This document shows positions 1 to 47,468 of a DNA stretch of 47,468 nt, piece after piece. How positions within the stretch are numbered: the stretch's first letter is position 1; every line of letters starts with the position of its first letter. The notes beneath the pieces were generated by a model, which saw only the letters and a program-made list of their open reading frames with translations, had not been told where the DNA came from and searched no databases. The translations under genes and the position numbers were made by a program. The stretch comes from a bacterium (lineage in GTDB: Bacteria > Cyanobacteriota > Vampirovibrionia > Gastranaerophilales > Gastranaerophilaceae): NCBI GenBank assembly GCA_017536545.1, contig JAFXHF010000004.1, forward strand, positions 1 through 47,468. Direction: 5' to 3'.

Positions 1-1118
1 GCTATAGTTGCAAAACTTCTGATATCAGTTTTAATCATTCTCAATTGACGAATACGTTGAGCATCTTTGAAACTAATAAGGCCTGTCATTCTCATAATCA
101 AATCATTCGAATCTTGAACCATATCCGCCATTGAATATGAGATTTGTCGACGAACTTGGTGAACAGTTTTTTGCACAGCTTCTTTTTCTTTAACAATTTT
201 TGATTCTGCCATAAATTGAGTAAAGAAATCTTTTGTCCAGAATACTTTCAAAGATGCAAAAGCTTGTTTTAAATCTTCTGCTGCACGTTTAAATCTATAA
301 TATCTACCATTTAAAGCTGTGTGGTTAAAATTATTGTTATAAATAGTTTCCATCTCAGCTGATAAATTATCTAACTCTGTTAACCATTGAGCTTTTGTTT
401 TTCTAACGCCGTTAATTTCAACGATATCAAAAGTATCACCTTTCAATAGTTTTCTAGCAATATTTTCACGAAGCAAAGCAGCTTCTCGAATTCTGCCATT
501 TGTCGATTGATAAGCATTTAATACAGATCTACGACCAATTCGTTCAAATAATCTGGTTATACCATCATGTAATTTAGCAAGATGCTTTTGCACTCCCATC
601 ATCTTTTTAAACGCAATATCCTTTAATGATGTAAAATTGTTTACAGCTTCAGATTTTCTAGCTAGTGAATCTAATGATTTTATCATATAAACATAGACTT
701 TATTCGTGAAAGTCATTTCATCATTACCGTCCAATTTTGATTTTAATAATTGACGTTCTAAATAATCTCTCAATTTTTCAAAGTTCTTAGTTAAACCTTT
801 TGTACCACCTTTCAGCACTAAAAAGATAGCCGCAGCTGTAACTACAGTAGCTGCTGCAATAGACAAACCAATCGTTGTCAGGTTCTTTGTTTTACGAGCT
901 TTATCAGGCGTAGTGATTGTAATTTTTTGATCTACTTCAGAATTTTCAACAGGCTGTGATACCTCACTTTGAGGCTTTTTATTCTCTTCTTCAGCTGGTT
1001 TAGTAATTTCAACGGAGTCTTGTGCAGGCAACCAATAATCACTCGGAAGTCTATTAGATGTAACCTGTCCGAATTTAAATTGTTCTTTAGATTCAATTTT
1101 TGGAATTGAATTTATCAT
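1..1118 (-). CDS. Membrane-anchored hypothetical protein (3' end beyond window)
   Basis: The frame is open from an ATG at 1118 down to base 1, so about 372 residues are visible and the C-terminus is missing. The first ~75 residues are polar. One transmembrane helix of Ala/Val/Thr/Ile follows at about residues 80-100, then a long helical, Lys/Arg-rich region with coiled-coil character. I do not recognise a family. The start was chosen because an upstream ATG runs into a stop within a few codons; there is only a weak AGG 11 nt before the ATG. It lies 78 bp after lpxB and probably has its own promoter, because a 16-bp motif shared with the two glycine-zipper genes lies at 1130-1145. No function assigned. 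Confidence 0.8.
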   Translation of the reverse strand, partial: MINSIPKIESKEQFKFGQVTSNRLPSDYWLPAQDSVEITKPAEEENKKPQSEVSQPVENSEVDQKITITTPDKARKTKNLTTIGLSIAAATVVTAAAIFLVLKGGTKGLTKNFEKLRDYLERQLLKSKLDGNDEMTFTNKVYVYMIKSLDSLARKSEAVNNFTSLKDIAFKKMMGVQKHLAKLHDGITRLFERIGRRSVLNAYQSTNGRIREAALLRENIARKLLKGDTFDIVEINGVRKTKAQWLTELDNLSAEMETIYNNNFNHTALNGRYYRFKRAAEDLKQAFASLKVFWTKDFFTQFMAESKIVKEKEAVQKTVHQVRRQISYSMADMVQDSNDLIMRMTGLISFKDAQRIRQLRMIKTDIRSFATI

Positions 1119-1129
1119 AAAATCACTAG

Positions 1130-1145
1130 CCTACACTCATATAAA
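1130..1145 (-). promoter_or_regulatory. Shared upstream motif, copy 1
   Basis: Read on the minus strand this is TTTATATGAGTGTAGG. It differs at one base from the block at 16443-16458 and at three from 17556-17571, both upstream of other genes. It ends 11 nt before the ATG at 1118. It may be a promoter -10 region or an operator; no TTGACA-like -35 is visible at the usual distance. Confidence 0.45.
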
Positions 1146-1196
1146 CTCTAAAGAGTAAATAAAATTGCTAAAATTTAAGTTTGTTTTAAAGTTATG

Positions 1197-2321
1197 TTAC
1201 GAGAATAATTCAATATCAATAACTTTAGCAACTTCTAGAGCTGAATTTTTATTTGATAATAATTCCTTAACTTGTCCCAAATCTTTTATATTTTGTTCAC
1301 GTTTATTCTGATTAAACAATAGCTCTTCTATCTCATATGTAATATTAGTAGCTGTCGCTTTATCCTGAATAAGTTCAGGAACAATATCTTTATCCGCAAT
1401 AATGTTTGGTAAAGATACTCGTTTGATACATCTTACTAACAAATAAATCCAATATAAAATTTTAGGACCACGGTACGCAATAATCATTGGAGTTTTATAT
1501 AAGCATGCTTCTAAAGCTACAGTGCCAGATGCCAAGATTAAAGCATCAGAAACACTTAATAAAGCTTGATTTTCACCCTTAATAACTTTTATATCGCAAT
1601 CCCCTAAATATTTTTGATAAACCTCATCTGATAAATTTGGAGCTTGAGATATTGCAAATTGCAACTCAGGATGTCTTTGTTGTAAACGTCTTACTGAATC
1701 TTTAAAAATATCCATTAATGTTTTTAATTCAAAAACTCTAGACCCTGGAAATACTGACACTAATTTTCTATCAGGATCAAATCCATGATTTTTCAAAAAT
1801 TCTCTACGACCAGCTGCTGATGGTAATTGTGCAACTAACGGATGACCTACATATTGAGTTTCAATACCATATTGAGCATACAAAGGTTTTTCGAATGGAA
1901 AAATACATAAAACCTTATCAACAAACTTTTTAATTAATTTAATACGATATTTACGACTAGCCCAAACCTGAGGAGGAATGTAATAAAAAACTTTAATCCC
2001 TGCATCATGCAAGAATTTTGCAACTGACAAGTTAAATGCACCATAATCAATAAGCAAAACCAAATCAGGTTTGTAATCATTTTTCAAATAATCAACAACA
2101 GATTTTCCCAATTTATAATGATTGAAAATAATCTGAGGAGAAATACCTACAGCTGACATTTTTTCTTGAGTAGAAAATAGTTTTACACCTTCTTTTTCAA
2201 GATTAATTCCGCCAATACCTTCAATTTGCAAATCACACTCAAGAGCCTTTAACTCTCTAACAACTTTTGCGGCATGGATATCACCAGAATATTCACCTGT
2301 TATAATAAATAATTTCTTCAT
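1197..2321 (-). CDS. lpxB: Lipid-A-disaccharide synthase
   Basis: This GT19 glycosyltransferase condenses UDP-2,3-diacylglucosamine with lipid X to form lipid A disaccharide at the inner face of the inner membrane. The 374 residues match the usual LpxB length. The N-terminal GEYSGD (residues 9-14) corresponds to the family GExSGD, and FPGSR near residue 190 followed by a conserved Glu is the UDP-sugar-binding signature. The ATG directly follows the TAG of lpxI with no gap, so translation is probably coupled. It is the last gene of the envelope operon starting near 7388. Together with LpxI, which makes its substrate, it shows that the organism builds lipid A. Confidence 0.95.
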   Translation of the reverse strand: MKKLFIITGEYSGDIHAAKVVRELKALECDLQIEGIGGINLEKEGVKLFSTQEKMSAVGISPQIIFNHYKLGKSVVDYLKNDYKPDLVLLIDYGAFNLSVAKFLHDAGIKVFYYIPPQVWASRKYRIKLIKKFVDKVLCIFPFEKPLYAQYGIETQYVGHPLVAQLPSAAGRREFLKNHGFDPDRKLVSVFPGSRVFELKTLMDIFKDSVRRLQQRHPELQFAISQAPNLSDEVYQKYLGDCDIKVIKGENQALLSVSDALILASGTVALEACLYKTPMIIAYRGPKILYWIYLLVRCIKRVSLPNIIADKDIVPELIQDKATATNITYEIEELLFNQNKREQNIKDLGQVKELLSNKNSALEVAKVIDIELFS

Positions 2322-3137
2322 CTAAACTGCCATAATTACGATATTATGCTCATCAGCATACTTGATAACTTTTTCTTGATCAACAATGATAGTTTCATTT
2401 GCTTCAACTGCAATCAATGCTGCTTTCTTATAACTCATTGTTCTTAGAGTTCTCATACCAATTGCTGGAATATCAAAACGTTGATCTTGTTTTGGTTTTG
2501 AAACTTTAACAACTACCGCACCTTCTTTTGCAAGTTTCGCACCACGCTTAATACAAACGTCAGTACCTTCTATAGCTTCAACTGCCATAATCATTTTATC
2601 TTTAATTACAACAGATTGACCAACATCAAGATTACCCATTTCTTTTGCTAACCAGAAGCCATAATTAACGTCTTCCATTTGAGCCGCAGTAGGTTTATGT
2701 TTTCCTAGTACACCAGCTGGAATCATTAAATTCTTAATAAAAATTGTTTGATCTAAAACTTCAACACCAATTTTTGACAATTCTTCAACAATCATCAACA
2801 TAACTTGGTCATCATTTAATCTTGACGCTTCTTTAATCAAGTCAATTGCACGTTTATCAAATTTGTGTAATTGTAATAGAACTTTTTTATGAACTTTACC
2901 CAAGAAAGTCATTTGCTTAATTTGTTCTTCTTTTAAAATTGATTCAATTTTATTAACTTCCCCAGGATGGCAAGAATAAACTTTAGAACAATATTTTTTT
3001 AATTCTTTAACATTATCTTTTGCTAAAGAAATACAAATAACTTCAAAACCATTTTCTTTGGCATATTGAGCCATTTTTACAGGTAATGATCCATCCCCAG
3101 CTATTAAACCTTGTTTATTTTCCAATGTAATCGACAC
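2322..3137 (-). CDS. lpxI: UDP-2,3-diacylglucosamine pyrophosphatase, LpxI type (DUF1009)
   Basis: LpxI hydrolyses UDP-2,3-diacylglucosamine to lipid X and UMP, the step before LpxB. It is the alternative to LpxH in alphaproteobacteria and many other diderms. Visible signatures are the N-terminal AGDGSLP (residues 13-19) and the C-terminal QDQRFDIPAIG (about 217-227), the classic DUF1009 active-site stretch. Its 271 residues fit the family. The start is GTG at 3137, preceded by GAGGAAA at good spacing. It sits 14 bp after the class II aldolase gene and abuts lpxB, so substrate maker and user are adjacent. Confidence 0.95.
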   Translation of the reverse strand: MSITLENKQGLIAGDGSLPVKMAQYAKENGFEVICISLAKDNVKELKKYCSKVYSCHPGEVNKIESILKEEQIKQMTFLGKVHKKVLLQLHKFDKRAIDLIKEASRLNDDQVMLMIVEELSKIGVEVLDQTIFIKNLMIPAGVLGKHKPTAAQMEDVNYGFWLAKEMGNLDVGQSVVIKDKMIMAVEAIEGTDVCIKRGAKLAKEGAVVVKVSKPKQDQRFDIPAIGMRTLRTMSYKKAALIAVEANETIIVDQEKVIKYADEHNIVIMAV

Positions 3138-3151
3138 TATAATTTCCTCTT

Positions 3152-3775
3152 TTACTTTTGTTTTAATGAATAAATCTTTTTAACTTCTTCCTCTGGTAAT
3201 ATTTTAGCACCACCAAGAATTTTTGCACAAATTAAAGTTTTTGCATACTCCTCTGTTAGTTCCAAACTCAAATAAGCTTGCTTCATTGTTGCACCACCAA
3301 CAATCACACCGTGGTTTTCAAGCAACACAACATCATGGTTTTCAAAATATACAGACGTCTTTCTAACTAATTCATCAGAACCAGGAATTGCATATTCAGC
3401 TAACGGAATTTCTCCAAAACAATAAACAATCTCTGGAGATATTGCCTCTAATAAAGCCTGACCACTTGCTGCAAAGGCTGTTAAATATGGTGAGTGAACA
3501 TGGATAATATAATTTACATCTGGTCTTTTCTTGTAAAAATCTAAATGTAAAAACTTTTCGCTTGAGGGTTTTGGATTACCTGAAACAAATTCACCATCGA
3601 AATTGATTACACTAAATTCGTTATCTTCCAAATACCCATTAGCAGAACCAGATGAAGTTATAACTATATTATTACCAAATCTTGCAGAAATATTACCAGA
3701 AATCCCTGGAGTATACCCTCTTTCTCCAGCTAATTTCCCATATTGCGTAATTTCTTTTTTAATTTGTTCTAACAT
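3152..3775 (-). CDS. Class II aldolase/adducin family protein
   Basis: This family covers zinc-dependent aldolases, epimerases and dehydratases acting on phosphorylated sugars (fuculose-1-phosphate aldolase, ribulose-5-phosphate 4-epimerase, methylthioribulose-1-phosphate dehydratase). The zinc ligands are visible in HVHSPY and LLENHG, and PSSEKFLH carries the position of the catalytic Glu. The ATG at 3775 was preferred over an in-frame TTG at 3808 because it begins 1 nt after the stop of the LptD-like gene, whereas the TTG would give a 32-nt overlap. It gives 207 residues. The substrate cannot be read from sequence. Its place between lptD-like and lpxI suggests a sugar supplied to the envelope, but this is only context. 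Confidence 0.85.
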   Translation of the reverse strand: MLEQIKKEITQYGKLAGERGYTPGISGNISARFGNNIVITSSGSANGYLEDNEFSVINFDGEFVSGNPKPSSEKFLHLDFYKKRPDVNYIIHVHSPYLTAFAASGQALLEAISPEIVYCFGEIPLAEYAIPGSDELVRKTSVYFENHDVVLLENHGVIVGGATMKQAYLSLELTEEYAKTLICAKILGGAKILPEEEVKKIYSLKQK

Positions 3776-3776
3776 A

Positions 3777-6095
3777 TTAATCAATTGTTTCTCTGTTTGG
3801 ATCTTCAATATTTATCACTTGTGCATATTGTAAAACTTGTTCACCTGTAGCCTGTTTAGATTTTCCGAATTTTTTATCAGAAACTTTTTGTTCTTGAGAT
3901 TTTTGAGCAGGAGCAAAAGCTAACTGTCTTTCACTTCTTGATTTACTACGACTTAATCTTTCAGGGTTTTTAATTTCCATTCTACCATATGTTATGCTTG
4001 TACCTTTAGTATCAAACGCAACATCAAAACCAAAGAATGTTGTTTTTCTGAAGAAATCATACCCAAAACGAATTCTCAAATCATCTGGACCGACAGATAC
4101 AACAAATCTGTTTTCTTGGAAGATTTCACCATTTGGAGCATCATCACTCAAGTTAGCCAAACCAGACCAACCTACAGATAGATATTTATTTACTCTGAAT
4201 ATTTCAGAAATATAAACAGAAGATGCACCATATCTGTATTTGTCGTATCTAGGCATTGGTGTATCATCTTCAAAACCAGATTGGAAATAAGCAATATCCT
4301 GCATCCAGTTCTTATATTGCAAGTGTACTCTTGGACCAATTCTTCCGATGAACTGAGTATCCCCAGTACCATAAACAGCTGCAGACCCTTGCATTGCTAA
4401 TGACAAGTTAAAGTAAAATCTTTCTTCTTCATTCTGATAAGAATACAAAGTTTGAGCAATTTCTGCCATATATCTGAATCTTGCAGTAGACATATCACCA
4501 CCACCAAGATGCTCTCCATGATAATTTCGGTCATAGTTTTGCATCAAACCTACACCAGCTCTGTGACGGAATGATAGATTTTTACCTTCTGCAAGAAAAT
4601 CTTTCAAATTATGTTTTTTATCATAGTAAATTTCTGCACCATACTTAGGCATCCTTGCACCTAAGAACCATTCATCATTATAAGCGTTTGCAGAATATTG
4701 TAAGAATAAATTATCATCTAAACGTTGACGACCTTTTAAAATAAAGATATCAGCTGCTGAACCATAGCCTAAGAATGTTGAGTTATAAGTATTTCTATAT
4801 TTCAACAAACCACCAATACCAAAATCATCGTTTTTATAGTTTACAAATGGAATTGCTTTAATTACAGAACCACCAGGCCCACCAAATACAAAGCCAGGAC
4901 CAGCAAACATACCTATATTTCTTTTAGTACCTAATTCTGGATAATTAGCCTCAAAATTACCACCTTCTTTATCTGTGAAAATTGTCATTTTTGGCCAAGT
5001 AAATTTATGTTTTCCATTTTTCTTAACTCGTATATTCTTAGCAACATATTTGTTGTGATTACTTCTTGCATCAACTTGAATTTCTTCGATATCTAAATGT
5101 AAATCACTACCTGTTGGGTCACTTAGAAATAACGCTTGAGCTTCTGGCTCTACAATCAAGTTCCAAAATCTTGGCCCTATCATTCTTGAATGGAATCTAT
5201 GAATTTTAGATTCTTCTGAATGTAGATAACCATTTTCAAAAATTAATTTTGAATCCTTCTGCATCGCTTTTTCTGCTTCCATAATATAATTTTCAGAATA
5301 TGCAGAAATTTTGCTCATAAGCATAGTTTCTTCATTCATATCAATTTCAAAAGATTCAGCCTTTGTCGGTAATCCTTTTCTTGAAACAATAACATCACCA
5401 ATACCTTTTAAGATATTTGCATCTTGATTATAAACCATTTGATCTGCAACAACTTTAATACCTTGTGGTGGAATAGTAAGAACAGGTCTTCCATGGGCAA
5501 TCATCTCACCTGTTTCATCATCATAAGTGATATTATCCGAATCTAAAACTAATTCATTTTCAGTAACATTAGTTGCAACACCAGACTCAAGAGCAACTAC
5601 ATCTGAAGGTTTGTCTTCAGATTCCACTTCTTTTTGTATAGAATCAACAATTGAACCTTGTTCTGTTAATAATAGTTTCTCTTCTTCTGACAAGCTTTCT
5701 GGTGTATTATCCGATTTACCCCAGAACTTAAGACGTTGCCAAACACTCTTATATTCACCAGATTCAATTCGTTTTTCTCTTTCTTCAACTCTAGAAGTTA
5801 TTTTATTTTGAATTGAAAGACGAGCCTTTTTAAACAAAGGCATTTTATCTGGATCAATATCTTTATACTCTCCTGTACCACCAGATGTACGCTCAAAAGC
5901 ATAATCATTGAAGTCTTGTTTCTGCTCTTTAACTACTGGCATCATCAAACTGTTTGGAGACTCAAAGAATTTTATATCTTGTAAATATTCACTAGTCGTA
6001 TCAAAAGCGTCAGCATTATAATATTCTTCCCCCATCGCATACGATGAGTTAGAAAATGCTAGAACTAATATCATTACTAATAAATATTTTTTCAA
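3777..6095 (-). CDS. LptD-like LPS-assembly outer-membrane protein
   Basis: LptD forms the outer-membrane channel that inserts LPS. This 772-residue protein begins with a signal peptide (MKKYLL..., cleavage around SSYA). An acidic/charged linker follows, then an OstA/LptA-like segment at about residues 175-300 (pattern VVADQMVYNQDANILKGIGD), then a long stretch of alternating aromatic/polar strands (about 385-720) typical of a barrel. A Lys/Ser/Gln-rich tail of about 50 residues ends it. The start is TTG at 6095, with AGAGGAAA 8 nt upstream. It is in the same operon as lpxI and lpxB. Barrel sequence is divergent from proteobacterial LptD, so the assignment rests on architecture and neighbours. 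Confidence 0.8.
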   Translation of the reverse strand: MKKYLLVMILVLAFSNSSYAMGEEYYNADAFDTTSEYLQDIKFFESPNSLMMPVVKEQKQDFNDYAFERTSGGTGEYKDIDPDKMPLFKKARLSIQNKITSRVEEREKRIESGEYKSVWQRLKFWGKSDNTPESLSEEEKLLLTEQGSIVDSIQKEVESEDKPSDVVALESGVATNVTENELVLDSDNITYDDETGEMIAHGRPVLTIPPQGIKVVADQMVYNQDANILKGIGDVIVSRKGLPTKAESFEIDMNEETMLMSKISAYSENYIMEAEKAMQKDSKLIFENGYLHSEESKIHRFHSRMIGPRFWNLIVEPEAQALFLSDPTGSDLHLDIEEIQVDARSNHNKYVAKNIRVKKNGKHKFTWPKMTIFTDKEGGNFEANYPELGTKRNIGMFAGPGFVFGGPGGSVIKAIPFVNYKNDDFGIGGLLKYRNTYNSTFLGYGSAADIFILKGRQRLDDNLFLQYSANAYNDEWFLGARMPKYGAEIYYDKKHNLKDFLAEGKNLSFRHRAGVGLMQNYDRNYHGEHLGGGDMSTARFRYMAEIAQTLYSYQNEEERFYFNLSLAMQGSAAVYGTGDTQFIGRIGPRVHLQYKNWMQDIAYFQSGFEDDTPMPRYDKYRYGASSVYISEIFRVNKYLSVGWSGLANLSDDAPNGEIFQENRFVVSVGPDDLRIRFGYDFFRKTTFFGFDVAFDTKGTSITYGRMEIKNPERLSRSKSRSERQLAFAPAQKSQEQKVSDKKFGKSKQATGEQVLQYAQVINIEDPNRETID

Positions 6096-6110
6096 CTGTT
6101 GTTTCCTCTA

Positions 6111-7271
6111 TTATTTTATATAATTCAATGGATTAGTTGGTTTACCATTTACACGAACCTCAAAGTGACAGTGAGGACCTGTACTATATCCAGTAGAACC
6201 TTCTCTTCCAATTGTTTGACCTTTTTTAACGGATTGACCGTTACTTACTGTAATAGCAGACATGTGTGCATATAATGTAGTAATTGGTTGACCATTAATT
6301 ACACCATGGTCTAAGATTACAACTTTACCATATCCTCCATACCAACCTGAGAATATTACTTTTCCGTCATTTGAAGCTTTAATAGCTCCACCGTTAGGAC
6401 CTGCAATATCTATACCTGAGTGGAAAATACGACTTTTAAAAATAGGGTGAGTTCTCCAACCAAACGGTGATGAAATTCGACCTGAAATAGGATAAATAAA
6501 TCCTGCAGAAGATACCACAACCGTTGAAGGGCCATTCTTTTTAGTTACACCCTCAATCATATTTTGGATACTTGCAGATTGTCTTGCAAGTTCTCTTTCT
6601 GATCTTTCATAATAAGCTTTATCATTCTGCAAACGCTGAATCATATTTTTATTTTCAGCAATTGAACCCTGTATTGTTGCTCGTTGAGTTTTTATATCCC
6701 TAATAGAAGCTTCTACAGATCGTTTTTGCTGTTCAACTTGAGCTTTTAAAGTTGCTATTTCATCAGCTTTTGATTTTACTGCTTGCATTCTTCTGTAATC
6801 CTCTTGGATAACAATTTTTTGAAAATAAAACATATCCATTAAAGAATTCACATCAGTACTTGACAAAATCAACTCAAACATCCCATATCTTTGATGCTTA
6901 AACACCTGCCTAATACGTTCTTTCATCGCTGAATCAATAGACTTAAATTCAATAATAGCCGCATTCAATTGTTGCTCCATTGTGGATAAATTTGACATCA
7001 ACGAATTATAACGTTGAGTAGAATTTCTTAACTGGGCCTGAGCTTTTTCAAGTTTTTGCTGATTACTATTAAGCTTATTTCGTTCTTTTTTCAGTTTTAA
7101 ATCTGTTTGATTTTTCTTTTGCCTAAAATAATCACGTTTAGAATTAGTTTGTTGTAGCTGTTTATTTAACTCCGCATTAGAAGCAGCATAAACAGAAGCT
7201 CCAGAAAAACTTAGAGTTCCCGCAAAAATTATACTTATTAAAATATATCTAATCGTATTATTGAATTTCAT
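6111..7271 (-). CDS. EnvC-like murein hydrolase activator, M23 (LytM) domain
   Basis: A 386-residue exported protein: signal peptide at 1-29, a long coiled coil rich in Gln/Lys/Arg (about 30-255), then a LytM/M23 domain. The zinc-site signatures HSGIDIAGP and HCHFEVRVNG are both intact, so this could be an active endopeptidase and not only an EnvC-type activator that has lost its metal ligands. EnvC/NlpD proteins control amidases during cell separation. AGAGG lies just before the ATG. It follows the 35-residue membrane peptide by 9 nt and precedes the LptD-like gene by 15 nt, all in one operon. Confidence 0.92.
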   Translation of the reverse strand: MKFNNTIRYILISIIFAGTLSFSGASVYAASNAELNKQLQQTNSKRDYFRQKKNQTDLKLKKERNKLNSNQQKLEKAQAQLRNSTQRYNSLMSNLSTMEQQLNAAIIEFKSIDSAMKERIRQVFKHQRYGMFELILSSTDVNSLMDMFYFQKIVIQEDYRRMQAVKSKADEIATLKAQVEQQKRSVEASIRDIKTQRATIQGSIAENKNMIQRLQNDKAYYERSERELARQSASIQNMIEGVTKKNGPSTVVVSSAGFIYPISGRISSPFGWRTHPIFKSRIFHSGIDIAGPNGGAIKASNDGKVIFSGWYGGYGKVVILDHGVINGQPITTLYAHMSAITVSNGQSVKKGQTIGREGSTGYSTGPHCHFEVRVNGKPTNPLNYIK

Positions 7272-7280
7272 AGCCTCTAT

Positions 7281-7388
7281 CTATTTATATGCAAGCACAG
7301 CCAATATCATCATACCAACAGTCCACATAACAAATGACAAACCTATGATAAGTGTAATTGCCTTCCTGTGTTTTCTAAAAAATTCCAT
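7281..7388 (-). CDS. Small single-span membrane protein (35 aa)
   Basis: A short reading frame: a basic N-terminus (MEFFRKHRK) followed by one hydrophobic helix of about 24 residues ending in LAYK. GGGGAG lies 5 nt before the ATG, a strong ribosome binding site. It starts the envelope operon and is 9 nt upstream of the M23 peptidase gene. The layout (positive N-terminus, single span, good ribosome site, operon position) supports a real gene. The function is unknown; a role as partner or regulator of the M23 protein is only a guess. Confidence 0.75.
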   Translation of the reverse strand: MEFFRKHRKAITLIIGLSFVMWTVGMMILAVLAYK

Positions 7389-7526
7389 AAATTCTCCCCT
7401 TACACATCTTATATCTTACTATCAAAAAAATCTTTGTGCAAGAATTTGAAACATATTTTTACTTAACAAATGGAAAAATGAACTTTTTTATTTTACAATC
7501 GTTTTATAAGTACAGAGGTTACAAAG

Positions 7527-7871
7527 ATGAAAGAAAAATGCACAAAATACGAATCACTCTTTACTTTTAGAAGCGAAGAAGAGTTGCAACAGCATCTATT
7601 AGAGTGCGAAGATTGCAGACTTGAGCATGAAAAAATGCAAAAAGTTTCTGAGCTACTTAAAGAAGTTAAACCTTACTTTAGAGAAAGAAGAAGAAATCTT
7701 GCTAAAGTAAAAGTAGCTTGTGCATTATTTATGCTTATGGTTAGTGGCACAACACTTGGTGTAATCAACTTCAACACCGATATTTCTGATACTTTAAAAT
7801 ACGGTGCAGCGTTAAGTTCTGAGGATTTAGGATTACCTGTTGATTCTTATGGACTTATCTACATTGAGTAG
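7527..7871 (+). CDS. Probable zinc-finger anti-sigma factor
   Basis: A 114-residue protein with an N-terminal H-x3-C-x2-C element (HLLECEDC, about residues 23-30), as in zinc-binding anti-sigma domains. A basic linker (RERRRN) follows, then one transmembrane helix at about 64-83, and an acidic extracytoplasmic tail of about 30 residues. GAGG lies upstream of the ATG. It lies 13 nt before an ECF-type sigma factor gene, the arrangement expected for a cognate pair. Known family role: the cytoplasmic zinc finger holds the sigma factor until an envelope signal releases it. Here the anti-sigma gene comes first, the reverse of the common order. Confidence 0.75.
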   Translation: MKEKCTKYESLFTFRSEEELQQHLLECEDCRLEHEKMQKVSELLKEVKPYFRERRRNLAKVKVACALFMLMVSGTTLGVINFNTDISDTLKYGAALSSEDLGLPVDSYGLIYIE

Positions 7872-7884
7872 TAGAACGGAATTC

Positions 7885-8385
7885 ATGGATTTTAACAAAG
7901 TAATAGAAGCAAATAAACAAAATATCAAAAATATTATACGTCTTATTACCAAAGAAGATAATGAAGATTTGGAACAAGAGGTATATGTTAAAATATGGAA
8001 AAATTCAGATAAATACCAAGAGAAAGGTTCTATAAAAAGTTGGATTTCAACCATTGCTAGAAACACATCTTTAGATTACCTAAAATCTTCTTATCATAAG
8101 GTTTTTCAAACTTCAACTTCTGATGATTTAGTTATCACTAATATTAAAGATAAAAAAATTTCACCAGAAGAAACTCTATCAAAAAAAGAACGACAAAGAA
8201 AAATTGTTGACGCAATCAATCAACTTAAACCTAAATTTAGAGAAGTAATCATAATGTGTGAAATAAATGGCTACACATATGAAGAATGTGCAAGTAAATT
8301 AAAATGCCCAGTCGGAACAATCAAATCAAGAATTTTTAACGCTAAAAAAGAATTAGCAACAAAATTAGACGATTTATTATTATAA
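7885..8385 (+). CDS. RNA polymerase sigma factor, ECF type
   Basis: 166 residues with the two-domain ECF layout: region 2 near residues 25-75 (EDLEQEVYVKIWKN, then WISTIARNTSLDYLKS) and region 4 near 105-160 (INQLKPKFREVIIMCEINGYTYEECA, then GTIKSRIFNAKKEL), with a short linker. The start was taken at the ATG at 7885 and not an in-frame TTG at 7840, because the latter lies inside the anti-sigma gene and ACGGA precedes the ATG. It directs polymerase to alternative promoters, presumably including that of its own cassette. It is followed 15 bp later by a Spy-like periplasmic protein. Confidence 0.92.
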   Translation: MDFNKVIEANKQNIKNIIRLITKEDNEDLEQEVYVKIWKNSDKYQEKGSIKSWISTIARNTSLDYLKSSYHKVFQTSTSDDLVITNIKDKKISPEETLSKKERQRKIVDAINQLKPKFREVIIMCEINGYTYEECASKLKCPVGTIKSRIFNAKKELATKLDDLLL

Positions 8386-8400
8386 GCGAGGAAAGATAAA

Positions 8401-8979
8401 ATGAAGAAAGTATTTTCACTATTATTATTAGCATCAATACTAACTTTAACAGGAGCACCATCAACAGCTCAACCTAAAGATGCTCCAAAACCTGACACTC
8501 AAACAGTTGAAGAAACAAAACAACCTGAACGACCTTCAAAAGAAGAAATGAAAAAACAGTTTGAGCAAAGATTAAATCTTTCAGATAAACAAAAAGAAAA
8601 AGCTAAAGCCATTCACCAACAAGGCCGAGAAGAAATGGCTCCAATCATGGTCCAAATAAAACAAAAACACCAAGAAATCGAAATGGTTAAAATGTCTAGA
8701 ATGGCAGAAAAAATGCAACAAGAAAAAATTGCACAAATTACAGCTGAAATCCAGACTTTAGAAAAACAAGCTCACGAAATTAGAAAGAAAAATTCACAAG
8801 AATTTGAGAAAATTTTAAATAAAAAACAAAAAGCTGAACTTGAACAAATGAAAGCTGAAGGACGTGCAAGATTTGAAAAATATCATAAAGCAAGACCTGC
8901 ATTTCAAGGCTTAGGAACCCCTAATATGTTCTTAAAACCATTACTTCCACCACCTCACAAAGAAGGTTTGTGGAAATAA
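8401..8979 (+). CDS. Spy/CpxP/ZraP-like periplasmic protein
   Basis: 192 residues: signal peptide (about 1-23), a Pro/Lys/Glu-rich linker, and an almost entirely helical body rich in Gln, Lys, Glu and Met. Two LTxxQ-like segments are visible, LNLSDKQKEKAKAI (about 57-70) and ILNKKQKAELEQMK (about 140-153), the hallmark of the Spy/CpxP family of periplasmic chaperones and metal/stress sensors. The C-terminus is Pro/Phe/Leu-rich. GCGAGGAAAG precedes the ATG. It is cotranscribed with the sigma and anti-sigma genes. In CnrX/ZraP-type systems such a protein senses metal or misfolded protein, so it may feed this sigma factor. Confidence 0.82.
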   Translation: MKKVFSLLLLASILTLTGAPSTAQPKDAPKPDTQTVEETKQPERPSKEEMKKQFEQRLNLSDKQKEKAKAIHQQGREEMAPIMVQIKQKHQEIEMVKMSRMAEKMQQEKIAQITAEIQTLEKQAHEIRKKNSQEFEKILNKKQKAELEQMKAEGRARFEKYHKARPAFQGLGTPNMFLKPLLPPPHKEGLWK

Positions 8980-9039
8980 GACAAATACCGCGTTCAAATT
9001 ACCCTACGGAGCATATTAATCGTGCAAACTCCAAAGCCG

Positions 9040-9073
9040 TTGGTAGCATAATGCCCAGTCAGGCTGAGGACAA
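9040..9073 (+). other. 34-bp conserved intergenic element, copy A
   Basis: TTGGTAGCATAATGCCC is followed by AGTCAGGCTGAGGACAA. The first 17 bases are identical to 23618-23634, and the second 17 match at 11 positions with no gap. An ATTAATC block 18 nt upstream is also shared. It lies after the Spy-like gene and directly against the minus-strand terminator of the next gene. Local pairing is possible (CCAA/TTGG at 9031-9043). Identity and strand are unknown: it may be an RNA element or a DNA site. Confidence 0.6.
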
Positions 9074-9100
9074 AAAAATACCACTTTGTTGAGAAGTGGT
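9072..9100 (-). terminator. Intrinsic terminator for the 9155-10606 gene
   Basis: On the minus strand a 7-bp stem (ACCACTT with AAGTGGT, extended by a flanking T-A pair) is followed by seven T in a run at 9078-9072. It lies 55 bp beyond the stop of the minus-strand gene. Confidence 0.8.
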
Positions 9101-9154
9101 AGGGAAAAGTTACGAAAATTAATTGTAGGGGATATAAAAAATATTGTTATAAAT

Positions 9155-10606
9155 CTATGCGTTAAATACGTTAAATGATTTTTCAACGTTTTTCTTAATG
9201 ATACCTTTTACAGCATCATATTCAGTAGATAATGCACTGTGTTCAGATTCAAGTTTATTCAATTGAAGGTCAAATTGTTTATCTTGGCTTTCAATTTTAT
9301 CCATTGCGTTTTGGTAAACTTGTTCAGCGATTACCATAGCTGATGAGTCTTCTTTTTCTGCGATTGATTCATCAGAATCTAAGCTTGTACCAACAAATGA
9401 TTTTTCAACACTTGAGTAGTAAGATAATTGTAATTTACCAGCTTTTAATTGTTTTACAAACCAATCAGTTTCTTTTAAATTAGTTTCATCTTGAACAGTT
9501 GTATAACCTTTAGCTCTCATTTCATTGAAAATATTTTTGTAGTAATTAACCATTCCAGAATCATATTTTAAAGTTTGAGTTGTTGCTGAAACTGTATTGT
9601 TATAATAGGCTTCAGTGATTGCTGTTGCATAGTCAAATAATTCTCTTTGAGCAGTTGTTGTACCTTCATAGTTCAAAGCTTTTTTCGCTTCATAGATATC
9701 ATATTGAATACCGCCTTCAGATACACCATTGATATCTAGATAGTTTCTTGGACTTTCACTAACGAGGTTATCATCTGGATCAGCATATAAAGCTTTGGTG
9801 TCAACAAGCTCACCATCTAAATTTGTATAAGTGAATAAACCTGTTTCAGTATTATAATCAACATCTGTGACTTCGTGCCAATCAGTATTACCATCAGCAT
9901 CAGAATCACCGTGGAAGTAACCAACTTCAATCGTAGATGTTGTAATACCATTTACAGTTGTTGAATATTCTCTAGCTTCTAATAAATGTCTTTGTCTGTA
10001 GTAGCCATTGCTATCTTTGTATAAAGGTGTTGTACCATGTTCATCTGTAGCATAAGCTGTATCATAAGTTACATAACCATCAAATGAATCTGAACTAAAT
10101 GCTGTATAATCAAATCCTAAAATATGTTGGCTATCATAATCATTGATACTTTTACCAACAGATACTAAATATCTGTCCCAAGCATCATGCACTGCAGCTT
10201 CAGATTTTTCATGTTTAGTAACATCGATATCTGCTTGAGTGTAACCCATATCTCTTAAGAATCTATTAAAATCACCATTTGTATTTTTGAAAGCTGTTGC
10301 AATTGCTGAAGAAACTAAAACTTTACCAGTATTATCTGTAACTAAGTATTGTTTACCAGCTGCAACTGAATTGAAAGAAGTTAATTGATTGTATGATAAA
10401 TCAGCATAAGTAGCTTCAGAACCATTATAACCAGTTAAAACTTGATATTTAGTCTTAGCTAGAGCATCTAAATAAGCATCGTTAATCTGTTCTGAATTGT
10501 CAGAAAGACGTTGCTTAGAATAAGCTAATGACTGCTGTTCCATCTCGTTATTAGATAGACGAGCAGTAATGCTTAATAATCTAGCTTGTGATGCTGCCAT
10601 ACCCAT
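9155..10606 (-). CDS. Lineage-type hypothetical protein with hook-like terminal helices
   Basis: 483 residues, no signal peptide. The N-terminus (MGMAASQARLLSITARLS, then a Gln/Asn-rich helix) and the C-terminus (a coiled coil from about 430 ending VEKSFNVFNA) are helical. The middle is an acidic, Tyr/Thr/Asp-rich region that looks beta-rich. Paired terminal helices around a variable middle resemble flagellin/hook-type or other helical-filament proteins, but no flagellar genes are nearby. I associate the N-terminal sequence with a recurrent Gastranaerophilales family of unknown function. AAGGA lies about 13 nt before the ATG, so the start could be the second Met. An inverted repeat (CCGTAA/TTACGG, 10641-10658) sits in its leader. 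Confidence 0.8.
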   Translation of the reverse strand: MGMAASQARLLSITARLSNNEMEQQSLAYSKQRLSDNSEQINDAYLDALAKTKYQVLTGYNGSEATYADLSYNQLTSFNSVAAGKQYLVTDNTGKVLVSSAIATAFKNTNGDFNRFLRDMGYTQADIDVTKHEKSEAAVHDAWDRYLVSVGKSINDYDSQHILGFDYTAFSSDSFDGYVTYDTAYATDEHGTTPLYKDSNGYYRQRHLLEAREYSTTVNGITTSTIEVGYFHGDSDADGNTDWHEVTDVDYNTETGLFTYTNLDGELVDTKALYADPDDNLVSESPRNYLDINGVSEGGIQYDIYEAKKALNYEGTTTAQRELFDYATAITEAYYNNTVSATTQTLKYDSGMVNYYKNIFNEMRAKGYTTVQDETNLKETDWFVKQLKAGKLQLSYYSSVEKSFVGTSLDSDESIAEKEDSSAMVIAEQVYQNAMDKIESQDKQFDLQLNKLESEHSALSTEYDAVKGIIKKNVEKSFNVFNA

Positions 10607-10640
10607 AGTGCTAAGCGTTTCCTTTCAATAATTTTCGTAT

Positions 10641-10658
10641 CCGTAATCTTATTTACGG
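10641..10658. promoter_or_regulatory. Inverted repeat in the leader of the 9155-10606 gene
   Basis: CCGTAA and TTACGG are separated by 6 nt, 35 bp upstream of the start codon. It could be an operator or a small leader hairpin. No T-run follows, so a terminator is unlikely. Confidence 0.35.
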
Positions 10659-10712
10659 CATTGTTTAAAGAAAACTTTAGGATTTAAGACATAATGTTAC
10701 AAAGTTGTTACA

Positions 10713-11735
10713 TTACTTCCCATTTAAAATATAATTAAATTCTGCAAGCGGAAACTTAGGGAACCGCCTATTCTTCTTCAAAATTTCAAAATATCTGAAA
10801 TACTTAGACTTTATGCTTTTAATAGAAATTTTACGCAAATAAACTTTTTCGACATTTCGCCACAAATAGAAACATATATAATCTTTAAATTCCGAATTTT
10901 TCCAATGATTTATGTACGTCAAGTTAGCTGGAGTTTGCTCAAGATCAGTAATCCTATTCCAAGGTTTATCAACGATGTAATGATATATTCCACCATTTTT
11001 CATATCAAAATCTGTAACACAACGAGTCGAATAACATTGGTTATTCCATCTTGGGTGAAGAGGTTTTATTTGAGAACCTAAAACTTCACTTATAATAATT
11101 TGGTCAGCAAACTGTGTTTTTTGATATTTTTCTAAATCGCTATGTAAAGTATCAATAATTTTTTGCGAAAGTTTTTGCTCTCGCCATTTTTTAGAATCGA
11201 TTAAAATCATTCCCGAGTTATAAAAGCCATATTGCAAATTAAAACCAGAAAAACGTTTCAGCCACAAATCTTCAACAAAATCATTTACCATGCCAGTAGA
11301 TTGTTGCCCTAAATCTATATTGTACAATTCAGATAAATCACCAGTGGCTAAAGTATCCCCATCTAAATAAATAACCTTATCTACATCAATAATTTCAGGG
11401 ATAACAACTCTAGCAATTGCAATTGGAGTCAAATGCTTATATAAATTTACCCCTTTTGTAATTCTATCAGTATCTACTGGAACAAACTCAACATTATTAT
11501 CAAATTTTTCAATGTGATTTTTCATTAAAGTTTTACTATATCTAGTTAGACCTGTTTCAACAATATAAAAATTGTATCTAGTATCAGAGTTACTATTTTT
11601 TATTATAGAATCAATTGAAATCATTGTTGGGATAACATAATTATTATCAATAGTAAACGCAACATTCACTGGTTCTTTTGCAAATGCTAAATTTGAAATA
11701 AATAACAAGAATAAAGTTAAAACTAATTTTTTCAC
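10713..11735 (-). CDS. Family 8 glycosyltransferase with a signal peptide
   Basis: 340 residues. Residues 1-19 form a clear Sec signal peptide (KK, hydrophobic core, SNLAFA cleavage box). The GT8 catalytic domain starts right after it: VNVAFTIDNNYVIPT, and the metal-binding DxD motif as YLDGDTLATGDL near residue 125. FYNSGMILID and ADQIIISEVL are further GT8 signatures. GT8 enzymes normally use cytoplasmic UDP-sugars, so export is unexpected; the N-terminus predicts the enzyme in the periplasm or on the outer face. The start is GTG with GGAG upstream. It is the last gene of a four-gene operon, 2 nt after the MFS gene. Acceptor unknown. Confidence 0.85.
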   Translation of the reverse strand: MKKLVLTLFLLFISNLAFAKEPVNVAFTIDNNYVIPTMISIDSIIKNSNSDTRYNFYIVETGLTRYSKTLMKNHIEKFDNNVEFVPVDTDRITKGVNLYKHLTPIAIARVVIPEIIDVDKVIYLDGDTLATGDLSELYNIDLGQQSTGMVNDFVEDLWLKRFSGFNLQYGFYNSGMILIDSKKWREQKLSQKIIDTLHSDLEKYQKTQFADQIIISEVLGSQIKPLHPRWNNQCYSTRCVTDFDMKNGGIYHYIVDKPWNRITDLEQTPANLTYINHWKNSEFKDYICFYLWRNVEKVYLRKISIKSIKSKYFRYFEILKKNRRFPKFPLAEFNYILNGK

Positions 11736-11737
11736 AA

Positions 11738-12958
11738 CTACTCCTTAACCTTATAAGCATTTACCATAGATAACGAACCAAACACTACAAAACACGCAAA
11801 AGCAATCATAAAAAATGCTTTCAATCCAATTGGGCCGATAAACAATTTAGACGACATTAAAATAATAGCAGCTAATGTCCTTGATACAAAATTATTCACA
11901 GACATCAAACTTCCACGATAATCTATCGATACAAATTTATGTAATCTACTCACATGTAATATAGTAAATGATAATTGCACACCTATAATCAAACAAATTA
12001 CAAACAATAAAGCAAACGTTAATTTCACATTGGTCACAGAAATCATTTTAAACACACAGAAAAATGCTACAAAATATAGAGCATACAATGGAATAATCAT
12101 TTTTCTAATATTTAAACTGCGAAGGAATTTCCCAGCAACAACACCAGATAACGCTCTTATTCCGTGATTTATGAAAGCAACTACACCAAATAATGCTACA
12201 GGAAACATTGCATGTTGCATCAATGGTTGAAAACTTACAGCAAACAATATTGATAAAGAAGACAATAATCCCGAGTAAAAAATATAATGACGCATTTCGG
12301 TTTTTGAATAAATATTTTTTACACTATTTTTAAAATCTTCAATTTTATTTTTAAAATCTTTTACCAACGACAAATCATTCAAAGACTTCTGAGCTTCGGA
12401 TTTGATATCAGGAAGCGTTATGACAAGTAAAATACTTATAGAAATTAAAACTGTCTCAGTTATCAAAATAAATTCTGAGCCATAATGTTGATATAAAAAA
12501 GTACCAATAATAGCTGCAACTGCGGTACCAAAAGCCAAATAAAAATTCAAATATCCCCAATATTTGACCATATTTTTATTTTCTAAATAATCATATAAAT
12601 ATCCCGAATTTGCGTTATCCATCATTACTTTTGATATCGCAAACAGGATTTCACCTGCCAAAATCACGTAATAACCTTTAAAAAATAACCATAAAACTGT
12701 TATAAATAAAAAGATTAAAAACGAAATTATTAATAACTTTTTTCGAGAAATATTATCTGATAGATACCCAACAGGAATTTCTGATAGTATTGACACAAGA
12801 TAGAAAATACCTTGGAAAAAGAATAAATCTTGAACCGATAGATTGTTTTCATTATAGAAAAATAAGATTACAGGTTGAAGCAATAAGACTGCCCTTAAAA
12901 ATAATGCGATATTAAATTTACAAATTTGAAAATCTAAATTTTTAAGATTAATTCCCAT
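11738..12958 (-). CDS. MFS transporter
   Basis: 406 residues with about 12 hydrophobic spans. The segment EIPVGYLSDNISRKKLLI (about residues 61-78) is the loop 2-3 motif of the major facilitator superfamily (G-x3-D-x2-(S/G)RR/K). The central loop is basic and charged (about 190-225). AGGGGG precedes the ATG. It is 8 nt after a small membrane-protein gene and 2 nt before the exported GT8 gene. The substrate is not readable. Context suggests moving a sugar, glycan precursor or product for the surrounding operon, which is inference only. Confidence 0.85.
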   Translation of the reverse strand: MGINLKNLDFQICKFNIALFLRAVLLLQPVILFFYNENNLSVQDLFFFQGIFYLVSILSEIPVGYLSDNISRKKLLIISFLIFLFITVLWLFFKGYYVILAGEILFAISKVMMDNANSGYLYDYLENKNMVKYWGYLNFYLAFGTAVAAIIGTFLYQHYGSEFILITETVLISISILLVITLPDIKSEAQKSLNDLSLVKDFKNKIEDFKNSVKNIYSKTEMRHYIFYSGLLSSLSILFAVSFQPLMQHAMFPVALFGVVAFINHGIRALSGVVAGKFLRSLNIRKMIIPLYALYFVAFFCVFKMISVTNVKLTFALLFVICLIIGVQLSFTILHVSRLHKFVSIDYRGSLMSVNNFVSRTLAAIILMSSKLFIGPIGLKAFFMIAFACFVVFGSLSMVNAYKVKE

Positions 12959-12966
12959 TATGCCCC

Positions 12967-13392
12967 CTATACCACAGCCCTATACCAAAGACACATAATA
13001 GGTATAATTACCGCTAAAATCGCTGAAAACACCAACAAATATAACCTAATATCTTTCTTTCTATATATCCAATATGCGATAAACAATGGGATTAAAAATA
13101 GTACCGCAACAAACTGTAATTTCACTGCCTCAATAAAAATATTCATAATAGTTACTAGCATGATAAGGGTTAAAATCCCTACAATATTATTGAATTTCGC
13201 AAAATCTTTCACAAAAAAAGCTCTAAGTGAAAGTACAAAAACAACTAATGCAATAATAGGTAAGAACAAATTACAAATATCAACAAACACCATTAACGGT
13301 AAAGCTAAAACAGAAAAACCCCAAAAAGGAGCATAAGAAAATAACAAGACTAAAATTAAGCATAACAAACTCAATATAATCTTCTTTTTCAA
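12967..13392 (-). CDS. Small polytopic membrane protein
   Basis: 141 residues, mostly hydrophobic, with about four to five predicted spans and short basic loops (RKKDIR). I do not recognise the family. The start is TTG with GGAGGAGAG immediately upstream, a strong ribosome site. It lies 27 bp after the toroid-type enzyme gene and 8 bp before the MFS gene, so it belongs to the same operon. It may be a membrane partner of the exported GT8 or of the transporter. Confidence 0.75.
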   Translation of the reverse strand: MKKKIILSLLCLILVLLFSYAPFWGFSVLALPLMVFVDICNLFLPIIALVVFVLSLRAFFVKDFAKFNNIVGILTLIMLVTIMNIFIEAVKLQFVAVLFLIPLFIAYWIYRKKDIRLYLLVFSAILAVIIPIMCLWYRAVV

Positions 13393-13419
13393 ATTCTCTC
13401 CTCCACCTCTTTTACATAA

Positions 13420-15291
13420 TTATATAACACAGATATTGTTTTCTGCAAAATACAATCTAAAATAAAAACAAGCAACGTGTTGTATAGAATCAACCCTAAC
13501 CCACTGTCTTGTAGCCTTAAATCTTATCGCACCAAGCGATTTCTCAGGATTCTTATGAGCATAAGTATTTTCAGCAACATTCACTAAAACAAGTTGAGAT
13601 TTTGCAGTTTTACGACAAGCATCCAATAATGTTTGAGCTAATTCATTATCACCCAAATTTTTTGCTAAATAGTGAGCAGCTATCAAACCCTCTGACCTTG
13701 AACCATCAGGGTAATAATGATCCCCATAGTTGTAATAATAAGCCCCTTCATAATCAATATATGGAGAATCATCTTTTTGGTAGATTTTATCAATCATTAT
13801 TTTTGCATCATTCAATACAAAATTTATATAATTATCTTTTCTGAAATCTTCACGCTTAGTCCATTCTTCGATAGCCTGCATTAACCACGCATCAGATGGC
13901 AAAGCAGTGAACAAATCAGAATAAATATTAGGTCTTTCATCAACTATCCAATCTAAAGCAATTCGACTTTTTTCAAGAACTTCTTCTAGTAAATCTTCAT
14001 CCCCTTCAAAATGATTTGCAAATAACGCTAAACCTAATAAGGCTTCTCCAGGGTAATAGAATGAAAAAGTTTCACGACGTTCCTCATCGGTCATCTCAAT
14101 AAGAGGTTTACCATCCTGAAAACTTGGATGTATATAGTACCCCAACATTTCCCCTGTTTTATAAATCCTTGATAAAAGATGTCTTGTGTATTTTTTAATA
14201 AATTCATCATAGGATTTATCACCAGTTTCCATACGATATCTCATCATAGCGATAAGAATCATACCTGTGCCACCAAGTTTAGCTTTTTTATTATAGAAAA
14301 CATACGCTGCAGATTTTCCGTCAACTTGATGTTCTTTAGTAATTGTTGTTATAAAGTCCAAACCTTTTTTTGCAGATTCTAAGTATTTTTTATCTTTGGT
14401 TAATTGATAAGCCCTAATTAAAGTGATAATTCCACCACAATGGCGTAAATCATTGTAATATAAATCATCTTCCGCTCTATTTGGATGCTCATGATCTACA
14501 TAATTATCTTCTTTTGCATCGTAATAATATAAATATTGACCATTACTTTTTTGATATTTTACAATCCAATCAGCACCAGCTAAAGCCTTATTTTTAATTT
14601 CATCTTGCGAATATTCCCACAAAATATTCCCTCGATATAACGGAAGAATTTCATCGCCGAAAGTCACAAAACATCTACTTTTCACAAGGAAACATTCATA
14701 TTTTGATTTTTTTAGAATATCAATTCTTTCTGAAATTTTATTTGTAATATTTTTAATCGAAGATTTTCTCAAAATCGTATTTAGGGCAGATTTCAAATCC
14801 ATCTGACTATTCGACCAAGCTTCAGATGGGGTATAAATATATGTTTTTCCTTCGTAATTAAGTTTTATACCAGTAATCCCAGGTTCAAAACGTCTTTGTT
14901 CAAATGATGCAGATTTAATTTCTTCTAACCTTACAGGAAACTGTTCTGTAATATATTCAAGCATAATTCTACAAATTTTAGGATTTGCAATATCAAAATC
15001 AGAATAAGACTTATTATTTTTGATTTGAGAAATATCTCGGTTGATGGTTTCTTCTAATGTCTGTCTGCAAGCCCCCCACCTAATTGGCTTAAGACCTTCT
15101 TGAAAAAGAGTTATATAAACATACGTTAGTCCATTATCATACTTGATTATTTCATCCAAAGACAAACCCTCTAGTGATACATTACTTCCAGAAATGAAGG
15201 CTTCACGAATTTTACAGATCAATGCATTAATCCCAGAAAAATTTTTCTGGAAAAACTCTCTTTCAACAATATTTTGTTTAGAATAATCCAT
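13420..15291 (-). CDS. Two-domain protein with a C-terminal alpha/alpha-toroid (six-hairpin) domain
   Basis: 623 residues, no signal peptide. The N-terminal ~200 residues end in GITGIKLNYEGKTYIYTP and faintly recall AMMECR1-like domains. From about 225 onward there are repeated helical hairpins of the six-hairpin glycosidase/epimerase type: ALAGADWIVKYQKSNGQYLYYY, a YLESAKKGLDFI-type repeat, and TALPSDAWLMQAIEEWT. The start at the ATG at 15291 was chosen because AAAAGGA precedes it at 8 nt, while the Met ten codons upstream has none. It heads the operon with a membrane protein, MFS transporter and exported GT8. An activity on uronic acids or glycans is plausible, but no catalytic residues can be named. 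Confidence 0.7.
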   Translation of the reverse strand: MDYSKQNIVEREFFQKNFSGINALICKIREAFISGSNVSLEGLSLDEIIKYDNGLTYVYITLFQEGLKPIRWGACRQTLEETINRDISQIKNNKSYSDFDIANPKICRIMLEYITEQFPVRLEEIKSASFEQRRFEPGITGIKLNYEGKTYIYTPSEAWSNSQMDLKSALNTILRKSSIKNITNKISERIDILKKSKYECFLVKSRCFVTFGDEILPLYRGNILWEYSQDEIKNKALAGADWIVKYQKSNGQYLYYYDAKEDNYVDHEHPNRAEDDLYYNDLRHCGGIITLIRAYQLTKDKKYLESAKKGLDFITTITKEHQVDGKSAAYVFYNKKAKLGGTGMILIAMMRYRMETGDKSYDEFIKKYTRHLLSRIYKTGEMLGYYIHPSFQDGKPLIEMTDEERRETFSFYYPGEALLGLALFANHFEGDEDLLEEVLEKSRIALDWIVDERPNIYSDLFTALPSDAWLMQAIEEWTKREDFRKDNYINFVLNDAKIMIDKIYQKDDSPYIDYEGAYYYNYGDHYYPDGSRSEGLIAAHYLAKNLGDNELAQTLLDACRKTAKSQLVLVNVAENTYAHKNPEKSLGAIRFKATRQWVRVDSIQHVACFYFRLYFAENNICVI

Positions 15292-15430
15292 GCATAAATC
15301 CTTTTTACAATATTCTAACATTTGAGATGTAAATTACCCCCATCTTTTTGGTTGATTTTAATTATTAAAAAACGTAACGATTTTGCCACAACCCAAACAA
15401 TATGATACTTTGTAGATGAAAGGATAGGTT

Positions 15431-16303
15431 ATGAAAAATATAGTAATTTACACAGATAAAAATTCATCTGCAATTGCAGACGTACTTTCATCTTTAGAAG
15501 ATGTAAATATTAGATTAGAAAATTCTGCAAACTTAAAGGATTATGAAGCTTTAAATCCAGGTGTTATCGTTGTTGAAAGCGTACCTGACATTAAAGATGT
15601 TTTAATGGTAACTAAATTCAAATTCCCAATTCTATTTATTGGTGAAACTTTCAAAGGCACAACAGTTCGTGCTGTAGCTTTTGATTATGTAAAAACACCA
15701 GTTGATAATCAAGAATTAATTGTTCGTGTAAAAAATATGTTAAAAATCAGAGAATTGAGAGATAAATTAAAAACTCTTTCTACAACTGATGAATTAACTG
15801 GTTTACATAATAGAAAATATTTACTTGAACGTATGGAACAAGAAATCTCTCGTTCAAAACGTTACGGCAACGCTCTTTCAGTATTGTTATTTGACTTAGA
15901 TTTCTTCAAAGTTGTAAATGACATTTATGGATACGAATGGGGCGACGTTTTATTACGTTCAATCGCTGATAAATTAAAACAACTTATCAGAAAAGAAGAT
16001 ATTTTAACACGTTATGGTGACGAAGAATTTATCGTAGTTCTTCCAAACACATCAGAAGACAATGCATTCTTATTCGCTGAAAGATTCCGTAAAGATATCG
16101 AAAAAATGGAATTCATTCCAGCTGGCGAAGAAGAACGTCACCCAATCACAATTTCTGGTGGTATTGCAACATTCCCTTGCATTCCTGATGCAGAAGAAGA
16201 TGCAAATACAATTATCAGATACGCAGAACACGCATTATACAATGCAAAAAAACGTGGCAAAAACAAAATAGTTCAATTCTCTCAACTTAATTTAGGAGAA
16301 TAG
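15431..16303 (+). CDS. GGDEF-domain protein with degenerate receiver domain
   Basis: 290 residues. Residues 1-105 are a receiver-like domain in which the phospho-accepting Asp is replaced by Glu (VIVVES, E49) while the conserved Lys remains (YVKTP, K88). Residues 115-285 are a GGDEF domain: TTDELTGLHNRKY, metal-binding FDLDFFK, and the signature as GDEEF (196-200) in place of GGDEF. The inhibitory RxxD I-site is intact (RKED, 187-190, five residues before). It may be a permanently 'on' cyclase, a cyclase of altered activity, or a c-di-GMP receptor. GAAAGGA precedes the ATG. It is a single gene followed by a terminator. Confidence 0.9.
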   Translation: MKNIVIYTDKNSSAIADVLSSLEDVNIRLENSANLKDYEALNPGVIVVESVPDIKDVLMVTKFKFPILFIGETFKGTTVRAVAFDYVKTPVDNQELIVRVKNMLKIRELRDKLKTLSTTDELTGLHNRKYLLERMEQEISRSKRYGNALSVLLFDLDFFKVVNDIYGYEWGDVLLRSIADKLKQLIRKEDILTRYGDEEFIVVLPNTSEDNAFLFAERFRKDIEKMEFIPAGEEERHPITISGGIATFPCIPDAEEDANTIIRYAEHALYNAKKRGKNKIVQFSQLNLGE

Positions 16304-16326
16304 GACTTAAAAAAGCTCCTTTCTGA

Positions 16327-16341
16327 ACACTTACATAGTGT
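16327..16341. repeat. Inverted repeat ACACT-N5-AGTGT
   Basis: A 5-bp-arm dyad in the 3' region of the GGDEF gene. It resembles the ACACTT-N5-AAGTGT dyad at 16439-16455. It may be a related protein-binding site or simply part of the 3' structure. Confidence 0.3.
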
Positions 16342-16354
16342 AAATCTGGTTAAT

Positions 16355-16380
16355 AGGCGGTAACATCACTACCGCCTTTT
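16355..16380 (+). terminator. Intrinsic terminator after the GGDEF gene
   Basis: AGGCGGTA pairs with TACCGCCT across a 7-nt loop, then TTT-G-TTTT. Confidence 0.88.
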
Positions 16381-16438
16381 GTTTTATATTAACAAATATT
16401 AACAAAAATCATACCCTACGCAATTAATAAAATTAAAA

Positions 16439-16458
16439 ACACTTTATATAAGTGTAGG
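16439..16458 (+). promoter_or_regulatory. Palindrome and shared upstream motif, copy 2
   Basis: ACACTT-TATAT-AAGTGT (16439-16455) is a dyad with perfect 6-bp arms. It contains most of TTTATATAAGTGTAGG (16443-16458), the motif also found at 1130-1145 and 17556-17571. It ends 36 nt before the ATG at 16495, nearly the same distance as the copy before the paralogous gene. Confidence 0.5.
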
Positions 16459-16494
16459 TTAATTTTTAGTGTTATTTTTTAAGGTAGGTAAATT

Positions 16495-17454
16495 ATGGCA
16501 GGTATTTCAGCTATTTTTTCAGGTTTAAAAAGAGTCGCAAAAGTATTACCAGACTTAGTATTAGGTAACGGTGCAGAAACTGCAGGTCAAGCAATTAGGG
16601 CAACCATTAAAAATAAAGGTTCAATTTTCCAAGCCGCAAAAGAAGGTGTTAAAGCAACTGAAAAATTGTCAGTAGCTGCAAACGGTGCAAAAATAGGCTT
16701 CTTTACTAGAATAACAAGCAACATTGGACGTATCAGTTCACTTACAAAAGCTGGCATTAGAGCTGGCGGAGCAAAAGCTGGTTTCTTTGGCAAAATATTA
16801 GGCGGAACTAAAGGTTTCTTCAAAGGCCTTGGTAAGAACATGCCACTTATCGGTGCTTTGATGATGATTGCTTTTGAAATTCCAAACGTAGTTAAGGCAT
16901 CAAAAGAACAAGGTATCGGCCAAGGTGTTAAAGAAATCGCAAAAGCAGGTGCTAGACTTTGCGGTGGTGGTGTAGGTGCAGCAATTGGTTCAGCAATTTG
17001 TCCTGGTATCGGCACAATGATCGGATGGATTGCGGGTGAATGGTTAACAAGCAAAGTTGTTGGTAAATCATACTCAGAAAAAGTTGCAGAAGCTGAATAT
17101 GAAGCTCAATTAGCAGCAGAACAAGCTCAACAACAAGGATACGTACCTCAAGAGCAAGTTGTTTACCCTCAAGAAACAGTAGCTTATCAACCAGCTCAAC
17201 AACCAACATTCCAAGGTAATCCATATCAACAACAAACACCATACCCTCAAGGTGCTGTAACAAACCCATTCGAAGAAATTTTAAATAATAATGCAACAAG
17301 CAATCCATACGGTGGCAATACATTCGGATACAGTGGTGATTTGTTTGCTCAAAATATAAACTTTGCTCAGCTTGCATCTAATATGACTAGTGGTCAATTA
17401 CAAATGCAACAACCTTTACAAGCTCAACCACAAGTATCTATCATAAATCCTTAA
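16495..17454 (+). CDS. Glycine-zipper protein, paralogue 1
   Basis: 319 residues. The N-terminal ~125 residues are basic and Gly/Ala/Lys-rich (SGLKRVAKVLPDLVLG, then repeated AGxxAGFFGK). A hydrophobic segment follows, then a glycine-zipper (GGGVGAAIGSAICPGIGTMIG, about 158-178) that could insert in a membrane. The last ~120 residues are a low-complexity Gln/Pro/Tyr/Asn region. It is similar in order and motif to the next gene, so the pair is a tandem duplication. No signal peptide and no recognised family. AAGGTAGG precedes the ATG. Gly-zipper segments occur in pore-forming bacteriocins and in envelope proteins; neither can be claimed here. Confidence 0.85.
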   Translation: MAGISAIFSGLKRVAKVLPDLVLGNGAETAGQAIRATIKNKGSIFQAAKEGVKATEKLSVAANGAKIGFFTRITSNIGRISSLTKAGIRAGGAKAGFFGKILGGTKGFFKGLGKNMPLIGALMMIAFEIPNVVKASKEQGIGQGVKEIAKAGARLCGGGVGAAIGSAICPGIGTMIGWIAGEWLTSKVVGKSYSEKVAEAEYEAQLAAEQAQQQGYVPQEQVVYPQETVAYQPAQQPTFQGNPYQQQTPYPQGAVTNPFEEILNNNATSNPYGGNTFGYSGDLFAQNINFAQLASNMTSGQLQMQQPLQAQPQVSIINP

Positions 17455-17477
17455 TTAACATATTATATCCCCTAAAA

Positions 17478-17509
17478 AGCAGGACTTTGAAATATGAGTC
17501 CTGTTTTTT
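17478..17509 (+). terminator. Intrinsic terminator after glycine-zipper gene 1
   Basis: CAGGACT pairs with AGTCCTG across an 11-nt loop, followed by six T. It separates the two paralogues, so the second has its own promoter. Confidence 0.85.
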
Positions 17510-17553
17510 AATTAACATTTGTTTACAATTAATCAATTCTTAAATCTTAAAAA

Positions 17554-17571
17554 ACTTTATTTAAGTATAGG
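17554..17571 (+). promoter_or_regulatory. Shared upstream motif, copy 3
   Basis: TTTATTTAAGTATAGG at 17556-17571 includes the ACTT-N5-AAGT dyad beginning at 17554. It ends 32 nt before the ATG of the second glycine-zipper gene. See copies at 1130 and 16443. Confidence 0.45.
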
Positions 17572-17603
17572 GGAAATTAGAAAGATTAATAGGGGAAAGA
17601 AAC

Positions 17604-18773
17604 ATGAGTTTAGCAAGTCTTTTAGTTAAAGGCGGTTCTAAAGCCTTAGGTTACGGTAAACGTATTGCAAAAGTTACACCAGAGTTTTTATTAGGAGATT
17701 CATCTGAAATTATCGGAAGAGCAATGAGAGCTCAAAAAGGTTCTATTTGGCAAAAAGGTAAAGCTGGATTCAAAGCCCTAGAAAGTTATAATAATGCACA
17801 AACTGGAAACTTCTTCTCTAGAGTTGTGAAAAACTTAAAAAGTACACCTAAAGACCTTGTCAAAGGTTTTAAAGTAGGTGCAAGAGCTGGTGCTATGAAA
17901 GGCACAAGCAAAATCCTATCAGGCTTAAAAGGTACAGGTAAAGCTCTTGTGAAAAAATTACCACTCGTTGGTGCAGTTTTAACAGTTGCCCTAGAACTAC
18001 CAAACATCGTTAGAGCATTCAAAGATGGTGGCTTCAAAGCTGGTATGAAAGAAATCGGCGGAGCTGGCGTTGAACTAGGCTGTATGGCTGGAGGTGCCGC
18101 TATTGGTTCTGCAATCTGCCCTGGTATCGGTACTGCAATCGGTGCTGTAGTCGGCGGTATTGTCGGTATGTTTGCAAGAGGTAAAACTCATTCTGAGAAA
18201 AAAGCTGAAGAAGAAGCAGCACAACAAACGCAACCAACAAAATATACAAACGAAGAAAAAGAAGCATTAAGAGAATGTGGTTTCACAGATGAAGAAATCC
18301 AACAACTCCAAGATGCAGGCTATACAATTCAAGATGTTGAACAAGCAATTATAAAAGAATTGGAAAAACAAGGAGTTGATGTTCCAACTCAAGACAATAC
18401 TAAAACATCATTATCTGATAGATTAAATACTCCTTACACAAAACAAGCTAGTGAGTCTAAGCCAAAAGAGGTGCAAAAAGAAGCTACTCAAGTTACAGAA
18501 CAACCACTAGAACTTGATACAACACAAGCATATGTACCAACACAAGCTTACGATCCAACTCAAGCATATCAATACAACAATCTTGATACAGTTGCACAAA
18601 CAGGATTCACCAACCCATACGCAACTCTGTACCAAAACCCATATATGAACACAAATGTAGGAGGCAAATACGCTAACGACATTTACTTCCAACAAATCTT
18701 CGGTCCTCAAAATTCATTAAGCAATCCATTCTTACAACAAGGTTTGTATCCTCAAACTCAATATTATGTATAA
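17604..18773 (+). CDS. Glycine-zipper protein, paralogue 2
   Basis: 389 residues, paralogous to the preceding gene. It shares the N-terminal RIAKVTPEFLLG-type segment, a basic Gly/Lys-rich region, LPLVGAVLTVALELPNIV, and the glycine-zipper GGAAIGSAICPGIGTAIG near 175. In addition it has a UBA/CUE-like three-helix segment (about 213-255, EEKEALRECGFTDEEIQQLQ) that the first copy lacks, and a C-terminal tail with repeats of the type TQAY. AGGGGAAAG precedes the ATG. Function unknown. The Cys in SAICPGIG is conserved in both copies and may be structural. Confidence 0.85.
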   Translation: MSLASLLVKGGSKALGYGKRIAKVTPEFLLGDSSEIIGRAMRAQKGSIWQKGKAGFKALESYNNAQTGNFFSRVVKNLKSTPKDLVKGFKVGARAGAMKGTSKILSGLKGTGKALVKKLPLVGAVLTVALELPNIVRAFKDGGFKAGMKEIGGAGVELGCMAGGAAIGSAICPGIGTAIGAVVGGIVGMFARGKTHSEKKAEEEAAQQTQPTKYTNEEKEALRECGFTDEEIQQLQDAGYTIQDVEQAIIKELEKQGVDVPTQDNTKTSLSDRLNTPYTKQASESKPKEVQKEATQVTEQPLELDTTQAYVPTQAYDPTQAYQYNNLDTVAQTGFTNPYATLYQNPYMNTNVGGKYANDIYFQQIFGPQNSLSNPFLQQGLYPQTQYYV

Positions 18774-18798
18774 AATATCTCCCCTCATAATAAAAAAT

Positions 18799-18829
18799 GA
18801 GCCACCCAACTAGGTGGCTCTTTCTTTTT
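18799..18829 (+). terminator. Intrinsic terminator after glycine-zipper gene 2
   Basis: GAGCCACC pairs with GGTGGCTC across a 6-nt loop, followed by TTTCTTTTT. Confidence 0.9.
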
Positions 18830-18842
18830 CATCTTCTCAAAT

Positions 18843-19016
18843 CTAAACACCGCAAACGTGATAATCACGTTCTGCAATTGATGTTGAACACTCTAATAAC
18901 TGAGTTAATAATCTTTCAATAAGTCTTTCAACTGTTTTTACTTCTGTTTTTAACTCAGCTAAACTTTCAGCTTTTGAATCTTTTAATGCACTCTCAAATA
19001 CTTCATCTTGATACAT
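18843..19016 (-). CDS. Small acidic helical protein (57 aa)
   Basis: A short frame starting MYQDEVFESALKDSKAE, with a heptad-like Leu/Glu/Lys/Thr helix (about 17-43) and two Cys (C43 and C55). AGGAG lies 8 nt before the ATG. The good ribosome site and amphipathic pattern support a real gene in an otherwise empty 400-bp interval. It lies convergent to the glycine-zipper gene and divergent from the uridine-kinase-like gene. Function unknown. Confidence 0.65.
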   Translation of the reverse strand: MYQDEVFESALKDSKAESLAELKTEVKTVERLIERLLTQLLECSTSIAERDYHVCGV

Positions 19017-19171
19017 AAATTATACTCCTATTAGTCTTAACAAGTAATTTATCGGTAATATTTCTAGAAAACTTTAATAATATTAATTTTTTTGTTACAA
19101 AATTTCATCTTTTGTAGAGGTTTAAAAAATTTTAAAGTACAATGTTACCATGTTTGTAAAGGGAAGTATGT

Positions 19172-20008
19172 ATGTTAAAAGATTTTGAGATGACAAGCTA
19201 TGACTATTATTCAAACCGTAGAGATATGGAAATAATCTCTAAGATTGTTGATAGTTTAAAACAAATTTTGGAAGAGGATAAACAACAAGAACAACCACTG
19301 TTTCTGAAAATATCTGATAACTTAATCATGAATATTGCAAGAAAAGTTGTTCAAGAAAAGAAAAGAACTTTCCTTATTGGAATTACAGGCGAAAGTGCTT
19401 CAGGTAAAACTGTATTTGTTGATAACACAATTAAAGCTTGCGTTAAAGATAAAACCGAAGGAATCTACACTGTAATCCGTTGCGATGATTACTACAAAGA
19501 TACATCAAAAGAACTTCAAGAAGCTGGAAGCTACGAAGCATTATTCAAAACTGGATTCAGCTTTGACACACCAGATGTCATAGATCTTAACCTTATGAAA
19601 AACCATTTGGTAGCATTGAAAGAAGGTTTAACAATCAAATCACCTAGATACAATTTTGTGACTTGTGAATCTGACCCTAATGGAGATGAGAAAAAACCCG
19701 CAAAAGTTATTTTAACAGAGGGCTTATACGTTCTAAATGAAGGTGTTAGAGACATTATGGATGTTAAAGTTTATGTATTTACACCTCTTGAAGTGATTAA
19801 AGAACGATGGTACAAAAGAGCTGCTGAACGAGGCAAATCTGGTGAAGCTGCTGATTTACAGTTTGCAGACGTTAACAAAACTGCTCAACAATATATTCGC
19901 CCAGCTTACCAAATATCAGATGCAGTCATCAATGGTCTTGTAAGCCAAGAATATATCCAAGAAATTACGGATAAAATTTTCCAAGCGTTAAAAAATATTG
20001 AATATTAA
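19172..20008 (+). CDS. Uridine kinase-like P-loop kinase
   Basis: 278 residues. Residues 1-55 are a helical extension not typical of Udk. Then comes a P-loop GITGESASGKT (about 68-78), the substrate-binding RCDDYYKDT (about 106-114), and VILTEGLYVLN with the conserved Glu-Gly. The fold is that of the uridine kinase/phosphoribulokinase family, which phosphorylates uridine/cytidine or other small molecules. It is longer than E. coli Udk (about 213), so substrate identity is open. GGGAAG precedes the ATG. It is monocistronic, with a terminator after the stop. Confidence 0.82.
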   Translation: MLKDFEMTSYDYYSNRRDMEIISKIVDSLKQILEEDKQQEQPLFLKISDNLIMNIARKVVQEKKRTFLIGITGESASGKTVFVDNTIKACVKDKTEGIYTVIRCDDYYKDTSKELQEAGSYEALFKTGFSFDTPDVIDLNLMKNHLVALKEGLTIKSPRYNFVTCESDPNGDEKKPAKVILTEGLYVLNEGVRDIMDVKVYVFTPLEVIKERWYKRAAERGKSGEAADLQFADVNKTAQQYIRPAYQISDAVINGLVSQEYIQEITDKIFQALKNIEY

Positions 20009-20031
20009 GAGAGTTAAGACATAGAACCAAA

Positions 20032-20063
20032 GGGGTAATGTATTAAATACGTTACCCCTTTTT
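20032..20063 (+). terminator. Intrinsic terminator after the uridine-kinase-like gene
   Basis: GGGGTAA pairs with TTACCCC, with an inner GTAT/ATAC stem, followed by TTTTT. It is almost symmetrical and can also serve the convergent cysteine-rich gene. Confidence 0.88.
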
Positions 20064-20083
20064 ACTGCACAAACAAGGTTCAT

Positions 20084-20395
20084 CTAGTCAAAAGCTCGTT
20101 GACATCCTACACAATTATTACGATTTGGATAAACTTTGTAGTAATAATCAATAGGTGCAGCACAACCACAAGCAGTACCACGTCTAACTTTTACACCATG
20201 CAACTTTTCACATTTTGTAAGTTTAGGTTTCTTACATCTTTCTACCTTTTGACATCCACAAGCAATATTGTCATTTCGACCAAAATTAGTGAAAGGATTT
20301 AGACTTCCTAAACCATTGTAGGTCCAAGCAAAAGCACCTTGAGCTGGGATTGTTAAAAATGCAAATAAACCAAGTGTTGTAAATAATTTTTTCAT
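20084..20395 (-). CDS. Exported cysteine-rich small protein
   Basis: 103 residues: signal peptide (MKKLFTTLG..., cleavage near GAFA), then about 80 residues with eight Cys arranged CGC, C, C, CGC, CxxC (ACGCQKVERC, TKCEKLHG, TACGCAAP, NNCVGC). The mature protein is basic. The even Cys count suggests four disulfides, or CxxC/CGC pairs for metal binding. I recognise no family. AGGAG precedes the ATG. Neighbouring genes are not obviously linked. It might be a periplasmic or secreted metal-binding or disulfide-stabilised factor. Confidence 0.75.
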   Translation of the reverse strand: MKKLFTTLGLFAFLTIPAQGAFAWTYNGLGSLNPFTNFGRNDNIACGCQKVERCKKPKLTKCEKLHGVKVRRGTACGCAAPIDYYYKVYPNRNNCVGCQRAFD

Positions 20396-20520
20396 ACTAT
20401 CTCCTTATTGTTTAATTGGGTAATAAGACTGGTTACATTTTTATTTTATAAATTTTAAAAATTAAACCTATCACCATTTGGGCAAAATGAAATAGCTTTT
20501 TGGGCTAAATAAAAAGCATA

Positions 20521-20557
20521 AAAAAAATCCGACTCAAGAACTCTTGAATCGGATTTT
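20521..20557 (-). terminator. Intrinsic terminator after the SLH gene
   Basis: AAAAATCCGA...TCGGATTTTT with an inner CAAGA/TCTTG pairing. Strong in both directions; it lies 20 bp after the SLH stop on the minus strand. Confidence 0.9.
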
Positions 20558-20576
20558 TGATTATCTTTTACAAAGA

Positions 20577-21842
20577 CTACTTAGCGATGCTAGCATCTTC
20601 AAGTAAGATAACTTGGATTTCTTCACCTTGTTTAGCGTTGTAGTTCAAACCAGGAGTAATTAAACCTGTGATTAAACCAAGACCAGCACCAACAGGAGTA
20701 CCGATAGCAACACCAGTACCTACTTTGTCTGGATCAGGAATGAATGAGAAACCTACACCAGCACCAGTACCAACAGCTGCACCACCTACTGTGTAAAGTG
20801 CGATTTTACCAGCTGTCATCCAAGGACCTTCTTTTAATTCATAGTTTTTGTAGAATGGTTTAGCATTCAAATCAACTGTTTTACCGCATGGAGTAACAAC
20901 TTTTGTTACTTGAGCATATACTCTAGCGTTTTTGTTGAACCATTGAGGATCTTTAATTTCAAGAACTGATCCATAGAAAGTAGAACCAGCTGGGAATAAT
21001 AAAGTACCTTCTTCAGTTACGATATCAGCAGGGTTAGTAAATGTGATTTGATCGCCTGCTGCGTGTAATTTTGATTTGAATTGTTCGTTGAAAGCGATTT
21101 CAAGAACGTTACCTTCTTTGATGATATTTCTAACATTTGTAATAACAACTTCGTTAGATTCAGCTTTTTTAGAAACGTTTAAGTGTTCTGTTCCTAAAAT
21201 TTCTTCGTTTACATATTCTGATTTAACAAGGTTTAGTTTTTGTCTTAATCTGTATAATAATACAGCAGCTTCAGCTCTTGTTAATTCATCAGTTGGTCTT
21301 AATTCATTTTCATTTGGATGATTTACGTAAATACCATAAGATAATGTTTTTGCGTAAACTTCATTAGCCCATGCTGGAACTTTATCAGCATCAGCGTATT
21401 TAGCAACGATTGAAGAATCTACATCAGCATCAATAGTGATGTGGCTGATTACAGATTGAGCTTCATCTCTTAATACAGCGTTATCTGGTAAGAATTTACC
21501 ATTTGGATAACCGTAAACTAAACCTAATTGTTGAGATCTAGCAATTGGAGCATAAATATCAGAAGATACTGCTACGTCAGAAAATTTAACAACTGAAGTC
21601 AATTCTAAATCTTCTTGACCTAAAACTTTTAATAAAGCTTTAACAAATTCAACACGAGACATTCTGCCTTCTGGATTAAAATTACCATCAGTTAAAGTCA
21701 TTACAGAATCGCCAACTACAGCAGCGATTTCTACTTGAGCCCAGTAGTTTTCACAAACATCATCGATACCAGCATATGAAAATGCAGGAGCACCGAAAGC
21801 AATGAAACCACCTACAAGTAAACTTGCTAATAATTTTTTCAT
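20577..21842 (-). CDS. S-layer homology (SLH) domain protein
   Basis: 421 residues with a signal peptide (about 1-24). Three SLH-like modules follow at about 27-200: MTLTDGNFNPEGRMSRVEFVKALLK, LVYGYPNGKFLPDNAVLRDEA, and a third with LRPTDELTRAEAAVLLYRL. SLH domains anchor proteins to the wall or, in cyanobacteria-like diderms, outer-membrane proteins to peptidoglycan. The C-terminal half has beta-rich sequence (about 225-335) and a Gly-rich segment (GGAAVGTGAGVGF...) near 350-395, glycine-zipper-like. GGAAGTAG precedes the ATG. Abundance is suggested by near-consensus codons and a strong terminator. Confidence 0.9.
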   Translation of the reverse strand: MKKLLASLLVGGFIAFGAPAFSYAGIDDVCENYWAQVEIAAVVGDSVMTLTDGNFNPEGRMSRVEFVKALLKVLGQEDLELTSVVKFSDVAVSSDIYAPIARSQQLGLVYGYPNGKFLPDNAVLRDEAQSVISHITIDADVDSSIVAKYADADKVPAWANEVYAKTLSYGIYVNHPNENELRPTDELTRAEAAVLLYRLRQKLNLVKSEYVNEEILGTEHLNVSKKAESNEVVITNVRNIIKEGNVLEIAFNEQFKSKLHAAGDQITFTNPADIVTEEGTLLFPAGSTFYGSVLEIKDPQWFNKNARVYAQVTKVVTPCGKTVDLNAKPFYKNYELKEGPWMTAGKIALYTVGGAAVGTGAGVGFSFIPDPDKVGTGVAIGTPVGAGLGLITGLITPGLNYNAKQGEEIQVILLEDASIAK

Positions 21843-22017
21843 TTTTCTACTTCCTCATCTTTTCTTACAAGTAAAACTTAACCAACTTAATTATAATATA
21901 ATTACATTCAATTGTAAAGTAGGCCACATCACACTTATAGCCAAAAAAATTAAAAGGAATTTTATATTTTTAAAGACGAAATTTGAGAAAATAACCAAAT
22001 TAAAGCATGGATTAAAT
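21843..22017. other. AT-rich intergenic region upstream of the SLH gene
   Basis: It should contain the SLH promoter. No open frame with a ribosome site and no convincing RNA structure seen. Confidence 0.4.
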
Positions 22018-22167
22018 TTAATCCTTAGATTTTACATTTTCAGGATGTGCAGAATTTGACATGATAATTTCATAAAATTCATTTTTGTCGATATTAACAC
22101 CCATAGTTTTAACATCGCAGTATTTTTTCTTTTTCTTATTCAAAAGTTTTTTATAATCCTGTCCCAT
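22018..22167 (-). CDS. Possible small basic protein (49 aa)
   Basis: A frame starting MGQDYKKLLNKKKKKYC, Lys-rich in its first 20 residues, with an in-frame second Met at 22 (MGVNIDKNEFYEIIM). Codon choice is like its neighbours and the frame fills an otherwise empty interval. However, only CCCCT, not a Shine-Dalgarno, precedes the first ATG. Function unknown; may not be translated. Confidence 0.4.
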   Translation of the reverse strand: MGQDYKKLLNKKKKKYCDVKTMGVNIDKNEFYEIIMSNSAHPENVKSKD

Positions 22168-22253
22168 AGGGGTAAATATATCACAAAAAGCAAAGCATAG
22201 AAAAAGAGTTTATTCACCCTGTAATAATTAGTAACAAAAACTCTTACCACGGC

Positions 22254-22282
22254 TTGCAAAATAACTTTCTTTGTAATAGGAT
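22254..22282 (+). promoter_or_regulatory. Probable promoter of rplS-rbgA
   Basis: TTGCAA, 17 nt, then TAGGAT, which fits a sigma-70 promoter and would give a leader of about 100 nt. The -10 is imperfect. Confidence 0.35.
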
Positions 22283-22300
22283 TACAATATTGACGTGCGT

Positions 22301-22336
22301 CGGTGAACTTTGTGTGGAAAAGTTATAAAAACACCG
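22301..22336 (+). promoter_or_regulatory. Structured leader of rplS
   Basis: CGGTG (22301-22305) pairs with CACCG (22332-22336), enclosing an inner stem AACTTT with AAAGTT around a GTGTGG loop. It lies 53 nt before the L19 start. Nested stems upstream of ribosomal-protein genes often mediate autoregulation, and L19 leaders are known in Firmicutes. Homology to them cannot be judged here. Confidence 0.4.
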
Positions 22337-22389
22337 ATTAAGGAATTACACAATTCAGTAATAGATTAGAAATATAAAGGAAAGCAAAA

Positions 22390-22746
22390 ATGAATAACCC
22401 AATCATTGATGAATTAGAAAAAGCGTATTTAGGTAAAGAATTACCTGAAATGAACGCTGGTGATACAGTAAAAGTTTTTGTTAAAATCATCGAAGGTAAC
22501 AAAGAAAGAATCCAAGCATTCGAAGGTACAATCATTAAAATGCACGGTTCTGGTTTAAACAAAACTATCACAGTTAGAAAAGTATTCCAAGGTGTTGGTG
22601 TAGAACGTGTGTTCTTAATCAACTCTCCACGTATCGACAAAATCAACGTTATCAGACGTGGTGATGTTAAACGTGCTAAATTATACTACTTGAGAGAACG
22701 TTCAGGTAAAGCAACTCGTATTAAGGAAAAAATTGAAAAAAGATAA
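22390..22746 (+). CDS. rplS: 50S ribosomal protein L19
   Basis: 118 residues, the usual L19 length. It shows family segments [32 protein letters not shown] and [24 protein letters not shown]19 sits at the 30S-50S interface. AAAGGAAAG precedes the ATG. Its last 14 nt overlap the start of rbgA, whose product matures the 50S subunit. This pairing also occurs in Bacillus. Confidence 0.97.
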
Positions 22747-23587
22747 GCTTCACATACACTGGTATCCAGGCCATATTGCCAAAGCTGAAAAAAAGTTGAA
22801 AGAACAACTTTCTTTAGTAGATGCCGTAATTGAAGTTCTTGATGCGAGATTACCGCTTTCAAGTTGTTATGAAGATATAACGAGGCTTTTAGGTCAAAAG
22901 CCTCGTTTAATTTTGCTTAACAAAGCTGATTTAACTATAAAATCTGAATTAAATAAATTTATTAAACATTTAGAAGCTCAAACAGGCTTTCCTGTAATTC
23001 CAACTGACGCCAAAAATTCAAAAGATTTAAAACACATTGTATCTAAGGCTGTAGAGTTATCCGAACCTAGAATTCAGGCAATTATGGCAAAAGGTCTTTT
23101 AAGACGACCTGCAAGAGTTATGGTTGTTGGCATGCCAAACGTTGGAAAATCTAGTATTATCAATAAATTAACTCGCTCATCAAAAACAAAAATTGGTGCA
23201 AAAGCTGGGGTTACTCGTCAACAACAATGGGTAAGAATCAACCCTCAATTAGAACTTCTTGATACCCCTGGTATTATACCAATGAAACAAGAGGACCAAG
23301 ATAGAGCAAAAAAATTAGCATTCGTAAATTCAATTTCTGAAAACGCCTACTCAAATGAAATGGTTGCTCAAGAATTATTAGATATGCTAAATGAAACTCA
23401 AGCCAAAATTTTTAGAGAATATTATAAATTACCAGAAGATAAAGAATTAAACTTGGACAATATTTCAATTGAGCGTAATTGGCTTTTAACAGGTGGTTCC
23501 ACAGACAGAGAAAGAACTTCCGTTTATATCTTAAGAGATTTTAGAGAAGGCAAAATCGGTAAATTTATTCTTGATGAACTAGAATAA
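22733..23587 (+). CDS. rbgA: Ribosome biogenesis GTPase RbgA (YlqF)
   Basis: 284 residues of a circularly permuted GTPase: the G4 motif NKAD (about 62-65) comes before G1 GMPNVGKSS (about 134-142) and G3 DTPG near 180. It begins with [12 protein letters not shown], the YlqF signature, and ends with a helical C-terminal domain. RbgA binds late 50S intermediates to promote maturation. The start is TTG at 22733, with AAGGA inside the end of rplS, so the two are translationally coupled. The 34-bp element copy B lies 31 bp after its stop. Confidence 0.95.
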
Positions 23588-23617
23588 AAACATTAATCCT
23601 ACAAGTTGTAATTATGA

Positions 23618-23651
23618 TTGGTAGCATAATGCCCTGTACAGCCGAGCACAA
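23618..23651 (+). other. 34-bp conserved intergenic element, copy B
   Basis: TTGGTAGCATAATGCCC followed by TGTACAGCCGAGCACAA. See copy A at 9040-9073. ATTAATC lies 19 nt upstream of it. It sits between the rbgA stop and a minus-strand terminator, exactly the setting of copy A. A local hairpin TACAA-G-TTGTA precedes it (23600-23610). Confidence 0.6.
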
Positions 23652-23653
23652 TA

Positions 23654-23680
23654 AAAAGGCTGGTCTTGAAACCAGCTTTA
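23654..23680 (-). terminator. Intrinsic terminator of the 53-residue ORF
   Basis: On the minus strand GCTGGT pairs with ACCAGC across a 6-nt loop, followed by CTTTTTATT. The plus strand has only TTTAT, so it may act weakly for rbgA too. Confidence 0.75.
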
Positions 23681-23721
23681 TCATAATCTCTCTTTTCTTC
23701 TTATTATAATTCTTTAAATTA

Positions 23722-23883
23722 TTATTTTACTGCGGATAGGTTCGCCTTGATTCCTGCGTCTGAATTGATTTCATTCGCATTAGCATACGCCAATACTCGG
23801 CGTTTTTTTGCTCCTCTTAATATTAATTCAACACTTTCGCATCTGTTATTTGATGGTGTTGTTATCTTCTTTAACATTATCAT
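23722..23883 (-). CDS. Small basic hypothetical protein (53 aa)
   Basis: A frame starting MIMLKKITTPSNNRCESVE, followed by a basic helix (LILRGAKKRRVLAYANA). GGAG precedes ATG-ATA-ATG: 3 nt from the first ATG and 9 nt from the second, so translation more likely starts at the second (51 aa, 23877). A terminator follows 41 bp after the stop, which supports a transcribed gene. No family recognised. Confidence 0.6.
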   Translation of the reverse strand: MIMLKKITTPSNNRCESVELILRGAKKRRVLAYANANEINSDAGIKANLSAVK

Positions 23884-23989
23884 TTACTCCATAGACTTCT
23901 AATTACAAATAAGTTATCGGAACAAATAATGCGAAACTTTAGAATTTTGTGAAATATGTTTACAAATATTAATAATGAGAAAAATAATG

Positions 23990-23995
23990 TATAAT
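23990..23995 (+). promoter_or_regulatory. -10 box 6 nt before ATG (candidate leaderless start)
   Basis: TATAAT followed by GAAAGA and then ATG at 24002. No clear -35 at 17 nt. The upstream in-frame ATG at 23975 would lie before this box. Confidence 0.4.
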
Positions 23996-24001
23996 GAAAG
24001 A

Positions 24002-24817
24002 ATGGAAAACAAACAAGACGATTACTTTTACGATAAAACAACCGCTCAAATCGATGCTAAACTACATTACGATATACTTGAGCATCAAGACTCGGTTTTC
24101 AAATGGACAATAATTGTTCTTATAGGATTAATATTCATATTCAGAGGTTGGATTGGATATTGGTTAAAATTTGGATTTGCCATCCCTAGTAAAATAGACA
24201 CGAAAGTAATATCTGTTGAAAACTCGCCTATTCAAATAAATTACACAGAGGAAGAATCCAAGAAAAAGACTTTTGTGTATCAATCACTTATTAACAAGAA
24301 AAAAATAACACTTATACCAAAAGCAAGTTACAAACTATCTGGTACTGTTGTTGCTCATAATCATCAATTCTTGATAACACAAGGATTTTTTGATAGTGCA
24401 GCATTGTACGACTTAGGAGCTACTTGGGGTAAATTAGGAGATAAAAAGTTTTATAATAAATATTTTCAAAGCTATAGTGCAAAAACCGAAATGACTGGTT
24501 CTAGAATTCTTTGGACCGAATTTAAACGCAAAGCTCCAGTTAGCGTAGAATATGCAAGATCACATTGGTCCCATTCGCACATTGTACCAGCAAATCGTAA
24601 CGTTATGGCAGCATTACTTTACATTAAAGATTGGGATAAAGTAGAAATAGTAGGTGAACTTGTTGATATGGAATATAAAAACTACAAAGGCGACGTCTAC
24701 AAATACAGGACAAGCATGTCCCGAGACGACGTTGAGCCGGGTGGCGATAGAGGGAATGGCTCTTGCGAAACTATTTATGTAACTCAAGTAAAACGTGGCA
24801 AGTTCATATATAAATAG
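24002..24817 (+). CDS. Single-span membrane protein of unknown function
   Basis: 271 residues from this ATG (280 if the in-frame ATG at 23975 is used). A polar N-terminus is followed by one hydrophobic helix near residues 34-53 (VFKWTIIVLIGLIFIF), then a soluble domain of about 200 residues. Conserved-looking parts are GSRILWTEFKRKAPVSVEYARSHWSHSHIVPANRNV, WDKVEIVGELVDMEY and a C-terminal CETIYVTQV. I do not recognise the name of the family. The TATAAT at 23990-23995 suggests transcription starts at this ATG. Its stop abuts the stop of rnhB with no gap and no terminator. Confidence 0.8.
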   Translation: MENKQDDYFYDKTTAQIDAKLHYDILEHQDSVFKWTIIVLIGLIFIFRGWIGYWLKFGFAIPSKIDTKVISVENSPIQINYTEEESKKKTFVYQSLINKKKITLIPKASYKLSGTVVAHNHQFLITQGFFDSAALYDLGATWGKLGDKKFYNKYFQSYSAKTEMTGSRILWTEFKRKAPVSVEYARSHWSHSHIVPANRNVMAALLYIKDWDKVEIVGELVDMEYKNYKGDVYKYRTSMSRDDVEPGGDRGNGSCETIYVTQVKRGKFIYK

Positions 24818-25456
24818 TTAGAATAAAGTTAATTGTTTTTGTTTTTCAAAATATTTTCTTAAAAAAGATGGTCTGTGATATTTGCACAAGCCATATTCAT
24901 CAATGGCCTTCAAATGTTCAGCCGTTAAATACCCTGCATTTCTATTCCAGCCATACTGTGGAAATTCTTGAGCTAATTGTTTCATATATCTATCACGAGT
25001 AACTTTTGCCAAAATACTTGCTGCTGCAATTGAAGCAGATTTTCCATCCCCCTTAATAATATATTTTTGAGGGTAAGAATATTCTTTTATTAGTTTATTA
25101 CCATCTACTAGGGTAATTAAATCTTTTAAACTAACCTCTTTAATAACACCTTCACAAGATAACTTCATAGCTTTCAAAGAAGAATTTAAAATATTTATTC
25201 TTTCAATTTCATCAACTTCAATACACACGACAGAATTTATTGTATTTTTAATAATTACATCATAAAGTTTTTCTCGAGCAACTTCTGAAAGTTTTTTAGA
25301 GTCATTAAGACGAGATAAATCTGTAATTAGGGCATCTGTGACCTCAGGGAAATATACAGCGGCAGCAAAAACCCCTCCTGCAGCAGGTCCACGACCAGCC
25401 TCATCTGTCCCAATTACAACTCCATAATCTTTATCAAAATCAAACAAATTACTCAT
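24818..25456 (-). CDS. rnhB: Ribonuclease HII
   Basis: 212 residues. It removes ribonucleotides and RNA primers from DNA. The active-site region GTDEAGRGPAAGG (about 16-28) holds the first Asp-Glu pair, and further acidic residues lie in LVDGNK (about 115) and ASILAKVTRDRYM (about 149-161, with the catalytic Asp). Standard length. No Shine-Dalgarno: a TAAAAT at 25463-25468 is 6 nt from the ATG, so a leaderless transcript is possible. It is convergent with and abutting the preceding plus gene. Confidence 0.95.
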   Translation of the reverse strand: MSNLFDFDKDYGVVIGTDEAGRGPAAGGVFAAAVYFPEVTDALITDLSRLNDSKKLSEVAREKLYDVIIKNTINSVVCIEVDEIERINILNSSLKAMKLSCEGVIKEVSLKDLITLVDGNKLIKEYSYPQKYIIKGDGKSASIAAASILAKVTRDRYMKQLAQEFPQYGWNRNAGYLTAEHLKAIDEYGLCKYHRPSFLRKYFEKQKQLTLF

Positions 25457-25462
25457 AAAAAC

Positions 25463-25468
25463 ATTTTA
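25463..25468 (-). promoter_or_regulatory. -10-like box 6 nt before rnhB
   Basis: On the minus strand TAAAAT, GTTTTT, then ATG at 25456. No good -35. A terminator hairpin lies immediately upstream. Confidence 0.35.
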
Positions 25469-25472
25469 CAAC

Positions 25473-25500
25473 AAAAAAAAAGTTGCCAGATTATGGCAAC
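25473..25500 (-). terminator. Minus-strand terminator upstream of rnhB
   Basis: GTTGCCA pairs with TGGCAAC across 5 nt, followed on the minus strand by nine T. No annotated minus-strand gene ends here, so it may terminate an unannotated transcript. Confidence 0.8.
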
Positions 25501-25790
25501 ATTAAATAAACACGAGGATATTAAGAGAGAGAGTATAAAAAAACTTTTTTTGCTTATATCCTTATCACATATAACGTCTATTCATACGAATAGCAATAAA
25601 TTTTTCCCGTTTTCTTTTCTTTTGAAATGCTTTGCATTCCCCTTACATATATATAAAGGTATATTTTTTGGAAAAATTGCCTTTTTAGACAAATGTTGTT
25701 AACATTTCTTAAATGGGGGTACAGACTAAATATCAAGTATATACTTAATATTTACATAATAAGACTTGAGTACACCTTAGCTTAACAATT
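25501..25790 (-). other. Gene-free interval between two minus-strand terminators
   Basis: 290 bp of very AT-rich sequence with no convincing protein frame. Because it is bounded by the terminator of the GGGtGRT gene and by a second minus-strand terminator, it could encode a small RNA read toward rnhB. I see no known RNA family. Confidence 0.3.
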
Positions 25791-25832
25791 AAAAAAATCC
25801 GACATTAACATAATGTTAACATCGGATTTTTA
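25791..25832 (-). terminator. Terminator after the GGGtGRT gene
   Basis: AAAAATCCGA with TCGGATTTTT flank an inner inverted repeat (TTAACAT/ATGTTAA). It lies 20 bp after the stop and is symmetrical. Confidence 0.85.
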
Positions 25833-25851
25833 TAATCTATTTTAGCAATGA

Positions 25852-26856
25852 CTATTTAGCCATAGCTTGAGAAACTGCAACAGCACATGCTACAGTAGCA
25901 CCTACCATTGGGTTGTTACCCATACCGATAACACCCATCATCTCAACGTGAGCTGGAACTGAAGATGAACCAGCGAATTGAGCATCACCGTGCATTCTAC
26001 CCATAGTATCAGTCATACCATAAGAAGCTGGACCAGCAGCTACGTTATCTGGATGAAGTGTTCTACCTGTACCACCACCTGATGCTACTGAGAAGTATTT
26101 TCTATCATTTTCATAGCACCATTTTTTGTAAGTACCAGCAACTGGGTGTTGGAAACGAGTTGGGTTAGTTGAGTTACCTGTAATAGAAACATCAACGCCT
26201 TCTTTAATCATGATTGCAACACCTTCAGAAACATCGTCAGCACCATAACATCTAACTTTAGATCTTTCACCATCTGAGAATGGAGTTTCTTTAACGATTT
26301 TCAATTCGCCAGTTTTGAAATCATATTCAGTTTCAACAGCTGTGAAACCATTGATTCTTGCAATAATATAAGCAGCGTCTTTACCAAGACCGTTCAAGAT
26401 AACTCTTAGAGGTTCTTTTCTAACTTTGTTAGCGTTTCTAGCGATACCGATAGCACCTTCAGCAGCTGCGAATGATTCGTGACCAGCTAAGAAACAGAAA
26501 CATTTAGTTTCTTCTCTTAAAAGCATAGCACCTAAGTTACCGTGACCGATACCAACTTGTCTTCTGTCACCAACTGAACCAGGAATAGCAAATGCTTGTA
26601 AACCTAAACCGATAGCTTCTGCTGCATCAGCTGCATTTGTAATACCTTTTTTAATAGCGATAGCTACACCTAAAGTGTACGCCCAAGAAGCGTTATCAAA
26701 CGCAATTGGCTGGATACCTTTAACGATAGCATCTACGTCAATACCTTTTGATAAACATAGTTCACGAGCTTCTTCCAAGCTTTTTAGACCATATTCAGGT
26801 AAAACTTTAGCTAGAGTAGCCTCGCGTCTATCTTGTCCTTCAAATTTTACTGTCAT
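25852..26856 (-). CDS. GGGtGRT family protein
   Basis: 334 residues. The name-giving motif GGGTGRT is present near residue 264 (VASGGGTGRTLHPD), with conserved GIGHGNLGAML and AGHESFAAAEGAIGIARNA segments. The family occurs in anaerobes and, as far as I know, has no established function. GGAAATAAAATT precedes the ATG. It follows the IscU-like gene by 40 bp and is likely cotranscribed. The constant pairing with an Fe-S scaffold-like protein suggests a role in Fe-S or redox enzyme maturation; that is inference. Confidence 0.93.
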   Translation of the reverse strand: MTVKFEGQDRREATLAKVLPEYGLKSLEEARELCLSKGIDVDAIVKGIQPIAFDNASWAYTLGVAIAIKKGITNAADAAEAIGLGLQAFAIPGSVGDRRQVGIGHGNLGAMLLREETKCFCFLAGHESFAAAEGAIGIARNANKVRKEPLRVILNGLGKDAAYIIARINGFTAVETEYDFKTGELKIVKETPFSDGERSKVRCYGADDVSEGVAIMIKEGVDVSITGNSTNPTRFQHPVAGTYKKWCYENDRKYFSVASGGGTGRTLHPDNVAAGPASYGMTDTMGRMHGDAQFAGSSSVPAHVEMMGVIGMGNNPMVGATVACAVAVSQAMAK

Positions 26857-26896
26857 AATTTTATTTCCTTTTCTATTTTAATTAACAATACAATTC

Positions 26897-27598
26897 TTAC
26901 TCTTCACGAGGATCGATGTATTTAACAGCATCAGCAAATCTGCCGTAAGTACCGATATTCTTTTCGTAAGCTTCTTTAGGATCCACACCTTTTTTGATAG
27001 CATCCATAACTTTACCTAGGTTAACAAATTGGTAACCAATAACTTCGTTATTTTTATCTAAACCAAGTTTTAAGATATAACCTTCAGTAAGAGAAAGGTA
27101 TCTAACACCTTTTTGAGCTGTAGAGTGGATAGTACCACACATAGAGCATAAGCCTTTACCTAAATCTTCAAGACCAGCACCTACTGGAAGACCGTTTTCT
27201 GAGAACGCAGATTGTGTTCTACCGTAAACGATTTGTAAGAACAATTCTCTCATAGCAACGTTAATAGCGTCACAAACTAAGTCAGTATTAAGAGCTTCTA
27301 GGATTGTTTTACCTGGAAGAATTTCACCAGCCATAGCTGCAGAGTGAGTCATACCAGAACAACCGATAGTTTCTACTAAAGCTTCTTGAATAACGCCTTC
27401 TTTAACGTTAAGTGTTAATTTACAAGTACCTTGTTGAGGTGCACAGCAACCACAACCGTGAGTAAGACCAGAAATGTCTTTAATCTCTTTACATTTTGTC
27501 CATTCTCCTTCTTGAGGAATTGGAGCAGGTACCCCTTTTACGCCACGAGCTACGCAGCATTTTTCTAGGATTTCATGTGAAACTTGTATATTAGTCAT
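26897..27598 (-). CDS. IscU/NifU-like iron-sulfur scaffold-type protein
   Basis: 233 residues. Cys clusters at CC (14-15), GCGCCAPQQGTC (about 49-60), IGCSGMTHS (about 78-86) and LCSMCGTIHS (about 150-159) form an IscU-like scaffold pattern with extra cysteines. A separate C-terminal ~75 residues has no Cys. Such proteins are usually annotated as iron-sulfur cluster assembly scaffold and accompany the GGGtGRT protein. GGGAG precedes the ATG. It heads a two-gene operon. Its cargo is unknown. Confidence 0.85.
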   Translation of the reverse strand: MTNIQVSHEILEKCCVARGVKGVPAPIPQEGEWTKCKEIKDISGLTHGCGCCAPQQGTCKLTLNVKEGVIQEALVETIGCSGMTHSAAMAGEILPGKTILEALNTDLVCDAINVAMRELFLQIVYGRTQSAFSENGLPVGAGLEDLGKGLCSMCGTIHSTAQKGVRYLSLTEGYILKLGLDKNNEVIGYQFVNLGKVMDAIKKGVDPKEAYEKNIGTYGRFADAVKYIDPREE

Positions 27599-27720
27599 TT
27601 TTTACTCCCTTCACCTTATATACAAGAAAATTTTACCCCGCTCAAAATATTCAGTCAAGGCAATTGAACTTTTTGCAAAATAATGTTAAAATAGATATAT
27701 ATAAATTATGAGGATTGGTT

Positions 27721-28425
27721 ATGATTAAGACTAAAAAGCCTGCATTCACGCTATCAGAAGCTTTAATTACACTAAGTGTTATTGGTATTCTTGGAGTACT
27801 CGTTTTACCAGGCTTGATAAAAGATACGACAAACAGAGCTAATATTGCTTTGCTACAAAGTACAGTTTCTCAACTAAATGACGCTGTCTTAGCTGAATTA
27901 GTAAAAACAAATGTTACTAACATTGAAGATACTGCGATTTACAAAACTCCAGACAAGTTCTTACAAAGAACTTTTGACGTTGCAGAAGTTTGTACCGCAG
28001 CTCCTCCAAACTCTTGTTATGCCAACACTACAACAGATTATAAAACTGCAAACGGTGGCACAACAAGCTTGGCATATTCTAGAAAAGCAGTTCTGTTAAC
28101 TAACGGAGTTGTAATTGATTTACTTACTACAAATACAACATCAACAGCTCCAGGACACATGCCTGTTAGTATTGACTTAAACGGACCAAAAGGACCAAAT
28201 ATTTTGGGAGTAGATAGACATCTACCTTGCCTTGCAAAGACTTCAGACCCAACATCAGGACGTCAAGTTGGTACAATAAGTGGGTGTATTAGAACCGCTG
28301 CAGGTTCAACTGCAACAGCAAATAACACTCTACTTTCAAGATGCAAGAGTGGAAATACTGAAGTTTGTTACTATTTACTTGAACAGTCTGGATTCGATCC
28401 AAATTACTTGAATAAAACTTATTAA
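27721..28425 (+). CDS. Type II/IV pseudopilin-like protein 1
   Basis: 234 residues with a prepilin N-terminus: basic leader, then KPA|FTLSEALITLSVIGILGVLVLPGL, with the conserved Glu at +5 and Ala, not Gly, at -1. The helix is followed by a globular domain. A loop D-L-N-G-x3-P-N-x2-G-x-D is shared with the two other pseudopilins here, and a C-terminal Cys pair (RCKSGNTEVCYYLL) is also shared. The start was taken at the ATG at 27721 because AGGA lies upstream at good spacing. It is followed 10 bp later by a second pseudopilin. Likely part of a type II secretion or type IV pilus machine. Confidence 0.9.
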   Translation: MIKTKKPAFTLSEALITLSVIGILGVLVLPGLIKDTTNRANIALLQSTVSQLNDAVLAELVKTNVTNIEDTAIYKTPDKFLQRTFDVAEVCTAAPPNSCYANTTTDYKTANGGTTSLAYSRKAVLLTNGVVIDLLTTNTTSTAPGHMPVSIDLNGPKGPNILGVDRHLPCLAKTSDPTSGRQVGTISGCIRTAAGSTATANNTLLSRCKSGNTEVCYYLLEQSGFDPNYLNKTY

Positions 28426-28435
28426 GGAGATAAAA

Positions 28436-29092
28436 ATGCTAAATAAAAAAGCGTTTACTTTATCAGAATTATTAATAGCACTTGCAATTGTTGGTGCAAT
28501 TGCGGCATTATCAATTCCTGCGGTTGTTGAAGATATGAACCGTAGAATCTTAGCTAGTCAATTGAAAAATGTATCCTTATCAATTCAACAACTAGCAGGT
28601 GAACAATTAGTAAAAAATCGAACTAAAAGATTAAAATATACCGATTTTGCAACCCCTGCAACATTATTGGGAGCTTCTAATTTTGAGATAGCAGATAACT
28701 GTACAACCAAATCAAATTGTGTTGCTAGTACATACTCAAGAATAAATGGAGAAAATGCAACTTTCCCAGCAAACTACGTAACAAGAAAACTAAAAAATGG
28801 TGTAACTATAGCATATAATCTTAGTACAAATACATCTATTACTGGCGATCCTGACGACAAACCTTTTGGGATTTTCTATGTAGACCTAAATGGTGTTGAT
28901 CACCCTAATATACTAGGCCGTGACCTGTTTGCCTTTAGAATTTCTGAAAAAGGAAGAATTTTTGATGGTACAGGAAACAATGCTCAAAATGACACAAACT
29001 TAAAAAATTGGTGCGTCGGACAGGCTTCCAGTGGGTATTACACAACTTGTTACACATTAGTTGAACGAAATAATTGGAAAATTACATACTAA
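28436..29092 (+). CDS. Type II/IV pseudopilin-like protein 2
   Basis: 218 residues: short basic leader MLNKK, then A|FTLSELLIALAIVGAIAALS with Glu at +5. It has the same D-L-N-G-x3-P-N-x2-G-x-D loop and a C-terminal Cys pair (WCVGQ...TTCYTLV) plus an internal NCTTKSNC. AAGGAG precedes the ATG. It is cotranscribed with the preceding gene and ends at a terminator. It would need a prepilin peptidase encoded elsewhere. Confidence 0.9.
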   Translation: MLNKKAFTLSELLIALAIVGAIAALSIPAVVEDMNRRILASQLKNVSLSIQQLAGEQLVKNRTKRLKYTDFATPATLLGASNFEIADNCTTKSNCVASTYSRINGENATFPANYVTRKLKNGVTIAYNLSTNTSITGDPDDKPFGIFYVDLNGVDHPNILGRDLFAFRISEKGRIFDGTGNNAQNDTNLKNWCVGQASSGYYTTCYTLVERNNWKITY

Positions 29093-29119
29093 AAAAGCGG
29101 GTAATAAACCCGCTTTTTT
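29091..29119 (+). terminator. Bidirectional terminator between pseudopilin 2 and cysK
   Basis: AAAAAAGCGGGT with ACCCGCTTTTTT forms a GC-rich stem with A and T runs on both sides, serving both convergent genes. Confidence 0.92.
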
Positions 29120-29121
29120 AT

Positions 29122-30036
29122 TTAAAATATTCCACAAGACAAATAATGATCCCCACAATCAGGAATTACCGTTACTATAGTTTTGCCTTTATTTTCTACA
29201 CGTTTTGAAAGCTCTACTGCTGCCCAAACATTCGCTCCACCAGAAATTCCTGATAAAACACCTTCTTTTTTAGGCAAAGATTGAGTCATTAATATTGCAT
29301 CTTCATCTTTTACTGGGATAATCTCATCAACCAAAGATTCATCGTAATTCTCAGGAACAAAATTTGCCCCAATACCTTGTATTTTATGAGGGGAAGATCC
29401 TTTACCTGCTAATACTTGTGATACAAATGGTTCAACTGCAACAACTTGAATGTTCTGATTTTTAGCCTTTAATCCCTTAGCTAAACCACAAAGAGTACCC
29501 CCTGTACCTACCCCAACAACTATAATATCAACTTTACCATCAGTATCATTCCAAATCTCCTCGGAGGTAGTTAAAATATGTGCTTTTGGATTTGATTGAT
29601 TTGTGAATTGAGAGGGAATAAACGAATTAGGATTTTGGTTAGCTAATTCATTAGCTTTATCTACTGCCCCTTTCATTCCATCTTGAGCAGGAGTTAACAC
29701 TAATTCTGCCCCATAAGCTCTAAGTAACATTTTTCTTTCTTCACTCATAGATTCAGGCATAGTTAAAATAATTTTATATCCTCGAATAGCACACACCATC
29801 GCTAATCCAATACCAGTGTTTCCACTTGTTGGCTCTATAATTATGGTATCCTGATTGATTAAACCTTGAGTCTCTGCATCAACAATCATTTGTAAAGCTG
29901 CTCTATCTTTAACTGAATTTGCAGGATTAAAATATTCTAACTTTAATAATACTTCTGCATCTCCAGTATTTAATTTATTCAATCGAACAAGTGGGGTTTT
30001 CCCAACTAATTCAGTTAAATCACTAGCTATATTCAT
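29122..30036 (-). CDS. cysK: Cysteine synthase A (O-acetylserine sulfhydrylase)
   Basis: 304 residues. It makes L-cysteine from O-acetylserine and sulfide using PLP. The lysine lies in NSVKDRAA (about 38-45), the substrate loop is EPTSGNTGIG, and the phosphate-binding loop is GVGTGGT. The start at ATG 30036 was chosen over TTG at 30042, because AGGAG is 8 nt upstream. Single gene, flanked by pseudopilin genes. CysM is an alternative, but the loop and length favour CysK. Confidence 0.93.
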   Translation of the reverse strand: MNIASDLTELVGKTPLVRLNKLNTGDAEVLLKLEYFNPANSVKDRAALQMIVDAETQGLINQDTIIIEPTSGNTGIGLAMVCAIRGYKIILTMPESMSEERKMLLRAYGAELVLTPAQDGMKGAVDKANELANQNPNSFIPSQFTNQSNPKAHILTTSEEIWNDTDGKVDIIVVGVGTGGTLCGLAKGLKAKNQNIQVVAVEPFVSQVLAGKGSSPHKIQGIGANFVPENYDESLVDEIIPVKDEDAILMTQSLPKKEGVLSGISGGANVWAAVELSKRVENKGKTIVTVIPDCGDHYLSCGIF

Positions 30037-30190
30037 AACCAAAACTCCTGATTATACTAACTTCCCTTGAGTATAAGACAAATATTATTTTTTGTCATGA
30101 AACATGCACAATAAGTTTTAACAGGCTTGAAGATATGCAAAAAAAATGTTATAATAAGTTAAGAGTAAAAGCGAGGAAGATTTATAAACT

Positions 30191-30823
30191 ATGCGTAAAT
30201 TATTTGCATTCACTTTATCTGAAGTTATGATTACAATGACTATTGTTGGCGTTGTCGCAGCAATGACTATTCCAACTCTACACTATCAGAGAGTTAAAAA
30301 AGAATATACAGCCAAATTAAAAAACTTTTATAGCAGAATGGAAAACTCTATTCTTGATATGGAAATGGACAAAGGTTCATTTAGAGACATGAGACTTCCA
30401 ACTGCAAACCGTCCGACTGGTGATTACAACTGGTACATGGAAAATATTGACCCATACATGGGCCATAATTATGTAAATGAAGGTACTAAAACTGTTTATT
30501 ATAAAGATGGTTCTAGCCTTAGATTTACTTGTGGTGCTGGCTGTGGATGTTTAGATGTATCTTATGATGTTAACGGAGACAAAGCTCCTAACCAAACAGG
30601 ATATGATAGACAAACCTTCCTATATTGCTTTAGCGATGCAAACAGAAATACGTACTTCGGGAATAAAGACGTATTCTTTGGTACATATGGTGCTAGCCAC
30701 ACCGCAGCGGGTACAACTCGGGCAAAAATGATTACACAATGTAAAGACTCACCAAGTTATTGCACAAGATTATTACAAAATGACCAATGGGAATTCAAGG
30801 GAGATTATCCATTTAAGTTCTAA
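30191..30823 (+). CDS. Type II/IV pseudopilin-like protein 3
   Basis: 210 residues: leader MRKLFA, then FTLSEVMITMTIVGVVAAMTI with Glu at +5. It carries the related loop D-V-N-G-x3-P-N-x2-G-x-D and a C-terminal QCKDSPSYCTRLLQNDQWEF matching the Cys-pair signature of the other two. An additional CGAGCGC cluster is unique to it. GAGGA lies about 13 nt before the ATG. Monocistronic with a strong terminator. Confidence 0.9.
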   Translation: MRKLFAFTLSEVMITMTIVGVVAAMTIPTLHYQRVKKEYTAKLKNFYSRMENSILDMEMDKGSFRDMRLPTANRPTGDYNWYMENIDPYMGHNYVNEGTKTVYYKDGSSLRFTCGAGCGCLDVSYDVNGDKAPNQTGYDRQTFLYCFSDANRNTYFGNKDVFFGTYGASHTAAGTTRAKMITQCKDSPSYCTRLLQNDQWEFKGDYPFKF

Positions 30824-30832
30824 AAAAATTCA

Positions 30833-30864
30833 AAAGGACATTCTAAAAAGAATGTCCTTTTTTA
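30833..30864 (+). terminator. Terminator after pseudopilin 3
   Basis: AAAGGACATTCT pairs with AGAATGTCCTTT, followed by TTTT. Confidence 0.9.
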
Positions 30865-30925
30865 ATACAAAAATATATTCTAAAAGAGATGTTGATATTT
30901 TATAATTTATCATTAGATAAAATAT

Positions 30926-31984
30926 ATGGCGTTTAATAGTACAAAAAATTACTATGAAATTTTAGAAGTTAGTGTTAATGCAACCACTGCTGAAATTAAG
31001 ACTGCATACAGAAAGCTAGCTCGCAAATACCACCCCGATATTAACAAATCACCAGAAGCAATCGAAAGATTTAAAGAAATTTCGACAGCTTACGAAACTC
31101 TTTCAAATTCCATTGAAAGAGAAAAATACAACATATTAAAAGGGATTTTTGAACCTACTCAAACAAAAACTTCATCAGAACAAGCACAAGCTGAATATAA
31201 AAACGCTACAAAAAATTCAAACACAACCCATCCGCAAGATAAGCAAGAAAATAAAAAACAAAAGCCTAAAAAAAGAGGCTTTGACCTAATTAAATTTTTT
31301 AAATTTTTAAATGCCAAATTCAAAAAACAACAACGAGCAAAGGAAAATAAAAAACCTCAAAAAGGACAGAATATAACAACAGATGTAACAATTTCACCTG
31401 AAGAAGTCATCACTGGAAGCAAGCGAATTATCAACGTGCTTACTACTCAAACTTGTCCAAAATGTCATGGTCATAAATTTATCAATGGTGGTAAATGTAG
31501 CGAATGCAACGGTTCTGGAGAAGTTTCTAAACGTAAGAAAATCACAGTTACCATCCCAAAAGGAATAAAAGATGGGGCTAAATTACGATTAAAAAGCGAA
31601 GGTGGCATCGGTAAAAATGGTGGTGCTTGTGGAGATTTATACATCAACGTAAAAATTGAAACTCCAACAAAAGTTCATTTTGATAAACAAAATATTTACT
31701 ATGATGTCCCAATAACTCCATATGAGGCTGCACTAGGGGAAGAAATTAAAATCCCAACATTTGATGGCACAATTAAACTTAAACTACCAAAAAATACTTG
31801 TTCTGGACAAAAATTTCGCATAGCAGGGCAGGGTATTAAAAAAAATGGTAAAGTTGGAGATTTAATTATCACTGTAAGTATTGAATTTTCTCAAGATTTA
31901 TCGGATGATGAAATTAAGCTATATGAAAAGCTTAAGAATTTATCAAAAGATGATGTGAGAAAGAACTTAGTAAATGAAAACTAA
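30926..31984 (+). CDS. DnaJ-like co-chaperone with a single zinc site
   Basis: 352 residues: J domain at 1-70 with HPD (YHPDINKS), a Lys/Gln-rich charged linker in place of a Gly/Phe region (about 75-150), a short zinc region with only two of the usual four CxxCxGxG-type repeats (CPKCHGHK and CSECNGSG), and DnaJ C-terminal substrate-binding domains ([20 protein letters not shown]). It would stimulate DnaK ATPase, but the reduced finger makes it closer to a DnaJ paralogue or CbpA hybrid than to canonical DnaJ. No Shine-Dalgarno is visible; TATAAT lies 19 nt before the ATG. Overlaps queE. Confidence 0.85.
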
Positions 31985-32642
31985 AATCAATGAAATATTT
32001 AGCTCAATCCAAGGTGAAGGCCCAGTTATCGGATACAAACAACTTTTTATCAGATTCTGTGGATGCAACTTAAACTGTGCATATTGCGACACAGAATTCA
32101 CAACTGGGCAAGAATTCACGCCACAAGAATTGTATACAAAAATATCAGACGAATATGACCTAAATACGTTTCATTCAATATCATTGACAGGTGGAGAACC
32201 TCTTTTATCTATTGAGTTTTTAAAAGAATTCTTACCTCTTATCAAAGAACAGACTAAGATTTATCTTGAAACAAATGCTACGCTGAATGAAAATTTACTA
32301 AAAATAAAAGATTATATTGATATTGTTTCTGCAGACATAAAACTAGAAACAGCGACAGGTTTAAACACTTTTGATAAACACGAACAATTCCTAAAAAACT
32401 GTAACGGCATTGAAACTTTTGCTAAAATTGTTTTTGATGAAAACATCACAGACACTGAAATTTCTCGCTGTTGCGAAATTGGGAAAAATACAGGAATTGA
32501 ACTTGTTCTACAACCAAAAATGATAGACAATAAAATGTCTATCACTTCTGAATTTTGTAATGAAATTTTAGATAAATTTACTAACCTATATCCAAATTGT
32601 CGTCTTATCCCACAGGTTCATAAATTCTTAAATGTGAGATAA
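31974..32642 (+). CDS. queE: 7-carboxy-7-deazaguanine synthase
   Basis: 222-residue radical-SAM enzyme making the 7-carboxy-7-deazaguanine precursor of queuosine. The QueE cluster motif CxxxCxxC is C31-C35-C38 (CNLNCAYC), preceded by the typical [11 protein letters not shown] (8-18), and SLTGGEPLL is the SAM-binding glycine motif. The ATG overlaps the end of the DnaJ-like gene by 11 nt, so translation is coupled. No other queuosine genes are in the window. Confidence 0.94.
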
Positions 32643-32645
32643 ATT

Positions 32646-33167
32646 TTATTTACCTACACTTCTTTGTGATTGAAATTCTCTTTGCATTGCAGCAGAAGCT
32701 CTATCCATATCTGCAGTAAAACCAGCATTATCGCCCAAATCACTACGCACCATTGCTCTTAAAGTATAACAAGAGCTATTATTAGGGTTCAAATGAATAC
32801 ATCTTGTTGAATCAATATAAGCACCTTGAGGACTGTTCAAGTCATGTTTTACTGATGCTCTCCAATAATATGCATCATCATCTTTTGGGTCTAATTGAAT
32901 AGCTTTGTCGAAATCTGCTAAAGCTGTCCATTTGTCATCCATTTCTTCGTATATTTTCCCTCTCAAAAGATATAGTTCTGCAACTTCTGGATTTGCCTCA
33001 ATAGCCTCATTAACTTTAACCATAGCCTCTTTATAGTTATCATCTACATATAATAACTTTTTAATTTCTATATAAGACTCTTGAGTTGTATCTAAAACCT
33101 GAGCAAATACTGCAGAAATTCCAGAAAGAAAAACTCCACTCAACAATAACACTAACATTTTCTTCAT
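32646..33167 (-). CDS. Exported TPR protein 1
   Basis: 173 residues from the ATG at 33167 (a GTG three codons upstream abuts the previous stop; the ATG has AGG at 8 nt). Signal peptide, then about three tetratricopeptide-type repeats, such as AELYLLRGKIYEEMDDKWTA and DPKDDDAYYWRASVKHDL. The end is Met/Gln/Arg-rich. TPRs scaffold protein contacts, here in the periplasm. It follows a paralogous TPR gene by 9 nt and shares the ...YYWRA... wording. Convergent with queE. Confidence 0.85.
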   Translation of the reverse strand: MKKMLVLLLSGVFLSGISAVFAQVLDTTQESYIEIKKLLYVDDNYKEAMVKVNEAIEANPEVAELYLLRGKIYEEMDDKWTALADFDKAIQLDPKDDDAYYWRASVKHDLNSPQGAYIDSTRCIHLNPNNSSCYTLRAMVRSDLGDNAGFTADMDRASAAMQREFQSQRSVGK

Positions 33168-33176
33168 AATAAACAC

Positions 33177-33728
33177 CTATTCCCCATTATTACTATCTTC
33201 ATTTCTTTTATTTGTAGATTCTTCAAGAGCTTCTTTTTCTTCCTCAGCAAGAAGCTTATTCGCCATTTCTAAATCTTCATTAGCACTTTTCAATTCACCT
33301 TTTGCAACTTTTACACATGCTCGCATTGAATAAGCTGAGCTATTTTTTGAATTCAATTTTAACGCTTGCTCAAAATCTTCTAATGCTCCGTCATTATCAC
33401 CCAAATCAGATTTGATAATTCCACGCATAACATATACATTACTATCTTTTGGATTTAATTCGATTGCCATATCCATATCTTTTAAAGCCTGTTCGCCTTC
33501 TCCAAGGTGAACATTTATAGTTGCTCTCCAATAATATAATTCTGGATCAAATGGATATTTCTCAAGTGCTGAATTACATTTATCTAGTGCTAAAATATAT
33601 TTTTGAGAATTTGATAAAGTACCAATTTCTGCAACGGTTTGTAATTTTTCCATATCAAATGAATATGCACAATTTACACTGAAAACCAAACAAAATATAA
33701 CTCCAAAAAGACCTAGAAACTTTTTCAT
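33177..33728 (-). CDS. Exported TPR protein 2
   Basis: 183 residues: signal peptide (cleavage near NCAYS), then TPR repeats (FDPELYYWRATINVHLGEGEQAL, NPKDSNVYVMRGIIKSDLGDNDGAL, NSKNSSAYSMRACVKVAKGELKSA), and an acidic tail (EEEKEALEES). GGAG lies 10 nt before the ATG. It is upstream of and paralogous to TPR protein 1. Partner unknown. Confidence 0.85.
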   Translation of the reverse strand: MKKFLGLFGVIFCLVFSVNCAYSFDMEKLQTVAEIGTLSNSQKYILALDKCNSALEKYPFDPELYYWRATINVHLGEGEQALKDMDMAIELNPKDSNVYVMRGIIKSDLGDNDGALEDFEQALKLNSKNSSAYSMRACVKVAKGELKSANEDLEMANKLLAEEEKEALEESTNKRNEDSNNGE

Positions 33729-33865
33729 GTGTAAACAACTCCATAACCATAATCAACACAAAGTTATTATAGCATATGTTTAAAAACTTTGCTACCCTAA
33801 AATTGCAAATGGGGTAAATTTATAGTAATATATAGCCATATAGAGTAGATGAGAAAGGTTAAGTT

Positions 33866-34432
33866 ATGGCAATAAGAAAAATCGTACACTATGGTACACC
33901 ATCATTAAGAGAGCCATCAAAAGAGGTTCATAAAGTTTCAAAAAAAATTACAGAATTAGTTAGAGATTTAATGGATACTATGTATGCTCAAAACGGCGTT
34001 GGGCTTGCTGCTCCTCAAATTGGAGAAAACGTAAGAGTTTTTGTTATTGACGTTTCTACAGGGAATGAACCACTTAATCCAATGGTTTTTATCAACCCAA
34101 AAATCATTAAAAAAAGTGGAGCTGTAAAAAGTAATGAAGGTTGTTTGAGTTTCCCAGAAGCGTACACTGATGTTAAACGTTACAAAAACATTATGGTTAA
34201 AGCTCTAAACGAACACGGAAAACCATTTGTATTAGAAGCTAAAGACGGTTCATTACTAGCTAGAGCTATTCAACACGAAAACGATCACTTAGACGGGGTT
34301 TTATTTATTGATCACTGCATCAACCGTTTTGAAACAGAAGAAGTTTTGAAAAAACATAACTTACCAAGTCTAGACCCAGATTTATTAGTTGATGAAAAAG
34401 AATTGGAAGAAGAAATAGCGAAAAATGATTAA
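33866..34432 (+). CDS. def: Peptide deformylase
   Basis: 188 residues. It removes the N-formyl group from new proteins. Three family motifs are intact: GVGLAAPQIG (about 44-53), EGCLSFPE (about 92-99, metal Cys), and QHENDHLDG (about 134-142, the HExxH metal site). AGAAAGG precedes the ATG. It overlaps fmt by 8 nt: the gene that adds formyl and the one that removes it are together, as in many bacteria. Confidence 0.97.
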   Translation: MAIRKIVHYGTPSLREPSKEVHKVSKKITELVRDLMDTMYAQNGVGLAAPQIGENVRVFVIDVSTGNEPLNPMVFINPKIIKKSGAVKSNEGCLSFPEAYTDVKRYKNIMVKALNEHGKPFVLEAKDGSLLARAIQHENDHLDGVLFIDHCINRFETEEVLKKHNLPSLDPDLLVDEKELEEEIAKND

Positions 34433-35336
34433 GATAGTATTTTTTGGAACGCCAGATATTGGGCTTAAATCGTTAGAATATTTACACAAATCAGATAAAA
34501 TCGAAGTACTTGCGGTTGTAACTCAACCTGATAAACCAGCGGGCCGAGGACATAAACTTCAAGCTTCTCCAATAAAAAAATTCGCTCTTGAAAATGGACT
34601 ACCTGTTTTTCAACCAAAATCCATTAGAAAAGAGTTCGATATTCAAGATGAATTAAAAAAACTTGAACCAGATTTCTTTGTAACTTTTGCGTTTGGACAA
34701 ATTCTATCTCAAGAGGTTTTGGATATTCCAAAATATGAAACAATCAATCTTCACGCATCACTTTTACCACGTTATAGAGGAGCAAATCCAATTCAACGTG
34801 CAATTATTAACGGTGATAAAGAAACTGGAATTTGTACTATGATTACAGAATTAGGACTTGATTGCGGTGATATTTGCCAAAAATTAGTTATCCCAATTTC
34901 TGATACAATGAATTGCGAAGAACTTTGGAATGAAATTGCAGAAAAATCACCACAAATGATTGAACAAACTCTTATCGGTCTAATAAATGGCACACTAACT
35001 CCAGAAAAACAATGTGAAGATGGTGTTTGCATGGCAAATAAACTCACCAAAGAAGAATGCGAAATTGATTGGTGTAAGTCAAATATCCAAATCCACAACT
35101 TGGTAAGAGGAGTTTGTAGATGTCCTAGTGCATTTTTCTATTATAACGATAAACTTATAAAAGTTATAGAAACAACACCTACTAATGAAGACATCCCAAC
35201 TGGCAAAATTCGTTTCAATTCAAAAGACGGCATTGATGTTGGTTGCGGAATTGGGGCGATAAGACTTCTCAAAGTTAAACCAGAAGGCAAAGGCGAAATG
35301 TCAGCTAGAGATTGGTTTAATGGAGTAAAAAAGTAA
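34425..35336 (+). CDS. fmt: Methionyl-tRNA formyltransferase
   Basis: 303 residues. It formylates initiator Met-tRNA using 10-formyl-tetrahydrofolate. The N-terminal FFGTPDIGLKSLEYL, the folate/catalytic segment HASLLPRYRGANPIQ with its catalytic Asn-His context, and GLDCGDI (catalytic Asp) are all visible. A C-terminal OB-like domain follows from about 205. It overlaps def and is followed 24 bp later by aroH. Confidence 0.97.
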   Translation: MIKIVFFGTPDIGLKSLEYLHKSDKIEVLAVVTQPDKPAGRGHKLQASPIKKFALENGLPVFQPKSIRKEFDIQDELKKLEPDFFVTFAFGQILSQEVLDIPKYETINLHASLLPRYRGANPIQRAIINGDKETGICTMITELGLDCGDICQKLVIPISDTMNCEELWNEIAEKSPQMIEQTLIGLINGTLTPEKQCEDGVCMANKLTKEECEIDWCKSNIQIHNLVRGVCRCPSAFFYYNDKLIKVIETTPTNEDIPTGKIRFNSKDGIDVGCGIGAIRLLKVKPEGKGEMSARDWFNGVKK

Positions 35337-35360
35337 AGGGCTAAAGAGGTTACATAATAT

Positions 35361-35714
35361 ATGACAACAAAAGGAATTAGAGGTGCGATTACAGTTGATA
35401 ATAACACTGAAGATGCTTTAAAAGAAGCAACTTTAGAACTTCTTTGTGAAATGTTTGAACAAAATAATATAAAAGGAACTGAAAATATTTCTCACGTAAT
35501 TTTCACAACAACAAAGGACTTAAACGCAGCATTTCCTGCAAAATTTCCAAGAGTAGAGTTCGGTTGGGATGATGTTGCTATGATGTGTTACCACGAATTA
35601 GATGTTCCTAACTCACTACCAATGTGTTTAAGAATATTAGTTGTCTATAACTGCGATAAAAATTTTAAACCAAAATTTGTTTATCTCAAAGAAGCAAAAA
35701 ATTTAAGAAAATAA
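35361..35714 (+). CDS. aroH: Chorismate mutase, AroH type
   Basis: 117 residues, the usual length of the monofunctional AroH fold. Starts GIRGAITVDNNTEDAL, with the active-site Arg (R8) in RGA, and ends with the VVYNCDKNFKPKFVYL strand. It converts chorismate to prephenate for Phe/Tyr synthesis. GAGG lies about 12 nt before the ATG. Last gene of the def-fmt-aroH run, before a strong terminator. Confidence 0.93.
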   Translation: MTTKGIRGAITVDNNTEDALKEATLELLCEMFEQNNIKGTENISHVIFTTTKDLNAAFPAKFPRVEFGWDDVAMMCYHELDVPNSLPMCLRILVVYNCDKNFKPKFVYLKEAKNLRK

Positions 35715-35721
35715 TAATGAA

Positions 35722-35749
35722 GAGGCGGGCACTTCGTGCCCGCCTCTAT
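35722..35749 (+). terminator. Terminator after aroH
   Basis: GAGGCGGGCAC pairs with GTGCCCGCCTC around a TTC loop, followed by TATTATT. The T-run is weak but the stem is very strong and also faces the convergent gene. Confidence 0.85.
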
Positions 35750-35779
35750 TATTCAATATGAAAAGATAACAGATTTTGT

Positions 35780-37987
35780 TTATGATGCTGCTGGTGCGTT
35801 AGCAGGTAAACCAGCTCTACCATTTAATACATCTTCGATAGGAACTTTTACAGAACCATCTGGACTATAGATGTATGCTACGCCATTTTCAGCTTTAATA
35901 TCATATTTTTGTTTTGGATTGCCACCTTCAAGGTATAGATTTTCATCCATTTCAACAAGTTTTTCTGCATTAAACTTGATTTCACCGTGACGGTTATTAC
36001 CTGTAACATCATTTGTGATTAGGGCTCTATCGCCTTCACCTTTATGAGTTACTAAGTCTTGGAAGTCAATTGTTCTATCAATCCATAGAGCTTCATTTGG
36101 CTCATACATATAGTAGTTTTGACCACCGATTGTGAATTTAGCATCTGACATAAAGCCTGATTTTGGATCATCTGGTTGGATAGTTACTTTACCGTTGCCA
36201 CCAACTAGGAATGAGTTGTTAGCGTGGTTAGTACCTTGAACGCGGCCAGCTAAATGAGTTTTAGCAAGGTTCATCAATGCCGTATCTAAATCTCTAACTG
36301 GATCAGCTGCACCGAACATTGTCTTAAACCAACCAGTTTTCAATTCTGCATCTGGATTAGTCGCCAATTTATCAACTAAATCTTTAACAGCTTTGTATTC
36401 AGGAGTATCAACTGCATCCTCAGGAACTCTCGCTAACAAGCCCTCAATAGCAGGTTTTAAGTCATTATAAGTTTTTATACCTGTTGTATCACCTTCGTCA
36501 ACAAGTTTTTCTAACAAGCCTTGAGAACCAGTGATGTAGCCGTTATCAGTACCAACTTGTAAATAAGTTTCCCAAGATTGGTTTCTATCAGCCAATTTGC
36601 CCATCAAAGTATCAGCTTCAGCCTTATCTTTGATTTCCATTTTATTTTGACCATCGTTTAAACCAGCTTCTTTAGCTTTTTCTGCCGCAATTCTTGTATT
36701 TTCATTCAAGAATTTTTTCACTTTAGCATCGTCAATCTCAACTTGAGTAAATTTAATATTACCCTCTTCATCAACTGAAGCTTGGAATTTTCTAATACCA
36801 GCTCTGTCACCATAGATACCTTTTTCAGCATCTAATAATACCCAGTGTTGATAACGTTTTTGTTGAACACCATCAGCTGATTTTTGACCATATGCACCTG
36901 GTAATTCAATAGCTATTTCTTTAGGTAAACCATTTTCTGCATAACCTTTCTTATCAAGAACTTTTACGCCAGTTTCTCTAACATCTTGTAGCCATAATTT
37001 TTGTTTTGAACCTGTTGAATCAACAGTTATAGACTTTGCCGCCTTAAATGTAGCCTTTGTAGATTCTGCTGCTTCTGCTTTTGCTTGAGCCTCTGCAGCT
37101 GCTGCTGCCTCAGCTTCTGCGGCTTCTCTTGCAGCTTTTTCTTCGGGAGTTTCTGCAGCTTCTGCTGCGGCTGCTTCTTCTGCGGCTGCTGCTTCGGCAG
37201 CTGCGGCTGCTTCTGCTGCTTCTGCTGCTGCGGCTGCAGCTTTAATCTCATCATAAGCAGCTTTAGAAACTCTTACTAAACCAGCATCACCATTTAATCT
37301 GAAGTATTCATTTTCTTGACCTTCACCACGGTTATGTTTTACGTACATACCAGTAGTTTCATCCAATAATAATGTTCCTTTATAGTCAGGATTACTATCC
37401 AAAGCGTTTGGATCTAACGTATCATAATCTTTTGATGCATCGAACAAATCAATTCTTGTTCCTGTAACTTGACCATCTTTATTTGGAGGGAAATGTAATC
37501 TTACGTTTTCAACTGTTGTGTTACCAGAAGCTGGATCTGGAGTGATTGTTTTAACTGGATAATCTTTATCCATAATGTTATCACCAATTTGTTTATCAAT
37601 TTCATTTTGGTCAACGCCAAACTCTTTCAATTGAGCCTTTAATCCAGGGTCAACACCGCCAAATTGTACTATACCTTTCATTAAAAAGTCTTTTGCAATT
37701 TGTTCACGTGCAGCTTTAATTTCTTTTTTAGTTGAACCTTGTGCATGTAACATAGCTTCCAAGAAATCCTGACCGCCTTCAACTGCTAGCCATTCTTTTA
37801 CCTGAGCTTCGTCCATACCAAATTCTTTTTTCAGCATACGATACTCATCTGCTGTAATTTTTTTGTCTTGTTTGAACTCCACATTGTCTTTCAATTTCTT
37901 TCTGTCTGACATGTCTACATTGTTTTTGTCAATCATGCTTTTGCCACTTGCAGCAAACGCAGACAAGTTTTGAATCGGTTCTGTCAT
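35780..37987 (-). CDS. Large hypothetical protein with an Ala/Glu-rich helical linker
   Basis: 735 residues, no signal peptide. The N-terminal ~130 residues are helical and charged, with DKKITADEYRMLKKEFG looking like a loop-helix. A region at about 140-240 follows. A long Ala/Glu helix lies at about 245-310 (repeats of AAEAA), and a second globular half of about 420 residues comes after, rich in beta-like segments. I recognise no family. AGGAG precedes the ATG at 8 nt. The Ala/Glu stretch is encoded by near-repetitive GCN/GAA codons. Single gene. No function assigned. Confidence 0.8.
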   Translation of the reverse strand: MTEPIQNLSAFAASGKSMIDKNNVDMSDRKKLKDNVEFKQDKKITADEYRMLKKEFGMDEAQVKEWLAVEGGQDFLEAMLHAQGSTKKEIKAAREQIAKDFLMKGIVQFGGVDPGLKAQLKEFGVDQNEIDKQIGDNIMDKDYPVKTITPDPASGNTTVENVRLHFPPNKDGQVTGTRIDLFDASKDYDTLDPNALDSNPDYKGTLLLDETTGMYVKHNRGEGQENEYFRLNGDAGLVRVSKAAYDEIKAAAAAAEAAEAAAAAEAAAAEEAAAAEAAETPEEKAAREAAEAEAAAAAEAQAKAEAAESTKATFKAAKSITVDSTGSKQKLWLQDVRETGVKVLDKKGYAENGLPKEIAIELPGAYGQKSADGVQQKRYQHWVLLDAEKGIYGDRAGIRKFQASVDEEGNIKFTQVEIDDAKVKKFLNENTRIAAEKAKEAGLNDGQNKMEIKDKAEADTLMGKLADRNQSWETYLQVGTDNGYITGSQGLLEKLVDEGDTTGIKTYNDLKPAIEGLLARVPEDAVDTPEYKAVKDLVDKLATNPDAELKTGWFKTMFGAADPVRDLDTALMNLAKTHLAGRVQGTNHANNSFLVGGNGKVTIQPDDPKSGFMSDAKFTIGGQNYYMYEPNEALWIDRTIDFQDLVTHKGEGDRALITNDVTGNNRHGEIKFNAEKLVEMDENLYLEGGNPKQKYDIKAENGVAYIYSPDGSVKVPIEDVLNGRAGLPANAPAAS

Positions 37988-38216
37988 CGAATCATCTCCT
38001 TTAATCTTATACTCTCAAGCACACATTGCTCTTATGAATATATAAAAACATTTCATTCTCCTAAATTTCTCATGAAATACAAAATACGCACCAATATATA
38101 AAAAGTATATACGCTCTATATATTGATATTATTGAGTTTTGACCATTGCAAATTCATGTTAACAATACGTAACATTTGAAATAATTGTAATATATTTTTC
38201 GGATTTTGGCAAGATT

Positions 38217-40277
38217 TTATAATTTTACAAGCTCAGAAATTGATGGATCTAATAAACGACGACCCACATTTTCAAAAGTGATTGAACATAATGTCTTATT
38301 GCCATATTTAATAATTTTTTCAACTACACCACGACCATATCTAGGGTGAGTAACACTATCACCTTGAGCAAAATCGCCAATAGATTCGTCTGGCTCAGAA
38401 TCAGCAGGATAAACAGGAACATCCTCTGTAGGTGGAACTTCAGAATATTCTCCAAAAGGTTCCACAATGTCATTAGCCATTGGTGGCTCATCTATTGCCA
38501 TTTGTGTATCTTCAATAAAATCTAAATCATCTTCACTCAAAGAATCTTCCATCAAAGGTGGCTCCTCAAAAGCATCTGAACCAAAATCGTCTTCTGAGAT
38601 GTCAGTTAACTCAGGTAAATCTTCTTCTGGAGTTAATTCTTCAACTGACAAATCTGATTCTTCAAAAACTTCATCAACTTCAGTCGCTTCTGTAACTGCT
38701 GCTAAAAGATTAGCTACAGGTTTTACTATTGCAGATTTTTCTTCTACAACTTCAGGAGCTACTGATTCTTGAACTTCTTCAATCACTTCATCGATAACAT
38801 CTTCTGGAATTGGAAGTTCTGGTAACTCCATTACTGGCTCTTCTACCAATTCGATAGGAGCTTGCGGAATTTCAGGAATTTCAGAAACTTCTTGAACAGG
38901 AGTTTCTTCAACTTCAACTGCTTCATCTTCAGGTTCTACTTCACCTTTTAATTCAGGCTGAACATTTTTCACAGGAATCTGAGTACCAAATTCATCCACT
39001 CTTACTAATTCTATATTTGGATCATATGCTGGAACAAATTGGTATCTATCACCTAAAACATCATCTCTTGTTAAATCAAGTTCTAAATCAGACATATCAA
39101 CAATGAAAGGAATACCTTGAGTCAATTTACCAAAAGCAATACACTCATCATTGTTTAATTTTGATAAGAACGTATTATATGCCGCAAAATCATGATTTAC
39201 TGATTGAGGTGCAAATAATAACATATTTTGAGCATGTTGTTTTAATTCTTCTGCATATTTATATGAACCACTAACTAATACAGTTGTAAAAATATGATTA
39301 TTATTAACAAATTGTTTTAACAGTTTCTTATCTGAATTATCATCAGTAAGTGGCACAAATAAATAAATATATTTTTCAAATGATTCTAATGTTGAGTGAA
39401 TGAAACCAAGAACTTCTTTTTGTAATGATTCGTGAATATTTTTCAAATCAATAATTGAGCAGTTCTTTTCATTCAATTTTTCTTTAAGAGCTAAAACTTC
39501 GTCTTTAGTATTAGCAAAGACATTAGCATCTCGGTATTTTAAAAGTTTGTTTTTCAAAAGTGCCAATTCTGGCATTTGCATCTCTTTATATTGACTTGCA
39601 ACAACATCAACAAAATTATCTATTGGCAAGAATTCAAAATCTAAAGTTTGAATATATTGCTGAACCGCATAGAAAATATCTTGAACAACTGCTTTTGTAG
39701 GTGCATCAACTTCTGAAAGTTCATATTCAAAAATATAATCAATCATTTTTGAATTCAATGGAAGTTTAAAATCTTTACCAAAGACTATTTTGTTATAGTC
39801 TTCAAAAAGGTTGCAGGTATCAATAACAACACTTTTCTCTTTCATTTGGAACAGTTGTCTAATACAATTTGAAATAAATGTTGTCTTATGAGAATCTTTT
39901 TCAACAAAAACAGTGAAATTACGTTCAAACACAGAAACATCTAAAGATAACATATCTTGCTGTTGTGAAAGATTACCGATTTTAATCGGAGTTTCAATAG
40001 GCAAAAGATTTAATAATTCATTAGCAGGCAAAAATGAAACTTCAGAATTTATACTTGGGATTGAACCATCATAATTATCTACAACACCTTCTGAAGAGAA
40101 TGTAAATAACAATTTTGCAATAGCAAAGTTATTCACAGTATCAGATTTTAAATTTACAAACTGGGCAACATATGATTTTTCTGGTGTAACCAAAACTATG
40201 AATCTTCCAAGAATAGGTGTTTCTGTCTCGGAATAGGATAACTTCACTAAATTATTCTTAATTTCAAGTAATTTCAT
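38217..40277 (-). CDS. HerA-like degenerate P-loop protein with acidic linker and C-terminal Tudor-like domain
   Basis: 686 residues in three parts. (1) 1-435: an N-terminal beta-barrel-like region (ILGRFIVLVTPEKSYVAQFVN) followed by an ATPase core whose Walker A position is changed to VEKDSHKTTF (125-134), lacking the glycines. The VVIDT after it resembles a Walker B strand. (2) about 436-630: a very acidic, Pro/Glu-rich linker. (3) about 637-686: GDSVTHPRYGRGVVEKI...ITFENVGRRLLDPSISEL, like the RNA-polymerase-binding Tudor domain at the end of PcrA/UvrD. It follows yqeK by 66 bp. The HerA relation is by layout, not a search. Confidence 0.7.
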   Translation of the reverse strand: MKLLEIKNNLVKLSYSETETPILGRFIVLVTPEKSYVAQFVNLKSDTVNNFAIAKLLFTFSSEGVVDNYDGSIPSINSEVSFLPANELLNLLPIETPIKIGNLSQQQDMLSLDVSVFERNFTVFVEKDSHKTTFISNCIRQLFQMKEKSVVIDTCNLFEDYNKIVFGKDFKLPLNSKMIDYIFEYELSEVDAPTKAVVQDIFYAVQQYIQTLDFEFLPIDNFVDVVASQYKEMQMPELALLKNKLLKYRDANVFANTKDEVLALKEKLNEKNCSIIDLKNIHESLQKEVLGFIHSTLESFEKYIYLFVPLTDDNSDKKLLKQFVNNNHIFTTVLVSGSYKYAEELKQHAQNMLLFAPQSVNHDFAAYNTFLSKLNNDECIAFGKLTQGIPFIVDMSDLELDLTRDDVLGDRYQFVPAYDPNIELVRVDEFGTQIPVKNVQPELKGEVEPEDEAVEVEETPVQEVSEIPEIPQAPIELVEEPVMELPELPIPEDVIDEVIEEVQESVAPEVVEEKSAIVKPVANLLAAVTEATEVDEVFEESDLSVEELTPEEDLPELTDISEDDFGSDAFEEPPLMEDSLSEDDLDFIEDTQMAIDEPPMANDIVEPFGEYSEVPPTEDVPVYPADSEPDESIGDFAQGDSVTHPRYGRGVVEKIIKYGNKTLCSITFENVGRRLLDPSISELVKL

Positions 40278-40343
40278 CTTTTGCCCTCTCTGTTTTAAAA
40301 AAATTGTAACATAAACATCTAGAAAACATGCTTATATATTAAA

Positions 40344-40937
40344 TTACGTTACATCAAGCTCCCTCTGTAAACTGTTATATATTTCAATAGTTAAGGGGCA
40401 AATCTTCAAATCCCTATCTACAAGCGATTTTATAGTTTGTTTATAACACTGCAAAATAGCTTTAGTTAAACCATTTTCTTCGTTTAAAAAAACTCTAATA
40501 GGAGCTGCATACCATTCTTCTCTAGTACGAACCTCAATTTTATCAGCTAAGAAAATTATCTTTTCAAAAACTGTCATATTTGTATTACCTAAGGTATGCC
40601 AACGGATTGCAGATAAAATCTCTTCATCTTCGACCCCAAACTCAGTTTGAGCAATAAAAGCACTAACTGGAGCGTGTAGAGTTTTGTAATTTTCTTTTTC
40701 AGCTTCTTCAATATCTAAATTTGCTTCAATAATTTCTAACAACTTTTCAGTTGAAAAACACTTTGCACAATCATGCAAAAGCCCTGCTACATATGCTTTC
40801 TCAGAATCTTGGCCATATATTTCAGCCAACATCTTTGCACTATCTGCAGTACCCAAAGAGTGCTCATAGCGTTCTTCATTCAAATTTTCTTTTAACCAAC
40901 ACAACAATTCTTCTGTACTAATTTTGATATAATCCAT
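40344..40937 (-). CDS. yqeK: HD-domain diadenosine tetraphosphatase YqeK
   Basis: 197 residues. HD-superfamily phosphohydrolase: HSLGTADSAKML (first His), AGLLHDCAK (HD motif, about 47-55) and HAPVSAFIA match YqeK, which cleaves Ap4A-type dinucleotides symmetrically. It overlaps nadD by 20 nt, the standard nadD-yqeK order. The next gene is the HerA/Tudor protein where rsfS often follows. Confidence 0.93.
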   Translation of the reverse strand: MDYIKISTEELLCWLKENLNEERYEHSLGTADSAKMLAEIYGQDSEKAYVAGLLHDCAKCFSTEKLLEIIEANLDIEEAEKENYKTLHAPVSAFIAQTEFGVEDEEILSAIRWHTLGNTNMTVFEKIIFLADKIEVRTREEWYAAPIRVFLNEENGLTKAILQCYKQTIKSLVDRDLKICPLTIEIYNSLQRELDVT

Positions 40938-41508
40938 TTTTTAAGATGTATTCCTTTACTTCCTGAGCTACATAACCATCAATATCTTCACCCTTTGAAA
41001 CTCTTTCTCTTAATTGAGTAGAAGATATATCTTGATATGATAATAATTGAAATTCAAAATTAAATCCTTTTTCTTTTAAATAATCATAACGTGAAATCTC
41101 AAAATTGTCCTCCCTAACAAAGACGATAAATTTCACAAGTTCCTTTAATTTATCAACCTCATACCAAGTTTCAATTTTTTCAAACGCATCAGTTCCAATA
41201 ATAAAATGAATTTTACCCTCAATTTCATATTGTTCATACAATTCCCTGATTGTTAAATACGTATAAGACTTAGCATCTCGTTTAAATTCAATATCAGAAA
41301 CTTCAAATTTTGGGTTACCTTGAACAGCTAATTTTACCATCTCTAAACGATGAAAAGAAAAATTCAAATCTGCGGATTTATGTGGAGGATTATATGCTGG
41401 AATAAACAACAACTTATCAAAATCAAAACGTGAAACCACATCACATGCAACTCTTAAGTGTGCATTATGTATAGGATTAAAAGTTCCTTGAAAAACACAT
41501 AATTTCAT
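40918..41508 (-). CDS. nadD: Nicotinate-nucleotide adenylyltransferase
   Basis: 196 residues from the ATG at 41508, chosen because AGGTGA lies 5 nt upstream; a GTG three codons earlier would abut the previous stop. It makes deamido-NAD from nicotinate mononucleotide. Motifs: FQGTFNPIHNAHL (nucleotidyltransferase GxFxPxHxGH-type, here with Ala in place of Gly) and SSTQLRERVSKGED (ISST-R). In an operon with the PurD-like gene and yqeK. Confidence 0.95.
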   Translation of the reverse strand: MKLCVFQGTFNPIHNAHLRVACDVVSRFDFDKLLFIPAYNPPHKSADLNFSFHRLEMVKLAVQGNPKFEVSDIEFKRDAKSYTYLTIRELYEQYEIEGKIHFIIGTDAFEKIETWYEVDKLKELVKFIVFVREDNFEISRYDYLKEKGFNFEFQLLSYQDISSTQLRERVSKGEDIDGYVAQEVKEYILKNGLYQN

Positions 41509-41517
41509 AGATTTCAC

Positions 41518-42747
41518 CTAATTTTGACAAATATCTTTTCTATATTTTATTCCATCAAAATAAATTTCAGACAAATCTTCATATAATCTGTTTTTTGCCC
41601 TTGACAAAGTTGAGGCACAACGTGTTAAGACAAAATTTTCGCCTTGAATAGTTGACTTACCATCCCCTGTGATAAAATCAACATTTTCAATATCATCAAT
41701 CAAATCCAAACCTTTAATTTGCTTACCACTCTGTCTTGCTGATACAAGAGCACTTACTGAATAAATTTCGTTAGACTTAATTTCTTCATATTCATCAGCA
41801 AATAAACCTTGAATACAAGCTACAAAGACATCAACAAAATTTTCTTCAATCAAATTTAGAACAGCAGTAGCATCAAAATCTTGCATAAAAGGTTTAAACT
41901 CATTTACAAAAAATTTATCTTCACCAGTCAACGTGCAATCAACACCCAAAATACCCACATATGGCTCACCTTTTTTATCAAGAGAAACCAAAGTATTTCT
42001 AACAACATTTTCTACACGTGATATAATAACCTGTGAAACTTTATAATCAGGAGAATAACAACCGACACCCTCTGTCAGTAAGCCACCATCACCATCTTCC
42101 ATAAATTTGTAATTTCCAACAGTAGCAAACGGGATTGCACTATAACCATCTGTCATAAAATAAACTGTAAAATTATGTCCATAAGTGTATTCTTCAATTA
42201 AAACACCCGTTTCACCACGAGAAAACAAATTATCTAAAAACTGTTCAGCCAATGAAATTGTCGGACAAACCAATCTATCCCCTTGACTACTTTTTTCACT
42301 AGACCTTATCACCACTGGGAAAGTAGCAGTTTTTAACCAATCCTGAGCCACATTTTGTTTATCAAATGTCCCAAATTTAGATGTTTGAGCGTGAATTTTA
42401 TATAAAAACTTTTTACCAATAGCTTTGTTTAAAGCTATATTACAAGCACCTTTTGTTGGGCCAAAAACATTTTGGTCATTATCCATAAAAAATGATACTA
42501 CATCTGATTTTAAAGCTTCAAATGAAACAGGAACGGTTAAATAAATGTCATTTTCCAATGCAAATTTTAAAAGCCCTGTTAAATCATCTTCTCGAATATC
42601 AACATTTGTGTAATATTCTGATTTCACACTATTTCCTGGTGCCACATATACATTACCAACAGAATCTACTTTTGCAATTTTTTTGGCAAAAGCTGATGCA
42701 ACTGCACCCTTACCTATAACCAAAATATTTTTCTTATTATTTTCCAT
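41518..42747 (-). CDS. PurD-like ATP-grasp protein, divergent
   Basis: 409 residues, similar in length and layout to phosphoribosylamine-glycine ligase: N-terminal Rossmann-like ILVIGKGAVASAFAKKI, a preATP-grasp region, and an ATP-grasp core. The usual GxGGREHA is missing (GKGAVASAF), and the metal/Mg end motif normally EFNVRFGDPE reads NEFKPFMQDFDA. So a GARS-like fold is clear, but true PurD activity is uncertain. TATAAT lies 6 nt before the ATG with no Shine-Dalgarno. It heads the operon with nadD and yqeK. Whether another PurD exists is not visible. Confidence 0.75.
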   Translation of the reverse strand: MENNKKNILVIGKGAVASAFAKKIAKVDSVGNVYVAPGNSVKSEYYTNVDIREDDLTGLLKFALENDIYLTVPVSFEALKSDVVSFFMDNDQNVFGPTKGACNIALNKAIGKKFLYKIHAQTSKFGTFDKQNVAQDWLKTATFPVVIRSSEKSSQGDRLVCPTISLAEQFLDNLFSRGETGVLIEEYTYGHNFTVYFMTDGYSAIPFATVGNYKFMEDGDGGLLTEGVGCYSPDYKVSQVIISRVENVVRNTLVSLDKKGEPYVGILGVDCTLTGEDKFFVNEFKPFMQDFDATAVLNLIEENFVDVFVACIQGLFADEYEEIKSNEIYSVSALVSARQSGKQIKGLDLIDDIENVDFITGDGKSTIQGENFVLTRCASTLSRAKNRLYEDLSEIYFDGIKYRKDICQN

Positions 42748-42753
42748 AGAATG

Positions 42754-42759
42754 ATTATA
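42754..42759 (-). promoter_or_regulatory. -10 box 6 nt before the PurD-like gene
   Basis: On the minus strand TATAAT, CATTCT, then ATG at 42747. Candidate leaderless transcript. The -35 region is poor. Confidence 0.45.
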
Positions 42760-42878
42760 CTACATAATCTAGAGGATTTTTATTAAGTTATTTTAAAATT
42801 TTATGAAAACCTATGATATAATTATGACATCTAGAAATTTATCATTAAATAAATACCAAGTAGAAAGGTATAAAGTAG

Positions 42879-43124
42879 ATGGCTACAAATTTAGTTTCGT
42901 TATTAACAAATGCTTTCAAAGCATCACCAAGAGTAAATGTAACAAACCCAGTTGTTACACAAACTTCAAACAATCCTTATAGCAACAACCCGTTTGTAAA
43001 TTACAACGGCAACAGATATAATCAATTTTATGCACAAAACAAACCTGTAAAAGGTGGTTATTTTGCTGGTTACTACAACGGGAAACAAAATATCGTTGGC
43101 AGAAGATTATTTGTTGAAGTTTAA
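42879..43124 (+). CDS. Small Asn/Tyr-rich protein
   Basis: 81 residues, no signal peptide. A helical N-terminus (NLVSLLTNAFKA) leads to an Asn/Pro/Tyr-rich tail (TSNNPYSNNPFVNYNGNRYNQFYA). The tail resembles, in composition and in NPY/NPF tokens, the C-terminal tails of the glycine-zipper proteins. AGAAAGG precedes the ATG and a strong terminator follows. Function unknown. Confidence 0.75.
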   Translation: MATNLVSLLTNAFKASPRVNVTNPVVTQTSNNPYSNNPFVNYNGNRYNQFYAQNKPVKGGYFAGYYNGKQNIVGRRLFVEV

Positions 43125-43153
43125 TAGAGAGTTTTATTTTATTTAAAGGAAGA

Positions 43154-43189
43154 GCGGCTCAAGATTTTATCTTGAGCCGCCTCTTTTAT
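43154..43189 (+). terminator. Terminator after the small Asn/Tyr-rich gene
   Basis: GCGGCTCAAGAT pairs with ATCTTGAGCCGC, followed by CTCTTTTATT. It can also serve the convergent gene. Confidence 0.92.
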
Positions 43190-43196
43190 TATAACA

Positions 43197-43757
43197 TTAC
43201 TTACAAATCAACCTTAAAGGTTCGTTCGTAACTGGATCTAGATAAACAATTGTCATTGTAGGTTCAACGCCTTTGGCTGAAATGGCTTTTACTTCTATAT
43301 CCTCAGAATCCTCAATCCTAAATATCTGAAGAGTTAACGTCTTATCATAACGTTTACCTTCCATCTTTGCACCAACATTACCAAACGTGTTGACAACTGC
43401 TTTTACAGGAGCAAAGAATACTGAACCAATCAATGATAAACCAATTGTCGGAATCGCGTAAGCCAATCCATGGCCAATTGTACTCGCCATTTCACCAACA
43501 CTATTCCTTTTCATCGAACGATATGCAACTTTACCACTGGTGTTATCCAATAATGAAATTGATTCTATCGTAATGGTATTACCAGAAATATTTTTAATAT
43601 GATAATGAAAACCTTGGTACTCTTTTGATAATCTACTATGTAATCCTTCATTTTTGCGTGTTACAACAAGATTTGAATCTTCAAAATTTTGCATTTTCGC
43701 TTGAACAGGTAGAACTGTAAAAATAAATACTAAAAAACATACAAAAAACTTTTTCAT
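43197..43757 (-). CDS. Exported hypothetical protein
   Basis: 186 residues: signal peptide (cleavage around VQAK), a beta-rich middle, a Gly/Ala hydrophobic helix (about 90-115, GHGLAYAIPTIGLSLIGS), and a beta-rich C-terminus. It could be attached to a membrane by the internal segment. No family recognised. GGAAGG precedes the ATG. It follows the aminotransferase gene by 24 bp. Confidence 0.8.
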   Translation of the reverse strand: MKKFFVCFLVFIFTVLPVQAKMQNFEDSNLVVTRKNEGLHSRLSKEYQGFHYHIKNISGNTITIESISLLDNTSGKVAYRSMKRNSVGEMASTIGHGLAYAIPTIGLSLIGSVFFAPVKAVVNTFGNVGAKMEGKRYDKTLTLQIFRIEDSEDIEVKAISAKGVEPTMTIVYLDPVTNEPLRLICK

Positions 43758-43781
43758 AAGATAATACCTTCCGTATTTATA

Positions 43782-45023
43782 TTAGTATCTAAAGCCGTCA
43801 GCTTTCATTCTATCGATAACTTCTTGCAACTTTTCATCACTGCAAACGTATGAAATTCTAAAAAATCCTTCTCCATATTTACCGAAAGCATCCCCAGGAA
43901 CAACTACTATACCTGATTTCTCAAGCATATCTTCACAGAATTTGAATGCTGAATCATATTTTCTTGGGATTGGTAACCATAGATAGAATGTTGTATGTGG
44001 AACTTTTGTTTCATCAATATCCCAACCTAATTCTTTCAAACCTTTTACCATAATAGCTTGTTTGCGTTTGAAACCTGCATTTGATTCAGCGATATAATCA
44101 TCACCTTCAGGTGAATTTAGAATATAAGCACAAGCCTTTTGAAGAGCTTTAAAAATACCATTATCAATAGTTGATTTTCCTTTGCAGAAACGACCAACAG
44201 CAGCAGCATTACCACAAATCCAACCTAATCTCCAACCAGTTAGAGCATAAGGTTTTGATAAGCTGTACATTTCAACAGTTACATCTTTTGCACCTTCGAT
44301 TTCCAAAACTGAGAATGGTTTTTCATCTTCTGTGAAATATAAATCACAGTACGCAGCATCTGAAATTAGTAAAATATTGTGTTTTTTACAGAACGCAACA
44401 ACTGTTTTTACATATTCTTTTGAAGCAGAAACCCCAAGAGGGTTGTTTGGATAGTTAATAATTACAGCTTTAACTTTTTTAGGATTTAATCCTTCTGCAA
44501 TTAAACTTTCCATAACTTTATCCATATCTGGTTGATAATTATTTTCAGCAGTCAATGGAATTGGATAAGCCTTACCACCAGAACATTGAACCATTTGAGA
44601 ATATGAAGCATATCCAGGATCTGGAACCATGATAATTTCTTTTTCCAATTCATCACGACTTGGGTTAATCAAAAATCGGATTAAGTTAGCCAAACCATCT
44701 TTTGAACCTAAAAGTGAAGCAATTTCTTTATTTGCATCTAATTCAACGCCAAAACGGTTTTTCATACGTTCAGCAATAGCTTGTCTAAAATATGGTTCAC
44801 CCTTTGTTACTGAATATGTGTGAATATTATCTTCAGTTAAAAACTCTTTCAACTTTTCAATCAACATCGCAGGAGGGTTCGCAGTTGGAGCTCCCATTGA
44901 TAAAGAAATTGGTGCACGATTTTTCTTAATTAAAGAATCTGACAATTGTGCAGTTTTTTCTTTAAGTTTAACCATAATATATGTATCTAAAGACATCACT
45001 TCTTCATTAAATAAATGTTCCAT
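43782..45023 (-). CDS. Class I/II PLP-dependent aminotransferase
   Basis: 413 residues. NYPNNPLG and the PLP-lysine region YSLSKPYALTGWRLGW (about 253-268) are diagnostic of fold-type I aminotransferases. The length and order resemble LL-diaminopimelate/aspartate-like aminotransferases, but the substrate is not decided. AAGGAAGTAGG precedes the ATG. It lies 24 bp after mlaF, in the same direction; a link to phospholipid transport is unclear. Confidence 0.9.
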   Translation of the reverse strand: MEHLFNEEVMSLDTYIMVKLKEKTAQLSDSLIKKNRAPISLSMGAPTANPPAMLIEKLKEFLTEDNIHTYSVTKGEPYFRQAIAERMKNRFGVELDANKEIASLLGSKDGLANLIRFLINPSRDELEKEIIMVPDPGYASYSQMVQCSGGKAYPIPLTAENNYQPDMDKVMESLIAEGLNPKKVKAVIINYPNNPLGVSASKEYVKTVVAFCKKHNILLISDAAYCDLYFTEDEKPFSVLEIEGAKDVTVEMYSLSKPYALTGWRLGWICGNAAAVGRFCKGKSTIDNGIFKALQKACAYILNSPEGDDYIAESNAGFKRKQAIMVKGLKELGWDIDETKVPHTTFYLWLPIPRKYDSAFKFCEDMLEKSGIVVVPGDAFGKYGEGFFRISYVCSDEKLQEVIDRMKADGFRY

Positions 45024-45047
45024 ATCCTACTTCCTTTTTGCTATTTA

Positions 45048-45767
45048 TTATGCTTGCATTTGCATTGGGCCTTCTAGTGAGGCTGTTACAAATTGTTTTG
45101 TGTAAGGGGTTTCCTGTTTTAATAACTCAGCTGGTGTACCTTCAAAAACAATTTTACCATCGTACAACATTATAACACGATCAGCCGTTCTTGTAATAGT
45201 TGACATCTGGTGTGTTACAACAATTGAAGCAGCATTAATTTCGTGCTTAAGGCTTACGATGTAGTCCTCGATTAGCGTTGAGGACATTGGGTCTAACCCT
45301 GCAGTTGGTTCATCATATAAAATTGTGTTAGGTTTTGTTACAATTGCACGTGCAAAACTTACACGTTTCTGCATGCCCCCAGATAGTTCTGAAGGGAATT
45401 TACTTTCAATACCTTTTAAACCAACTAACTCTAACTTCTCAGAAACTATTTTTCTAATTTCATCATCACGATATTTATTTCTTAAATCTTTTCTTTCTTT
45501 TAGTGCAAAAGCAATATTATCTGCAACATCAAGCGAATCAAATAGTGCTGAGTACTGGAAAACCATAGCAATATCACCTTCTGATGTAATAACTTCGCCA
45601 TTGTCATAAGGAATCAAACCACAGATAAGTTTTAAAACTGTACTCTTACCTGAGCCTGAAAACCCAACAATCGCGAGAACTTCACCGTCATCAACTTTGA
45701 ATGAAATATCGTTAATAACAGTTTTATCGTCAAATGATTTTACTAGATTTTTTACTTCAATACTCAT
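45048..45767 (-). CDS. mlaF: ABC transporter ATPase, MlaF/Ttg2A type
   Basis: 239 residues. Walker A GFSGSGKST (35-43), signature LSGGMQKRVSFARA, Walker B TILYDEPTAGLDP, and switch His in VVTHQM. The arrangement directly after a MlaE permease marks it as the ATPase of the phospholipid-trafficking Mla system. AAAGG precedes the ATG. No mlaD or mlaB lies beside it, so those partners would be elsewhere. Confidence 0.92.
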   Translation of the reverse strand: MSIEVKNLVKSFDDKTVINDISFKVDDGEVLAIVGFSGSGKSTVLKLICGLIPYDNGEVITSEGDIAMVFQYSALFDSLDVADNIAFALKERKDLRNKYRDDEIRKIVSEKLELVGLKGIESKFPSELSGGMQKRVSFARAIVTKPNTILYDEPTAGLDPMSSTLIEDYIVSLKHEINAASIVVTHQMSTITRTADRVIMLYDGKIVFEGTPAELLKQETPYTKQFVTASLEGPMQMQA

Positions 45768-45783
45768 AACTTATACCTTTATT

Positions 45784-46593
45784 TTAAAAGAAAAATAAAA
45801 TTGCGAACACCATGTCTAATACAACAACTGAAATAAATGACCAAACAACGGCTTTTGTTGTTGCTAAACCAACACCTTTGGCTCCACCTGAGGCATGGTA
45901 ACCACAAGTACAACTAATCAATGCAATTGCAGCTCCAAATACGATAGATTTAAGTAAACATACACCTAAATCTTTCATAAATAAACCTAGCCCAGCAGAG
46001 TCAAAATATGCTCTATAAGATAATCCTGCAAACATATCTGAAGTTACCGCACCAAGAATTACACCAACAACAGATGCTAAAATTACAACAAACGGCATCA
46101 TAATTGCACCAGATAAAACCCTTGGCACAAACAAATATCTAACAGGATCGACATCTAAAACTTTTATTGCATCAACTTGTTCTGTAACTCTCATTGTTGC
46201 AAGTTCAGACGCTAATGATGAACCAATCATAGATGTAATCGCAAACCCTGACATAATTGAACCAACTTCACGAACAATAAGAATAGTCATCAACATACCA
46301 ACAAAGTTTCCGCCCCCTTGCTTAACCATTTCGTTAGCAACTTGAGAAGCAACAATGATAGAGGTCATGCCAACAATAGAAAGTGTAATAGGTAGAGAAC
46401 TTACTCCAAATCTATCACATTGAGTAATCAATTCTTTTCTATCAATCTCACCTTTTAATACACATTTTAGAGTGTGAAAACCAAGCTGAGCAATTTGACC
46501 TAATGTTTCCAAAAAGCCCGCTAACACAACCAATAAATGTGAAAAAATCTTATATGTTGCTGATTGTTTCAGATATTTTTGCAAAACTATCAT
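45784..46593 (-). CDS. mlaE: MlaE-family ABC permease
   Basis: 269 residues with about five to six membrane spans. The MlaE signatures SGFAITSMIGSSLASELATMRVTEQVDAI (partly given here) and DPVRYLFVPRVLSG are present. It moves phospholipids between outer and inner membranes with MlaF. The start was set at the ATG at 46593, not the TTG at 46608, because TTTACA-17-TATAAT covers the latter and ends 6 nt before this ATG: the transcript is probably leaderless. First gene of an operon with mlaF. Confidence 0.92.
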   Translation of the reverse strand: MIVLQKYLKQSATYKIFSHLLVVLAGFLETLGQIAQLGFHTLKCVLKGEIDRKELITQCDRFGVSSLPITLSIVGMTSIIVASQVANEMVKQGGGNFVGMLMTILIVREVGSIMSGFAITSMIGSSLASELATMRVTEQVDAIKVLDVDPVRYLFVPRVLSGAIMMPFVVILASVVGVILGAVTSDMFAGLSYRAYFDSAGLGLFMKDLGVCLLKSIVFGAAIALISCTCGYHASGGAKGVGLATTKAVVWSFISVVVLDMVFAILFFF

Positions 46594-46599
46594 AATAAA

Positions 46600-46628
46600 A
46601 TTATACAAGAAATAAAAAACAGTGTAAA
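46600..46628 (-). promoter_or_regulatory. Promoter of mlaE-mlaF
   Basis: On the minus strand TTTACA (46628-46623), 17 nt, then TATAAT (46605-46600). The expected start point is the A of the mlaE ATG. Confidence 0.75.
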
Positions 46629-46631
46629 CAA

Positions 46632-46667
46632 TAAACTAGGGGCTGATAAAATCAACCCCCAGTTTTT
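46632..46667 (-). terminator. Terminator of the autotransporter-type gene
   Basis: AACTGGGGGTTGAT pairs with ATCAGCCCCTAGTT on the minus strand, one mispair, then T-rich. It is symmetrical and lies just upstream of the mlaE promoter. Confidence 0.75.
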
Positions 46668-46693
46668 GTAATAAATTTGAAGTGTATAATCTT

Positions 46694-47468
46694 TTATAAC
46701 TGTCTTAAATTACCAGATTTTGCTGTTCTTGAAGTATTTTGGTATTTACCGCCAAGTGCCATTCTTTGTTCTGGTGTCATTTGTTTTATGATCTTCTTAG
46801 AGCTATTTGCTCCCTCACCTAGGGAGAGGGTTTTACTCTTGTCATTTACCCTTTCAACTTTTTGCTCTTCATATTTACATTTATCGTGTCCTAATGCCCA
46901 GCGGAAACCTGCTGTTAAAGAAATACCATTTCTTCCACCATTTTGAATCATCGCTTGTCCATAAGCCATGAAGTGGTCTTTGATGCGTTTTTGAACACCT
47001 ACACCATATTGTACATATGGTTTAATGCTCATTTCTGGTAGTTTTACTCCATTTGCTGTGGCATCACTTTCGCCCATCAAGTTCCATACCATACTTACTG
47101 ATGCGTATGGTTGCCAACCGTTTTTCAAGTTTCCAATTACTTTTACGCCTGGGGCTAGTTGTAATGCGTGTAATGGTTTGTTATCTATTCTTACTCCTGC
47201 TGCGTTTGTGTAATCAAATGTATTAACGAATGTATAACTCATTAACATACTAGGTTGAAGGATTAATTTGCCTTCTTTAAACTCGAAGTTATAGCCTGTT
47301 TTGTTACCTACACCAGAAAGTAACATCGCAAAGTCATCTTTTCCATACATTGTTTGGTTTTGAGCTACGTTTGCTCCAACTGATACGGTTGTTGCGTTGA
47401 AGAAGTTACCTTTATACATTGTAACTGTTCCACCGATTAAGCCACCGTTTTGTGTTGAATCTACTCCA
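46694..47468 (-). CDS. Autotransporter-type C-terminal beta-barrel (5' end beyond window)
   Basis: The frame continues to the window edge, giving about 258 visible residues; the passenger domain and true start are missing. The visible part is repeated amphipathic strands with Gly/aromatic turns (VSVGANVAQNQ, LQLAPGVKVIGN, YGVGVQKRIKDHFMAYGQAM, ISLTAGFRWALG), as in a type V autotransporter barrel. Unusually, the chain goes on for about 65 residues after the last aromatic strand (FRWALG) with a basic, hydrophilic tail that includes a palindrome-encoded TLSLGEGANSS. Usually the barrel's last strand ends the protein. Confidence 0.8.
   Translation of the reverse strand, partial: GVDSTQNGGLIGGTVTMYKGNFFNATTVSVGANVAQNQTMYGKDDFAMLLSGVGNKTGYNFEFKEGKLILQPSMLMSYTFVNTFDYTNAAGVRIDNKPLHALQLAPGVKVIGNLKNGWQPYASVSMVWNLMGESDATANGVKLPEMSIKPYVQYGVGVQKRIKDHFMAYGQAMIQNGGRNGISLTAGFRWALGHDKCKYEEQKVERVNDKSKTLSLGEGANSSKKIIKQMTPEQRMALGGKYQNTSRTAKSGNLRQL
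46810..46830. repeat. GC-rich palindrome within the tail of the barrel gene
   Basis: CTCCCT with AGGGAG (46810-46826) and a nested CCCTC/GAGGG (46812-46830). Sequences of this type (CCCTCTCCC...GGGAG) occur as dispersed small repeats in some bacterial genomes. Here it is read in frame as part of the tail. Confidence 0.45.

Follow-up and report, generated by a model that had tools for sequence, protein, structure and literature searches.

A short, probably mobile repeat joined in one orientation to gene ends in a genus of Melainabacteria

Introduction

The accumulation of small repeats downstream of genes is a known phenomenon, and the usual explanation is that selection acts against copies elsewhere. 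Such repeats include the GTAG and CGTC REPs: the termini of GTAG REPs often supply a TAG, and CGTC REPs are without a known transposase (PMC3733652). In the case of the BOX element, PMC3049150 reports 58 overlapping coding sequences, 36 of which obtain their stop codon from the element, with no clear truncation. Here we describe a repeat that is joined to gene ends by a precise junction.

Results

The window, that is the whole stretch of 47,468 nucleotides analyzed here, contains a 34-bp match between positions 9040–9073 and 23618–23651. The first 17 bases (TTGGTAGCATAATGCCC) are all identical, followed by 11 of 17 without a gap, and the block ATTAATC lies 18 and 19 nt upstream, as the original prediction had described. 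Two 17-mers with at most three mismatches occur in the window compared with 0.13 expected, and no shuffle reached two. The match is thus beyond chance; it is a true repeat that gene homology does not explain. The predicted 34-bp coordinates are too narrow: they cover one end of a dispersed repeat of about 70–72 bp, with true limits at 9002–9071 and 23591–23649 (Table 1). ATTAATC, previously taken as a separate upstream block, is an inner portion of this element.

Genome-wide, the far-end motif GCCCTGCGGAGCAC is located 39–40 nt 5' of the core at nine of nine occurrences, and head-to-tail copies in genome G001 have a period of 71. Based on these two distances we assign a length of 70–72 nt. In the sense of the abutted gene the consensus reads 5'-GTSCTCGGCCGSAC GGGGCATTA TGCTACYAAC...(variable, ~25 nt)...GTGCTCCGCAGGG-3', and the family consensus of the far-end motif is GCCCTGCGGAGCACATT. 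Both window copies are joined to the T-run of an intrinsic terminator on the minus strand, in agreement with the prediction, and in the sense of that gene the element starts with GTSCTCGGCCGSAC right behind the T-run. In this genome the far-end motif never occurs without a core, and about half of the cores have no recognizable far-end motif. Where the far end is missing, the copies tend to stop near model position 53–61 and may be a variant form. We rejected the idea that a larger, autonomous element shares these ends, because the far-end motif of this genome is always 39–40 nt from the core.

A hairpin with a 4-bp stem (GTSC/GSAC) is located directly at the element end and covaries across the family. 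For two helices together, changes on both sides were counted in 31 cells of the model-fitted alignment compared with 7.3 in shuffles, and in 5 compared with 2.3 on the ungapped alignment A3; in both cases nearly all of them fall in the terminal hairpin. Support for the inner hairpin is weak, as its changes are mostly one-sided. No inverted-repeat relationship exists between the two element ends, GTSCTC and CCGCAGGG. The remainder has no clear conserved fold, its folding energy being equal to that of shuffles (z near 0 on either strand). Together with the lack of any Rfam match in the window at the gathering score, this speaks against the small RNA that had been one of the suggested options. 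A search of 12 element loci against Rfam at E-values up to 0.5 gave a single weak match, located away from the element. In some copies (L074, L077, L079, L134) the inner hairpin contains an additional block, ATTTACCCCTGCC, and the element is therefore a mosaic.

Table 1. Positions of the two window copies, their parts and the adjoining genes (R1, covariance model of the 32-nt core; R2, full-length covariance model).
Feature	Position	Strand	Evidence or remark
Copy 1, full length, 70 nt	9002..9071	-	R2 58.1 bits, E 3e-17, model 1-70; R1 core 49.2 bits
Terminal hairpin GTCCTCAGCCTGAC of copy 1, gene-sense 5' end beside T-run	9058..9071	-	4-bp helix covarying in the family; sequence
Inner short hairpin GGTA-GCATAA-TGCC	9042..9055	+	family helix 1, weak
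Far-end motif ACCCTACGGAGCATATT of copy 1	9001..9017	+	nine genome matches 39-40 nt from core
Terminator of minus-strand gene at copy 1, T-run (9078-9072) and hairpin	9072..9101	-	element begins at next base
Upstream plus-strand gene, weak Spy-like match	8401..8979	+	below NCBIfam cut-off
Minus-strand gene whose terminator bears copy 1	9155..10606	-	no NCBIfam match
Copy 2, without last ~12 nt of far end	23591..23649	-	R2 33.7 bits, model 2-58, match at 23591-23648; R1 50.5 bits at 23618-23649
Terminal hairpin GTGCTCGGCTGTAC of copy 2, one mismatched pair	23636..23649	-	sequence; family helix
T-rich tail and hairpin of minus-strand terminator abutted by copy 2	23650..23676	-	site empty in eight relatives
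rbgA/ylqF, ending 3 nt before copy 2	22733..23587	+	TIGR03596, E 4e-88
53-aa ORF, apparently conserved in relatives	23722..23883	-	likely owner of terminator at copy 2

The search of the genome and its relatives that had been proposed as a check yielded further copies, and this clearly contradicts the outcome that would have refuted the original prediction. The 17-mer pattern, with up to three mismatches, was found at 14 places in the 1.9-Mb genome, compared with none for the same pattern read backwards, and the core model gave about 20 credible copies. Within the genus this model matches in 18 of 46 genomes, all sequences being draft assemblies, many or all of them MAGs; many other genomes have no match. 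Copy number is highest in G001 (51), followed by 20 in G060 and 18 in G008. Those matches that carry a name come from gut isolates or MAGs, and two have the label uncultured Candidatus Melainabacteria. Matches outside the genus (G034, G037) were chance-like. The 17-mer was also present in 13 stretches of viral contigs, which we put down to chance because none of the 13 has the conserved flank. Among open-licence papers we found none on such repeats in Melainabacteria.

The position of the element relative to genes is specific for one of its ends. When the 87 distinct copies are read in the sense of the gene, 36 of them start between -1 and +4 nt of a stop codon (ORFs of at least 80 aa), although orthologous copies are not independent; the corresponding value for random positions in the same loci is 0.44%. 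The opposite end meets a stop codon, on the opposite strand, once in 87. The element had been predicted as a possible separator of convergent units, and this count does not support convergence as its defining setting: what the two window copies share is the end of the minus-strand gene, and the rule over the 87 copies is a strand-specific junction with a stop codon or a T-run. The stop codon at the junction is TAG in 33 cases and TAA in three; ORFs of at least 150 aa in the same loci use TAA, TAG and TGA 109, 66 and 4 times, respectively. In most stop-codon cases the G of TAG doubles as the first base of the element, and several junctions contain extra G residues, for example TAGGG|GTGC.

The other junctions were grouped by patterns picked after inspection of the data. 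According to this grouping, about 15 copies (including both window copies) begin right behind a T-run, about 12 are located within prepilin leader peptides, about 14 abut another repeat, and 12 of 91 fit no category. The prepilin copies are in frame where checked, on either strand, with junctions such as ...KIGSILPTPVEEG|FTLAEVLITL and MKKDFTLAEVLAGRGNMLPVFSKAG|FTLAEVLITL, and three prepilin proteins carrying the element score above the TIGR02532 cut-off. Prepilin leaders with in-frame repeat sequence are found at L133, L122, L126, L128, L140, L144 and L159, and paralogues have leaders in common, for example HRRSCIDM..VKIGSILPTPAEEG before FTLAEVLITL. Gene duplication may have spread some of these copies.

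A comparison of orthologous loci, several of which lack the element, showed that it comes and goes. The terminator of the minus strand and the A7 tract at the copy 1 site recur in G013 and G041, but a terminator-like hairpin of the plus strand takes the place of the element. In G060 a differing element is found at the same tract next to another gene. The copy 2 site is occupied in G013 and empty in eight relatives (G010, G018, G059, G060, G056, G042, G045 and G011), where another short sequence joins the end of rbgA to the corresponding terminator. The groEL product mostly ends in GMM* (GGMM*), and this native C-terminus is kept at the insertion; the stop is TAG followed by the element in G000 and TAA in most insert-free relatives. 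In G013, G045, G014 and G040 the groEL TAG is followed by other GC-rich palindromic sequence. Two separate clades (G014/G055/G023 and G001/G060) have the element at the stop codon of a gene ending in SAPERM*; it was thus inserted twice, or once long ago and then lost many times. Other variable sites have an exact junction on the side of the gene and a far side that does not align. With the far junction not alignable to empty sites, neither a target-site duplication nor a clean excision was seen. The dispersed copies and empty loci favor a mobile element, a remnant of which was another of the options originally listed.

Other repeats of the genus were observed at similar places. The same kind of junction, with a TAG or TAA stop codon or with the T-run of a terminator, is formed by another palindromic repeat that is longer than the element, CGGATTTTGC...GCAAAATCC. 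It is present at groEL in G013 (L297) and G045 (L299) and at L008 and L076 of the own genome, sometimes nested beside the 70-nt element. A REP-like sequence of the CGTC/TGTC type, GTCATTCTGAGGCGAAGCCGAAAGAATCCAGC, adjoins an element copy at L005, at about 1410–1460. The RAYT-like genes of the genus (L248–L262) are flanked by their own, mostly GTAG-tagged palindromes (GTAGGTTGGGC...GCCCAAC and variants). They form a separate system, which served as a positive control for excluding a RAYT.

Discussion

Based on these results we propose, with a probability of roughly 80%, that this repeat of about 70–72 bp is mobile and non-autonomous and represents a new family, found in one genus of Melainabacteria, of small dispersed repeats with a one-orientation junction at gene ends. 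This reading builds on what was observed directly, namely dispersed copies with defined limits, differences between lineages, presence and absence at orthologous sites, the precise, orientation-locked junction and the covarying terminal hairpin. The element would integrate in one orientation, its precise end (GTSCTC... in gene sense) being set after the last base of a terminator T-run, or at a stop codon in such a way that the stop becomes TAG, often with a G from the element. It is presumably selfish and moved in trans by a putative enzyme, although no gene that would mobilize it was found, and this counts against the reading. The gene-end junction would be fixed by target choice. Two arguments support the latter. 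Without target choice, one would expect most copies to be at other intergenic positions where insertions are tolerated. Moreover, selection alone predicts a spread over 3' intergenic DNA, yet 41% of the copies are on a stop codon, which makes target choice likely. As side effects, the protein and the terminator would be left intact and, at stop codons, a hairpin would be placed beside the terminating ribosome. A role in the 3' UTR, which the original prediction had considered, may be such a secondary effect of the element.

A narrower form of the mobile-element reading, compatible with it, is retro-insertion: reverse transcription would use an opposite-strand RNA (plus strand of the window) and start from a 3' end present at the T-run or the stop codon, leaving one exact junction and 5' truncation. 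An RNA end can form at a T-run as well as at a stop codon, and it is the far end that varies; one can therefore conceive of a putative reverse transcriptase starting from such an RNA end or jumping to it. The exact gene-sense 5' junction, the one-sided loss of far-end motifs in this genome and the extra G residues are consistent with this, and group IIC introns are known to insert after terminators (PMC4424553). However, collecting copies with the core model biases truncation statistics and by itself favors such a polarity, and the clustering of the missing far ends could reflect the variant form. We consider this route rather unlikely.

A conserved RNA element of the 3' UTR, kept by selection for stability, termination or processing and not mobile, is distinctly improbable. 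It would account for the strand-specific position at gene ends and the covarying terminal hairpin, and REPs no more than 15 nt from a stop codon have been reported to stall ribosomes (PMC12306157). On the other hand, the element is missing at most of the orthologous loci examined, close relatives included, and the copies behind T-runs sit after the terminator. Folding no better than shuffles, tandem copies and in-frame prepilin copies also argue against it.

Very little favors a MITE of the Tc1/IS630 type that duplicates a TA target and overlaps stop codons by chance: many junctions do read TA|G, and 5'-TA-3' termini are found in Correia, ERIC and RUP (PMC2229807), but T-run junctions occur without TA, the far flanks have no consistent TA and terminal inverted repeats are missing. 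Least credible of all is a RAYT-mobilized REP of the GTAG superfamily or a CGTC REP, in spite of the short, hairpin-bearing, intergenic, multi-copy nature of the element, the GGTAGC and CGTC strings inside it and the Y1_Tnp genes in 21 of 46 genomes, since no Y1_Tnp gene is present in this genome or in G013, G023 and G060 (9–20 element copies), the RAYT genes of the genus have other GTAG palindromes at their flanks, the element model matches nothing in 18 Y1_Tnp loci, and the 8–9 bp AT-starting stem of CGTC REPs is lacking.

The mobile element proposed above raises the question of how such an element finds the gene end, and many natural presence/absence pairs are at hand for testing this. Two in five copies are on a stop codon in one orientation, and most others are at T-runs, in prepilin leaders or at repeat copies; such placement is hardly given by selection alone. 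As a speculation to which we attach little weight, the element could be SINE-like and target 3' gene ends as such, joining ends at terminators and stop codons, perhaps through reverse transcription that is primed at these ends or switches to them, with several unrelated repeat families of the genus sharing the stop codons.

The element resembles several known systems. Like GTAG and CGTC REPs (PMC3733652) it is a short hairpin repeat located mostly 3' of genes, but its stem, size and tags are different, and the genus has RAYT REPs of another sequence. GTAG REPs are defined by a repeat-flanked Y1_Tnp gene, which was found neither in the own genome nor by the element model in the 18 Y1_Tnp loci, and by an unpaired GTAG at the foot of a 5–13 bp stem, whereas here GTAG lies inside a 4-bp stem (GGTA..TGCC) within the element. 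CGTC REPs have a CGTC tag, an AT-starting stem of 8–9 bp and a CCA tail; the stem of the element is 4 bp (GTSC/GSAC) and located at its end. The inverted termini and TA duplication of IS630/Tc1 MITEs are absent. Rickettsia palindromic elements (RPE, PMC2229807) are likewise short and found both between genes and in frame inside protein genes. They are, however, long palindromes of 105–146 bp, whereas our element has 70 bp and a 4-bp terminal hairpin, with its in-frame copies in prepilin leaders. Group IIC introns (PMC4424553) also target DNA just behind intrinsic terminators, but they are ribozyme-sized and encode a reverse transcriptase, whereas the element has 70 nt and gave no Rfam match. 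BOX, RUP and SPRITE of Streptococcus pneumoniae are, according to PMC3049150, small dispersed non-autonomous repeats often found at gene 3' ends; BOX has a modular boxA-B-C structure, and the passages considered describe no orientation-locked junction behind terminator T-runs. Since the element falls outside the tested definitions of GTAG REP, CGTC REP, RPE and TA-MITE, we rate it as a previously uncatalogued family akin to REP, BOX and RPE.

What the first reader, a model, noticed from the sequence alone, without database searches (positions are those of the whole stretch)
10713..15291. Operon with an exported GT8 glycosyltransferase
A four-gene unit with spacings of 27, 8 and 2 nt contains a two-domain toroid protein, a membrane protein, an MFS transporter and a GT8 enzyme. 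The GT8 has an unmistakable Sec signal peptide directly before its catalytic domain with an intact DxD motif. Nucleotide sugars are not normally available outside the cytoplasm, so either the donor is unusual or the MFS or membrane protein supplies it. I do not know a described system of this composition.
Basis: partly seen in the sequence, partly recalled or inferred. Interest (0 to 1): 0.65.

Follow-up and report, generated by a model that had tools for sequence, protein, structure and literature searches.

The report
Exported glycosyltransferase with dedicated membrane transporter
Some uncultured gut bacteria carry a small accessory gene set that pairs one family of membrane transporter with a sugar-adding enzyme sent outside the cytoplasm, where its usual sugar donor should not exist; this hints that the transporter may supply it, much as the Golgi of plant and animal cells does.

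Summary
In detail: the ORFs, the 27/8/2-nt gaps, the cleavable Sec signal and the intact DxD are there. The unit is not four genes. The toroid gene is a widespread single gene of this family of Gastranaerophilales; the cassette TM4-MFS-GT8 was inserted behind it in two of the genomes seen. The MFS protein belongs to a sharply bounded family found only in this family of gut bacteria. Of 30 genomes with it, 26 have beside it a GT8 with an N-terminal signal peptide or anchor (one pair broken); one has an anchored GT2 instead, and one genome carries a second, fused MFS-GT. In the genus the same 11 of 46 genomes hold both the MFS and exported GT8s; 35 hold neither. Other GT8s there lack the N-terminal segment. 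In half of the distant-type genomes a UDP-glucuronate 4-epimerase homologue lies beside the module. Most likely mechanism (inferred): the MFS exports a nucleotide sugar for an extracytoplasmic Leloir glycosyltransferase. Transport, donor and acceptor are untested; the window's own genome lacks the epimerase and UDP-glucose dehydrogenase, so its donor is unknown. I found nothing like it described in the open literature searched.

The parts
10713..11735 (-). Exported GT8 glycosyltransferase (GTG start; Sec signal peptide residues 1-19, catalytic domain from about residue 23)
   Evidence: PF01501; signal anatomy; AlphaFold2 model pLDDT 84.4, nearest LgtC 1g9r Z 27.7
11679..11735 (-). Coding sequence of the predicted cleavable signal peptide MKKLVLTLFLLFISNLAFA
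   Evidence: site AFA/KE at residue 19 (inferred from sequence, not shown by experiment)
11738..12958 (-). MFS transporter of the GT-associated family
   Evidence: PF07690; family sharply bounded: intact members 329 bits or more, next other MFS 23.5 bits; AlphaFold2 model pLDDT 87.2
12967..13392 (-). TM4: small polytopic membrane protein (TTG start), third gene of the close-group cassette
   Evidence: homologues upstream of the MFS in 8 of 10 close-group genomes incl. the window; no known family
10712..13419 (-). Accessory cassette TM4-MFS-GT8 placed between the toroid stop codon and the leader of the 9155-10606 gene
   Evidence: empty-site congeners L033-L037, L040, L043, L044; shared 19-mer after the toroid stop in L040 and at the GT8 stop in the window
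13420..15291 (-). Toroid-type protein with C5-epimerase C-terminal similarity; upstream host gene of the insertion, not a conserved member
   Evidence: PF06662; strong matches in 86 of 288 family genomes, beside this MFS in 2 of 30 genomes

Best explanation
TM4-MFS-GT8 is a horizontally mobile envelope-glycosylation module of Gastranaerophilales. Shown: the MFS family and N-terminally exported GT8s occur and evolve together; non-exported GT8s of the same genomes have no such partner. Inferred: the GT8 is released into the periplasm (close group, cleavable signal) or held at the outer face of the inner membrane (distant group, signal anchor), where it transfers a sugar from a UDP-sugar to an envelope acceptor; the MFS carrier exports that nucleotide sugar from the cytoplasm, probably against a nucleotide or phosphate, and TM4 is an accessory subunit. 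It would be a bacterial counterpart of a Golgi nucleotide-sugar transporter feeding a luminal type II glycosyltransferase. In the distant group the sugar is probably galacturonic acid (adjacent UDP-glucuronate 4-epimerase homologue, GH105 and once a PL10 pectate lyase); in the window genome it is another sugar.
For: Co-occurrence: 11 of 46 genus genomes have the MFS and exactly these 11 have exported GT8s; Fisher p 7e-11, not corrected for kinship. Adjacency: 26 of 30 genomes with the MFS have an exported GT8 next to it. N-terminal hydrophobicity of 83 genus GT8 ORFs is bimodal: 17 at 1.95 or more, 66 at 0.89 or less; 13 of 17 near the MFS, against 1 of 66, a 3' fragment of a broken exported copy. 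MFS and GT8 distances correlate, r 0.92, 0 of 5000 permutations as high. Partner change: L111 has an anchored GT2 beside the MFS, L139 an MFS fused through an apparent 13th TM segment to a PF13524 glycosyltransferase: the MFS and an apparently outside GT are the constant parts. Donor enzymes: the SDR beside the module in 10 of 20 distant-type genomes matches the B. cereus UDP-GlcA 4-epimerase structures best (E 1e-61 and 2e-59; identity of the entries) and keeps Ser127, Tyr149, Thr178 and Arg185; in L120 it is in line with two exported GT8s, gap 2 nt. A cytoplasmic NDP-sugar enzyme serving an outside GT implies NDP-sugar export. GT8 keeps D125, D127, N173, H252 and K257-P-W in all 23 rows; its nearest folds are UDP-sugar enzymes, including ER/Golgi-lumenal LARGE1, UGGT and XXYLT1. 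The MFS has invariant K110 and R268 inside predicted helices.
Against: No transport or transferase activity has been measured. The window genome has no epimerase of this kind at E 1e-60 and no UDP-glucose dehydrogenase match, so the donor argument does not apply to the window itself. UshA-like 5'-nucleotidase domains (PF02872) are in 46 of 46 genus genomes, so free periplasmic UDP-sugars could be hydrolysed. The window GT8 and its G011 relative have lost the Gly of the HxxGxxKPW motif (recalled) and are one residue shorter there. The MFS model's best fold matches (SLC19, SLC37A4, VMAT2, FLVCR) do not settle a substrate. Four of 30 genomes lack an adjacent exported GT8; G184 has an exported MTA/SAH nucleosidase-like protein there instead. 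For 3 of 15 distant-group anchors the flanking charges favour the opposite orientation. Whether exported GT8s arose once or twice is unresolved.
Confidence: 0.45

Rival explanations
1. The MFS flips the acceptor (a glycolipid) or a lipid-linked sugar, as LtaA flips a glycolipid, and the exported GT8 acts on it; the donor reaches the periplasm in another way or is lipid-linked.
For: MFS lipid transporters such as LtaA exist (search listing and abstract start of PMC8866510). Known extracytoplasmic glycosylation uses lipid-linked donors, a flippase and a GT-C enzyme (passages of PMC11127046).
Against: No GT2-type polyprenyl-phosphate-sugar synthase or GT-C lies in the close-group cassettes; GT8 keeps the nucleotide-binding residues; different GT families pair with the same MFS, and a shared acceptor would have to explain that.
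Confidence: 0.2
2. The module is degradative or for salvage: the exported enzymes break down pectin-like polymers (GH105, PL10) and the MFS imports released sugars or nucleosides; the GT8 is a remodelling side activity.
For: Membrane-anchored GH105 beside the module in 7 of 20 distant-type genomes, one PL10 pectate lyase with a signal-like N-terminus, exported MTA/SAH nucleosidase-like proteins near the MFS in G184 and G186; several host animals are herbivores.
Against: A UDP-GlcA 4-epimerase homologue is a biosynthetic partner and is in line with the GT8s in L120. The close group has no hydrolases in the cassette. The constant pair is MFS plus GT, not MFS plus hydrolase.
Confidence: 0.17
3. 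The exported GT8 fold has been repurposed: it binds glycans or nucleotides outside the cell but transfers no sugar, and the MFS link has another reason.
For: The window copy has lost the Gly of HxxGxxKPW; nucleotide sugars are not expected in the periplasm.
Against: DxD, N173, H252 and KPW are invariant across 23 exported copies; purifying selection, dN/dS 0.18 for GT8 between G000 and G011.
Confidence: 0.12
4. The GT8 is a secreted effector acting on host or competitor cells.
For: Signal peptide; gut habitat.
Against: Distant-group homologues are probable membrane anchors, 13 of 15 without an A-x-A-type site; co-inheritance with a membrane transporter; no secretion-system gene stands out among the recurrent neighbours in the part of the output shown.
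Confidence: 0.04

Closest known systems
Three-component extracytoplasmic glycosylation systems (Gtr type; pentofuranose type with GT136)
   Same: Glycosylation outside the cytoplasmic membrane by a small gene set with a transporter; an SDR epimerase can set the sugar (passages of PMC11127046)
   Different: Those use a polyprenyl-phosphate-linked donor, a flippase (MATE family in the pentofuranose type) and a polytopic GT-C enzyme; here an MFS and an exported GT-A (GT8) enzyme, with no donor-lipid synthase in the cassette
Golgi/ER-lumen GT8-type enzymes with nucleotide-sugar transporters (GAUT, LARGE1, XXYLT1)
   Same: GT8-type catalytic domain behind an N-terminal membrane segment, outside the cytosol; fold matches LARGE1 Z 25.6 and XXYLT1; GAUTs use UDP-GalA and most Golgi GTs are predicted type II or multi-TM (passages of PMC6646851)
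   Different: Bacterial; the transporter is an MFS protein, whereas eukaryotic nucleotide-sugar transporters are SLC35 proteins of the DMT superfamily (recalled); sequence identity to these enzymes is low
LgtC / WbbM / lipopolysaccharide GT8 galactosyltransferases
   Same: Closest solved sequences and folds
   Different: They have no signal peptide and act at the cytoplasmic face (recalled)
LtaA-type MFS glycolipid flippases
   Same: MFS protein working in envelope glycan synthesis (listing)
   Different: Direct relation not tested; the substrate of this family is unknown

Membership tests
GT8 (PF01501) | Profile match over the gathering score | tested here: met
   137.4 bits against 24.3
GT8 (PF01501) | DxD metal-binding motif | tested here: met
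   D125 and D127, invariant in 15 of 15 and 23 of 23 rows
GT8 (PF01501) | C-terminal HxxGxxKPW motif (name recalled) | tested here: inconclusive
   H252 and K257-P258-W259 are invariant; the window and G011 lack the Gly and are one residue shorter
GT8 (PF01501) | Sugar transfer from a nucleotide sugar | not testable with these tools
   needs biochemistry
Sec-exported protein | Positive n-region, hydrophobic core, A-x-A site | tested here: met
   MKK, 16-residue core, AFA/KE; own script, no trained predictor was available
Sec-exported protein | Extracytoplasmic location | not testable with these tools
   needs a fusion or fractionation
Major facilitator superfamily | PF07690 match and MFS fold | tested here: met
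   92.8 bits; AlphaFold2 pLDDT 87.2, Z 33-38 to MFS transporters
Three-component extracytoplasmic glycosylation system | GT-C glycosyltransferase in the cassette | tested here: not met
   the GT is GT8, GT-A fold
Three-component extracytoplasmic glycosylation system | Polyprenyl-phosphate-sugar synthase in the cassette | tested here: not met
   none within the close-group cassettes; the whole genome was not searched for one
Nucleotide-sugar transporter | Transport of a nucleotide sugar | not testable with these tools
   inferred from association only
UDP-glucuronate 4-epimerase (distant-group neighbour) | Best match and active-site residues of the B. cereus enzyme | tested here: met
   E 1e-61 and 2e-59; Ser127, Tyr149, Lys153, Thr178 and Arg185 conserved in the L094 alignment; Arg185 role from a passage of PMC12338863; activity not tested

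The most novel reading that the evidence does not exclude
Gastranaerophilales contain the first bacterial system in which a nucleotide sugar itself is exported across the cytoplasmic membrane, by a dedicated MFS family, to feed Leloir glycosyltransferases (GT8, GT2 and a GT-B fusion) working outside the cytoplasm: a prokaryotic analogue of Golgi glycosylation, with a UDP-galacturonate, pectin-like branch in part of the clade.
Probability: 0.35. Interest if true: 0.88.

Novelty: new variant of a known kind. Interest (0 to 1): 0.7.

Why it matters
It is generally held that bacterial glycosylation outside the cytoplasmic membrane depends on lipid-linked donors because nucleotide sugars stay inside. 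A conserved, mobile pair of an exported nucleotide-sugar-type glycosyltransferase and one transporter family gives a direct, cheap test of that rule, and would offer a simple two-gene way of putting Leloir glycosyltransferases into the periplasm.

Tried and rejected
Four-gene unit: rejected, the toroid is independent. Cytoplasm-facing anchor for the window GT8: unlikely, given an A-x-A-type site directly before the domain in 8 of 10 close-group copies. Two origins of exported GT8: favoured in the full tree (0% of bootstraps with one group) but not robust: a reduced set gives one group under LG and p-AU 0.38 for one clade under the mixture model, so I do not claim it; the same test on the full set did not finish. 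Absence of a periplasmic UDP-sugar hydrolase as support: not found, PF02872 is in 46 of 46 genomes. MFS substrate from fold comparison: not discriminating; LtaA is not among the 50 rows shown, which says nothing about its relation. Homology of the small protein in L087 and L088 to TM4: not shown. Promoter and terminator scan: no more promoter-like sites than shuffles. UDP-glucose dehydrogenase does not track the module cleanly: 5 of 6 distant-type genus genomes, one of them by a partial match (G016 without), 2 of 5 close-type, 11 of 35 others.

Literature: (search listings only) showed no bacterial nucleotide-sugar exporter, no exported GT8 with an MFS and no such system in Gastranaerophilales; and one search returned no paper at all. 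Subscription journals are mostly not held. Passages were read in PMC11519531, PMC12338863, PMC6646851, PMC3787301 and PMC11127046.
Full report
What is there. The window holds four minus-strand ORFs as described: toroid 15291-13420, small membrane protein TM4 13392-12967, MFS 12958-11738 and GT8 11735-10713, with gaps of 27, 8 and 2 nt. The GT8 matches PF01501 at 137 bits, the MFS PF07690 at 93 bits, the toroid weakly a D-glucuronyl C5-epimerase C-terminus, and TM4 nothing. The window also codes for LpxB and LpxI, and the lineage is inferred to be Gram-negative (passage of PMC3787301), so there is a periplasm. The named relatives are gut and rumen MAGs of Candidatus Gastranaerophilales or records titled only as uncultured bacteria or Cyanobacteria.

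Export. The GT8 N-terminus is MKK, a 16-residue hydrophobic core and AFA/KE, with the domain starting at residue 23. Eight of ten close-group copies, the window included, show an A-x-A-type site directly before the domain; L086 and L087 do not by the rule used. All 15 distant-group GT8s examined have 18-26-residue cores, that is, probable signal anchors; their flanking charges favour an outside domain in 10, tie in 2 and oppose it in 3. This is a rule-based reading, as no trained signal-peptide predictor was available.

The toroid is not part of the unit. The toroid has strong matches in 86 of 288 genomes of the family, out of 89 with any match. Of the 29 toroid loci other than the window that were fetched with short flanks (some cut by contig ends), none shows TM4, MFS or GT8; eight have the window's 9155-10606 neighbour next to the toroid and seven the GGDEF gene on the other side. 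Only the window genome and G011 have the cassette there. In L040 the bases ATGTAACAACTTTGTAACA follow the toroid stop; in the window the same 19 bases overlap the GT8 stop. So TM4-MFS-GT8 was inserted between the toroid stop and the downstream gene's leader.

A conserved module. A profile of the MFS separates its family sharply: intact members score 329 bits or more, a broken copy 80 and 435, while the next other MFS in seven genomes scores 23.5. The family was found in 18 of 288 family genomes with the window sequence at E 1e-30, in 11 of 46 genus genomes with the profile, in 8 of 339 phylum genomes, all of this family, and at 22 loci of genome contigs, where the only title naming another lineage says uncultured Acinetobacter. 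Twenty-six have an adjacent GT8 with an N-terminal hydrophobic segment, one of them (G119) with both genes broken. The four others are G024 (exported GT8s on another contig), G067, G184 and L111. Close-type cassettes are co-directional with gaps of -20 to +9 nt between TM4, MFS and GT8 and have different flanking genes, apart from the pairs G000/G011 and G026/G009; TM4 homologues are supported in 8 of 10, in G009 as two split ORFs. Distant-type genes mostly run in opposite directions.

Internal control. In the 46 genus genomes, 83 GT8 ORFs were collected from the hits (37 of 46 genomes have hits at E 0.001; weaker GT8s may be missed). N-terminal hydrophobicity is bimodal: 17 ORFs at 1.95 or more, 66 at 0.89 or less. 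Thirteen of the 17 lie within 4 kb of the MFS; the other four are two in G024 and two on a 5.6-kb contig of G006 that repeats its C75 copies. Of the 66, one lies near the MFS, a 129-residue fragment of a broken exported copy. At genome level the 11 with the MFS and the 11 with exported GT8s are the same; 35 have neither (Fisher 7e-11, kinship not corrected). MFS and GT8 distance matrices correlate over 20 pairs (r 0.92, 0 of 5000 permutations; close 0.60, 1 of 5000; distant 0.88, 0 of 5000).

Partner exchange. L111 lacks a GT8 but has, 27 nt upstream of the MFS, a GT2 protein (PF00535) with a transmembrane segment at residues 8-26 before its domain. L139 (G018, a second MFS copy) is a 740-residue MFS fused to a PF13524 glycosyltransferase, with an extra hydrophobic segment at 399-417 that would put the transferase outside (hydropathy only). 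Beside the MFS of G184, and 2.4 kb from that of G186, are MTA/SAH nucleosidase-like proteins with N-terminal signals.

Donor evidence. Ten of 20 distant-type genomes carry, beside the module, an SDR whose best structural relatives are the B. cereus UDP-GlcA 4-epimerase entries (entries identified by a passage of PMC11519531). The L094 protein keeps Ser127, Tyr149, Lys153, Thr178 and Arg185 (counted; Arg185 binds the UDP-GalA carboxylate, passage of PMC12338863). In L120 the SDR lies 2 nt downstream of two consecutive exported GT8 genes. In the genus, SDR matches at E 1e-60 are in 6 of 6 distant-type, 0 of 5 close-type and 2 of 35 other genomes; in G018 and G038 a UDP-glucose dehydrogenase gene lies close by. 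Seven of 20 distant-type genomes also have a GH105-like protein beside the module, membrane-anchored by sequence in the two examined, and G006 a PL10 pectate lyase. A retaining GT8 using UDP-GalA would make alpha-GalA linkages, the kind these enzymes cleave or trim (family knowledge, recalled). The window genome has neither this epimerase nor the dehydrogenase at the thresholds used, so its donor differs.

Structure. The GT8 model (pLDDT 84.4) is nearest to LgtC (Z 27.7, rmsd 2.8, 255 aligned), WbbM (27.5, 2.7, 262), LARGE1 (25.6, 2.8, 250), GlyE and UGGT; XXYLT1 appears in the Foldseek list. Several of these work in the ER or Golgi lumen with UDP-sugars (recalled and from the entry titles). 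D125, D127, N173, H252 and K257-P258-W259 are invariant in 23 rows. The window copy and G011 lack the Gly of HxxGxxKPW. The MFS model (pLDDT 87.2) matches SLC19A2/A3 and SLC37A4 best (Z 37-38, rmsd 2.8-3.4, 359-375 aligned) with many MFS close behind; this does not fix the substrate. K110 and R268, inside predicted helices, are invariant, which would suit an anionic substrate (inference).

Mechanism. The simplest account is that the MFS exports the nucleotide sugar that the outside GT needs. Shown: composition, adjacency, co-occurrence, correlated evolution, exported N-termini by sequence, conserved donor-site residues, neighbouring sugar-nucleotide enzyme homologue. Inferred: direction and substrate of transport, sugar transfer, acceptor, role of TM4. 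Against it stand the UshA-like domains in all 46 genus genomes, the lack of activity data, and the rivals listed. Known extracytoplasmic glycosylation uses lipid-linked donors and GT-C enzymes (passages of PMC11127046); neither a donor-lipid synthase nor a GT-C is in the close-group cassette.

Verdict. The biochemical claim needs the transport assay.

Noticed in passing
L098:9004-9807 (-) and L096:3622-4389 (-): MTA/SAH nucleosidase family proteins (PF01048, over the NCBIfam cut-off) with N-terminal signal-like segments; in L098 the gene overlaps the MFS by 17 nt and takes the place of the GT8.
   Followed up: partly
L139:436-2658 (-), G018:C95: MFS fused to a PF13524 glycosyltransferase domain through an apparent 13th transmembrane segment.
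   Followed up: partly
L111:3504-4403 (+): GT2 enzyme with an N-terminal membrane anchor before its domain, beside the MFS.
   Followed up: partly
window 13420-15291 (-): Toroid protein with weak D-glucuronyl C5-epimerase C-terminus similarity, no signal peptide, strong matches in 86 of 288 family genomes; function unknown.
   Followed up: partly
window 9155-10606 (-): Protein beginning MGMAASQARLLSITARLSNNE, a start shared by several neighbours in related genomes; no confident Pfam or NCBIfam match.
   Followed up: no
L085:9244-9603 (+), L103:3078-3283 (+), L097:9330-9671 (-): DMT_6 (DUF486) small membrane protein near the MFS in three genomes; may be chance neighbours.
   Followed up: no
L099 / L129 (G119): Both the MFS and the exported GT8 are broken together, as if the pair were lost as a unit.
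   Followed up: no
window 27715-29092 and 30191-30823 (+): Three prepilin-like ORFs with N-terminal FTLSE motifs.
   Followed up: no
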